Source: Hyaloscypha bicolor E
Lineage: Eukaryota; Ascomycota; Leotiomycetes; Helotiales; Hyaloscyphaceae
DNA: 64,000 bases
Direction: 5' to 3'
Assembly: GCF_002865645.1 (NCBI RefSeq)
Contig: NW_020194637.1
Span: forward strand, 310,001-374,000
The notes under the pieces are model-generated. The model searched no databases and was not told the origin of the DNA. It was given only the letters and a program-made list of their open reading frames with translations. Numbering within the stretch: position 1 is the first letter of the stretch; each line of letters begins with the position of its first letter. The position numbers were made by a program, and so were the translations under genes. Positions 1 through 64,000 of the stretch are shown here, piece by piece.

Positions 1-1762
1 CTAAAGCAGCAGCTGCTCAGGTCCAGAGACGGAAATGGAAAATGTCATGAAATCATTCCGGTGGGGTTGGCCTGCACCACCATCTCGGCGATCAGAGAGA
101 CGGGCCGCTGCTGTGCCACATTCGCTCTCACAATGGGGACCGGTTATCTTTCCACTTGCGGTCTCCCTATCAACACCTTCGGTGAACTCAGGTCGAATGA
201 GGTGCGAGGCTGAGCGAGTAGGCTCGGGATGGTCGACCTCACGGGTGCGTTGCACAAGGGTAAGCCGTTTCTGCGCCACCTTCTCGCGTCTTGCAGTCCA
301 CCCAACTTTCTACTCGACTTTACTAAGAAGAGACTCTATTATTCTCAGCTTACTTTTCTTAAAAGATTTAATAAAAAAAATGATATGGGAGCCTATACTT
401 ATAAAGCACGGGAGCCTGTAACTACAGCACATGTAGAAGGGTCGTTATAGCGCATAAGATCCTCTTTAAAGCCTGCATGTGATCAAGTGCGGGGCTCAGC
501 TTTCAATGCACCAGATGCCCTCTTCTGAGTTCCACACCCATTGGCGCGAGTCGCACGAAATATTAACGGTCGAATGTCGATATTGTGAGGAAGAACGTTG
601 TCAAGTATTCCCAGTTCTAGCTTGATAGCAAGATATCCGCTGGGTTGTTGAGAGCGGTTGGTTTACCCATGGCCGGCTTTGATGGGGGTGTAAACATTTG
701 GGGGAGGAGTTTGGAAGAGTTTAACGGCGGTAAGTAATTTTTGTGAGGAGCGGAGTGGTGGGGTAAGGCCGATGAAGAGTTTACTTGAGGGTTGTTGCTC
801 CAAGATGAGGAGACGTTCTTGGAGAGGGTGGGATGAGGAGCTGAATGGATGAGACGAATTGTATTGCAGCACACACCGAGAGGACGATTTAATCGAAGTC
901 GGCGTTGTTAACGTGAAGTAGAACATCTAACATACTTCTACGCATTGCCTTCACCCTGACCTCTCTTCACATCTGTGTCTCTATTTTAGGTTACCTGTGA
1001 GTGCCGCCTACCCCTTTTCGCAAAGTGAATTAAGCGAACTGCAAGATAGTGACTGTTGCCGCTGTTCTTGTATCCTACAAGTGGCGAGGCCTTGAAATCT
1101 CAACAAGAAGATTAACTCCTTCTGGTAGTCCTACAGAAACGCCAAAGTCGTGAATTGCATCGCCATGCCGAAAACAGTCACGTGAAAGTCACATGACCCT
1201 GGTATCCAATATTTATAGAAGAGGGTTTCCTCGAGAATTGAAGCGATGATCACCCTAAAATCTCAGCAATATTGCAAAGACAAAGAAAAGGGATTCATTG
1301 AAGAGAACTAAGGAATCGATTGATTCATCAATGGAGGAGCTCGCTTGCCTCCGACTCACCGCATCTCATTCAGCTGACAAAAGCTCCCTCATACAACTCC
1401 AACACTCCTCTTCAAGTGAATCGATCCACCCTATCTAGAGCACCATCTACACAACAACGTGGTATAACTTACGGATTGCTCCTGCCAACAAGTGCAAGTT
1501 CAGTGTAGCTTCCCGGGTCGGCAGTGACTCAACTCAACAAGTTCAAGTTCAGTGTTGCTTCCTGGGTCGGCAGTGACTCAACTTCCACCCGGTCAACAAC
1601 CAACGAGTCACGTGGTGTGACTCGGGACGCAACTCAACTCTCCTGCCCTTCCCTTCCTATATCTCAGTAACCAGGACCAGTACCAGTTTGTGCTTTCTGA
1701 TTCCCTTGTGCTCTTCGCCTTTTTTTCCATCGCCTATCAGCGATTTCTTCCGCCCAGCAATC
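1..1762. other. Upstream region without a supported gene
   Basis: The open frames on both strands are short, overlap one another and show no family motif or convincing splice pattern. The only structure seen is a tandem duplication near 1495-1583 and a few CACGTG-type palindromes (around 1180 and 1610). The last few hundred bases are the likely promoter of the gene starting at 1763. Confidence 0.6.
1495..1583. repeat. Imperfect tandem duplication, 49-bp period
   Basis: Two units begin with CAAGTTCAGTGT, at 1495 and 1544, and share GGGTCGGCAGTGACTCAACT. They differ at a few positions (GTAGCTTCCC against GTTGCTTCCT). They lie 180-270 bp upstream of the start codon at 1763, so they could double a regulatory site of that gene; this is inference. 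Confidence 0.7.
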
Positions 1763-4700
1763 ATGGAGCGGATCACCAAGGCGAGTCCCAAGCAATGCCC
1801 GACAGCTCTTGGAACATTGTGGTCGCATTGTCCAATAGTTCCTGGAACATTTGACTCATAATGTCCAACAGCTCCCTGGAACATTCTGAATGCTAACCTT
1901 CTCAAAGGTCGTGTTCGACCCACTCGCAACCACAAAGGCACAGATCCGAGCCCTCCTCAATAATCTGCCAATCGGCTCTGCGCACCCGTTCAGTCCAGAG
2001 CGTCTGCTGCTCTGTCGGGCCGCTACAGGAGTAGAGGAAATCGATATCTCATCGTATCCGGAGAGTCATTTCTTCAATGCGGTGGACTTGGGTGAGCTCG
2101 GTCAGACGCTCCAAACGCGCATGACCAAGTTTGCTTCCCAGCTTCGTAAATTACTGCGTGCCTCCTACACTCGCGCCTGATTACTGACACAAACTCCACA
2201 GAAACGTTCAACGACGAGTACACTGTCCAACAAGCCCCGACCGCGATCTTCAAGGTCCCAATCGAATCAGACAAGATCGCCATCCTCGCGGTTTCCGAGC
2301 GCTACCCAACATATTATGACTTGTGTGTTGCAGACGCGGAATGCAAGACAACTTGCTATGGTTCAACCGCCTCTCTCACTGGCATGCGACATAGTGGGGA
2401 TATCAACGTTGGAAACGATCTTCTCCATCATATCAAGGTCAATGAGCGGCTTCAGTCTGGAAAGGAATTCGCTGTGTTTGTGTCGGGCTTTCAATGCACC
2501 AAGTTGACGAGATTCCACGACCGCAATCCGGTAGTGATGATTGCCAACCACACTGAAAAGGTACTTCGCATGCCCTGATCCTGCTCTAGGCATTTTCCAA
2601 GCTAACTATCTATTTCAAAGGCTTTATACATTGTCCCAGTCCCGCTTGATGCTGCTTCGATTGGAGATGCAACAATCTGCTCTCCGGTTGTGTTCAAGCG
2701 TGATGGAGAATCGCTCATCTGCTCGATACTGCCAACACCAACCTCCGATCTTGGAAAGATGTGCTCAGGATCTTCCTTACAGAGTACATCGTTCCCTGAA
2801 GCCATCCAGCGTGCCGATTGGACGGTTTCTGCTCCTCCTGTATCCCTGAGATCGCATCGTGAGTATATAAAGGTTCTTTAACTTGAATGTACCAGAAGAG
2901 CTGATACATTCCAGCAGCAGCATCCTTCAATACAGCCACTCCCGACATTGCTTCGACCTTAGAAGCAGTATCCTTGATCTCCACCAAACAGAATGCTGTA
3001 TTCGTCACTCAAACGACTGTCTTGCCCTCAATCATTACACCAAACACGACGCAAATCATCCGTTTTGGAACAGGACTAGAGTTTCTGTCTGAAGCACAAG
3101 AGATCGCTCCAGAAAGCAGTCCATCAGCGGTGGTATTGCCATGCATTTTCGGCTCCCGTCTAGAAGGGCCATTGTTGCTTGCGACAGGGAAAACCCCTGA
3201 AAATGTACCTTTCCACGATGAACAGTCACTTCGGGCCTATTATGAGGACTTCGAAAGTGCTGTTGTTTTTGTTGACGAACGCATGACCGATAATGCTAGA
3301 AACCTAGCTACGCCATGGAGAATGAACGCCGTTTTCATCCTTCAGATGACCGCGCTAGCGGCACCCAAAGATGGAGATGTCAAGGCAAGTCCCGAATCCT
3401 CGGAGTATCAAACCATCTAGTGGCAATGTTCAACAACTCAGGGGACATTCTTCTCCTGGAAATATGTTAACGAAATAGGCTGACTCCGATATCATGTGAA
3501 TAGGCAATTTTGGACTTGATCAATATCAGTGCTGTGACAGCGCTTGCTGGGCCACAATCTTTGGTGTTGGTGCAAATCACTGAGAAGTATTACTTTTACA
3601 GAGGTAAGTCCTATCTTCTCGGAGTATTATATTCTCTTGTTGCAATGTCCAACAGCTCTCGGGTCATTCTACTATCAATGTTCAACAGAGGCTTGAATAA
3701 TCTACCTCCGAAAACACCAGAAAGAGGTATGCTGACTCTTGGGAATAGGTATTGCCAACCGATCCATTCTCAATACTTCAAATTTCGCTTTTGGATCAGA
3801 TGTCACGAAGACTGTTGAGTCTACGGGGCTGGAGTCTTTACTGGACCCACGAGCCAAGCGAATGATCAATCTCCGCGACGCAAACACTGTCCTTCTCCCT
3901 AGCTCTGGGAAGATGGCTCTGCCACAAGACCTCAAGGACCTCTTCCAAATCCTCTCTCTCAACCAAATCCACAACCTGGAAGACGACATCTCTGCGATCG
4001 TCCCACAATTGCAGGTAGGTCTTAACTTCTCAGAGCATTGACATCTCGCATACCGATGTCCAACAGCTCTTCGTACATTCTATTCGCAATGTCCAGTAGC
4101 TGCTGGAACATTCAAAGAAGCATGCTAATCTCTTTTTCTTGGGAATAGGTCCTTATGAACCAAAAGGATCTGGTGGATCTCTCCCGAGCTTTAATTTCCG
4201 TCTTCTCCGCGAAAATTGGTGACGCAACGGCCCCTCGAAGAACTGCGTACATCAATTTCCTGACCAAAGAATACGAAATGTTGAATCCGGATTCGGTTAA
4301 GAAGAAGAATTCGATGCTCGGCGATCTCAGAAAGGACAGCAAACGAGTACAAAAGAGCCTCGAGTCAATCATCACTCATCTGAGCAACATGATGTCTTCC
4401 CAAACGACTTCCAAGCGGACACATGACCTCAAACGCTTAGAGCGGCAATCTGCTATTCAGAACAATGTCGAAGCGGTTAAGTCCATGACTTTCGATACTT
4501 TGGCAGGACTTCTGGAGATGAAAGCCGCAGAAATGGGAGTTCTACTTTTGAACATCGAGACCACGCCTTACAAGCAACTCCTAGGAAATTTGAAGGCTAA
4601 TTCTCTTAATGTCAATCCATGCTGCGACCTAGACGCGAGAGTGAGTACAACCGGGCTCTTTTGGCTTCCAATCTTGAACGTGCTCTTGAGATATTTGTGA

Positions 4701-6441
4701 GTTAGAAAGATACTGACTCCCGATGTTCTAGGTTCTCTTCCTCGAAGGCTTCGACGCCGGGATCATTTTGGAACAATCACAGTCCAACCACGATGGCCCA
4801 CTGAAGCACCAACTCGGAGCCTCTCATCCCGTCCTCGCGCTTCCATACCTTTCTCAAGAGCGCGGCACCGGTTCGATGCTGGCTTGGGTGTGCTGGGACG
4901 AGTTCGTCAACCTCGAAACTCCATTCGAAGTGAGATGGATGGAGAAGTGCAATGAATCGCATATCGCTGCGCTGAGGGTCATGATGCGAGATACTCTCAG
5001 TTCAGCTGTGACATCAAGAGAATATAATATGCAACCTGGAAGCCCCGAAACAGGTCAACTTATGAGCGCTCTGATGATGGCTGCAATGTCCAAACTTGCT
5101 GCTATGAGAACATCAGCTCCAACACGTACAATCACAGCCCAGGATACAGTCACGAAGTTGATGCGTGGGTTGTTCGGTAATCTTCTGACCACAGCTGGCT
5201 CAGGAGTTCGCCCAATGAGTATGGTATGGCAACTGTTTGGCCGGGAGCCAAAGCTTGAGGTTCCTGCAACTGCTGTAGCCTGGAGCTGGTACGAGACTGT
5301 GGTTAGATTGTACCCATTCACTGGCTGGCCTCAAGAGCAATTCAACCTGAACTTGGAAAAGCTGCTCGACAAAGCTCTCCTCGCCATCATCACGAAGAAC
5401 GAGATTACGGAAAAGATCAAGATAACTCATGTGGATAGGATGGTAAAGTATTGCCAACTTCGAAACATTCAGCTTGATCATTCCCGATCCATTGTCACCA
5501 TCTTCATCCAAATGATGAATAGCGACGTCGACCGCAGCGCAATCGCCACCCGTCTCTTGGCCGCTCTCCCGTCGCACCTCCCAAATCAAACCCAATCCTA
5601 CCCGAAAATGTTACGCTACCTCAAATACGTTGCCTCGACCGGCTCACATCGTGAAGAAGATGACATTGTGGTCGTCAGCGTCTACCTCAAACGCTCCGCA
5701 GTTTTTAAGGCATTCAAACAATCTGTCGCGCAAGCATGCCGCGACAATAACAACGCAGAAATCAAGAAGCACTGTCTAGCGTTGATGGCGAAGTTTAATG
5801 AGATCGTCGAGAGCTGGAAACTACAACACGCGAAGCTGATCATGCAGAACTTCAAGGCCTATCAAGGACTGCTGGATACGCATTGCGATGAGGGAGTTGA
5901 GATGGAGGACTTCGCCAAGACACAGCGTAAAGACCTCATGCACCAGGTCATCAGTGATGCAGAGAAATCAAGGGTCCCGTGGCAAGTCGGCAAGGAGGGA
6001 GAGTTCGGAGACGACATCGAGCCGGTTGACGAAGCATTCGTTCACGAAATCATGACTGGTGAGAAGGCGCCTGTTTTCAAAGTAGTAAAACAAGTCGTTT
6101 CCGGAACACACGTCGCAGTCAAGCCTGTTGGAATGATGCAATTCTCCTCCCTTGTCAATGGAGACTTCATTACGAAGATGGAGAATGTGATTACTTCACA
6201 GGATGTCTGCAAGATTATGAATGTGCCTGTCTCTGCAATGCGGGCCTTTGCTACTGCACTCAACCCGGAATTTGAGATAGAGAAGCACCTCGGTCTGAAC
6301 TTCAAGAACGTGGTAATTGCCCTTTTGTCAGACCGGAAGGAGAGAGAGAAGCAGTGGCCAGTTAGGAGATTGTTTGGCATGGTTGAGAGGGAGTCAGAGG
6401 GTGGAATTGGGCCTGGGATCGAGATCGAGTTAGAGGGTTGA
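1763..6441 (+). CDS. Nine-exon gene, 1276-aa protein of unknown function
   Basis: Proposed exons are 1763-1780, 1908-2091, 2202-2560, 2621-2858, 2921-3384, 3504-3603, 3749-4014, 4149-4640 and 4732-6441. They join without a frame break or stop to give 3831 nt. The first exon is only six codons and relies on a GC donor at 1781; a second GC donor is at 3385. I recognise no domain. The N-terminal 600 residues are rich in Val, Thr and Ile like a beta-structured protein. The part from about residue 540 on is charged and looks helical (a KKK...LRKDSKRVQKSLE-like stretch near 600). There is no signal peptide or obvious membrane segment. Reading through nine exons with consistent frames argues that it is a functional gene. 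Its introns 1, 5, 6 and 7 carry related repeats, annotated separately. Confidence is high for the gene, moderate for the first exon, and nil for function. Confidence 0.8.
1781..1907 (+). repeat. Intron 1 with three 25-bp palindromic repeats, 33-nt period
   Basis: This is a GC-AG intron (GCGAGT donor, TGCTAAC branch-like site, CAAAG acceptor). Copies at 1794-1818, 1827-1851 and 1860-1885 each start with AATG/ATTG plus a CCAACAG-like block and end in CTGGAACATT. Copy starts are exactly 33 nt apart, separated by 8-nt spacers. Each copy is an imperfect palindrome around AGCT, so the transcript can form hairpins. The array fills most of the intron. Confidence 0.85.
3385..3503 (+). repeat. Intron 5, introner-like, one 25-bp repeat copy
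   Basis: This GC-AG intron (GCAAGTCC donor, GTGAATAG acceptor) has one clear copy of the palindromic repeat at 3425-3449. Its first 65 nt align with those of introns 6 and 7: the donor, a TCGGAGTAT block about 16 nt in, then the repeat copy about 40 nt in. Confidence 0.75.
3604..3748 (+). repeat. Intron 6, introner-like, repeats at 33-nt spacing
   Basis: The intron has a GTAAGTCC donor and ends in TCTTGGGAATAG, the same 12 nt that end intron 7. A good repeat copy is at 3644-3668 and a decayed one at 3677-3701, again 33 nt apart. No internal exon is needed to keep frame. Confidence 0.75.
4015..4148 (+). repeat. Intron 7, introner-like, two repeats at 33-nt spacing
   Basis: The intron has a GTAGGTC donor, a TGCTAAT branch-like site and a TCTTGGGAATAG acceptor. 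Repeat copies lie at 4055-4079 and 4088-4112 (33-nt period). The second copy is a near-perfect palindrome running from AATGTCCAG to CTGGAACATT. Confidence 0.8.
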
Positions 6442-6959
6442 ATTTGGTGGTACGATGATGCATGCGAGCAGGGGCCAAGGAGCATTCATTGTATTGGTAT
6501 TTTTTCTATTTTGGTGCTTTGAGCGCACCCTAATTCGCAGTTTTGCGGCCTCTGTGGATCGAACATAGTGCCTCGATTAATGATCTGAAGTTGATTTCTT
6601 CTGCCGCTCTCTCAACTATTCGGAATCCGAGCATTGTGAGCAAGCAAGACTAAGGTAAACCAAAGCCTCACATCTTATTACAGAACTTATCTTTATTTTA
6701 ATTTATAAAATTTGTTAAAATATTGTGGCTCTCTATTAACCTGTTATAAGAAGAAATATAGAGAATATGTGAATTTCCCCCAGCAAAGTGAGGAATTGCC
6801 GACGAGTAACTACTCGATTTATATAAAGCTGAATTTTATTATTAAATTTTTAATCTGAAATATTTCTAGAATCTGTATTAAACCCGAGCTCTATTTAATG
6901 TATCAGTTCTACTAAAAGGCAGTCCTAATTCGGTATATTTCATATATTTAAAACATAGA
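6442..6959. other. AT-rich intergenic gap between convergent genes
   Basis: The 3' ends of the 1276-aa and 669-aa genes face each other here. From about 6680 the sequence becomes AT-rich with TTTATT/AATAAA-like stretches suited to polyadenylation on both strands. No gene or repeat is recognised. Confidence 0.6.
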
Positions 6960-9173
6960 TTAATAATCAAACACATCATCGTCGGCTTCCGCACCACCGG
7001 CCGGCGTGATGACTTGCTCATAGAAAGGCTCAATCAAGATTTTATACCCTCCACCATCATCAACTCTCCTCGCCCTCGCTTCCGCCCGCGACCCCTTCAG
7101 CTTTTCAGCAAACGCAGCTTTGGCCGTGGTCCAGGCATCCTCGGCATCGCCGTGGACCGTCAAGATCGTGTTGGAGAAGGGGGTCCGCAGCGTGAGCTTT
7201 ACCTTTTCGATGTGCTGGCCCCGCTGGGTCACCTTTGCGATCCCATCGAGGAACTCGGCGAGGAGGAGCCCCTGGAATTTTCCTTCGTTCCAGAGTTCTT
7301 CCGTGTAAAGCGGTTCCCGGGTGATGATCCAGAAGGGGATTTGGATCCTCGGGCGAGGGACCGGGGTACTGGGTTGAGACAAGGCTTGCGGGACTACTGG
7401 TGGTTCTGGGGTTGCATGCTGCATTTTAGTGGGAAGCGGCTCTCTTGCTGTATTTGAAGCAGTCGTTGACTGCAAGGAAGGTGTCGGAGGCTTGCCTGGC
7501 GGTCCGCTGTAAGCATCATTCGTTGAGAGTGAACCGCCTTGCAACGATAATCCGGAATGCTCTCTTGCGAAGCTCAGAGGTACCACGTCGTTATCGTCGT
7601 TTGATGAAACTGATGCTGCCTTCCTTGGAAACGGTGGCGAGGTGGGAGTTGATTTCGGTTGGCGTCCAGTTGAAGAGGCCACATTGTCCTGTTCTAGACT
7701 CGAAGAAGCCGGCTTACCTCTCACAGCTTTCTTAATCTTGGTATGAGAAGTTGCAGATTGAATGCCTGCAGTGGGATTGGGTGGCAGTGTCTTGGATTTT
7801 TGAAGTCGATCTGAATGCGGCATCTCCAGGGGGACATCCTTCATAGATGGAGCAGGTTGATCTGTCGACAGAGATGGCTGCGGTGCCGTGGGCCGTTGGG
7901 TTGAGATCATCGGGGCTGTCGGTGCAGCAAATGGACCATTGGGCGAATCACTCTGGTCTGATATAGCATGTGCGAGTCCTCCCGAAGCGGAAATATTCGG
8001 GCCTAGTTGTAGACAGACTGTCGAGTCTGACTGCTGTTTCTTTGACACACCTGACAAAGGACTTGGGGGGCCAATCTCAGCCTCAGCGTCTTCCATATCG
8101 AGAAGCATATCCACTACCTCCGGCGGCACTACATCGGCCAGGGAGCGAGATTGCCGTTTTCGTTCAGTTCTTCGTGGCGACTCTTCTGTTTGGTGCTTTT
8201 TTCTTTTTCGTGCTTCATTCTCATCATCTGGTCGCTCATCTCGAGAATGTTTGCCTGTCTGAGCAGATGGAAAGGCTCGTGTTGGCGCGTCTTGGTCATC
8301 CTGGCTGCATGTAAGCGGGCGAGCGTAGAAGATAATTGGAAAGTGTATGTTGACGTTGATTGCAAACTTACCGAGCTGTCAGGGACGTCGCACATATGAT
8401 CAACCTCATGAGGACCGTGGGTGGCTGCATCCCCTCGCCGTTCCGCGCCTTCGGCGATTACTGGAGATGCCGTCGCGACTTCCGTTGGCCTTGTGGGCGC
8501 TGCGGGCCTAGAATGCTATGATTAGTTTTCGCTGCTGCGAATACGGCGGACGAGAACGACACTAACATCTTGTTCTCATTCTTCCTGTTTTGGCCTGGAA
8601 GGGATGTGGTCGAGGGAGAGGTAGCACACTTCTCGTGACTCTCGCGTGCAGGCGTCGATTGATCAGTCGAACCGCCGCGAGAACGAGAATCCGTTGATTT
8701 GCCATTGTAGCGAGAGTTGTTGTTAAGGTATCGATTTTGTTTCCAGAAGAGTTGCACGAGAAGGTCGATAATCCTGCAATATAGAATAAGCATTATAAGC
8801 GAGCGACTTTGAGGCGAGAAAGGTTGGGTGGGTGCTGGCAGTCTTACCTGTCTCTGTCCTTGGGATAGTGTAAATCGGACGGTTGGGCCCAAGGTCTGGT
8901 GGGGTTCCAAAAGCGCTCACCGTTGCCATTATCGTCTAAGAACTTCACTGCGGCAGTCCTGAGATCTGTCTGCACCGATGGAAGGTTCCAGTCAACGAGC
9001 GTGGCGACGAGAGAGCCACCGATCGTTTTGCACGACTTCCTGAAAGCGTGGGTCGCATCCATGAACACCGTCGAGTCTTTTAGCGAAGCGTGCTGAATGC
9101 CTAAAAGCTCGGACAGCCGTTTGACAGAAGGCACTTTGCTGAGCGAAGTAGTTGGGCGAGGAGTCGAAGCCAT
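6960..9173 (-). CDS. Four-exon gene, 669-aa protein of unknown function
   Basis: Exons on the minus strand are 9173-8848, 8773-8567, 8507-8372 and 8300-6960; introns are 74, 59 and 71 nt with GT-AG ends. The joined frame is 2010 nt. The N-terminal 130 residues look folded. The middle, about residues 140-530, is low-complexity: Ser/Pro/Thr-rich with a basic stretch near residue 250 (RKRKKH, then RRTERKRQSRS) that could be a nuclear signal. The C-terminal 115 residues, from IPFWIITREPLYTEELW on, look like a compact alpha/beta domain and are probably the conserved part. The first acceptor AG of intron 3 would break the frame; the one 5 nt downstream keeps it. No family is recognised. A nuclear or scaffold role is only a guess from composition. 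Confidence 0.75.
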
Positions 9174-10112
9174 GGGCGGGCGGCGACAGATCAGATCAGA
9201 TATGGCGAGATGAGAGAGAGGCCGTGGTGTAGAGATGGCGGTGCAATGGCCGTGGTGTAGAGTGCAGAGCTGCTCGTTGATGACAGTCCAGTCCTCGGTG
9301 GGTAAGGCAGGTTAGATGACGTTGTTAAATCCCTCGAGTATGAGCGCCACAAAAGATCTCTTTCCTTTTCGCCGCCCAGGAACCTTGCTTTCTTGGGCAG
9401 ATGCTGCTGCCTACTTATTTCCCTCGATTATGCGCGCTGCGTGTCGGCCGACCTGAGAGACTGAAGTGTACATACAAGGTTGTCGAGCTAGAAGCGGGCG
9501 CGGCGCAGGTTTTGTGTCTAGGAGGCCAGTCTAGGTCGGTGTCCAAATCCATCTGAGCTCAGCCCCTGGTTGGCGCAGTCCTAGCCCTAGAGCGCTGCTT
9601 TCTACGCAAAGAAGTATTTCGGGGCAACTAGCAGTCTCCCAGCGGTCCAAAAACATGAAACTTATATCGGCGCACTCTGCGTGCTCTCGAGAATGCTGTT
9701 GCGTTGAGAGCACTCTTTTCGTCCCAGGTAACGCGAGATAACGCGAGATAACGCGGAGAAATCGCATCTTAACGTCAAAGTCGCGCCTGTTGCCCCTGTT
9801 CAACGCGCCCTGGATACAGCAGAATCACATGTCATTGTGGCCCAGTGTGCCTTATGCCTGCTATATCTGCTACAATGACGCACCATAGCGCTTGCGCTTT
9901 GACTATTTGCCGCTTTCTCATTCATGCGATCCCATGCTCATTCATGTGATCGTTAGGTGCCAAGAGTTTTAGTATACTATAAATTTACAGCCAAGGCCTC
10001 TTCAACTTCGAAGGTATTATCCGCATCAATTGATTATTATCCGCATCACCAGATCCCACCCACTACACAACTCCCAAATAATTTATTTACAAAGAGCCAA
10101 TTCAACGGCAAT
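9174..10112. other. Divergent intergenic region, short GC-rich repeat
   Basis: This lies between the 669-aa gene (-) and the small gene at 10113 (+). It holds a decamer TAACGCGAGA repeated two and a half times at 9729-9756. The ACTATAAAT at about 9977 could serve as a TATA-like element for the right-hand gene. The open frames here have no support. Confidence 0.5.
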
Positions 10113-10554
10113 ATGAACCCAACCATGGCGCAGTATCAGAGTAACTTCCAGAACAACCTCCAGAACAACTTCCCGAGTAACTTCCAGAATAACGCCACGA
10201 TGGCCCCAACAGTGATCGTGTACGGAAACGTAACCAGTAAGTCTTCTTTTTCACGACCCGAACGCTCACTCTGTTCTGTTGCGAGATCCCCAATCTGACA
10301 CATCTCCAGTCCACAATCAAGTTAAAGTATCTAAGCGGGGCAAGAACCGCCAGAGGGCCCGCCAGAATCGTCAGGACCGCCAGCGCCGACAACGTGCAGA
10401 AAGACAGAGACAGCGGCGCCAAATTCGAAACCTCGTACGGAGACTTAAGGAGAGGGCCAATAAGATTAACAAATTTGAACAGAGTTATGAGCAGCGGACT
10501 GCAGAAGGAGCAAGTTATAAATACGAGATAAAGAGTGAATCAAGCACGAGGTAA
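10113..10554 (+). CDS. Small Asn/Gln-rich then Arg/Gln-rich protein, 122 aa
   Basis: Exons are 10113-10236 and 10310-10554 with a GTAAGT...CTCCAG intron of 73 nt; together they give 369 nt. Residues 8-30 are a short repeat of N/Q-rich blocks (SNFQNN, LQNN, FPSN, FQNN). After a hydrophobic link (PTVIVYG), residues 48-90 are almost only Arg, Gln, Asn and Ala, a strongly basic helix likely to bind nucleic acid or acidic partners. An acidic/Tyr tail follows. I recognise no family. The bias at both ends makes it either a lineage-specific disordered protein or a chance frame. The clean intron and intact frame across it favour a gene. An upstream frame extends to 9957 without a convincing start. Confidence 0.5.
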
Positions 10555-13016
10555 AACTCAGAAAGGTATTTAATTATTTACTTGATCGCAGCGATCTGGC
10601 TGGCTCCTTAACTTATTTTCGCTGCTAATGGATGTGCTGCCCTGCTAGAATTTGAAAACTACAAACAAACTATGCCCCGCGCGCCGCCTCTGACAGCGAA
10701 TGAACGCCCCACGACCACCTCGTCGAGCCGCCCCGTAAAGAATTTGATTTATTTGGGAGGATTTTGGACGTTGTAGAGAATGCACTTGAGCTCCCCTAAT
10801 CCCTCTGCTTTGCTTGCTTGTTTTGCTTGCTTCCATTTCTTTGGGATTAATAGGGTTGCTTGCGCAATGGGGAGGATCGCACTGGACAATAGATAGATTC
10901 GCTAAGAAAGTTCAATTAAAAAAAATGCGTTGTCCACAATATCAGTCCCTCTGGTCAGTTGTGTGTAAGCTATCGAATTGAAATCTTATCGCTCCCAACA
11001 TCACCATTTCCCTCCATTTCCCTCCTGTGTGTTATCAATTGCACATAACACGGCGTCTCTAGCGCGAATCCGTTTGCTCTCCAGTGATTTTGAACCGAAC
11101 AGCCATTGAAAGCCAGAAGCAAAGCCATGAGTCACGGCCCCCAAGTTCAGCGGATTTTCGCACGCGCGAGATCGAAGGCAACTTGCATATGCTCTGCTCT
11201 CCTCTCCTCCATGACGTTGCATCAGACCACGATCTTCTGCGAACTTCTGCAGAGGAGCGGGAATCACAATCTAGAACCTACTTCTTAGCTCTAGGCCTGA
11301 TCACTGAGCGAAATATGCCTAGAGCGTGCGCATGAATTCTGGAATTCTGTCCAATCTAGCTCCTGTGGCTGAGCCGGGGAACTTCCCCGCCCAACGTCTT
11401 CGCCACTTGGCGCCTCATCGTGCGGCATATTAGCACACTCCTGCCCTGCTTCGCGATCATCAATGTTTTCTTTGGGGTTCAATGTCCGCGATGGGTAGGC
11501 ACCCCAAGGGACACGCACCGCGACCCGTTGCTGTATTTCGCAATAATTGGGTCCCTGTTTGATATTCTGCGTCATCGCTGTCGTGCTGAAAGCGCACGCG
11601 GGCGATGCGCGCTGGCCTTCGAAGCTGGGGGTGCGTGCTCCAAGTCTTCGATGACTGAATGAGAGAACTGGGGAGGGGAGGGAGAGATGGTCTGCAGGCG
11701 CCACGAATGAAATGAGCATCATGCAGAAAACTGGTGGAAGCTTGAATAAGCTTATTGAAACTGTTAATCGGTTCATCAAGCGACCCGCTTTAGGGTGCAA
11801 GTTGGGCTGCAGTGTAGAAACTCCGCGCATGAACTTGGAATCTCGAGGGCCGCCCAAGGTCATTATTGAGACGACCTCTCGATGATTTTATGACTCATCT
11901 CAACTTAATCATTGACGATCGTCAAATACGAGACTAGGCTTTTCGTATCGGTCTAGTGGATCAATTGTAAGCATTGTTTTCGGATTGTGCATTTGCATAA
12001 AATATTGTGACTGGGATCACGTGCTACGATATCCGCCACCACCTCATCCAGGCACATTTTCCCTCACGATTTTCGGTGCCTGCGAAGAAAAAAAAATTTC
12101 CACCTTCAGAACAAAAAGTTTGGGTTATCTGTTAAACATTTAACTCAAATATCTAGTTATCCTGCGAAGTTGTTGTCGGATCGTGTAGCACGTGATACTA
12201 CGACCCTGCGCGAAACTTTCGGTCCCGGGCGAGCACGATTGTGTCAATCGAGTCGCCAAGCAGTACAGTACACGTACAGGGGTGGTGAGGTGCTTGCCGT
12301 AGAAGATGACAGGAAGGTTGACGTGAAGACGATGACATCGAAGTTCTTCGAGAAATGATTGGACCTCTTATACCCAACCATGCGCGCTCAGCCAAATTTT
12401 TTCAACGATTGCGAGGTGCGTCCCCCAAAGTCCCCTCGTCTCAAGGTGAAATTTGCAGAAGCAGCAGAATTCACGCAGTGAGAGTCTTCATTTGACGACC
12501 GCTTGTGGGTTTGCAGATTGCACATCCAGCCGATGAAACGTCAACTAACGGTGTGCGATGATCAGGTGGAATGCATGACGCCAAAGAGCCTCCTCCCAAA
12601 TTTGACTCGGAAGAATGATTAAAAGCGGTGTTGATTGTGAGTTGAGGCAGCTTGCAAGCCGGAGCCAGAGATGGAATGTGGAGATGATGGTCGGGCGGCC
12701 AACGGTGCGGGCGGCGAGCCACTGACGGGAACTTCGACGAGAACTTCGAAACTCTGGTCAATGCCGCTGCTCCGACTGCCGGTCAGGAGAGTTTGAGCCA
12801 TCTTCGAACTAACGACAAGACCATGATCTGAGGAAGGCGCAGGAGGCGGAGAGGCAGCACGGCCTTTGACTCTGCCTGCGAGAGGTAGACAATGCAATAA
12901 ACTGGGTGTAGGGTAGGAGTAGACATTGATGTAGCTGTGGAAATATGATGAAGGCGTAGGCTGACATCCCGCCCTATCCTCTGTTTTTCGGAACTTTGGG
13001 AAGGGGCACGAGTCGT
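10555..13016. other. Gene-poor region
   Basis: No frame here has splice or motif support. The longest, 190 codons at 11291-11863 on the minus strand, has a composition more like antisense or noncoding sequence (many Ser/Pro/Arg, no motif). A CT-rich tract and mixed-composition DNA are present. Nothing else stands out. Confidence 0.5.
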
Positions 13017-13314
13017 TAATCGTGCGTCAGGACTTGCACCAAAGCCCCTACATCCCTGCGGGTTTAATGCGTTTCAGCGATACGGTCATTTTGCAATAAC
13101 TTCCACAATTTCACAAAATTCAAAAATTGAAAGAAGCCAAAAATTGTGCAATTATCAGGCGTACCTCTATATAAACTTTTTTTTCAAGATCTTGTATTAC
13201 GTTGCGAAGTTATTAAAAATACTAGTTTTTTTTTGTTAGGGAAAAAAAGTGACCGTATCGCTCGCTAACCCGCAGGGACACAGGGGCAATAGTGCAAGTC
13301 TTGACGCACGATTA
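13017..13314. mobile_element. MITE-like element with about 75-bp inverted repeats
   Basis: The left arm (13018-13093) and right arm (about 13243-13314) are inverted copies sharing TAATCGTGCGTCA, GACTTGCAC, CCCTGCGGGTT and GCGATACGGTCA, with a few substitutions. The AT-rich centre of about 150 bp has no coding capacity. Both ends abut TA, which would fit a Tc1/mariner-type target duplication but is too short to prove it. A foldback element is an alternative. Confidence 0.7.
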
Positions 13315-14582
13315 TTGCGATCTCTCATTTATTTTAACCAAACGCGGCCGCCCTGCGGCGAGGCAGTGGTATAAGAAATATTATAATTTTTAAAAGAATT
13401 AAAAAAAATTTAAAAAATTTACAGGGTAGTTTTTAATTTAATAGTTTATAATATGAGTAATAATTATTTAAGATAACATCTATTTAATTTATATAATTCT
13501 TCATAATGTGATGGCGGAATCAATGCAATGGTCGGGACTCAAAGTTCAGAGAATCTCATGTATTGAAAATGCTAAGCTAGAGAGTAAAGGAGCAGGGGAT
13601 TGCTTCGTCCTTTAGTAGTGCTTTGCCAACCTCTAGCTTACTATAAGTTTAAAAATTAGAGAAATTACGTCTTTTTGGTCATGTTTCTCTCCTTTTCTTC
13701 TTTAACTTTGAATTTTTGATTAAAGGTTTAATAAATTAATAGTCAAGTGGTTAAAGAATTAACGCCCAGGTCATCCATCCCCCTCCGTGAAGATTCCTAC
13801 CCCAGACCGCCATATTCATACAAGTCTTCTCCGTGTTGGCCTGGAAGTTCCCAATCTCAATGGAAGACGACGCTCACTGCCAATTCTTTTCTTGCAGTCT
13901 TTGCCGCGGTCAACATAGCTATCCATGGACACCGCTTATCTGATCGTCCGACGAATGAAATGGAAGATCCCAGATCTCTACTGAGAAGAGGGTATCTACT
14001 GGTATTTCCATAGCTGGAACTTCAGATCCGTTGCCACCTGTTGCATTTGCATCCCCCCTTCGCCACGTAAGTCACCAAAACTGCCAATCTCATGAATGCT
14101 AAATAATAATGTCCCATTTTTGCCATAGCTGGATTTCTACATAGTATGATGGGTACCAAGCACACTCACGGCGCAGATTATAAAATGTTTCAAATGAGCT
14201 TCTTTATTGGATATCCACTTGCGGTCATTACCCCACATCACCATCAATAAGCTCTTCTTCCAAAGGGTCTCGGGCTGGAGCGCAGCTTTGCGGGCTCTGG
14301 TGAAACAACAATTGAGGGCGTGCCAGCAGATGGTTCTATAGAGAAGGAGGCGGAGAAGGCTGATGGTGGTATTTAGTTTTCGTAGTCAGAGATCGAGCAA
14401 CTCAAGGCATCAGGAGAGAATTAATGGGAGAGGCATTCTCCTGTTCCCTAAGTCATTATGAAATTCCAGCTTCAAAACATATATTTTGAGAAACTCCTAG
14501 TCACTACAAGAAACCGCTGAACTGGACATCCAACTCGTAGTCGGCGTTCCAATTGTATTTTTGGAGCAACCGTCAGAGGCCT
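13315..14582. other. Gene-poor, partly AT-rich region
   Basis: 13370-13500 is AT-rich and may be old repeat debris. The 88-codon frame at 13747-14013 has no motif or splice support. Nothing else is recognised. Confidence 0.5.
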
Positions 14583-14608
14583 GGGGGGGGGGGGGGGGGG
14601 GGGGGGGG
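14583..14608 (+). repeat. Homopolymer run of 26 G
   Basis: An uninterrupted G tract lies about 120 bp beyond the stop of the arrestin-like gene (minus strand). It is long enough to form G-quadruplexes and is also a usual place for assembly length error. Confidence 0.95.
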
Positions 14609-14731
14609 AATTCTCAGTCAAATGACAGGGTTGAAAATTAGTTGCAACTTTGGGTTTTTCTTCATTCCCCATTCTTGCCATTCAAATCTGCTACGTCCGC
14701 TTCTTCCCTTGCAGAGCATGGAACACTAGCA

Positions 14732-16089
14732 TTACGAAGTATTACTTCTCGTTGCATCCTCATATCCCGGAAGCTCATCTGGGTCAACCTCCTCTGTGGC
14801 ATTATTTTCTGGCTCGGAAGAAAAGTCATATGTTGGTGGCAAGGGGGCATCGGATTGGGCATCCCCAGAAGAGAAAGATGCAGCTGTACCTGAGAAGATC
14901 TCAATTTGAAATCGGAGAGGGACGAATACAGTTTGTGCCTGGTTAATTTATTGTCAGAAGTATGTCTCATAAGAAAAACGCAACTGGTGAGTTTAAGACA
15001 TACTTGTGCATTCTGTGTGCCTCGGTACCCTAATCCAACTCCTACTTCCAAATCATATGTCCGTCTCAAATTACAAGTCTCAAATGAAGGTTCCACAGTG
15101 CTAGGTAGTAGAAGGCGATCCCAAAGCGTAGAGTCCAACATTGTATCCATTTCCGATGGAGCCCAGATGGGTATAGCTAGACCATCTAGACTTAAGATTG
15201 TCCGAGCATTTGTCTTTACTCGTACTACATCGCTAGCCCGAATCTCTGTAAAATCAAATAGCCGGAGCTGCAGGAATGCCAGGTATAACTGTTCCTCATT
15301 CTCATCTGACTTCCGCAATATTATCCGCAGCGGGATGTTCTGGTCCCAAGTCAGAACTGCCGGACTCGGCAAGCGGGCATCAACTTCCCCTCGTGGGCCG
15401 GCCTGGAATATGTATGGCCTGCGAGCATAGACCTCCTTGGAGGAAGTGAGGATTTTGGGTGGATCCAAAGGGATGAATCTGAAAGGGTGTTCAGATCTTT
15501 TGTTTCCCTTAAATCTCGAGGGGCGGTGGACAGTGACTTTGATGTAGTATCTGATTTCCGCTTGAATACCTAAGCCCGCTAGGGATGGTGGCAGTACTCT
15601 TTTGACATGCCGATATGGTAGATGTGGTCGCCCTTCTTCTTCCCAAAAAGCTCCCGGGTCGTAGTTCGGACGATTTTCACGAGATGGCAAGTGCGAACAG
15701 CCGTTCTCAAGTGGGATTTTGAACTTGAAGGGGTATTCGTGCTGGCCAGCTCTCAAGGTATAAACAGGATCTGTCGTCTTTCCACCTCCTGCAGTCGAAT
15801 TTTGGTTTGGAAATACTTGACTGACTTCATATAAAATCTTGTGCTTCTCCGTTGCCACCCCTTGCCGTTGAAACCCAGCCCGTTGATCATTTTTGGTTAC
15901 TAGTGCGCTGCTCGGATAACGACCCGTTCCTTGTGCCCTTTCAATGGCCGACTTGCTCTCTCCTTCTAGCTTGACCACGACTGCAGATACACTTTCGTCA
16001 TGGCCAAGGCTCAACACTATGCGCCCGTTAATGAAGTCAAGATTTGTGTACGAGCTCTTGTTGTCGTCGAGTTGAATTTGGACAGACAT
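14732..16089 (-). CDS. Arrestin-related trafficking adaptor with PPxY motif
   Basis: Exons are 16089-15004 and 14938-14732, joined through a 65-nt intron (GTATGT donor, AACCAG acceptor), giving 430 aa. The N-terminal half has the arrestin-N beta-sandwich pattern (MSVQIQLDD..., hydrophobic strands, YPFKFKIPLENG near 120). The second half resembles arrestin-C. After splicing, the tail carries PPTY (residues 396-399) and LPGY (418-421), the WW-domain ligands by which alpha-arrestins recruit Rsp5/NEDD4-type ubiquitin ligases. The expected role is to direct ubiquitination and endocytosis of plasma-membrane transporters. Reading straight through the intron would give a different, Met/Pro-rich tail without these motifs, so the splice matters for function. 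The family call is strong; the cargo is unknown. Confidence 0.85.
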
Positions 16090-16547
16090 CGAGAGAGAGG
16101 GGCGACTGAACTCCTCTAATAAAGACCATCAGAATGTTGGGCTGTGAAGGAGTTACTCTTGCGTGTGGCGAACCTTGCCTCTCAACAAGTCATCATACAC
16201 TAGGAGTTGAGTTGACGCAGATGCTTGGCGACAGAACTTGGTGTCAGGGGAGGTTTTAAAAGCTTGCTATTTCATCGTTGCCTAGACTACCCACCAATTA
16301 CAATACCCAGCCTCGTTACACAGGAAATTACCCCGCAGCATTGTTTCTAAAACGCTATTGGTGTACGCCACAGTCGTCACATCACATCTGGGGATTCTGC
16401 CTCTGCTATCTCTGATCCTCGCGGGGATTTACTGAAGTAAGTGGTTGAGTGGAAACGGGAAAGAAATGCCTTTCTTGGTTGTAATTGATATCAAGCTGCA
16501 GAAAAAAAAAATCGTGGACAACCCTGGAAGATATCCCTATCATACAC
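16090..16547. other. Intergenic region upstream of the arrestin-like gene
   Basis: This is the promoter side of the arrestin-like gene and the 3' side of the DUF2235 gene, both on the minus strand. No repeat or other gene is seen. Confidence 0.6.
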
Positions 16548-18005
16548 CTACAGACGGAGCCTCCTCTTCAAATCCCAGGTATCATAGGTTCTACTGGGGT
16601 ATCTCTTCCTCTCATCCTCCACTTTGATTCCCGTTGTGTTAGGAATACCTGCAAGCTCCTGTATTGACATTCTACCCGAAATTTCCGGATCTGGTGCTCG
16701 GTAATCATACACATCCGCATCATGCTCTGGAATATGTCTGTCCCTAAGTGCGAACAATAGCTCGTAGATGGCGTTGACATGGCTTCCCACTCCCGGAAGA
16801 TTTCTCCAAACCTCCAGTCCAAGCTTCCCCAGTGGTGCGTACTCGACAATATGATTGTACACGTCCCCATCCCCGATTTTTCTGTCGTTAGAGAGGATTC
16901 TGTCTATAATATCCCTCTTTTCGAAACTCTCTATGACCAGGGAATTGGCGTCGTGCCTCTTGATGGATTCTAGCATCCACTTCAAAACGAGGTCGGCGAG
17001 GACGTGATTGGGTTCAATGACCTTGCTTACGAGTCCAATTTTTGCAAGTAAGCTTTCCGCTAACGAGACACCGACGCCATCTCGAAAGAATTTGAAGCGC
17101 TGGCGTCCAAGATCGTAGTGTGTTCCCGGGAACCACTTCTGGTGGATATTCCACTTCTGTCTATCCCCCCACTTCCTCTTCGTCGAGTCACGCCCAGCAA
17201 GACAAGGCTCGAACACATACATCCGATCATGCAGAGAAGTGGCTTGATAAACATGCTCGACGACGGATGAAACGTTCTGGTCGTAGAAGCCGGGCCATTC
17301 CAACCCTACACCACCGGTGAACGAGGGCATACCGAGGGAACCGACTGTGTCGAATAGACCCATGAATCGGATAGGCTCTCTGGTGACCTTCTGCTCATTT
17401 GCAGAATTATTAGTGGTGGACACAACTGATGCCTCATCGTCATCGTCATCCCCGATTTGAGGCCAGGAGACACCTTTTCGAAAAGCTTTCGATTGCGCGG
17501 AGTCGGGCTCATCAATCTTGTATCTCGAACGGTAGATCCTGTATACCTCTCGGCAAAGAAGGTCTATCTCGGTCTCAGAGAGGTTGTCGCGTTTGATAAT
17601 ACCACAATTGTTAATCATTCCGGCCACGCAACGGATAGTGTATGCTCCACGACTGAGACCAAACATCCAGATCTCATATTCTCCACCCACGTAATTGTCT
17701 ACAATGTATCTGTACGCACCGATACATTGTTCTGCGATGTCTTGGGCTGTTATGCCATTGAAGACATAGTCCAAGAATGTGCTCCCCAGTCCAACACCGT
17801 GGATGTAGCGACCTTTTTTCCCTTTCATAGCTGGATTCGATTGAGAGATGAAATGGACATCATCCTTGTCGTTATCAGCTTGCGTCTTGAAGTCGATTCC
17901 AATCATTTTTGCCAGCTCGTAGATATTAGTCTCTGTGGAAGTCTCGCGACCACACCAGGTGCCATCGCAAAGGAGAATGAGAGGCTTGAGTTGAGGAGAG
18001 GACAT
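16548..18005 (-). CDS. DUF2235 (Tle1-like alpha/beta hydrolase) protein, 485 aa
   Basis: A single uninterrupted frame. The start at 18005 is chosen because MSSPQLKPLILLCDGTW begins directly with the first family strand; 38 further codons upstream lack an ATG. Family marks are CDGTW (residues 13-17), the nucleophile elbow GLSRGAYTIR (Ser118), GLFDTVGS (216-223) and WFPGTHYDLG (291-300). These give Ser, Asp and His of a likely catalytic triad. Bacterial relatives include type VI secretion phospholipases, but most fungal members are uncharacterised, so lipase activity here is inference. An acidic Asp-rich loop lies at 186-191. There is no signal peptide, so it is probably cytosolic. Confidence 0.88.
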   Translation of the reverse strand: MSSPQLKPLILLCDGTWCGRETSTETNIYELAKMIGIDFKTQADNDKDDVHFISQSNPAMKGKKGRYIHGVGLGSTFLDYVFNGITAQDIAEQCIGAYRYIVDNYVGGEYEIWMFGLSRGAYTIRCVAGMINNCGIIKRDNLSETEIDLLCREVYRIYRSRYKIDEPDSAQSKAFRKGVSWPQIGDDDDDEASVVSTTNNSANEQKVTREPIRFMGLFDTVGSLGMPSFTGGVGLEWPGFYDQNVSSVVEHVYQATSLHDRMYVFEPCLAGRDSTKRKWGDRQKWNIHQKWFPGTHYDLGRQRFKFFRDGVGVSLAESLLAKIGLVSKVIEPNHVLADLVLKWMLESIKRHDANSLVIESFEKRDIIDRILSNDRKIGDGDVYNHIVEYAPLGKLGLEVWRNLPGVGSHVNAIYELLFALRDRHIPEHDADVYDYRAPDPEISGRMSIQELAGIPNTTGIKVEDERKRYPSRTYDTWDLKRRLRL

Positions 18006-19147
18006 GTTGTCGAAAAAAAACAGGCTGACTTGTCTGCAGAGAGTAATATTTATAGTAAAAGCTGCTTCGGCGAGAAGACGGCGGGAAGGAGGTGGAAAGT
18101 ATGGAAGCGAGAGTAGCAAATGGTCAGATGAGCAAGGACAATATATAGTCTGGTGAATGGCAGCAGCAGAAGGACATTCATGTGCCTTGACTCATATTCA
18201 GCCACGAAACCCAACCATTCAACAAAAGGGTGGGGCGACGCGCGGTGGTGGCTTTTACACAAGACATGAAGGCTGTTGCACAGAAATATAAGTGGTCTCG
18301 TGCTGGATTGAGGCGGCTTGGTTTGCTCAAACCTCGCCCAACCACAACATGTTTCCTAGACACTCTAAACAGCCACTTCGCTAACTCGAGTTCACCACCT
18401 GAAAACCTGAACTTAATTAGAATTTGCTGAAAATTGAAACAACAAGTGCCTGGTGCGTTCACAAATTTTGTCCATTTCTCCTGATCCCAGCAACTTTCTC
18501 ACGTGGGACTAGTTTGGGTCATGCCTTTATTAATTGTTACTTAGCAACTTTGAATACAGGAGGGAACTCCCCTGGAATTGGATTCTGTGTCACTAACGGA
18601 TCTACAATCGGGCAGATGCCATTTTTGAATGTTTCGGTGGACCAGGTACTTCGGAGTATTGATATTTTGTTACCCAAAACAGGCTTCTTTCTTTCTTTAC
18701 TCTATTGTTATCTTACTTAATTAGGCCTAGTTAAATATTAATAATATCATTTTTATTCTATATTGCTCTTAGTGTAACAGATAGGAGCCCAGAGAAATGT
18801 CTCACGCAAAAGACCGCTTTTCTGGCAGTGAGAAGTTTAATTCTATTGTTGAAAAAGACATCCTCGCTGAAGAGAGAACAACCCACAACTGTCTCATGTA
18901 GAAGAAAAATATGATTTATCAGACTTTTAATAGGGGTAAAGAAGCAGTGGCTTGTTCTTTTGACACCAGAAAGACAGATAGAAACAGCGGCCTACATCTT
19001 CAGCGTCAACTGAGTTAAAGATCCTCGTACGTGAATAATGTAGCTTTCTTGCTTCCGCATCTTGAGCCACTACTTTATCACTATGCCGTAGAATAGGGTA
19101 ACCGCCGTCGACTCGGCAGATAATGAGATGAACCTTATAGCCAGTCT
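18006..19147. other. Intergenic region, no gene seen
   Basis: The 1.1 kb between the DUF2235 gene and the 3' end of the transporter pseudogene (both minus strand) has only short frames. 18480-18960 is moderately AT-rich. The region just above 18005 is the DUF2235 promoter. Confidence 0.5.
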
Positions 19148-20535
19148 TTAGGAATTGTAAGGAGAGGTGTCCCTAACAATATATACCTCGGCAACAAGAA
19201 CAGCAGAACTGATTGCCATTGCGAAGACAATAATAGGAAGATTCACTCGCGCAAAATCAAGACGTCGGACCCAGATCCCTTGCTTAGCAAGCACATCACG
19301 CCACATAATGCCAGTCAGCGATGCACCGAAGGTCAGACTAAAGGCCCCGTAGTTCACACCAAGCGCCATGCTATATACTGTTGCCCAGAACGTTCTGTCG
19401 CTGATAGGGATTCCGTTCTTTTGGTGGATTTCTTGCCACGCTTGGACGACGCAGGATAGCGGAATGCTGGCACCAATATTTGTGCCTGCAAACTACACGG
19501 TTGTAGCAGGTTAGCCAGTGACCTTCAATAATTGGTCTAGATATAGAAACTCACGTTGCACAGAATTGTAGACAGGAGACCCATGCCAAAAATGCTACCA
19601 ACAGTCCCTGTTTTGTTTACCCAATGGTCCCATCCGTGAGCAAAGACGGGAACCCAACCCTTATGGACTAAAGCTTGTACGAGGACAAACATAGAGAATG
19701 CAAAGGGCACAAGTGCAAAAGGGAGGTTCGCTAATGCAACAGTAGCAGTAGGGAAGGTCATCTGGGACCAAAGATACGCATCTGCAACCAGTGAGGTGAG
19801 CGTTGGCCGATGCCGATCATTCCTGGGCTGATCCTCAGTGAAATTATTCTCAGCGTCCAGATCGCTCTTCTTCTCGCCCCCTCGGCTCGATTTTATTACT
19901 GGACGGCGTTGTGATGAATAGATAGAGTCCGTGTGGCCCAAAACCTGCTGCATCTCCTTCGCCCCGCTCGATAGTGTGTCTGGCAGTTCCTGCGGCGGTC
20001 CATTTTGAAGGTCTGAGGTAGCCAATGTACGCTTATTCTCCAGCTCAGTTATCTGACTCCTTGGTTCTCGATCGTTCTGCGGTTGGTCTCCCCGCATTAT
20101 ACTAAAAGGTTCAAGTCGATAGTTTATTACAAGAGTCAGGCAGTTCGCCTTCTCGGAAGCGGGAGGCGCTTGAGTAGCGCTTGGCAGTAACGTTGGAAAA
20201 GTCGAAGACGTATTAGTACTGCCAATCACTTGTGTGATCTCGTCTGTGTCCCCAATGTTATCGTGACCACTAATTGCGCCGTTTTGGCTCTGAAATTGAC
20301 CCGGTGCCGAACTGGCGGGCTCTAGAGAAGAGATACACTGTTCGTCTTTGAGCTTTAGGCCAGCTCTCTCCTCTTCCTCCATCTCTCTGACCACTCGTTC
20401 TGCTCGAGTACGTTCAGCTCGAGCAAGCTCAGACTCGTGTAATGCCTTACGAGCGATCTCACGGGTTTCAAGCCGGTGATACCATCCAAATGCAAGGTCC
20501 CAGAAGAACATGACGAATGCAGCTGGCAATGCCAC

Positions 20536-20538
20536 CTA
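20536..20538 (-). other. In-frame TAG in the transporter reading frame
   Basis: The frame runs without shift from HSDY through TAG into VALPAAFVMFFWD. The stop falls where relatives would be expected to have Trp. TGG to TAG here is CCA to CTA on the plus strand, a C to T change in a CpA context as RIP makes. A 36-nt intron (GTTTAC...TACTAG) that removes it is conceivable but very short. Confidence 0.6.
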
Positions 20539-21212
20539 GTAATCGGAATGTCCACCGCGGGTTAAGTAAACAGCGTTAAGAACCAGAAGGATAATAACTG
20601 TCGAGACCATGACGATGGCTCCGAACGCTGCACTTCTTTTATCTAGATAAGGATTTAGAATTTCTTCCATGGAAAGTGTCCCCTTGGATTCATCGAGATG
20701 GTCTTCAAGTTCACCGACTCTTATTCTGGGAACGGGGAGATTGACATTTCGGGGGGGCTTAGCTCTCGCTTCATAAGGGATCTCATGTAGCTTAATCGAA
20801 AGAGGGATCAGCGATTCGTCCGCAAAAACGATATACAACAAGATAGGAAGCAGTAGTATGGCCATAGCAAGAACGGGGAGTACCATGTTGGCGGTGTAAG
20901 TAACGAACTTGATATTGAAAGCTCCGGCGAGTACAAGGTTGGCCGGATTAGAAGTGACAAGGAGTGCGGTAGCAATATTAGCTACGGCGAACTGGGTATG
21001 TATCCATGCTCTTGGATGTACAATGTTGGACGCTATCCGGTTCATGTATGACAGGAACAATACCATAATGGGGTCGTTTCCAATAAAAATGCCTATGCCA
21101 AAGAAACAAGGATAGAGATATGCGTATAATCGATGCCCAACCGATCCTGCCCTTTGGAGCACTTTAAATACTAAGTATTTAATTAGACCGGATGCTTCCA
21201 GAGAGTTGGCGA

Positions 21213-21804
21213 CAGTGTGTCAAAGGAATACTCAAACTACTTAAGTTACTTAAGTATATACTCATTGAGTATTGAGTAGAGTATAAGTAGCCCCTCTATG
21301 ACTAAGCTTAAGTAGAGTAGAGTAGACTACTTAAGTAGTTTAACTACTCATCACGTGGTTTATTTTATTAAATATCTCTTTTTATGTTATAAATACTATT
21401 TAATTCTTTTCTTTATTATCTTTCTCTACCTTTATTATCTTTTGTACTACTTAAAATTCCTCTAATACTACTTATTATACTAGTAAAAATTTATATAGTA
21501 ATCACGTGTTATTTTATATATGTGACTTCTAAATAATAAATCAAAGAGAAAAGAAATACATGGGGATTATTTTGACTTCTACTTACTCTTAGATATAATA
21601 TAACCTTTTAAAGTAAATTTAAAGCTAATAAATAAGTCGGGGGACTCCCTTATAAGGATATGTGCTTGCACGTGACTCACTACTTAAGTCACTTAAGTAT
21701 ATACTCAATGAGTATTGAGTAGAGTATAAGTAGGACATATTTTGGCTGAGTAGAGTATGAGTAGGACCCACTACTCTACTCTACTCTACTCATTTGACAC
21801 ACTG
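21213..21804. mobile_element. hAT-type MITE, 592 bp, 8-bp target duplication
   Basis: The ends are inverted: CAGTGTGTCAAA at the left and TTTGACACACTG at the right. GTTGGCGA flanks the element on both sides (21205-21212 and 21805-21812), the 8-bp duplication and CA(x)TG end typical of hAT transposons. The interior is AT-rich and noncoding. Subterminal direct repeats of about 50 bp (from ACTTAAGTATATACTC, near 21248 and 21689) and many GAGTAGAGTA motifs could bind transposase. No transposase gene is in the window, so it is non-autonomous. Confidence 0.92.
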
Positions 21805-22279
21805 GTTGGCGATGTATCCCAGCGAGAGAAAGACAAGTATAATATCGAATGGTGTAATGTTATCGGCCCCGATCGTGCCATTGTACACTTCCTGTCGGCC
21901 AATCGCCGAGATGGCAAGGAGAAAAAGATCTGCTATTAGAGGTGCCGTAACGTAGTTCATAGGGAGGTCGAGCCGCAAGAAGGGTTTGACTAGGTTATTC
22001 TCGCCAGCCCTGGAGCCATAATCAGAGCGGTCCTGCTGTGGTGATATGAATCGAACAGCACTTAAGGTGTATATGGCAGCATCCGAAAGTGGTCTAGGGA
22101 TGTATACTGGAACATCAAATGGAAAAAGTACAACGATATCTGGAGAGTCAGAGGAGTCAGTTCTAGGGACATGATCAACCCTGGTCTCCTCGGCACTACT
22201 CACTGGTCAAGGCAAAAATGATAAGCGTGATAATTGATCGCCAATTTTCGATTTGGCTGGTATCAAGATCGTCTGACAT

Positions 22280-23203
22280 TTCGACTGCCCTTTGCGAATG
22301 TCGTCGAGGCCGACGCGCTCCCTCAGGCCTTTCATAAAGCGAAGAAATAGAGTAACATCGATGGAGGCGCAGCCGATGCGTCACTGTGTCAGTGGCGCTG
22401 TTGCTTAATTGAATTGCAGACCGCCTTGTACAGCGCAGTCAACTTAAGGTGTTGATTCGTTGTAATCGTACCTCATTTCTCGTTTAAGAAACGTCGCTGG
22501 AAGCAAGCTTGGCGAATTAAGAGCCCCCAACGTTAGTCTGCCAATCGGGCTACTAAAAATCAAACGCACCTGCATTGGGAGTTTATGGAGCTGAAAGACA
22601 TGGATGAGCGGATTATTGGTGGGTTTGTGAGGAAGCTGAAAAGATGTATTGGAAACTGTTCGCATTTGGATCTTTAAAAAGAATTAAGTTGGACTGTTTA
22701 AACATGGGATGTAAGATTACGTTGAACCTGATCAATGCTTTACCGAAGAACGAAGGTTGAATTGAACGCAAAAGGGTTCAAACCGAAAAGTCAAAACAGC
22801 CAACAGTTTGATAGGCTTTGTTGCCGCAGGGGGTTGCTTAGGCTGTAACTATGTTGAGTTGAGTAAGCTGACGGGGTAAATTGGAGTCACAATACACTCT
22901 AAACGAAAATAACTGCTTATAACCTCCCTCCTATAAAATCATCAGAGAAAGTGCAAAGGCTGTACCTGGGAACCCTTTATCGGTTTTCCTTGTGGGCACA
23001 GCTATTTTATCTTCCATGAATCGTATCGATGATGTCAATGGCGCCAAAGGTAGACCCACCATTACCCGATATCCGTTGGAGTTAAATGGTTTCTTATCTC
23101 CGTGCCGAGCTCTATATTGCCCTCCTCGTCTTCCCATCAATATCATTTCTCTTGGGTTTGATTTTCACTTCAGCAATCATTTATGATTTGTTTTGCCAGA
23201 ACA
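22280..23203. other. Divergent promoter region, transporter pseudogene and aldo-keto reductase
   Basis: The 5' ends of the transporter pseudogene (-) and the reductase (+) face away from each other. No further gene or repeat is supported. Confidence 0.55.
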
Positions 23204-24178
23204 ATGTCGAAACTTACGATAAAATCAACCTTGCGTATGAATTCGGGATATGAGATTCCTATGCTTGGTTATGGGGTCTACCAAACGTATGATAAAGAAA
23301 TTCCCGCCAATTTTCCTCTCGATACTAAAACAAAATGCAGACCAACCAACATCTGCGAAGAAGTAGTGACGAAAGCCTTCGAGACTGGCTACAGACATGC
23401 AAGTTTCACGTCCCAAGTCACTTGCCACCTCTAACACCCTCAGGTCGATTCCGCAGCCGCCTACCGGAACGAAGAGCCTTCCGCTGCAGCAGCCAAGAAG
23501 AGCTCCATCCCTCGCTCTCAAATATTCTTCACCTCCAAAGTCCCTCCCAGGAAGTTGTCCTATGAGAGTGCTTCCGCCCAAATCGACGCCTCTCTCAAGC
23601 TTACCGGTCTCGGCTACATCGACTTGATGCTCCTCCATGCTCCCTACGGGGGCAGAGAGGCACGAAAAGGAGCATGGAAAGCGCTCGTCGAGGCGAAGGA
23701 AGCGGGAAAGGTGCGCAGTATTGGCGTTTCTAACTACGGCGTCACCCATTTGGATGAATTGGAGGTGTACATCAAGGAACTAGAGAAAGAGTGCGGCGGT
23801 GAGCGGAAGGGCGGCAAGATCGATGTCGGGCAGTGGGAGGTGCATCCGTGGCTGCCGAGACGGGATATCGTGGAGTGGTGTGAGAAAAGAAGGGTGGTCG
23901 TGCAGGCTTATTGTCCAATTGTGAGGGGGAAGAGGATGGATGATCCGGCTTTGCTCTCATTGGTTAAGAAGCACGGGAAGACGGGCGCGCAAGTTCTGAT
24001 AAGGTGGAGCTTGCAGAAGGGATTTGTGCCTCTGCCGAAGAGCGTGACGCCTGCACGGATTGTGGAGAATGCGGATGTGTACGATTTTGAGCTCGATGTG
24101 AAGGATATGAAGGCGCTGGAGTTGGATGTCTATGAGCCTTGTGCTTGGGATCCGACAGTGGCCGCGTTGGAAGACTAG
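23204..24178 (+). CDS. Aldo-keto reductase, 291 aa
   Basis: Exons are 23204-23286, 23341-23398 and 23444-24178. The second intron uses a GC donor (CAT followed by GCAAGT) and is 45 nt. The protein has the NADPH-dependent (beta/alpha)8 family marks: LGYGVYQT near the N-terminus, catalytic tetrad Asp49, Tyr54 (DSAAAYRNE), Lys79 (FTSK) and His112 (LLHAP), SIGVSNYG, and the cofactor block PLPKSVTPARIVENA near the C-terminus. It would reduce an aldehyde or ketone in the cytosol. The length is close to that of small fungal AKR3/AKR5-type enzymes. It ends 139 bp from the convergent monooxygenase. An in-frame ATG at 23183 is less likely as start because it adds MICFART before a normal family N-terminus. 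Confidence 0.88.
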
Positions 24179-24317
24179 AGACTCCAAGTGAAAGGTTGTG
24201 TAATTAGACCCCCTTGAGGGTGCATATACTTTTCCTGACCTCCGTCGTTCTCAAAGTATAGTGTCAGCGATGACCAAGTCTGCTCTTTGGTTTACGTACA
24301 TTCAATCCTCTACATTT

Positions 24318-26369
24318 TCATTTTTTTTTTAGGTGGTAAGAACCTAGTTCATTGTGTGCACAAGCAAAGTACCCACCCACCAGACCTAAAGTTAGAGGGA
24401 ATACTTGAGGATAACTATCAACTGAACGGGGCTTGTGTACAAATTTTTTCTCTTCTATCTGCAACTAGTGGCGTAATATCCCTTTAAACTTCCCATTTCT
24501 CTGTGGTGTTGATTGGTTTACCAGCACCGCCAATGCAAGTGAAAAGAGGGTAAGCCAAACCCAGACGGGCGTAGTACTTAAACTCCTCAAAACCTTATGA
24601 AGGAGCCAAGTTCGTGAACCCCCGCTCATTTCGAAGTCTCTCCACCTTGGAAAAAACGCAGCTTTCCAGAAGGTAAAAGCCAGTCCAGGCCATGAAGCCG
24701 AGTTTCGCCCAGCGCTGTTGATGTACCAGTTAGAGCACCCTGCAGAAAAAACAGTGTGCTCCAGAATTCCATCGAGATTCTGGATGAATTTCTCTTCCGT
24801 TTCTGCATTTACTTCAACGACATCTGCGTAGCGGTCGAGGATTGGTGAAATTAGTGTTTTCGCGACGTATTCAACCTGAACTTCAATAGAGAAAATAACT
24901 GAGTTGAATGCTGGAAAGGTGTTGGGCCCAAAACTACAGGTCGTGATATATTAGCATTCTATATTTTAGTTTTATCAGCATTAACAAACTTACAGGATGC
25001 TGAAGTTAGGACAGTTGTGTACAAAGGTTCCCATATATGCCTGCGCGCCATTCTTCTTTCCCCACTGCGTTGAGATGCTCTCACCTGTCTTGCCCACGAT
25101 CTCCATGGGTGTCAGAAATGCCTGCACTTTGAAACCAGTTGCCAGTATGATGGCATCAAAATCCTCACTCTTGCCTGTCTGACTGACGATTCCAGTTTTA
25201 GTGATCTCCCGAATTCCCTCCGGTAATAAATCCACATTGGAACGGTGCAGTGATGCAAGATACCCTGGGTCAAATATTCTTCTTTTGCATCCGAGTGGAA
25301 ATTCGGGCACAATGAAATCGTGGTACTCTTGTGGCGTCTCTCGATAGATATAATTTTTCGCCTTGTTCTCCACAGCAATCCGCTGCTTGACTTGCTTCGG
25401 TTCTGGCCCGTATACTGATGACAGTTGATCGGTGGCGAGGAAGACCTTCAGTCTGTGGTATCTCTGCCAAAATGGGACGTAACGGAAACAAAGCTTCTCG
25501 AATTTAGTGAAATGGTGATTTGGTCTTTCGTGGTACCATTGAGGGCTCCGGGCATATCCACAATCCAAATCAGCCTAGTTATAACAAATTCATTATTTAT
25601 TTACCTACTGGGTCAGCTTCCGGACGCTTGGTGCAATTGATGGCACAACTTGAGCAGCGCTGCAACCGTTTCCAATCACAGCGATTCGTTTGTCCCGGTA
25701 ATCGAAAGTGTGATCCCATTCAGCAGTGTGGAATACCTTGCCTCTGTATCCATCCAGTCCCGGAAAACACACGTCTCTCGGTTGAGAGAAACCACCTACA
25801 GCAGTTATTAAGATTGCGCAGTGCTTTTTAAATCTTTGCTTGGTCCCAAGATCAAGGAACGACACTTCCCATTCTTGTCGTTCCAAGGACCATTTGGCAC
25901 CTAAGCATTCGCATCTGAACCTGATGTGCTGGCGAAGATCGAATTTGTTAGCGGTGTCCTCAATATCTACAAGACTATCAGCTGTGGTGTGAATTTGGGG
26001 TCCAGAAAATCCTATCTACTGACACTGTAGAATTTCTTCCTGCTCTGCCAGCTCTTGTGACCAATCGGGATTCAGATTGAAGCTGAACGAATAGAGATGG
26101 ATGGGGACGTCGGACCCACTAGATATATATTAACAGTTAGAGAGAACGTTGCTTAGGGATTTGCTACAAACCAGCCTGGATAAGTATTTGCTCTCCATGT
26201 TCCCCCAAGACCTTCGCGTTTCTCGTATATCTGACCACTTAGCTTTGTGTGATGCAATTGCGATATGACATACCTCAAAATTGCTGTACCCAAGCTTCCA
26301 CTTGAGCGTATGCCCCATGGCAATACCGGCCACCCCAGCACCCACGACAATGGCCTTTGGGCCCGACAT
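24318..26369 (-). CDS. Baeyer-Villiger-type flavin monooxygenase, about 595 aa
   Basis: Exons are 26369-26274, 26230-26172, 26118-26024, 25966-25609, about 25557-24994, and 24933-24318. Marks: FAD-binding GAGVAG (residues 10-15), GLGGTW, YPGCGSDVP-like loop, the Baeyer-Villiger fingerprint YRGKVFHTAEWD, and the second nucleotide site GNGCSAAQ. Such enzymes insert one oxygen next to a ketone (or N/S-oxidise) using FAD and NADPH. The fourth intron is a problem: canonical alignment (KLTQ joined to YARSPQWY) needs an acceptor ending GG at 25558, while the next AG (25546) would drop four residues. Either splicing is imperfect or this allele is damaged. The last exon runs past the usual family end with a possible membrane helix (LSTTPVWVWLTLFSLALAVLV). 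The neighbouring MFS porter is divergent, 639 bp away. Confidence 0.75.
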
Positions 26370-27008
26370 AGTTTAAAAACCAGGAACTATTGCGGTGTTT
26401 TGCGCCGTATCATCAAGTCTGGAAACCACGCCCTGTGTTCAAAGCCCACGGCTTAGAACTGAATCGGAACAACAATGTAAGGGATCCCTTGCCCCAACGT
26501 GAGGCATTCGCAAATTTCTGAGCATACACCAGGTCTAATCAGATTACCGTTAACCACAGGACGGGAATACTGGAGTGCGGGATGTGGCTTTCAAATTACT
26601 CCTGAACGGGTTAAGCGAGATGTATTTCCGCAATCCCGCAATCCCGCTGACCAAACTTCCAACTTCCGTCAATTCATGCCCGCCTACGACTTCACTGACG
26701 GTCATCCTTCACGAAAAATTCGTACCTGTATGACGGCAAACTGCCTTGGCTGAAGAAAGAGGAGCTTGGCCATGGGGACTATCCCCACTCTGGGGGTTTC
26801 ATCCACAACAACGGGTTTCCCGGATTCCCCAGATTCTCGACATCTCTAATTCCCCAGATTTCGCCGAATGGACTAGATAACCGAAGCGAAATCCCTAACA
26901 TTGCCGCTTGCTCTGCTATAGTACCCTCTTCATAGTATTGAGGAGTCTCCCAGTTTTCAATTTACTTTTCGATCTCCTCTTCGCCTGCTACATCGTCACC
27001 AAATCAAC
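26370..27008. promoter_or_regulatory. Bidirectional promoter, monooxygenase and MFS porter
   Basis: The 639 bp separate two divergent start codons. They contain the 24-bp motif at 26624-26647 that recurs upstream of the SDR gene. A CCCGGATTCCCC-type stretch near 26820 is also GC-triplet-rich. Zn2Cys6 regulators often bind CGG/CCG triplets, so co-regulation by one factor is plausible but unproven. Confidence 0.5.
26624..26647 (+). promoter_or_regulatory. 24-bp motif, tandem AATCCCGC (copy 1)
   Basis: The motif opens ATTTCCGC and is followed by two AATCCCGC octamers. The copy at 35192-35215 matches at 23 of 24 positions in the same orientation. The CCGC cores recur every 8 bp, suggesting a multi-site protein target. 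Confidence 0.5.
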
Positions 27009-28925
27009 ATGGCGAAATTCACCAAAGCCCGGTTTGGAAGCAAGACATCATATCGTATGATGTCAATCAGTTGCGCTCTCGTAAGTGTCCTGTACTATCT
27101 TGACTGTCTTGCATGAATGGGGGCTGAGTTGACTACCGAAATTAGGCATTTGCGCTCTATGGCTACGACGCCGGCGTTCTTGGAGGTGTTCAAAACACCA
27201 AGCCCTTTCTCGACGCAATCGGAGTAAGTTTATCTGAAAGATCTCAACGAAGTAGCTGGCTAACACACTTAAGAATCCAACAGGTGTCTACGATATCCCC
27301 ATGGTAGCTTCATCCTATGTTTTAGCCGCGACTGTCATCTCAGCCTTGGTCATCTTTATCGGCATGCCCTTTGGCAGACGGGGCTGTATCTTAATCGGTG
27401 ACATGTGTGTAATTGTTGGGTCAGCAATTCAGGCCTCAGCCATGTCAATGCCACATATTATTGTCGGGAGAGTTATTTGCGGTTTCGGAATTGGAGTAAG
27501 TTCCATCTTCATAATTCCTGACCTGCTCGATGGTTATTCTAACAGTTAGAAAGTTCATCTCCAGCACCGTGCCAACCTACATGGCGGAAATGGGCATCAT
27601 GAAAGAACAGCGTGGACCGGAAGTTGCTATTCAATGCGCATGGCTAATCACTGGAATTGCAATTGCTTACTGGATTGACTTTGGGTTCACTCGGACTCAG
27701 CATCAGATCTCTTGGGTAAGAATCCTTCGCCAACTACTCCCACTACGAAGACACGCTGCTGACATCGAACAAAGCGCTTCCCCATTGCATTCCAGGCTGT
27801 CTTTGCTATCATCTCCTTTGCTCTTCTCTGGTTTCTTCCAGACACACCACGCTGGTACTATGCCAGAGACAGGATCGAAGAGGGTGATTTAGTCCTCATG
27901 TTGCTTCATGATAAAGGCATCGATGGCGAAAGTGTGCAGAAGCAAAGAAAGGAAATTTTGTCTTCCATCCAAATGGAAGCTGAGAATGAGAACAAACTCA
28001 TTCTCTGGAGTCTCGTCTGGGATAACACTGAGCTGCGAGTTGGCCGACGGATCCGTATTTCGTTTCTCATTCTCAGTATTCAGCAGATGATGGGTTTGTG
28101 TCCTGACTGACTTCTCCCTCCCAGACAGCCTTAGCTAAAGATTTACAGGAATCAATATGCTGGTCTACTACAGCACTCGAATATTTGCAAACATTGGTCT
28201 GTCGCCCTTTTTGTCCCAGCTCCTCGCTGCTGTGATGAACACCATTTTCGCAATCGGGACATATTTCACACCAGGAACTATTGAAAGGTTTGGAAGACGG
28301 CAAATCATGCTCTGGACAGCCTTTGGCTGCGGTGTTTCCATTATGATATTTACCATCATGATTGGGTTACCGAATCAGACACCCGCAACCCAATGGACTG
28401 CAGTTGCATTCGTCATCCTATACAATCTGTTCTACGGATACGGCTGGGTTGGATGCCCTTGGCTATACGGACCAGAGGTTAGTTGCTTCATAAGAATAAT
28501 CAACTGTGTCAATACTAACACGTACCGACCTGCAGATTGCCCCTCTACGATATCGACATATTGGTGGGGCTGCTGGGTCACTGGGTGAATGGCTTTTCTC
28601 GTTCATCACAGTCTTTGCGGGTGGAATTGGTGTTGACAGAACTGGATGGAAAATCTGGATCTGGCAGATTATTGCTTGCTTCGGTGTTATTCCCTTCGTA
28701 TATTTCATGTGCCCAGAGGTAAAAATCATCCTCGCACCAGCCACCAGCATATCTGACTGATGATTTCACTAGACGGCAGGAAAGTCCCTCGAAGAAATTG
28801 ATGCGCTGTTTGCAGCGCCTGGCTATGATGGCTATCACCACGGGGCGGGTGCAGATGAAAAGATTATTGAGAGTGACGGAAGCAATACATCCCATTTGGA
28901 GGAGAAGATTGTGGGGAAGAACTAG
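27009..28925 (+). CDS. MFS sugar porter, 505 aa
   Basis: Eight exons: 27009-27080, 27146-27223, 27274-27495, 27554-27715, 27775-28093, 28149-28477, 28536-28718 and 28773-28925; all frames join (1518 nt). Marks of the sugar-porter family: FALYGYDAGVLGG in helix 1, FGRRG in loop 2-3, PDTPRWY after helix 6, IQQMMGINMLVYYS in helix 7, ERFGRRQ in loop 8-9, and the helix-10/11 region CPWLYGPEIAPLRYRHIGGA. Twelve membrane segments can be traced. It should carry a monosaccharide, polyol or related small acid across the plasma membrane; the substrate cannot be read from sequence. One acceptor (GAAAG at 27553) lies 8 nt beyond CTAACAG and is chosen because it alone keeps frame. Confidence 0.88.
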
Positions 28926-29680
28926 AGTCCGTCAAAAGTGTGGCAGAACACAAGAAGCACATCATGTACCGTACCATACCTTGAGTGCATTTTTTGTTGG
29001 CTGTTTTTTCTGTGGTCGGGGAAAGTTACAGACTGGAGAAATTAGTCCAAAGCCGCGGTGACGGAGAGACAGATCCACGTGGAAACTGTTCTTCAAGGCG
29101 TTTCGTATCCTGCACTGTAAAGGAGCATTTTGCTTATTTGCAAACCGCGTTATAATATTCCGAACACTTCCAAATACTTCGCCAATTATTTTACCAATAC
29201 TCAGACGAAGAAGGAGTATGACAATTATATGCCATTTAAACTTCTATTACATTTTTTTTTTACCGTTGACGACTTTTTGAAACGCCTTGAATTTTCCAAG
29301 TTGTTTCCCGGCAATACTGAGTACGAAGTAACCGAGAACCGATCCCGCAGCATCCAAATTTCGTGTGCTCTCGTAATCGTGAGAGCCCAAACTCCTCCGG
29401 TCACGACCCGCACCTTTCTTATGAATTCAATTGGTTGTAGACTGTCGGTAAGTACCGATAGCAAGGAGGGATTGGAGAGGATACGGATGCATGCTCCCAT
29501 GAAATTGGAGACGGGGCGGGCACCCTGTCCAAAGTTCGGGGATCTTGGCATGCGGGGTCAAATCCTACCCCATTTCCACTTCCAAGGTTGAACTAATCTA
29601 CCTTCACGTCGCCAAACTTTCTAAAAGTTACCTTATCTTTGGTCAACGCTTGAACGGTTACCGACCCAATTCTGCACCTC
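28926..29680. other. Intergenic region upstream of the Zn2Cys6 factor
   Basis: The 755 bp between porter and regulator, both plus strand, hold the porter 3' region and the regulator promoter. Short frames on both strands have no support. Confidence 0.55.
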
Positions 29681-32194
29681 ATGCCGCTCACTGCAAGTCG
29701 CGTAATGGAGGGGAAGAAACATGTTACGACCGCATGTTTGCACTGCCGGCGGAGAAAAATCAAGGTCAGCGGCACCGGGATGCCTCAGCCCCCAACTTTG
29801 GGGCCATATACTCTCCCACATGAATGTCACTAAATCAATTCTTGACAGTGCGACGGTCAATCGACTTGCTCGAACTGTGCTATGCTGAGTCAAAAATGTC
29901 TTTATAATGCGGAAGACGATAATAGAAGGCAAGGCAATCGAAGTGGCATACGACGGAATTCAGCTGACCGAGACCAAGAACTTCAGCAAAGAGGGCATCG
30001 AATGCCCTCAAGAACAGATTGGTGCAATTAGAGGAAGCTCTCAAAGCCAACAACATTGAACTGCCACCTCCACCGGCTCCGACAACAACCCGAAATCATG
30101 AGAACCAAGAGAACTCTCAAGATAATGCCAGGAGGTCCAGTGTGCGGGAAACTACGGAAGAGACACAACACCAACAATCTTCATCATTCTCTCAGGCAGC
30201 TTCTAATCCGCCGGATGAAGTGCAGTTTTCGAGCGATTGGGCTTCTAATGTTACGCAAGACAATGACGAGGTCCTTCGTGAGCGATCAATCAACGAAAGT
30301 TCTCTCATTCCGAGTGATGCTTTTGCGGGCACATCCATGCCGGCTTCTGATCTGGAAGCAATCTCCCTTAATTATTTCCAGTCGGGTAGCAGCTTTGATG
30401 CCTTAACTGCAGAGCCTAGAAACGCCAGCCCTGACCTTACCTTGCCCCTGAATGCAGACTCTCCACCAAGTCCTCGATTAACGTCATACATCCCAGATAC
30501 AGGCGAATTCAGGGGTGGCACGGCATCCCGGGACAACATCACCAACTCCCTGGCAGCGCGTATGGGCTCTCTACAAATTGCTGAAGATGGTCAATTGCGT
30601 TACTACGGACCTACTTCCAATCTGCACCTCTACCACAATGGACTTCAATCTCTTTCGAGATCAACGATCCAGCACGTGGCGATTGAAGGAAATGAGGTTC
30701 TGAGACGTGCCGGTTTAGATCAAAAGATACCACTGGCTGTCGAAATGCATCTTGCACATTTGTACTTTTCTTGGGAAGACCCAGCTATCCACGTCGTAGA
30801 TGAAGAAATATTCTTCTTGGAGAAGCAGAAGTGGATCGCGGGGAACAAGAATACCCCTTATTATTCAGAGACGCTAAATAACGCCATGTTAGTGTGCTGA
30901 GAAGAAACCTCCTCAATCTATGCCGAGTACTGATGAAGTTTTGTAGCTGCGCAATTGGAGCCAATCTGGCAGCAGGGGAGAGACTTGATGTGCCAGAACC
31001 AGCCCCCGAATTCTTCTCATCCCGAGCGAAAGCTCTGCTGGATATCGAGATGGATAGTCCCAACGTCGCCACTGTACAAGCTCTTGTGATTATGAGTGCT
31101 TCAGAAGCTGCGTTCACCCGAGATGCAAGAGGCTGGTTGTATAGCGGTAAACAATTTAGGCTAGAAAGGGTCACCGGCGGCTAACACTTTAGGAATGGCT
31201 GTACGACTAAGCGCAGACTTAGGGCTGCATTTAGACTTGAACGACCAGTACAGAAGTGGAATGCTAAGTCAGCGAGATATGGATGTGAGACGCACTACGT
31301 TCTGGGGGGTCTTCATACACGATAAGTTTGTCCTCTAAGGTCTTTGGTGGCAATGTTCCCTGTTAACTGTTTGCAGTATGTGGAGTCTCTATGTTGGCCG
31401 GCCTTGGGGAATTAGCATTAGAGATATCTCGGTGTCTCGCCCACTCAAGGAATTAGACGCCGTGAGAAGGAAGTTGTGGAAACCTTATCCAATCAACAAT
31501 GGACAATCAACGGTACCTCCTGAAGGTCTCTTGGATCCGCTGGAAGCATGTACAGACGCGAACATCACTCTTTGCGGGTTCATGCGACGTATTAACCGCA
31601 CATTGTGAGTTCTTCTGGAGTCGGAAATGGAGAATCACGTTGACGAAGTTAGGTACTCTGGTCGTAAAATCGGCATTGATGAACTCGCAAAATTTCTCTC
31701 GACTACCCAGAAGGAGCTCTCATTGTGGATGGATAACCTATCGCCCGAGTTACGTGTAGATCTGTCAAATACAGACAGGACATATATTCCTCATGTGCTC
31801 CAACTTCAGTAGGTGGACCCTGCATTTCCCACCTCCAAATGCTGATCACAACAGCATGCAATTTTATGCGGCGATCATCTTCTTATTTCGACCATATTTC
31901 TCGCACCATCTTTTGAGAGCAACCCAGTCCTTAAACACAATGGAGGATCGAGCAGCTGTTGCAAGGGTCAAGTCAGACTGCATCTCCGCAGCCCACAGCA
32001 TGGTGGAAGTACTAAGATGCTTCCGGAAGCAACACTCACTGCGACATACGAACATCCAAATTGTTCACCTCATCTTCACGGCCTCACTCATTCACATTTA
32101 CAACGCATGCACTTGCACTGGTGCCGATTCGCAGACCGCCTTAGATGATTTGCAATTTTGCTGCCAATCGCTGGGAGAGATTGGGCAAACTTAC

Positions 32195-32544
32195 TGTTGA
32201 ACTAGCTAAGTAATAAAGCTAGGGTCACGTGCTTGCAATGTAAACCAAGTAAACGATACTGAATTGACTGCTGTTCTACAGTGGTAAGTAGCCCGTATAT
32301 ATAGCCCTGAACCCCCTAAGTCACATGTACTAAATCCCTATGCCAGCTGAACCGATTACAGCTATACAGGGTATTCCAGCCGTACAGGGTATTCCAGCTA
32401 TACAGGGTATCCCAGCCGTACAGGGTATTCCAGCTATACAGGGTATTCCAGCTGGACAGGGTATTAAGCTAGTGCACAGCCCCATGGCGTTCGGTTCCAG
32501 GGCTTACTAAGCCTATTGGGGGCCTCAGGCCCCTAATTTCAACA
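32195..32544. mobile_element. Solo LTR, 350 bp, 5-bp target duplication CTTAC
   Basis: The element starts TGTTGAA and ends TTCAACA (TG...CA ends in a short inverted repeat). CTTAC flanks it at 32190-32194 and 32545-32549. No internal retrotransposon sequence remains, so it is what recombination between two LTRs leaves. It contains an 18-bp minisatellite. Unlike the 39-64 kb block it is not visibly RIP-eroded, so it looks younger. Confidence 0.9.
32360..32466 (+). repeat. 18-bp minisatellite inside the solo LTR, six copies
   Basis: Units run AGCTATACAGGGTATTCC, starting at 32360, 32378, 32396, 32414, 32432 and 32450. CTATA and CCGTA versions alternate, giving a 36-bp higher-order period in the first five copies. 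Confidence 0.9.
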
Positions 32545-33005
32545 CTTACGGAAATGCAACGAGGGCACTGGAAGTCATTATCCTTGTTAAGCGAGAGTGG
32601 CAAAAGGTCGCAGCTGTTCGGACAGCACAGGGCTTCAAGAGACCTAGTAATGCCCTGAACTACAGTCGGAGTGGAAGCGCAGATGGCGAAGACTTCCGCA
32701 AGAAACGTCGACCCTCTTCCAACGTCGCATTCGACCCGCTCAATCCTCCGCGGTTTCTTATGCCATCGGCTTTTGAGACTTTCCGTGTACCACCAAATGA
32801 CTTGGCCTTGGGGCCTCAGGCTCTGAACGCACCCAGAGATGGTGGAGATATTTACGATGCTTGGGACTTTTTAAATTGGGCCGACCTTGGGGGCGAGATG
32901 GTCAGCGACCTTGCTGCACCTCCCGGACTTGGCGGCCAAGGTCTCTTGGAGCAGAATGGTACCAACGAGCAACTCTTTGGAGGAAACTCCATTCAAGACA
33001 GCTGA

Positions 33006-33415
33006 ATTCATAATGCGGGTCAGTACGAGTAATTGACACAATTCCTTCAATTTACCACCATGAGCCTTGAGGTTCAATCACTCCACTGCACCGAGCTCTC
33101 CAAGAATGCGAGTATGGAGGCAGTACGTCATTGGGGGAAAGTCTCTGCGATTTGAGGACATCGATGGAGTGCCGAACCCTGGGGGACCAATCGGGAACTG
33201 AGCGGAAATTTAATCCCGCTTTTCCATATGTATGGCCGCATTTCCATGTTCCATACTCTAACACTGGGAGACGACCAATCACTAGTAAAGCAGATGACAA
33301 ATGGTCACAGTTCGTTGGTTTTATAATTGCAGAACTTCAATGGTTCTTGAAGTCTCTTCTGTCACCATCCCCACTCTCCCGAACTTGAGATCACTTCAAT
33401 TGAATTTTCTTAAAA
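33006..33415. promoter_or_regulatory. Promoter region of the epimerase-like gene
   Basis: The 410 bp between the regulator pseudogene and the epimerase-like gene contain one AATCCCGC octamer at 33212-33219, about 200 bp before the start. This is the octamer of the 24-bp motif. Nothing else is seen. Confidence 0.4.
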
Positions 33416-34580
33416 ATGGCAGCCAAGAAGGTCTTTATGTCAGTCTATTCCACTTAAATTGCCGTGTCGGGGCTGACATTATTCAGAACGGGAGCAACTG
33501 GTTTCATCGGTGGCAGCGTCTTGAATAAGCTTCTCGAGAAACACCCCCAACTTGAGATCACAGCCCTTCTACGCAGTCCTTCTTCAGCATTTTCTGCCAA
33601 ATACAGCTCAGTTGAAGGGGTCAAGGGCTCATTTGACGATTTCGGAATCATTGAAAAGGCAGCACATGAAGCAGACATTGTAATTCGTAGGCTCTCTCCA
33701 TTCCTGCAGCTTCGGGTTTGCTGACTCGGCCATAGATACTGGTGACATTAGTCATCCGGGATGCGCCAAAGCCATTCTCTCCGGACTGAACAAGCGAACA
33801 GAAGAAAGCTTCTTGATTCACCTAACCGGAACTGGATGTATCTCCGATGAGCGCGAGCAGACGTGGGAAGGAAAATACAATCCGCATGTATGGGACGATG
33901 TCAAAGAAATCAACGAGATTTACGACCTCCCCGAGACGGCGCAGCATCATGTCATCGATCAGTGGATTATGGATGCCAGCAACGAGAAACTGAAAACTGT
34001 GATTATCTGTCCACCTGATATATACGGCCAGAGTTCGACCATTGGCAATCGGGCGACATTTCTGGTTCCGGATTATGTTGAGGCAATTATCAAGCACAAA
34101 GAATCCTTTTATCTAGGTTCTGGAGAGAACATCCGCGGTGTTACACATATCGATGATGTAGTGGATCTCTTCTTACTGATTTTGGCGAAACAACTCGAAG
34201 GCCGGAAAGAATTGGACTATGGTAGACAGGTTTGTGGGCGCTCAAAAGTGGGCGTTACTGAAATATGCTGATCAAGGGCGAAGGGATTCTATTTTGCAGT
34301 CTCGGATGGCATTCCGTGGAAGAACGCAGCCGAAAAGATCAATGAGCTGGGTCAACATCAGGGCTGGCTGCCCAAAGGAACGAAAGCAGTGTCTTGGAAT
34401 GAGAGTCAACTGGCGGCTTTGCTACCAAGCGATCCTGGCCGAGTCCTGTACCTATGGGGCTCTAATAGCAGAGCTGAATCTTCGAGAGCGAAGAAATTGG
34501 GTTGGAGACCACATGGACCGAGTTTCTGGGAGGCTCTTCCTGAGGACTGTAAAGTAGCTGCGGAGAAGTTGAAGGTTTAA
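33416..34580 (+). CDS. NAD(P)-dependent epimerase/dehydratase-like (extended SDR), 337 aa
   Basis: Exons are 33416-33438, 33487-33686, 33736-34229 and 34284-34580 (1014 nt). The N-terminal Rossmann motif is split by intron 1 and reads TGATGFIGG (residues 9-17). It is followed by ADIVIHTGDISHPGCAKAILSGL, LIHLTGTG, VIICPPDIYGQSS and GVTHIDDVVDLFLLI, the usual order of atypical or extended SDRs of the NmrA/epimerase kind. A C-terminal part with SWNESQLAALL and RAKKLGWRP closes the fold. I do not see a clear YxxxK catalytic pair, so it may be a reductase of unusual type or a redox-sensing protein. Intron acceptors at 33735 and 34283 were chosen for frame and for continuity with the family pattern. 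Same strand as porter, regulator and SDR. Confidence 0.82.
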
Positions 34581-35953
34581 GCAAAATGTCATGGTGAGTT
34601 CAGCGGTTGACAACTCGACATGAAAGTCAGGGTTCAAGGAAGATCAATTTATACAGAAACGATGTTTTGAGGTTTGGCTATGAACCTGATTTGGAGGAAT
34701 GGGCTCTGTATGAGAGATCATCCAATGATAGATGACTAAAAGCTTGAGCAGCAAATGCAATTAAGACTTCCACTTATTATTGGTTTCCCGCTGAAATAAT
34801 TTAGCCTACACGCACAGAGATAAAATTCGAAATGAATAATAGATATCGAGGGGCGTAAGAGTGCATTAAATAACATATTGCCTAGATAAGAGTTGGAAAT
34901 GATGTGAATGGGGGCTGTGATTGTGAAGTGTTAAGAGCGAACTTCAGCCTTGGTGATTTCATTATAGTGTGAATGACCTGATATAGTGTGTACTGTGTAG
35001 GGTTTACATCTTCTCTTTCTAACGTATCCATCGCCTAAAACCATGGCAGTACATTTCCAAGTATATATTTACGCATCTCCAATTTTCCTTTAATCTCTTG
35101 CACTTGGAAATTCTCAGATATACTTATTTAGGCATACTGTGTAATTCTAGGCGCAATTCTTAGCTCCGGGGCTAACTACTCGACATCCCGCATTTCCGCA
35201 ATCCCGCAATACCGCCAATGAGAAACAGAGACGGCAGCATATGTTTTGAGAACAATGTGAACCCCGGCCGAGCGAAACTACAGGAGGTCAAAAACGAGTA
35301 AATTAGAAGTCATGTTCACGTGCTGCCCACGGAATTGTTGGAGCTACAGTTGATCCACCCAAACATTCCGATAGCTCACAACACTTCGAAATTTCAAAAC
35401 AACCACTAGACTTCTACCCTCTAGAACTTTAGACGTAATATCAATCTGTATCCTTTGCTCCAAAACTGTTGTGATCAACAAATGTATTGCTAAGAAATTG
35501 TTGAACTTGGAAGTGTTACCACTAACTCTTTGGGGTTTAAGCATAGTCTTCAAGGAATCTAGAGAGAACATAATACACCCACGTTGCCCCATGGTCACCA
35601 CATGCGTTACACAACAATAGTTCGACTATAAATTGCGCAGTTATTTGCTATTCTTTCTACCAGCCGTACCACAGACTAACTTAATGCGGAGTACGTCAAT
35701 AACGCTTCCGGCATTCCTATTCCCGCAAAATTCCCAGACCGGAGATGAACCTGCAATGACGATCCCTTGTTGCCCGCCCCTTCCTGCTTTTCGGGTTTTA
35801 CAGCAAATTGCCTCGATCTGTCAATTAGTGCCTATTGTATGTATGTATTATTTTCTGCCAAAACTCACTCCATCTATAATCGAATGAACCATGCACTTCA
35901 CACAGCTAGAAAATAAATCATTGTTCAAGCTTCCTGAAAACACCTCAAACAGA
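34581..35953. other. Intergenic region upstream of the SDR gene
   Basis: 1.4 kb without a supported gene. It contains the second copy of the 24-bp motif (35192-35215). An ATTCCCGCAAAATTCCC stretch near 35720 repeats part of its core. The 85-codon minus frame at 35344-35601 has no motif. Confidence 0.5.
35192..35215 (+). promoter_or_regulatory. 24-bp motif, tandem AATCCCGC (copy 2)
   Basis: It matches the copy at 26624-26647 except one position, where the last octamer reads AATACCGC. It lies about 740 bp upstream of the SDR start in the same orientation as copy 1. Zn2Cys6-type binding is inferred only from the repeated CCG. Confidence 0.5.
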
Positions 35954-36845
35954 ATGGGAATCCAGGGGGAGCCGATCGTTTCAACAACAAGTGCCCTAGG
36001 CGTGCCAGGCTTTGCACTCGTTACTGGTGCCGCATCTGGAATTGGTCGAGCTATCGTCCACCTCCTTGCCAGAGAAGGGTGTGCCGGCATTGCACTCGCA
36101 GACATCAATCTCGCCAGTGCACAAGCTGTGCAAGCCGAATTAGAATCCTCATCTCCAAACCCTAAATTCAAATGCGTGGCTATGCGAGTAGACGTACAGG
36201 ATGAGGAGTCCATCATCGCTATGGTGAAAGAGACGGTGGCAGCATTCAGCAGGATAGACTATGCTGTTAATTGTGCCGGTATTGGGATGAAGAAGCCACT
36301 TGCGGATACGGAGCTGCAGGATTGGAATCGAATGGTTGGGATTAATATGACGGGTGTCTTCCTATGCTTGAAGGCAGAAGTTAAGCAGATGATGTCTCAA
36401 CAATCTTTGACTACTGATCGGTAAGCTATACCTGCGTTGTAAATTTGAATTTGTTCTGAAAAATATGACAAATAGTGCATACGCGCCACTTCAAAGAGGT
36501 GCAATCGTCAACATCGCCTCCCTTGCTGCCATCAACGGCCTTCGCCATTCAGGTGCCTATACGGCAGCAAAGCACGGCGTAGCAGGGATAACTCGAACGG
36601 CCGCTCTTGACTATCCCGAGATCAAGTGCAATGCAATTGTGCCCGGGTACATCAAAACCCCTTTAACGGACGCCCCTGGAGAGATGCGTACGAACGCTCT
36701 GATCAAGGTCAATGACTGGACTCCCATGCAGCGATTCGGGCTTCCTGAGGAGATCGCAGAGGGTGTGGTATGGCTTTTAGGTTATCGAAGTAACTTCGTG
36801 CATGGAAGTTGTCTTGTGATGGACGGTGGATATCTGACACATTAG
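35954..36845 (+). CDS. Classical short-chain dehydrogenase/reductase, 278 aa
   Basis: Exons are 35954-36420 and 36476-36845. The start at 35954 gives MGIQGEPIVS and a normal family length; an in-frame ATG at 35891 would add 21 residues. Marks: cofactor site TGAASGIG (24-31), NCAG (106-109), active-site Asn131, Ser171 (NIAS), Tyr184 and Lys188 (YTAAK), and PGYIKTPL after the active site. It ends with a FVHGSCLVMDGGYLTH-type C-terminus. It oxidises an alcohol or reduces a ketone with NAD(P). Asp50 after the second strand suggests NAD(H) preference. It is the last gene of the group beginning with the aldo-keto reductase. Confidence 0.9.
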
Positions 36846-38119
36846 AAGTCATTCAATTTAAATAGTAGAACCCTGCATGGCCTTTCCCGTACAGTACAAA
36901 ACACCAAGTCCACTATTCCTATGCGTTCAAAGCTTAGTAAGAACATCCTGAGTATGAGTTTATAGCTCCTCAGCCATCTTGTGCTCGTCACGGTCTCGTC
37001 CAACCGATCGTTGCTCAACCACCTGATGGGTATGTAGTATTCTCCATTTGCCAGATTATCTTTCTTTGTGCTTGCCGCGGCCTAGAGCTGGCTGAGACTG
37101 CCATGCTTCACCTCCATGAATGAAACGCCTAAGAATAAGAAAATAATCTTCATCACGATTTCATGACCGAATGATATAGTGGTCATGAGATCAGTGTAAC
37201 TTGCCTCGGGGTGCATTATGAGAACCCAGCCTCGCAATATTACGGCACTGAGATTTGCAACTGAGTAGCTTTCCCCAGAGTTGATGGCGAACTTCGGTTT
37301 TGTTCGAGAACGCCACAAAACTTTTTTTATTTTATATTTTATCTATGCTTAAGGTATTAAATACCGCGGTTCCGATATGGAGTGGCCGATGCCATGTGTT
37401 TTCACTGAGTATAAAAGCTCTTGGAGCCGGTCTGCCTCCCAAGGAAGCCTTTATACGGGAGAAGAAAGAAACAATTCTGAACAAAGGAGTCCGAGATCGA
37501 GCTCTTGGAGCAAACTATGGCAAACTGATCCAAGTCATGCCGGAGTCCCAGCGCGAGGAGCTACTATTGGTCCGAGAGAGGACAAGAACGACGATATAGT
37601 AAGCAGTGGGATATAGTAAGAGGTGGATGAGCTAAAGAAGGCACGAGAGAACTGTTTGAATGGCTTGATAGTCAGGAGAGCTCAAATTGGATAGCTCAAT
37701 GTCGATTTGACAGGATTGAAGAGCGCGTTGCCAGAGTTTGCGTAAGCGTGGATGAAGTTGGCGAATAGTTGCTTTGAACGACAACTGCACTGGAAACTTG
37801 CCTAAACTCAGGTCTCAAATATTATACTATCTCAAAACTTCAATTCTGTAGAATATATGGAGGATCGGAAATGGGGTCTTCTCTCTCGGATACAATCAGT
37901 CTTCGTCCTCTGTAAATCCACAAGATTATACACAGCTCCTTCTCTAAAGTCCTCTTATACGTCCACCTTCCAACAATCATCTTTTGCCACTCCGAAACCA
38001 TCATAAGGGTCTCATTTCTTCCTCGACACCTCACTTTGCATTACTATATCCATCAGGAAACTCATATAAAAGACCACCCCATCCTCTTCCCCGCAAACCA
38101 CTTTCTCTCCTCATCAAGA
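36846..38119. other. Intergenic region, no gene recognised
   Basis: Frames at 37300-37616 have a plausible but unrecognised charged composition (KKETILNKGV..., MPESQREELL) and no clear start or splice pattern. They could be a decayed gene. Nothing firm is seen. Confidence 0.4.
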
Positions 38120-38302
38120 ATGTACTCTATCACCCAGAAAGTGACCGACAGCAAGCCTCACGAGAAGTCTACCAAGCTGCCGAAATCAACGCACCAGTCT
38201 ACCTTGCTCCAAAAGACTCTCGGGAAAAGAGTGGAAAATGCTTTCACAAAAACTGAAAGGCATCGTAAGCGCCATTATTCCTCGTCTGATGATGCCAAGT
38301 GA
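38120..38302 (+). CDS. Possible small basic protein, 60 aa
   Basis: A short frame starting MYSITQKVTDSKPHEKSTK and ending HYSSSDDAK. What favours it is the upstream layout: CATATAAAAG at about 38063, a CT-rich leader (CTCTTCCCC, TTTCTCTCC), then TCATCAAGAATG, a usual fungal core promoter and start. The product is rich in Lys, Ser, Thr and His with no hydrophobic segment, so it would be disordered. No family is recognised. The same frame stays open 28 codons upstream. It could be a chance frame. Confidence 0.3.
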   Translation: MYSITQKVTDSKPHEKSTKLPKSTHQSTLLQKTLGKRVENAFTKTERHRKRHYSSSDDAK

Positions 38303-39640
38303 GGTTCCGTTGACCTCACAGCGCTGAAGTTTTCAGGGTCGAAAGGCGTTCGCCCTTTCCAACCAACCGGAGCCGAGAGCCGATCACGAATGGTTGATCT
38401 CATGCCAAAACGATGCACTATCAATCTTTCGGTTTATTTCTCCAACGAAGATTTTTCCCCGTCAAACAGAGCACTCTAGTAGATTCGAAGACGCAAAATT
38501 GAAACAGCAAGCTACATTAAGGCTGGAGTAAGCCGTTGGAACAGCTAATCACGAAACACACCAAGTTCTTTATTCTTAAAGAAAAGAAAATCACGCTGTT
38601 GTTTGTGTAGATGCATAAAAGGAGATGGAGTAGCGGCGCCGGGCCCCGTCTGGGACTTTTCGGCCCATCGCGTTGAACAAGAGAAATGCTCCTGACAGCT
38701 ACCGGTAACTCATTCTCGGAGTCGATGGCATAACTCAGATACTTCTCGACTGTCACTTCAATGCGTTCGGTGATCAAATAATCGTTGACAGCTAGGGCTG
38801 CTGTCATAGGGTACACTCCCCTGCGTCAGGTAGCAACTCTGTTTTCCAGATCTCGCAGACTTTTGTTTGGCAATGCCGTGTGAGCCGTTCGTCTCGAACG
38901 CAAACTGAGGGTTTGTCTGTCCCCAAAATACTGCACGGAGTTTGAAATGGCCCAGGCAAAAGGAAAGCCGAAACAAAAACATACAACAGCAGGTATTCGC
39001 TGGTGGTCACCCACCCAACTACTAATCTGCCGATCTGAGGCTTGTGTATGGCAGAGCGGACGGGATGCCCATTTCTCCTCAGTCTATGGTCGTATGTGAC
39101 GGTAAAGCTGCTATTTGACAATATAGCCTACATAAAGCTCAAATTTCAACAAAATCCGAAGATCAATACAGAAATCCAGCAAATTCGACGATACCTCAGC
39201 ACCAGATCGGATCGTCAATACAGTGATTAGGTTTCAAGACCTTAGAACCGATATTTGCGAATACCGCTTTTTCCCCTGTGTAATCGATCGAAAACTCAAA
39301 AGCCACTGCTTAAATAATTTATCAGCTGGCGACCTGCGCAAGAGCGAGATCGAGGAAAATCAAGGCAACGCAAGCGTTAGCGTCCTCTTGCGACGTGCTC
39401 CACAACTTTTGAGCTAAGCGGAACCAGGTGCCGAATGGGGCCTAGTCTGTAGGGACAGGTACAGCGTACTGCATGGTTGAAAATACAGACAGAAACTGGA
39501 ACCCGCATATCTACGCCACACTCGAAATTTCCAGACCAGCCATAAGGATCAGAAGACCAAGCGATTTTCGAATCTGGTTTTCGACCTTCAATGTCTGATT
39601 TGTGGTACGTGCGCACCCCACCAAAAATCGCCTGTAACTA
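38303..39640. other. Intergenic region bordering the AT-rich block
   Basis: Normal base composition and overlapping short frames on both strands without motifs. The change to AT-rich DNA is abrupt near 39640, just after GCATTCTGCGGGC. Confidence 0.5.
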
Positions 39641-42600
39641 AAATACCGCATTCTGCGGGCACAATTACTATTATACTCGTATATATAACTTATATAGAGA
39701 TAGCCAAAATAAAGTTATTTATAGTTACTAAATATACCGATATTTATATTTATCTTTGCTATAATATCTCTAGTACTTCCTCTGCCTCTATTCCTGCCTC
39801 TATTTCCCCTTTTTAACTACTATTAACTCCTCTTTAACTTATATAATCCGTATAGTAGATCCTATAGATTATAAGATATATTTTCTTTATTATTATTATC
39901 TTTACTATTATCTCTTATAATATTCGAAATATCTCTATCTTTATTATCCTCTTTATTCTTATTTTTACTCTTTTCCTCTTTCTCTCTCTTTTCCTTTATT
40001 AGTCTCTTTACTTTATTACTTTATTTCGAGGGTATTTATAGTTTTAAAGATTAAGGTTTTATAGAGGCTAACTTAGAAAAAGCTAGATCTTTTAGTACTA
40101 TATTAAGGCAGTATGAGATATATATTCTACTATTATTATTATATCTGTAATTATAATAGATTTAATTAAATTTGCCTTAAACTTATATATATTTCTGCTA
40201 TAGGCCTTTAGGGTTCTTTTTTATATAATTAATATAAGATATAGATACTAAATAGCCTCGAGTTTAACTATATACTACCTCTAGATTTACTATAATTTTC
40301 GGATTATCTAAGTTAGCTAACTTCTTTCTAAAATAAAACTTTATATTTCAAACCTCTAGTATTTTATAGATATTTTTTATAACTTGTATTATCTTATTAG
40401 AGATATTAAAAAGCTTGAAATAGTACTATTTATTAGTAGTAATAGAAGAAAGCTATAAGGTATTTAAGAAAAAAAAGAAGTTTAGTAGATTTAATAAATT
40501 ATTATTCTAGCCTTTTATATAAGAAGAATATAACTTATTACTTCTCTATAATACCTCGAATCTTAAAGCCTTTATATTCGAGCTATATTATATTACTTAT
40601 TTTTACTAGATAAATATAAATTATTAATATTATATATATTATATATATTATATTTCTTCTTTTTCTTTAAGAACTTCTTTAGTAATATAATAAAGAATTA
40701 TATTTACCTTATAGTAAAAAGAAAGGCTTAAATAATACTTAAAAGAAAAAGAAGAAAGGCAAAAAGAAGATTAAATATAGTATTATAATTAAAAGAAAAA
40801 GAATTAGTTAGAAGAAAAAGAAGGCCTTTTTATAATACTTTTTTCCCGAAAAGTAATTGCGAATTCGAAATTACTTTTATATTATAAAGGCCCAAAAAAT
40901 ATAAAAGAACGAATTTATAAATAAATTAGGAGATTAGATTAACTTTTTTAAGCTTTTTTTTTTATAAAGTAATAATAAATTCGCAAATAGAGGTAATAAT
41001 AAAATTAATAAGCTAATTAGAAGATAGAATTAATTTTATAAGTAATAGTATTTGCTATACTAATACTACTTTTATAAAAAGAAACTATAAGATATAATTT
41101 CTGGGCCAAATAAGCAGATTAGATAAACTATATTTATAGGTCTATTACTAATATAATACTAGAGTATAGATAAAGAGTTCCTAGTTAAACCTAAAAAGTA
41201 TAGAATTAGATTAGAAAGCCTAATAATTTTGGAATTATATAAATAGCAAGTTATTTTCTCTAAATTTTATATTAGTTTCTCGGATCTAGAGAATTATATA
41301 ATTATATAATACTAAAAATAATTTTTTTTATATATAAGAAATAAAATATTAGTATTATTTTATAATCTAGATAATATAATATAAAAACAAGACTATTTTT
41401 AATAATTATAATATTATATTTTATATAAATATAAAAGTAGGATTTTTATATTAGTATAAACTAATATTTAAAAACTATATATTTCCTTTTTTTCTTATTC
41501 TTTATTTCTAATTACTATTACTATAACTTATAAACTATATTATATTATAGGAACTAATAGAATTAATTTTTAATTATAGAAATAATATCGAGTTTAAATT
41601 AAAAAGCTTTATTATATTTAAGAGAAAACTCTTTAGAATATTAGATATATTTTATAACTAGAAGGGTTTAATACTAGTAAAACTAGCTATATTATTTAAT
41701 TATAATAATAGAATACTAAACTCTTTCCGAATTAATAATAAATAAAATATAAGATATATTTCTATAATAAAAAGCTAATTGAAATAATATATTATTTCTA
41801 GTATTAGAACTATTTACTTAAATATATATTTCGGATCTTTAATTACAAATTCAATTATTCTAGGCTTAATATATATACCCTAAAAATAATTCGGTATTAT
41901 TATAAGCTTTAGCTAAAACGAAATTAATTTAATACCGAATATATTAATACCTTTAAAAAAGCTAAAGAATTTATCTTTAAGAAACTAAAGAGTAATTAAT
42001 TAATCTAATATAGCTATAGAAGAATATATTACTAGATCCGAAAAAATACTAGTAAATTTATATTCTATAAGAAAATATAGCAGATATTTAGGATATTAGA
42101 TAAAATAAAAGTAAAGATATAAGATAAATATAAGAATCGGAAATATAGGAAATTTACTATTAAGGAGCTAGGTTAATATTAGTTTATAAATAGATATAAT
42201 AAGTTATTTTATTACGGCTTTTAGATCTATAGTATTATTAATATATATTCTCGAATAATAATTAGTATTTTTATTAGTATATTAAATTATATATAAATTA
42301 CTATTCTAAAGTTCTACTTTTTCTATATTAGAGAATAGAATTACTTTCTAAAAAAGTTATAAGCTAATAAAGGCTAGAAAATACTACTTATAATAGTTAT
42401 ATAAGTTAAGCTCCGGTAGTTAGTAAAGAATTACAATTTATTATAGAAAAAGGCCTTTATTTACGGGCCTTTAATAAAGAATTAGTATATTAAAATATAA
42501 TAGAATACCTTAGCTAATAGACTTATAGAAATCTAGAAACGGTTCTTTAAATCTTTTTATAATATAAGTATTTTTAATAGAAAGTTTTACTATAATCTAA

Positions 42601-44190
42601 TTACTATTCGATTTATTTATATAAATATCCTCTATTAATAGATTAATAACTTTATTCTTCTTTATAATATTAGTTTAATTTACTCTTAGTAAGTAAAAGC
42701 TAATTACCTCTAACCTAAAGTTCTAGAAAAGCTATATAATTATTACTAGGGAGTTTGTTATTATAGTATTTCCCTAATAAAAGTAATTAAGTAATTATTT
42801 TCTAAGCTTAAAAAGAAAATTACAGGATATAATTATATAATATATTAAATTCCCGAAATTAAAAAGCTTTATATAATTCTCTTTAAAAATACCGGTATTA
42901 TATATATTATAAATAAGCTTAAAATAGAATTAGATTAAAACTATATTAGAATATATTAGTTCTTTTATTATATTTTTAAACTTTATAAAAAGAGAATTAG
43001 AAAGCTTCTATTTAATATCGAGTTTTCTTATAGGAGAAATAAGTAATTAGAGGTAATTCAAAAGGCAAAATAGAGACTAAAGAATATAATTATAGCGAAT
43101 TAAGGACCAGAAAATATTTAAGAGAACGATTTTAATAATAAAATTTCTATAAATAATAAGAAGTAATATAAGAATAATTTAGGGAATTTAAAAAATAAAA
43201 GAATCTTAAATAACTTATTTAATAACTAATATTTGGGCTATAAAAGTTTATTTATATTAAGCTTTTTAAAAGTAATATTATAGCTATATATAAAGATATA
43301 ATTCCTTTAAATTAATATAAGGAATTATATAATTATATAATTCTATAGAATTAGCTAGCTATAAATATATCCTAAAGCCGGAAACTTATAAAGAGTCTTA
43401 AAGGCTTTAGGATATTCGGACTATTACTAATATTTAATACTTTTTAGAAAAAGAATATAATATATTCTATAATAAGTAACCTATTATAGATTATTTAATC
43501 TTAAAATTAAGTAAGAAATTTAAGGGCTAGGCTTATAATTCAAGTCTTATTAAGGTTATTAAAGTCTTTACTAGCTAGTATTATAGATTTAATATTATTA
43601 TAGGAATTCTATAAGTTTTATTCTAATTTATTTAGAAAGTATATATAATATATCTTCTTATTTATTCCAATATTTATATATAATTCCTAAAAGCCAAATT
43701 ATTATCTAAAAGAGAAATAAAAAGGCTAAACTAATACTTTTAAAAACCGAGGCCTTAATAAATCTATCTAGAAAAGCTTACTAATTCTTCTAAAAATAAC
43801 CCAAAAAAAGTTTAAGTTTATTATATATTATAACTTATATAACCAGAAATAAAGGCTACTTTAATAAGCTAGAAAGAATTTATTATATAGCTTATTTATA
43901 TAATAAAGAATAGGAACTTGAGTTTATTATATGAAATTACTTATATATAAAAACTTTTACTATAAACTTTTTATTTAAATTAATTAGTTAAACTTATTTT
44001 TTAATACTAAGTCTTTATTAGAGTAATTTCCTGTTTCTAGAGGCTTTAAATAAAATAGCTAATAAGTTTCTTAGTTATTAGCTAAGACTTATTAGCTAGA
44101 AAATAGGCTTATAAATAATAAATAAAATTATAAAATAGAACTTCTTTAATTATAATACTAATATATTTTACTATTTTATAAGATAATTAG
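39641..44190. repeat. Unclassified RIP-eroded repeat debris
   Basis: AT-rich, stop-filled sequence. The segment about 40690-41080 is an inverted relative of about 50930-51320, the 3' internal part of the second gypsy element, so at least this piece is a plus-oriented gypsy fragment. The rest (41100-44180) could not be assigned to a family. Confidence 0.6.
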
Positions 44191-44450
44191 TATTATGGTT
44201 ATTATAATATATGGTACTAGTAAGGGTTAGACTAGAGCTAGAGAGATATCTGGTATCTGAGCAAGGTATCTATAGTTACCTAATTATTATATATAACCCC
44301 GAGCTTAAGCTAGTATATGGGCCTATATATAGCTTGCGATTATTTAGATCCGAGGCTCCTTCGGGATCCTCTTCTCTCTTTAGCTTTAAATTATTAAAAT
44401 AGAAATAGTCTAACTATACTTTTTAGACTCTAGATCTTATACTCGTAATA
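44191..44450 (+). repeat. 5' LTR of gypsy element 1
   Basis: 260 bp, matching 50058-50317 over the whole length with scattered transitions (for example TATTATGG against TATTACGG at the start). The 63-codon frame inside is accidental. Confidence 0.88.
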
Positions 44451-44699
44451 TAATTCAAAGCTTGCCTATTTCTTAATCCTATAAAGGATTTAAATAATAC
44501 CTATCTAATTAGTTTTTAATAAGTATAGACATAATATACCGTAGCTATTCCCGAACCGGTTAACTAATATTAGAATAAAAGAAAGCCCTAGAATAACTAG
44601 GCAAGAAAGCCCTGGACCGGCCAGGTAAGTAGATAGGCTAGTAATCTTACTACTAAATAAAGATTTACAAAAAAGTAAGTCCCGGAATAACTAGGCAAG

Positions 44700-47600
44700 T
44701 CAGAAGAAGCTATAGTACGAGATACTACTAGTATATTACTAGAAGATAGACCAGAGCCTCTTATTAAGTCTCCTGAGGAATCCGAGTATTCCATTAATAT
44801 TTATAATAGAAGAGATACTTTCTTCTAGAGAGTAAAGGAAGAAAAGGGACCTGTCTTATTAAAAGCAAAGTTCCAAGAGTTACTTTAGAACCCAGAGGCT
44901 TTATATAAAGAGATTATTAAGCTAATTCTAAAGATATATAATATCCTTGCCTATAGCGAGAATTATTATAATTAGCTAAGAGAAACCAAGCAAGTTCTAT
45001 AAAAGAATAAAGCTATTATTAAGAAGCTTATTATATAGCCTGCCGGGATAACTAATTCCCCTGTTCTAGAAAATAGATATTTAGTTAAACTCTCTAATTC
45101 TCCCATTTTCGAAAATATAACTAAGGATAGTATTACCTTTAATAATTAGTTAGTTCAGATTAAGAACAGGCTCTATAATAACTCTAATACCTATTAGATA
45201 GAGGACCTTAAGATTATTTATATATCCGGCTATATAGGTAGCTATACTCTTATACTAATCTCTTCCCGCCTGAACCAGAATAGTTAATATATATACGAGA
45301 CTATTAGGGAACTATATACTTATCTAGAGAAGCTATATAGTAATCTAAATAAGGAATATAATATTCGGTAAATATTTAAGGAGCTATTTATAAAGAAGGG
45401 CCAGACCTTTCAGGAGTTCTATACCCTATTCCTAAGGTATATAGCAGATGGAAATATTAACCTATAGGACCTTAAAAATAACCTGAATAATAAGCTTACC
45501 TGGAAGCTTTAAGAGGCCATAGCTATATACTATAATAACCCGGCTATCCGTACTATAGAGTTCGCATAATACTATACTATAAATAACTAGTAAATCCGAG
45601 CTTGCTATAAAAAAAAAGAATAGGTATCTAAGAAAGCTAATAAAGGTATAGATAAGCCAAGCCCAGGAGGTACCCTTTATATAAAGCCTGCTCCCAAGAC
45701 CCTAATAACGGATAAGCCTGCTACCCCGAAGCCCGGATCCTCAGATCTCAAGTACTATAACTATAATGGATTTAATTATATATCTAGAAACTATTTAGAG
45801 CCTAAGACAGAATATATAAAGTAAGTTTTAGTAGCCAAGCTAGCAGTACTTACTACAAGTAAGCTATCCAAGAATATAGAATAGGGAAACGAGAACCCCT
45901 AAAGAAAGTCTTCTTTTTAGGGCTATATTATATAAATATAGCAGAAGTTAATTTGAGCTAGCTACTAGGAGGTAAAGCGTTTATATTTCCTTATATAGTT
46001 AGTAATAATAGATTAGGTATTAAGACTTCTTCTCTTATTAATACCAGAGTAAACGGATATACTTTTATTAATTCCAAGTTTATAAGAATAATTAAATAAT
46101 TTCTAGATATTAAGCCTACTTAATTAGTATTACCCTATAATATAAGGGGGTTTAATAGTAAGTAGGCCGTACCTATTATTTACTATATTAAGCTTATACT
46201 CTTAATTAATAAATAGAGGGTCCTAGTACCTATACTAGTTATAGGGCTAGGTAAGTATAATATAATTTTGGAATAATAGTAGTTTATAAATACTAGTATC
46301 CTAATTAATTACAAGAATAGAAGGTTAATCTAGCCAGATAATTAGCCTAGAAAAAAGGGTTAGGATAAGGTCCTAACTACTATATATAAGAACTTGGAAC
46401 CTGGAAAAAGTAACTAGTACTAAGAAAACGCAGATAAAAGAGATAAAGCTATAGCTATAAATAAGTTCTAAAGACCTTAGCTTATAAAAAGGAAATCTCC
46501 TTATTTTCTTCCTAAGCCAGGCTCAGAAAGCTATATATAGTAAAAGAATTAAGCTCAATACTATAGAGAAATACAAGTAGCCTTAGGAAATATAGAAGTT
46601 TCTTCTAAGCTAGAGATAGGGATATTAAAACCATACTATCTAAAAGAAAGCCATAAGATCTAGTTAAGGCCCTTAATTAATATTATAGATATCTTACCGG
46701 CTACTTTCTAGATAAATCTATAGAAAAAGAAGAACCTTTTCTTTATAATATTGTTTTTCGAGATTAATAAAGAGCTAGAATTATAGTAAGAGGACGAGTT
46801 TGTCCCGGGCAAGTAATAGCTAGGAGAAACGGAGCTATAATAGCTAGTAAGAGTCTTACTAAAGAAGTTTAAGGATTTTATAGATATCTTTTTAAAGAAA
46901 GTATTAAATGTCTTATTTCTATATTAACTATATAACTATAAGATTTAGATTAATAATCCTAAAGGCCCAGAGAGCCTAGGGTATTTCCTGCTCTATTAAT
47001 AGTTAACCTATAAGCTATAGGAGATCAAGCGCTTCCTTAAAAAGAACCTCTAATAGGGCTTTATTAAGCCAAGCTAGTCCCCTTTTATATCCCTGATCCT
47101 CTTTATAAAAAAGGCCAATAGAGCTCTCTAATTCTATATTAATTATTATAAGCTAAATGACTTAATATAAAAGAACTATTATCCTCTTTCCCTTATTTAT
47201 GAGACCCTTATATAACTAGCTTAAGCCAAGGTCTATATAAAGCTAGATATTTGGCAAGTATTCTATTAAATCTAAATAGACCCAGAATTAGAAGAACTTA
47301 TAATATTCCGTATAAGATATAGGGCCTATAAATATAAGGTTCTTTAGGAAGGCCTAACTAATAGCCCTGCTATATATTAGAGATATATAAATAATATCCT
47401 TTTTAATTACCTTAATATCTTTTATATAACTTATTTGGATAATATCCTGATTTATTCGGATAATTCCCTAAAGTATAAAGACTATATATAAAAGGTCTTT
47501 TAGTAATTATAGGATACCGGCCTCTAAGCGAATATTAAGAAATTAGAGTTTAAGGTTATTTATATAAAGTACTTAGGCTTTATTATTTTTACTAGAGGTA

Positions 47601-49970
47601 TTAAAGTAGATCCAGATAAGATAGTAGTTATTAAGAACTAGTAACTACTAAAGATAGTTAAAGAAATATAAGGCTTTCTGGGTTTTTATAACTTTTATTA
47701 GTACTTTATTACGGAATATAGCTATATAGCAAAGCCCCTAATAGCTCTAATATATAAGAGAGTTCTGTTTAAGTAAATAAATTAGTATTAAAAAGGTTTT
47801 ACTAAGCTAAAGCAAGCTATATTCTCGGTACTAATTCTATACTACTATAACCCGAATCTCCCTATTATAGTTAAGACGAATATATTAAATAGAGTTATAG
47901 CTAGTATCCTCTTATAATAAGACCCCTAGATAAGATTCTAGTATCCGGTAGTATTCTTCTTTAAGACTATATAGTTAGTAGAGCTAAACTATAATATCTA
48001 TAATAAAAAGATACTTGCTATTATTCTCTCTTTAACTAAATAGTAAGCGGAGCTAGAAGGCCTATAGAAGGCATCTTTTATAATTTACTCAGATTACTAA
48101 GCCCTTGAGTACTTTATAATTATAAAGAAGCTCTTAGTAAGATAAGCTTACTAGGTAAAGTATCTTTCTTACTATTATTTTAAGCTTATATATTAGGCAG
48201 GTAAGTTAAATAAATAAGCAAATGCCCTAAGTAGGAAATACGAGAATATAATTACCTAGGATAAGGTAATAGTAGCCTACTAAACCCAAATTCTTCTCTT
48301 ATAATAAAAGATTAATAATAATATTATACGGGATCTCTAGTTAGCCCTAATTAAGGCCTTTATAAGCCCGGCTCAGGAAGAAACCTAGTATAATAATATC
48401 TAACTAGTAAATAAGCTATTAAACAAGAACCAAGAGTTACCGGAGCTAGAAGAGCTACGGGATAAGGCAAGAAATAAGAAGGAAGGTACTTGAATACTAT
48501 AAGATGGCCTCCTCTTATAATATAGTAAACTATTTATATCTAATAGTATAATAATACCCGAGATATCCTTATATACTATCCTTATTTAGGAGATATATAT
48601 ATAGCCCCTAATAAGATATTTAGAATAAGCCAAGCTTTAATAGCTTCTTTAGGCCTGCTATTACTAGCCAGGCCAAGATATAGATATTAATTAGTATAGG
48701 AATAACTATTATACCTGCTAATAATTCCATATCTCTAGAGATAAGAAGCCAGGGCTCTTATATTTATTACTAGTCCCTAACTACCCCTAGTAATATATAT
48801 TAGTAGATTTCAAGAAATATCTAGAGAATAGGAACAAGTATAATATGGTAGTAATCTTTATTAATTACCTAGATAAGTACCCTATTATAATTCCTATCCG
48901 AGATATAGTAATAGCTAAAGAGTTAGTACCCCTATTCCTTATCTATATAGTTCGCCAAGTTAGTATCCCGGAGACTATAGTATCTAATTAAGGCCCCTAA
49001 TTTATATCGGATTTCTGAAGTAAGTTCTATAAGTATATTAGTATAAAGCTTAAGTTATTAACTACTAACTATCTCCAAACTAATAGCTAGATAGAGATTA
49101 TTAACTAGTACTTTGACTAATAGCTATATTCCTATATAAATTACTACTAAGATAATTAGGACAAATAGGTAATAATAATTAATTACTAGTAGGTAGCTCT
49201 AGTCTATAAGACTATAGGCTAATTCCCGTTTCTTATAGAAAAGGGCTATAAACCGCAGATATTATTTAACTAGGAAACCCAAGTATAATCGGATACCCTA
49301 AAGAAAGAGCTAAATAGACAAAAAATAAAGGCCCTAGTAATATGGCTCTATAAATTATAGTAAAAGATATAGGAGAATATAATATAAGTATAAGAATATT
49401 ATATTACTTAAGCTAATAAATACCGCTAACTAGTAAACTTCGAAATAGGAGATAAGGTATAGATTACTACCAAGTACTAGAAGAATAATTATCCGAGCCA
49501 TAAGCTAGCTTACTAAATAGAAGAATTATATGAAATCCTGGAATAAGTAAGATATTTCTTTAGGCTTAAGCTTCCGGAATTAATAAGAATATATCCGGTA
49601 TTTTATATAGAGAAGCTATATAAAGATCCAGGTAATTCCCTTCCCGAATAAGTAAATCCGGAGCCTCTATTATTAGAACTATAAGACAGGGAAATAGAGT
49701 ATAAAGTTCAAGAGATATAAGTAGTAAAACTGCTTTATGGGAAGCTAAAGTACGGAGTCTAGTAGAAAGAATAGAACCTAGATCCGGAGTAGTATCCTGC
49801 TTTCTTATTAAGTAATAGTACCCTAGCTCTTTAGAGCTTCTATAATAAGAACCCCGAATAGCCAGGACCGCTCTAGAATCTCCTCTATTAGTTAGACTAT
49901 ACCAAGAATAATATATTACCGGAATCATATAATACGGATAGAAATCCTTTAAAGTCACGTGCAAAAGGCC
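44700..49970 (+). pseudogene. Gag-pol remnant of gypsy element 1
   Basis: Stops (TAA/TAG) interrupt every domain, but conserved landmarks remain. In gag, the zinc knuckle at 45753-45794 keeps CX2CX4HX4C spacing with every Cys and the His read as Tyr. In reverse transcriptase, a KKANRAL-like block near 47110 precedes NYYKLND and YPLPLI; the active site at 47432-47443 reads YLDN instead of YLDD. In integrase, the block at 48982-49018 keeps the GP..FISDF pattern but has Asn for the catalytic Asp and three stops. The part after about 49600 resembles a chromodomain (YKVQEI, GKLKYGV). All changes seen are G to A or C to T. Confidence 0.85.
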
Positions 49971-50057
49971 CTGGCCTTTAATATATAACTTGTAACTTGG
50001 AAATTTAATAGGGACTTTTAAAGCTCAGGAATGAGCTTACTTTAAGGGGAAGAGTAA

Positions 50058-50317
50058 TATTACGGTTATTATAATATATGGTACTAGTAGGAATTAGACT
50101 AGAGCTAGAGAGGCATCTGGTATCTAAGTAAGGTATCTATAATTACCTGATTATTATATATAACCCCGAGTTTAAGCTAGTATATAGGCCCGTATATAGC
50201 TTGTAATTATTTAGATCCGAGGCTCTTTTGGGATTCTCTTCTCTTTTTAGCTTTGAATTATTAAAATAGAAATAGTCTAACTATATTTTCTAGGCCCTAG
50301 ATCTTATACTTGTAATA
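50058..50317 (+). repeat. 3' LTR of gypsy element 1
   Basis: Direct repeat of 44191-44450, preceded by a polypurine tract and followed by the target-site copy ATTAG. Confidence 0.88.
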
Positions 50318-50452
50318 ATTAGATATAGAAGCCTTATTAAATATAATATATCTCGAGCTATAAGTAATATTCTATAAGATATAGAAAGAGTCTTAATATT
50401 TAACTAGTATTATAATCTAGCTTAAAAATATCTACTATTTTTTTATAAGATA

Positions 50453-50746
50453 TATAATAGTAGGGTAATATATAAGTAGTTAAGGTAAGTAAGCTACGGA
50501 ATAATACTTATAAGTATAATAGATTCCAAGAATTAATTCTAATAAGAAACTAATTAATATCCCTTTTAAAGCTAGGAATATTTTTCTATATATTCCCTAG
50601 TACTTAGCCAGGTATATAAAGCCCTTTACTTAATTAGGAAATCCTATATAATTTATATAATTCCGATTATAAGCTATATTTAAAATAGAAAACTAGATCT
50701 ATAATATCTAATACCTATCTATATACTATTATATATATCTATTATA
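50453..50746 (-). repeat. 3' LTR (left copy) of gypsy element 2
   Basis: It matches 57143-57437 with scattered transitions, sharing long blocks such as CTTAGCCAGGTATATAAAGC near 50610. Exact ends are uncertain by a few bases. Confidence 0.82.
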
Positions 50747-50749
50747 TTA

Positions 50750-53700
50750 ATTCCCCCTCTAGGCCCTTATTCCTAAAAGGCCTGGGAAAACTATAAATAG
50801 CTTTATAAATATTTCCCTAAAACTTTCCTAGCTATTAGCTTTTCCTAAAGACTTCCTATAATTACCCTATTATTATATTAGGTAATAGAATTAAGAATAT
50901 AGTTTACTAACTCTTCCTAGCTAGTTTATAAATTGCCTCTAGTAATTCCCTTTTATAAAGGTAATATAAATATAGTATATACTATTGGATATAAAGCTTA
51001 TCTAATTTCCTAATTAGTTTATAAATCCTAACTTAGCCTCTATTTGCAAATAAATTATTATTCTATAGGCCTAAGAGCTTAGAAAAGTTAATCTAATCTT
51101 CTAGTTTATTTATAAATTCCTTCTTTAGAATTTTCTGGATATTCCTAGTATAGAGCTAATTCCGAATTTATAATTACTATTTAGGAAAAGGGTATTATAA
51201 AAAGGCCTCTCTTTTCCTACTAACTAACCTTTCTTTTTCTTAATTATAATACTATACCTAGCTTCTCCTTATTTCTTACCTTTTTTCTTTAAGCCTTCTT
51301 TAAGCTCCTTTAAGCTTCTTTAAGCCTTATTTAAGCTTTATTTAAGTTTCTTTCTAATTTCCTTTTCTATTTCTTTATTTATTAAAATAAATACTTCTCT
51401 TAGTACTTATTAGCCTATTATTACCCGTTTAACTAATATTCCTATATCCTTAATTTACTCTTACTATCTTTAATATTTCAAGAATATTACTAAGTTTCCC
51501 GACCTTACTTATATTAAGAGTAATAATTACTTAGTATATAATTACTATTATTCTAAGAATAAGAAATATAATCCTATAAGTTATAAATTCCTTCTTTTAT
51601 TTCTTATTCTAATATTATTTAAGGTTCCTTAAATATATATAGTATAATTAAACTGCCTTTTTTAAGCTATTAATATATATAAGTATCTTCCCTATTCTTT
51701 ATCCGAAAAAGAAAAGGCTATTACTACTTTTCTTTTATACTAAACTATATATATTTCTTATATTAAAGCTATTATTTAAGGCTAATAAATTCCTCTAATA
51801 ATTCAAGAAATAAGTTAAGTAATTCTTACTAGCTTAATATAAATATAAAGTACTTTTAATAGTATAGTTAATATTCTTTAGTATTAAGTAAACTTACTTT
51901 TTCCTTATTTCTTACTAATAACTAATAGCTTTATAGGCTAATTTACTATTTATTTCTCGAGAGAATTCTAATAAGAATAATAATAAGAATAATAGAGAAT
52001 AATTATAAGAGTAAGATATTTATAAGATATAGAAATTAGAGTTTTTAATAATTTTTATATAGTTTTTCTAAGAATAAATATATGGTTTTTTAATAGTTTC
52101 TTAATAAAAGTATTTATCTTTTATATTTCTATTTAGCTAATAATATTATAATATTACTCTTTTCTAAGTATTCTTATAATTCTTGAGCTATATTCTCTAG
52201 ATTATTTAGTAATTCCTATATATTATTTATTAGTAAATAGCCCTTCTAATAAATAAGATACTTTCTTTTTTTTCTATTCTTTTTATAGGCTATAATAGAT
52301 TTTACCTCGAATTCCTCTTTGCCTTTAATCTCAACCGGCTCTAGTTTTACTATAATACTAGCTTGCGGGTATTATAGTTCTAAGAAAGAAATATAGAAAA
52401 TATTATAGATCTAATATAATAATAATAATTTCAAATAATATATCTATTTATATATTCCTATAATTTCTAGAATTTTAAAAGGGCCAAAATATTTATCTAC
52501 TAGCTTTATACTAGATTATAGCTATTAAATATTTTTTATATAAAGTATAACTTTATTATATATCTTAAACTTCTTATTAATATATTTCTTATTATAATAC
52601 TTTTTCTATATATTTACTACTTTTTACTATTATTTCTCTAATATCTCCTATTCTATTTGAATTCTTTATACTCTTTCCTATATTACTAGTACTTTTTTTT
52701 CTGGAATATTATCCTTAATATATAGTTTAATACTAGAATAGAATTCATATAAGATATAGAATAGAGATATTTCTATTATTAAATATATAAAGTTATTATA
52801 TATAAATTTTATAAGAGCAAGCTTTATTATCTAGTTATTCTACTAGTAGCTAGTATAGTACCTCAAGTATTATTCTAGAATTTGGTTTAAATTCTCCGTT
52901 TATCTATTAGTTTATAAATAGAATACTATATTTAGCTATTATTAAACCTTTAAGTAAAAGTATAAACTTGACCAGAACTTGCTTATAAAGACAGATCCTT
53001 TATTAAAGATTATACTTATAGGCATACTAAAGTCTTTAATAATATAATATATAAATAGTTCTACTAGCTTAGGAGCCAAGACTTCCTTAGTAATTAGAAT
53101 ATATTATATTATTTTTATATATCTATTAATAATAACAAGTATAAAATCATATACTTTACTATAAAACCTAGAAAGAGGTAGCCTTATAATAAAGTTTATA
53201 GTAATTTCTTATTATAACTTAGAGAGAAAGAGAAATAAACTAAGTATATTATATAGCAAATATCTCTTTATCTTAGTCTATTAATATATAGAACAAGTTC
53301 TAATATAGTTTTTTATATTCTTTTTTATACTTTACTAGAAGTACTTTCTTTAGAGAATCTCTAGTATCTTACTAGTACTAAAATACCTACTTATAGAATT
53401 ATTATAGTTAGTTTATAGTAATTCTTCTTTAAAAGCTAGCTTATTTAATATATAAATAATACCCTAATATCTTAATAACCCAGATATATTAAGTTCCCAA
53501 GTCTTAATAGCTTTAGTAAAAGTCTTTTTTAAGAACTATTTATACTACTAATATTATACTAATAAATCGAGTCTTTAATACTATAATAGTAATTCAAGTA
53601 ATATCTCTCTATTTTCCTTATATACTATTTTGGATCTAGCTATCTATATAACTAGAATCCGTAGTATATATTATTTATAACTAGTTATACTAGTAATAGG

Positions 53701-56700
53701 CTCAAGTAATAATATTTCCGGTATTACTTTATTACTAAAATAAACTTCCTTTTCGGAATTCCTTAGTATCTTACTAATTAAAGAGTACTTATCTCCTTTT
53801 TCCTAGGCCTTATATTACGGTATTATAGGGATAGTATAGTATCCTATTACTATTACCTATAGGATTTTCTATTCTATATTCTATAGCTTATTATAAAATA
53901 TAGATAATAAAGTATCTTTATTTATATCTACTATAAAGTCTGGCCTCCTTAATAGCCTATTAGCGGGATTACTATATTCCGGCTAGTATTCTAAAACAAA
54001 GTTAAAGGTAACTAGTTTCTTTACCTATCTTATCTATTAACTATTTAGTTTTCTTTTAGTTATAAAGTATTTCAAGTTATTATAATCTATCTTAATAATA
54101 ATAGTATACCGGGTATATACTAGGTAATACTACTAAATATGAAATACTAGAATAATAGCTAAGAGTTTAAAGTTATATATCTTATACTTACTCTTAATTA
54201 TAGTTATCTTTTTTAAATAGAAAGTAATAGAGTACTATCTAGCTTCTGTCCCCTTACTAAAGAGCTAGAAAATTATACCTATAATTATAAATCCTAAAGT
54301 ATCTATTTCTATATAAATCTTTAAGGCTAGATTAAAATAATAAAGAATTAGTACTATTATAAATATAATTTATAGTTCCCTAAAAGCCTTATTTGCCTTA
54401 TCCGTCTAGCTAAACTAATATAGTAGTTTTCTGCTAGTTTTTAGTAAATTAGTTAATTCTTTTATTACTCTAGAATATTTATAGATAAACCTCTAGTAAA
54501 AGTTAGTAAAACCCAGGAATACTTGAATTTCTCAGATATTATTCTTTAGGGCCGGCTATTTCCTAATAGCTATAACCCGGCTAGCCTCTATTTCTATATT
54601 ATCTGGGCTAATTATAAATCCCAGGAACTCTATTCTCTTTATATTAAACTTGTATTTTACTAAGTTTATAAAAAGCTAGTATTACTATAACTACTCGAGT
54701 ATATATTAGACTATTATTATATATTATTCTAGATTCTCTAAATAAATTAAAATATTATCTAGATAAATTATATAAATAATATTTATAAGGCTTACTAGTA
54801 TATAGTTAATATATACCTGAAATATTACTAGAATATTAGATAGTTTAAAGAATATAATATAGTACTTAAAATATTTATAGTATATTTGAAATACCGTTTT
54901 TTACTTATTATTCTCCCGTATTTATAACTAATAATAAGTATTCTTTAAATCTAACTTTATATATATCTTTATTTTATAAAGCCTATCTATTATCTTACTA
55001 ATAAGTAGTAATAGTATTTGGTTCTTAATAGTAATCCTATTTAGACCCTAATAATTAATATATAGATATAGGCTACCTTCTTTCTTTAGAATAAATATAA
55101 TTAGGGTATTAGCTAGGCTAGTAAAATAACGAATTTATCTCTTCTCTAAGCTAGTATTAAGATATTCCCAAAAAACTTTAAGCTTTCTTTCTAATAAAAT
55201 ATATATAGAACTATATAATAATTAGAATCCTGATTCCAGATCTATATAATACTCTATTATATAGTAGTTAGGTAATATACCTATAGCCTCTATAAAAAAT
55301 ACTTGAAAAAGATCCCGATACTTTCTAGGAAATATAGCTATCTTATTTATAGTAATAGTAGTAATTCTTTAGTTATCTATTATAAGATAAGTAATTAATA
55401 GAAAAACATATATCTTATACTTTATTACTTTAGTAAACTTTCTAGTATTTAGAACTTTAATCTTCTATAATTAAATCTAGTATCTCTATATTATTTCTTT
55501 AAAAGAAATTAGGGAATTAACCTAGTAAAGCTATAGGAATCCAAGTATTATATTAATATAATTTAGATTAAAATTATATAATATAAAGTATATATTAGCC
55601 TTTCTTTAGTTCCCTAATATATTTTTAGTAATAATTCCAAGAATATAATCTCTATATAAATAAATCCTCCTTTTCTCTAGTAAGAATAAGGGAATTATCC
55701 TTAATATTAACGGAATATTTATATCTAAGGCTAACCTTCTCTTTATATAATTAGCTTCTATACCCGAGTTAACTAATATTCTAATCCTTTACTTACCTTT
55801 CCTTATCTTAATAGTAATCTTAATTACTATTCTCGTTTTAGGGGCCTTGCCCTCCGTAATATAAATAAGTATAACTACTATAGAATATATCCGTTTCCCG
55901 GCTTTTTTAGTTCTGGGTACTTATATACCTTATAGCTAGACTTATTATAGTTATAATAAGTCGGTTTTCCCTAATTTAGGCAAGTAATAATATAGTAACC
56001 CTTTTTCTAATAAGTAAAGCAAGTTATATCCGGTCTTATAAATCCTAATATAGATATTATATTAGACCCTATTACTATACTTTTACTATCCCGGTTATAT
56101 AAATCTTATAATAGGGATATATTTCTCTTCCGTTTCCCTTTATTATTCCTTCTTTTCTTTCTCTAATTTTCTTTCTTTTATTAATCTGTTAGCTTATTAT
56201 TATATTCCCGTTAAATAGACTAGTTTAAGTTATTCTTGACTCTTATAATTATAGAAATAAGCTTCTCTCTTTCTTATAAAGTATTTCCTTAGTAATTAAT
56301 CTTGTCCCGAATCTCCTGCCTCAAGCTACTAAATAAGTTATTCTACTCTTATAGTAAATTCATATATTCCAAGTTATCTAATAGGCTATCTAAATAAGAT
56401 ATAAAGCTTTAGATACTCTAACCTGGCTACTATTTTATATCCTTAAACTTAGTAAGAATATTATTACTATAGTTCTCCGGATCTAAGATAAAATCCTTTA
56501 TAAACTTAATAAAGGTCTCCTAATCCATAGTATTAATACTTACTAATTACTTCCTATACTTCTAGATATTCCTGGCTATATCCTTAAAGCAGGAAATATA
56601 ATATATAACCTTTACTATATCTATAGCCTAGGTAATTCCGCCATCTTTATATTATTTTAGCTTTGCCTAGTAAAAGAAGTCCTGGGCTTTCTTAATACTT

Positions 56701-57140
56701 TTCCCCTTATAAATTAGTAATTCTCGGGTTTTTGGAGTTCTATAAACTAAATATACCGCCAGTAATATAATAGGTTCTATAATAGGTATCTAAATATTCT
56801 TAAGATAGTAAATCTGAGCTTCTAGATCCTCTAGATTCTCTCTCTATTATATCTCTGCTTCTAACTTAGTAATATAATAATAAGCCGCTACTAGCTTCTC
56901 TATTATTATTATCCTACTAGCTAGTTCTAGAGATATCTGAGTTCTATTCCCTTCTCCTAATTAGGTAATAGCTAGAGTAACTAACTAGGCACTTTCCTGA
57001 GTACTTAACTAGGTCGCCCTAGTAATAGTAGAGGCGCTTCTTCTAGTTAATACTCTAGCTATTAGTGGTTTTGTCTATTAATAGCTTAACTATCTTATAA
57101 TAAACTACTTCCCGAAAGTTAGATTAATTAGAATATAAGA
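50750..57140 (-). pseudogene. Gag-pol remnant of gypsy element 2
   Basis: The minus-strand frames are stop-filled. The reverse transcriptase core is at about 55100-54600 with the second catalytic Asp read as Asn (YLDN). Integrase-like sequence lies toward 53300-52900, and gag toward the right end (about 57000-56300). About 51320-50930 is the copy whose inverted relative is found near 40.7-41.1 kb. Confidence 0.7.
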
Positions 57141-57142
57141 TA

Positions 57143-57437
57143 TATAATAGTAAGGTAATATATAAGTAATTAAGGTAAGTAAGCTACGAAGTAATACTTA
57201 TAAATATAACGGATTCCAAGAATTAATTCTAATAAGAGACTAATTAATGCCTCTTTTAAAGCTAGGAGTGTCTCCCTATATATTTTCTAGTACTTAGCCA
57301 GGTATATAAAGCCCTTTACTTAATTAGGAAATCCTATATAATCCATATAATTCCGATTATAAGCTATATCTAAAATAGGAAACTAGATCTATAATATCTA
57401 ATACCTATCTATATACTATTATATATACTTATTATAT
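57143..57437 (-). repeat. 5' LTR (right copy) of gypsy element 2
   Basis: Direct repeat of 50453-50746. Both begin TATAATAGTA(A/G)GGTAATA on the plus strand and end TATTATA, consistent with RIP-altered TG...CA ends. Confidence 0.82.
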
Positions 57438-59308
57438 CTTTATATCTAATTTAATAGAAATAAAAAGTATTTATATTTTAACTCGAGAAATAATTAGAAC
57501 TTTTATATAGATTTAAAATAGTAGTTTGCTTTATAAAAAAAGAATAAACCAGATTATTTATATTATATTAATCTTTAGAAAAGCTTATAGTAAATACTAT
57601 AACTTCTGAAATACTTTTAAGAAAGCTTTCCCGAACTAAAATAAGCTAGTTTATAATCTCGAAAGATTTATAGAAGTCTTATATATCCGAAAATACAAGT
57701 ATTTAAAATAAATACTATTTAAGTTCTAATTTATAATAAAAGGAAATTAAAATATATAAAAATATATAAAATAGAAGTAAAACAAAATACTCGAATATTA
57801 GATAAATAAAAAGCTTAATTATAGATTATAAAAGAGCCTAACTATAAGTTATAAGAACTAGTACTAACTAAATATATATATAAAAGAAAGGCTTATTAAA
57901 ATCGGAGATAAGGTAAAAAGAACTAAAGAATAAGTTAGTATATATTTTATAAAAAAGAATAAAGAGATATCTAAATAGCCTAAAAATAAGAAATATATAT
58001 TAAAGAAGTTAAGATTAGAGAAAAAAGGCTATTTCCTATAAAAATAAGTTAGTATATATTTCAAGATAAAGAATAGAGATATTTAGTAATAGCCTAAAGG
58101 CTTTTATAAATATTAAAGAAGAAAAGAAAATATTAGAAAAGGAGAAAAGATATTAAAATTCGAAAGAATCTAAATAGAAGTTAGCCTCTTTTTGGAAGTT
58201 TAAGAGAAAGTATTTCTAAAAGGCCTAAAGATATAAGAGGTATTAGAAAAGAGAAAAAAGAATCTAAAATTTAGCTTTCTAAGAAATAAGTAAGTTAAAG
58301 ACTTATAGTATAGAAGTTCCGGATAAAAGTAAGCCGGAAATAATAATTAGATACTAGATTTTAGTATTATTAGTAGAGGAGTTAAAGAAAGAGGGGTTTA
58401 AAGAAAGAGAGGTTTAAAGGAAAAAGGATTTAAAAGAAAAGAAGTTTAAAGAAAAAGAGGTTTAGAAAAAGAAGAGTTTAGAAAAAGAGTTTAAAAAAGA
58501 AGAAATTTAGAAAAAAAGAGAAAGGTTATAGGTAGTTAGATACTAGCTTTTAGTATTAGTAAAGGTATTAATAGAAGTATTAGTAGAGAGTAATTAGATA
58601 CTAGCTTTTAGTATTAATAATAAAATCGAAAAAATATAGAAAAAAAATAAAAGTTTCAAAATAAAAATAAAATAAAGTTATATTTTTATTAAAAAAAAGA
58701 AAAATACTAGTATAAAATAATTATATTATTAAATTCCATATCTACTTTTACTATTTATTAAGAATATATATCTTTTAGAAAAAAGCATTATTTAGTATTT
58801 CTAGAAAATAATAATTTAATAATAATATTATTAAAAAAAACTAAACCTAATATATTTAAATATATTAAAATAAGATAATTATTTTTATATTAAAAATTAA
58901 ATTATAGTATTACTAGATATAGAGCTATTTTAGTTTATAGACTAGGCTATATATAGAGATTTAAGAATATTAAAACTTACTCGAATTACTTATAAAATAG
59001 CTATATAAATAGCTAATAATATAATAAAATAGTATTATATCTTATCTAATTAGGTTAATAATAAAGCCTTTTATTATAGCAAATATATAATATCTGTTTT
59101 TTAAGGTATTATATAGCCAGAAAGAAAAAGTATATAATTATATAATTCTTAAGTTCTTGAAATTAACTAGAAATTAATTAATTAGAAATAAGTAAATATT
59201 ACTTTTTATATTTCTAATTTAACTAGCTACTAGAGTAATAAGATTCTTAATATAACTAATTTAATAATACTAGAAAATCCAGATAGTTTCTTATTACTTA
59301 TATTATAA
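57438..59308. repeat. AT-rich repeat debris with GA-rich tandem units
   Basis: No frame or family is recognisable. 58345-58625 holds three copies of a TTAGATACTAG-TTTTAGTATTA unit (near 58348, 58536 and 58592) around a run of degenerate AAAGAAAGAGAGGTTT-like units. Confidence 0.55.
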
Positions 59309-62300
59309 GTATGGCATTTAGGGCTTAGAAAGCAAGGTAAAAGGTCTCTTATAAAGACGATTTAAAGCTAAGGAAGAGAAAACTAGAATATAGGAGGCTA
59401 TAAGAGAATATATATATCCTATAATATACTAGTTCCGAAAGGGCTAGCCTTCTAAATATCTCTAGTATATTCCAAGTATATTTCTCTAGTAAGGCGGCCG
59501 TATTATATATATCTAGGAGATATCTAGTATCTAGTAAGATATCTCAGATACCGGATATCTAGAAATTATAATATTATTTCCCTCTTTATAATAAGCTTAT
59601 TCCCGAGCTTTATATAAGTTATTAATTTATCTAATTTCGTATTATACTTCTTTCTAAAATAAAACTAGTATCTCGAATATAGATATTATATATAAAAGGC
59701 TAGTACCTTTACTATATAACCTAGAAGGATTTATTATTATTTCCGTATAATTCTAAATAAATATTATTTTTTATATAGTTTAGCCAGTATTATAGGTTTT
59801 ATAGAGGTTCTAATATATTAATATTATTATTATAAAAACTTTATAAAATTAGGGAACTATTACTTAGTATTAAAGCTAGATACTATACTAGATCTTTATC
59901 CTAACTAACTCACTGAATTCTATACTTTAGCCTATTTCTTACTAGCTTAACTATAATAACCCGTTTAATACCGTACTCTTATTTACTATTCTCTAGTATT
60001 AATAGGAGCAGTTCCGGATTTGCTTAACCTAGTAAAGAATTCTAAGGGTTTTTTTATAGCTTCTTTATATAGAAAACTAGATATATTTTTATAGTTTCCG
60101 GTAGTTTTAGGAGAAACGAGTAGCTATACTATTCTAGAATCTTAAATAGGCCTTCTATTTAGTTCTCTAGTTTCTGGTTCGGATAATTAGATTTCTAGTA
60201 CTTTATAGTAACCCATATTTTATTTCTTACTTTAAAATTAATTAGATAGTAATATTTATTAGCTTATACTATATATTATTTCTATACTTTCTCTATATAG
60301 CCTTAAGTAAGTTACTATAATTCATATAATTAATTTACTAATACTTTAGCTTTATTTCTATTTAGCTTTTTTTTGGGTGAGTTAGCTTTAATAGGGAAGT
60401 TCTAGTCTAGAGAGATATAAGGCTTGTAGCTCTTTTTAGTTATAAATAGGAACTAGCTAATAGTTTCGTACTAAAGGGAGGCTTATTAATAATTAATTAT
60501 AGTAATTTATTCGTTCTAGTTATTCTAGTAATAATTAATATATAAATATAATCTCTAATTAAAGTACTAATTAATAATCTCTATTTATTTGTCTATTTGG
60601 AAGTAATTTATTATAGAGAGCTTAAGCTTTATATTAATTCTCGTATAGAATTTACTCTAAAAATCAGATATAAATTAGGGTCCCTAATCTAATATAATTA
60701 TTTCTGGAATACCTACTTAGTATACTATATAAAGTAAAAATAGAGGTATTAGTTACTTAGCTATAATTATATCTTATACGGAAATTATAATTAGGTACTT
60801 AGATAAGTAATCTATAAATATAATAACTATATTATAGTCCGATTTGCTTTCTGGATAGCCTTTAAAGTCTATAATAATATATTATTAGAGGTAATTAGGA
60901 ACTAGAAAGAAATAAAGTAAACTAGGCTTCTTATTTCTAGGTATATATAATCTTCTATAAATATGGCAATTACTATAATATTAATTAATATCCTTACCTA
61001 TAAATAGCTAGTAATATTACTTCTTTAATAGCTATTAGAGCTTTATATATCTAGGATATTTAGAAAGAGATTTATTATATATTTTATGAATTAGGGCAGT
61101 CTATAAAGGTAGTCCGGGAGTTATTTTATTCTCTATAATATAGAGTTTTTTATAGTATAAAAAGAAGTTATCTTATAATATTCAGATATTACTTTTGGCT
61201 TGGGCTATTATATATAGCTTCTCTAGATCTAGTAATATATAATTATCTTATAGAATCTTATCTATAAGTTATAAACTACTATACTCGGCAGGAGCTTCTA
61301 ATAGTACTTCTATAGGGGCTATTATAATAGAGTTTACTAGTAAAGCTTCTAAGAAAATATCTTTTTTTAGGAGAATTATATCTCTAATAAGAATATTTTT
61401 CTCTAGAAAATCTTTAGTATATATTTGGTTTTTAGAGCCGAATTCCGGATTAAGTAAGCTAATCTTATAAAATATTACTATAAGCTATAAGTTATAGATA
61501 ATTTCCGGATTAATCTTATTTTTAAGGAAAAGTACTTGAGTTTATAGCTTCTCCTTAATCTGGCCCTAAGTATTTATTTTATTTTATCTTTATAATAAAA
61601 TATCTACTTACTTATTTAATTTTCTAGAATAATATATAAGCTTAAAATAATAGTAAGATAAGAGCTTAGTTTATTTAGCTTATTAAGAAAAGAGCTTTTT
61701 AGTAATTATAAAGTACTTTAAGGTATAGTAATTAGAATAGACCTTAAAGAGAGTATCCTAAAGGCCCTCTAGCTTAGTTCTTTATTTCTCTAGTACTTGA
61801 ACTATAGTAAGTATTTCCTTATTATATATATTATAATTAAGCTTTACTAGAAGTATAGTTTTAGAAAAATAAGCTATAGGATACTAAAGGCCTATTTCTA
61901 GGTCTTATTAAGAGAATAAGCTAGTAATTACTTCTTTAGATATATCTATTTCTATTATTATAGGCAGATCTAAATTATAGTATTATAAAACTAGGATAGA
62001 AATTATAGCTTTCTTTAGGTAAGTAAAAGCCTCTCGGTATTATTCGGACTACTTAAAAAAAATATCCTTTTTTATAAGTAAGGTAAGAGATCTAGTAATC
62101 CGTTTATATTTTCTAATAAAGTATTTATAAAAGTTATAGAAGCTAAGGAAGAACTATATGCCCTTAATTATCTTTAAGAATTACTAGTTATATATTACTT
62201 TAACTTTATCGGGATTTATTTTAATACTAGATATAGAAATAATAAAGCCCAAATATTTTATATATATAACTTTAAATTCCAATTTCTTAATATTTATTTA

Positions 62301-63840
62301 GAGGCTAGTAAGATATAAGTAGTCTAGTACTTTTTATATATATTATTTGTATTTTACTAGGTTCTCTAAGTAAATAAGAATATTATTAAGATATATTATA
62401 TAAAAGTTATCTAGATATTTAAAGAGTATATTATTTATATAATATTAATATATAGCCGGACTCTTTATAAGGCCTTTTTAGAGAATATTATATTTATATA
62501 CTTTATAGCAGGTATGAAATATTATTAGCTCCTAAGAGTTCAGGTCTATAGCTATATAATAGAAAGCTTGGCGGATATCTAATTTAGTATAGATCTTGGC
62601 CTTAGATAATTAATTTAAAGTCTTATTAATAAAGGAAAGAGGATATTAATTCTTTTGGGTAATATTATTTAGGTAGCGGAAATTAATATAGAAATATAAA
62701 CCTCCGTTTATTTTCTTTATAAAAAGAACTAGTAAAGTAAAGGGAGCCTAACTAGCTTTAATAAAGCCCTTAACTAGATTATTTTCCAAGAAATACTTAA
62801 TTTCTAGAAGCTCTTAAATAGACTATTATTAGAGGAATTAATATCTAATACTCTTAGTTCTTTTTAGGCCTTTAATCTAAATCTTATAATTATATAGTCT
62901 ATAAAGAGAAAGAATATTAGATTTCTTCTTAGAGAAAATAGAAATATATTTCTTAAGTTTTAGAGGTAATATTCTCTATAATTACTAAAGCTTTATTTCT
63001 CCCGGTTATTAATTCTCTGGGCCAAGAATAGCTTCTTTTTTCCGAGCTTTAAGCTCCTTATTAATCTTATAGATAGAGATTTAACTAATAATATTATCTT
63101 TTCTCTTAATTATATAGTTAAATACTATAGAGGTAAGAATAGCTAGGTCTAATATTTGCTCTTTATTAAGGACCTTTTCTTACTTCTTTAGCTTTTACTT
63201 AGGTATTATATCTTAATTAGGCTATAAAAGCTCCTTTTCTATAGTCTTATATAATTCTCTCTAATTAGTCCAAAAAAAGAAAGACTACTTTAGAATAGAA
63301 GATTTCCAGAAATAGCTTATAATAGAATCTTATTAATTAGTATTCTTTTAATACTTCTTATTAGATTACTTCTCTAGCTATTACTATAAAATACTAATAA
63401 TATAACTGAATTATATAGATTTAGGCTTATTCTTTAGCTATATAAGCCTATATCTTCTATAATTAACTAGAATATTAATATATATTACCTATTTTCTACT
63501 AAGAATAATATTATAATCTCCAAAAATTTAGAATAATTATAGGTATATTAATACTTTATTTATTAATTAGAAGTAAGACTTCTATATATTTCTTAGTAAA
63601 CTCAGCTAGCTTTCTATTAAAACTATATATAGTATAGGGTAAGAAAAGAAGTTATGGTTCTATTCCTAAGAATTACTCTATAAGCTAAGTAAGCTTTATA
63701 TTAATAAAAATATAACTATTAGCTCTAGTATTAATAAGAAAAGAAAACTTAATTCCTAATCTATTTATACTAATAATATAGGATATTATAAGAGTATTTC
63801 CTCCTATTAGATAAGTTAAGTTAATCTCTACCAAATTCAT
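59309..63840 (-). mobile_element. Third Ty3/gypsy element, minus orientation, partial
   Basis: On the minus strand a protease-like start (ATG at 63840, MNLVEINLTYLIGG, then LINTRANSYIFIN in place of the usual DTGA-type site) leads into reverse transcriptase with IYLNNILIYLENL at about 62400-62350, both catalytic Asp read as Asn. TTTCCCTCTTTATAA at about 59577 could be the complement of the polypurine tract, so about 59310-59577 may be its 3' LTR. No matching LTR or gag is seen at the right side before the window ends. It is truncated or continues beyond. Confidence 0.65.
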
Positions 63841-64000
63841 ACTATATGTTATAGTAAATGCGGGTATAAGTAGTATATATTTAATGAAGAGAGGAAAGGA
63901 GGTATAATACGGGTGGCCAGAGCTTAAATATAGTGAATGTGGTCACGTGGGCCTGCACGTGACTGGAGCACAGTTGCCATGCAATACTATAAGTCCCTAA
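63841..64000. other. Right border, normal composition returns
   Basis: The last 160 bp regain CA/TG dinucleotides and CACGTG-type motifs (GTCACGTGGGCC, GCACGTGAC). No feature is recognisable; the mobile element or its flank continues outside the window. Confidence 0.5.

Follow-up and report, generated by a model that had tools for sequence, protein, structure and literature searches.

The origin of new introns is a long-open question. In the Dothideomycetes Fulvia fulva, Dothistroma septosporum and Zymoseptoria tritici, many similar introns known as introner-like elements (ILEs) are found in unrelated genes; according to the parts of the reports available to us, they are longer than ordinary introns, occur several per gene and decay into ordinary ones (PMC4457414), and they have stable predicted folds (PMC3443670). 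In the symmetrical sister (stw)introns of Hypoxylaceae and Xylariaceae (NTIRE-10), near-terminal complementary repeats join the ends, flanking duplications are absent and symmetry is lost in diverged copies (PMC8469720, PMC12403724, PMC9024468). As far as the accessible text of the same three papers goes, these introns are nested twins or cropped forms; a 10-nt palindrome occurs twice inside them, ~100 nt apart, and shortening has been inferred between the two copies, and in Xylaria longipes a cluster of them has GC donors. In Aureococcus and Amoebophrya, introns have been gained genome-wide through one element of the DNA-transposon kind with inverted repeats near its ends, and its direct repeats or target duplications often serve as a splice site (PMC9860276, PMC7789003, both available in part). 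The DNA-transposon account fits no group of introners less well than those of ascomycetes, judging from the accessible part of PMC9860276.

The window analysed here, by which we mean the whole 64-kb stretch of DNA, lies in a genome of 82 Mb in 76 contigs. This genome is that of Hyaloscypha bicolor, a mycorrhizal fungus. One gene in the window has eight introns, four of which (i1, i5, i6 and i7) are copies of one ILE family of H. bicolor.

1763..6441, + strand: host gene with eight introns, corresponding to K444DRAFT_646257 of Hyaloscypha bicolor E, uncharacterised
1781..1907, + strand: ILE intron i1, 127 nt, GC-AG, three 33-nt units, both ends eroded
2146..2201, + strand: ordinary intron i2, 56 nt, without unit, boundary taken from the deposited protein and homologues
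2561..2620, + strand: ordinary intron i3, 60 nt, without unit
2859..2914, + strand: ordinary intron i4, 56 nt, without unit
3385..3503, + strand: ILE intron i5, 119 nt, GC-AG, one unit (3425-3449)
3604..3748, + strand: ILE intron i6, 145 nt, GT-AG, units at 3644 and 3677 (decayed)
3604..3627, + strand: conserved ILE 5' end in i6, with the donor and the 5' arm of the near-terminal stem
4015..4148, + strand: ILE intron i7, 134 nt, GT-AG, units at 4055 and 4088
4121..4148, + strand: ILE 3' end in i7, with branch-point-like CTRAY, the 3' stem arm and the acceptor; degenerate, with 7 mismatches to the consensus 3' end
4641..4731, + strand: intron i8, 91 nt, without unit

The family shares with the ILEs of Dothideomycetes all the properties of number, length, distribution and decay mentioned above, and differs from them, as they are described, in its host from Leotiomycetes, in its one to four palindromic 33-nt units and in its mean identity of ~72%. 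It is like the (stw)introns in the near-terminal complementary repeats of its consensus, in the lack of clear flanking duplications, in the loss of symmetry in diverged copies and in having GC donors and internal palindromes; unlike those, the H. bicolor copies read as single introns of canonical form, and their 33-nt palindrome is in tandem. With the introners of the DNA-transposon kind it has in common the genome-wide gain by one element and, in its consensus, the inverted repeats near the ends, whereas the H. bicolor elements bring both splice sites of their own and are not flanked by any conspicuous duplication of 3 nt or more. A Helotiales host is added to the introner-bearing fungi. By titles and beginnings of abstracts, the literature searched (including PMC3510045, PMC3443670, PMC8476143, PMC11889510 and PMC2395259) reports no ILEs in Helotiales, and judged mainly on the same basis it has no tandem palindromic unit in introners, which Van der Burgt 2012, Torriani 2011 or the supplements could hold. 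Words of the consensus occur in 36 papers; among the 20 of these that were listed, the matches were to the two shortest words, and none is an intron paper by title. The kind of element is known; its 33-nt steps and its Helotiales host were not found in the literature searched, as far as these partial texts tell.

At the protein level the host gene is closest to K444DRAFT_646257 of Hyaloscypha bicolor E, with 98% identity, and a Pfam search found no domain in the protein. The deposited protein has 1294 aa, not 1276 aa as given in the original prediction, and is without Val-Lys at i5, where homologues retain two residues. The deposited model appears to take a GT donor at 3379, 6 nt upstream of the GC donor at 3385, and the absence of Val-Lys fits use of the former. 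When 59 homologues (P0002-P0060) out of the 174 found were aligned, all 59 were without an indel within 3 residues of the junctions of i1, i5, i6 and i7; the junction of i4 lies in a poorly conserved stretch, where 27 of the 59 are indel-free. At the protein level, it is thus supported that these four probably act as spliceosomal introns.

The repeated unit is a palindrome of 25 nt, for which the whole 64-kb window was scanned on both strands using the two unit types of the family. Exactly eight places had 7 mismatches or fewer, the next best having 8.

1794, + strand: unit in i1, 3 mismatches
1827, + strand: unit in i1, 3 mismatches
1860, + strand: unit in i1, 6 mismatches and one inserted base
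3425, + strand: unit in i5, 4 mismatches
3644, + strand: unit in i6, 2 mismatches
3677, + strand: unit in i6, 7 mismatches, decayed copy
4055, + strand: unit in i7, 3 mismatches
4088, + strand: unit in i7, 3 mismatches

These best matches of the window are the very seven clear copies and one decayed copy that had been noticed from the sequence in four of the eight introns, and all lie in i1, i5, i6 and i7 on the + strand, in keeping with the statement that the exons have none. The exact step was also confirmed: in each of the three introns with more than one copy, successive units begin 33 nt from one another, the three units of i1 together spanning 1794..1885. To the unit consensus, the window has three matches with 3 mismatches or fewer against 0.00 expected (100 shuffles). 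Positions 1-8000 gave no match to an Rfam family at E up to 1. The idea that each copy can form a hairpin around AGCT has to be narrowed, as AGCT is central in five of the seven clear copies and not in all. Folding of the four real introns gave a mostly weak result, with z of -2.47 for i1, 0.12 for i5, 1.37 for i6 and -1.04 for i7. That the intron consists mostly of the repeat is true of i1, but the non-unit ends make up 86 of the 152 nt of the two-unit consensus.

The repeated entity is the entire intron, from GTAAGTCCC to GGGAATAG, with its own donor, branch-point-like GCTGAC and acceptor. The family consensus starts GTAAGTCCCAACTTCTCGGAGTAT and ends TATGCTGACTCCGATTTCTTGGGAATAG, and GCTGAC in its 3' end presumably corresponds to a fungal branch point. 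By genome-wide patterns of ends and unit, at least ~94 distinct elements were marked, some of which are fragments (the list has 95 entries, one 187-nt element being entered twice, and L107, L111 and L112 were excluded beforehand); the element counts of the genome are to be taken as lower bounds. With 3 mismatches or fewer, the consensus 5' end has 48 matches in the genome and its reversed pattern 1, the consensus 3' end 39 and its reversed pattern 0, while the two unit types occur at 52 and 35 places with 0 and 0 for the controls. A DNA search with i6 returned 13 matches besides itself, six of which span at least nt 1-133 of 145, including a full-length one of 81% at G000:C22:1271288-1271439; i7 returned 9, reaching at most nt 101 of 134, and i1 one partial match. 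With the near-consensus member L009 as query, at least 47 further matches were obtained (40 of the 96 candidates scored). Thus, full-length copies with shared ends bear out the suggestion that introner-like introns with a 33-nt palindromic unit have multiplied. The check proposed with it, whether units in the genome come with intron context, gave the same answer: at the 71 distinct places located by unit patterns alone, a correctly oriented ILE end is present in 60 and a wrongly oriented one in 0. Two of the remaining 11 are intron i1 of the window, three (L016, L113 and L120) look by eye like eroded ILE introns, and six are fragments or have another context (C1:954446, two units at L026, L107, L111 and L112).

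Further comparison used 59 copies with both ends paired, or a set of 56 derived from them by removing L003 (acceptor not found), L031 and L038 (donors AC and AT) as well as the copy of L044 at C70:4843176, whose start is unclear, and by adding i1. Partial copies without both ends and L100-L121 are left out of the 56, and i6 falls outside both sets, since a 7-nt gap near its 3' end, seen in alignment A2, defeats an ungapped match. Two-unit copies have a mean identity of 71.7%, with 88.8% for the highest pair, and the highest one-unit pair reaches 82.4%. There are no near-identical copies in the 56-copy set, and so recent activity of the family is unproven. The lower identity marks an old family and is compatible with its belonging to the ILEs; as far as the available part of the report goes, identity among the ILEs of D. 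septosporum is likewise much lower (PMC4457414).

By assignment to one-, two- and three-unit consensus templates, which are constructs made for this analysis, the 56 copies consist of 24 with one unit, 28 with two and 4 with three (the assignment is ambiguous in L086 and L094), and L085 has four units by eye. Element lengths bunch at 119 and ~150 nt with few at 174-187, and the medians are 119 nt for one unit, 150 nt for two and 179 nt for three. A position-weight scan of the fetched loci, trained on units from these same copies, gave 143 unit matches at 103 places and 0 in shuffled sequence; the spacing is exactly 33 nt in 33 of 40 cases and 32-34 nt in 37 of 40. The original prediction had supposed that addition of units may be how these introns grow. 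Nevertheless, units in the same intron are 69.0% alike, against 69.1% for units at different positions across introns and 72.4% and 73.9% for units at the same position in different introns. Because units within an intron are no more alike than those between introns, the arrays must have been copied whole, and growth by unit addition had to be given up. The array travelled with the element, inherited and not grown in place, and unit number differed among lineages. Single units favour the second type (16 versus 3, with 5 ties), a bias to be expected if a one-unit form is old and equally if units were lost by a deletion between them. On the element tree, which is poorly resolved with 1 of 53 inner branches starred, unit number changes 20 times against a shuffled mean of 21.4 (66 of 200 as low).

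For the consensus, near-terminal stems TCCCAA/TTGGGA and TCGGAGT/ACTCCGA are predicted, followed by a rod of stacked palindromes, with a z of -4.96; the inverted repeat of 6+7 bp starts at nt 6 and stops 4 nt short of the 3' end. The z of the templates is -2.67 with one unit, -4.35 with two and -5.74 with three, and real copies have a mean z of -1.14 (n=56; 12 of 56 below -2), with no relation between fold strength and closeness to the consensus in 56 copies (Spearman 0.02). In 32 copies RNAalifold found no pairs of a common structure. In 32 copies the partners of the near-terminal stem still pair in 83.0% of cells, as against 24-56% when slid and 83.2% when shuffled among copies, and their covariation, too, is about what shuffling gives (0.162 versus 0.155; 118/500). 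Pairing at the shuffled level reflects descent and not selection in place. The unit hairpins have 9 cells with double changes versus 5.0 shuffled (17/500), which we read as inheritance of two unit types and which could also lend weak support to the unit hairpin; the pairing of the rod gives no excess of double changes (4 versus 3.8 shuffled). Selection of an RNA structure after insertion was rejected on the RNAalifold result and on the covariation of the stem. The predicted fold may rather suit copying than splicing.

When the element is removed, an open frame of at least 60 nt is found on both sides in 50 of 58 copies in sense, and also in 35 of 58 in antisense. The codon score, for which the final exon of the host gene and seven long window ORFs (putative genes) served as training set, favours sense in 47 of 59 copies, the other 12 being near or below zero on both strands; the highest antisense score is 0.06 versus up to 0.17 in sense, and no copy is clearly coding antisense. 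The copies thus lean to the coding strand. Among ten host proteins chosen for long open flanks or a recognised motif, nine have a Pfam domain, and it spans the junction in 9 of 9; the domains, which include those of an ABC transporter (ABC_tran Walker A), Zn2Cys6 in two regulators, ankyrin, a mitochondrial carrier and a GDSL lipase, show that the copies sit in genes unrelated to one another, and in these proteins both frame and domain become continuous once the element is taken out. Phases 0, 1 and 2 are all present. Since both ends are constant among copies, the element itself supplies the splice sites. The acceptor is followed by G in 43 of 56 copies and by GT in 25 of 56. Identity at the junctions has a mean of 2.88 nt versus 2.72 when the right exons are shuffled (9/500 as high; 56 copies). 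Runs of 3 nt or more are seen in 34 of 56, with the mean near the shuffled control, and by this comparison the 56 copies give no clear sign of a target duplication of 3 nt or more; a duplication of 1-2 nt may accompany insertion.

GC donors are found in 5 of the 56 copies. The closest copy to i5 (GC, one unit) in that set is L073 (GC, one unit), which the tree joins to L082 (GC, two units) with a support of 80/91, and the likeness of the three suggests that a GC-donor form has spread. Mutated donors occur in L031 (AC), L038 (AT) and L114 (TT), which seem either to have lost splicing or to lie outside coding sequence. It is to be noted that i1, i5 and i7 are each closer to elements elsewhere than to one another, on which ground local duplication within the host gene was rejected. 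The match list of i6 is without the other window introns, and in a separate alignment it is 70% identical to i7 over 101 nt and 74% to i5 over 72 nt. In the genome, six pairs of elements lie within 2 kb, four of them outside the window gene, against 0.22 expected under uniform placement, and by this expectation some genes seem to take repeated insertions.

How could such introns be copied? The explanation we prefer, and consider rather probable, is that one ILE family has been copied as whole introns via a step like reverse splicing and has then decayed. The source element, as RNA or a single strand, would fold into a symmetric rod, be excised, and re-enter the chromosomal DNA of transcribed genes, the likeliest route being an insertion linked to transcription and resembling reverse splicing. 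Inserted copies might then decay freely, as splicing would depend on the ends only, and the host gene would have received several independent insertions, not local duplications. As each unit is palindromic, gain or loss of one leaves the rod symmetric, so that length could change in steps of 33 nt, and such steps could occur with the ability to spread retained. A reverse-splicing-like step into transcribed DNA accounts for the constant ends, the strand lean and the scarcity of clear duplications. Against it, 12 of the 59 copies fail to score higher in sense than in antisense, the 35 of 58 copies open in antisense blunt the strand argument, and the junction identity slightly over the shuffled value makes a duplication of 1-2 nt possible; the missing near-identical copies and the fold strength that does not follow closeness to the consensus also count against it. 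These introns may have been gained recently.

The same elements might instead be copied in double-strand break repair with the intron's RNA or cDNA as template, a route that Fekete et al. proposed for symmetrical Hypoxylaceae introns. As this differs from the reverse-splicing-like route in the copying step alone, the confidences given to the two do not exclude each other, and we regard it as conceivable though doubtful. The symmetric consensus agrees with it, and so do, in the portions at hand, the symmetrical introns without flanking duplications for which two such models were put forward (PMC8469720) and the shorter introns inferred to arise by end-joining between two internal palindromes, a precedent for loss of units (PMC9024468). 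The survival of the ordinary introns i2-i4 between the ILEs speaks against repair from a complete host-gene cDNA. Somewhat less credible, and in our judgement unlikely, is a non-autonomous DNA transposon, that is, a MITE-type introner whose inverted repeats are transposase ends and whose units are binding sites. The consensus does carry the near-terminal inverted repeat of 6+7 bp, and the accessible parts of the literature describe introners outside ascomycetes mostly with TIRs and/or TSDs (PMC9860276) and those of Amoebophrya with inverted repeats of 8-20 nt and direct repeats of 3-5 nt (PMC7789003). The lean of copies to the coding direction, the lack of any copy clearly coding antisense (0.06 versus up to 0.17) and the lack of an outstanding target duplication of 3 nt or more all speak against such an origin, and the ascomycete families are called an outlier without TIRs or TSDs in the available part of PMC9860276. 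Far less probable still is that the palindrome arose within each intron and expanded there by 33-nt steps. The exact period would suit this, and the unit number scattered on the tree means repeated change if the poorly resolved tree is right; in Cryptococcus, too, introns can be added by repeat expansion, there through the copying of repeats with entire introns inside them (PMC2395259, seen in part). Nevertheless, the copies also have both outer ends in common, and local growth of the array was rejected because units within an intron are no more alike than between introns and less alike than units at the same position. To return to the copying of whole introns by a reverse-splicing-like step, the family offers natural variants with anything from 1 to 4 complete palindromic units and with the near-terminal stem intact or not, and thus the role of intron symmetry in copying can be tested directly.

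As a tentative generalization, to which we give a rather low chance, some fungal introners might form a class that moves as a self-complementary rod of stackable palindromes with a family-specific period, the copying machinery recognising symmetry and not loop sequence. With the same reserve, the period would be 33 nt here and ~42-45 nt in a rarer second set (L111, L112 and L121), and length would be set in steps.

Several smaller observations may be added. A second hairpin array, AATGTYC...GRACATT with ~42-45 nt spacing, is seen at L111 (C31:977298), L112 (C33:2257327) and L121 (C49:839789), the last assigned by eye. Genome searches with the whole arrays of L111 and L112 found no relatives, each recovering just itself, and the unit pattern has 3 places in the genome with 0 for the control. 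The ends of these arrays differ from those of the 33-nt family, and L111 and L112 are intron-like by eye. Within the 33-nt family there seems to be a sub-form with an extra ~17-20 nt before the last unit, which by eye resembles, in some copies, GTTCCAGG; the latter is complementary to CCTGGAAC of the unit. Its members are L101, L104, L105, L108, L110, L113, L115, L116, L077, L086, L067 and L094. In the window itself, a 49-bp tandem duplication, 94% identical, lies at 1486-1583 upstream of the host gene, and positions 37000-64000 are AT-rich, with 26.3% GC versus 47.3% in 1-37000 and many short A/T repeats.
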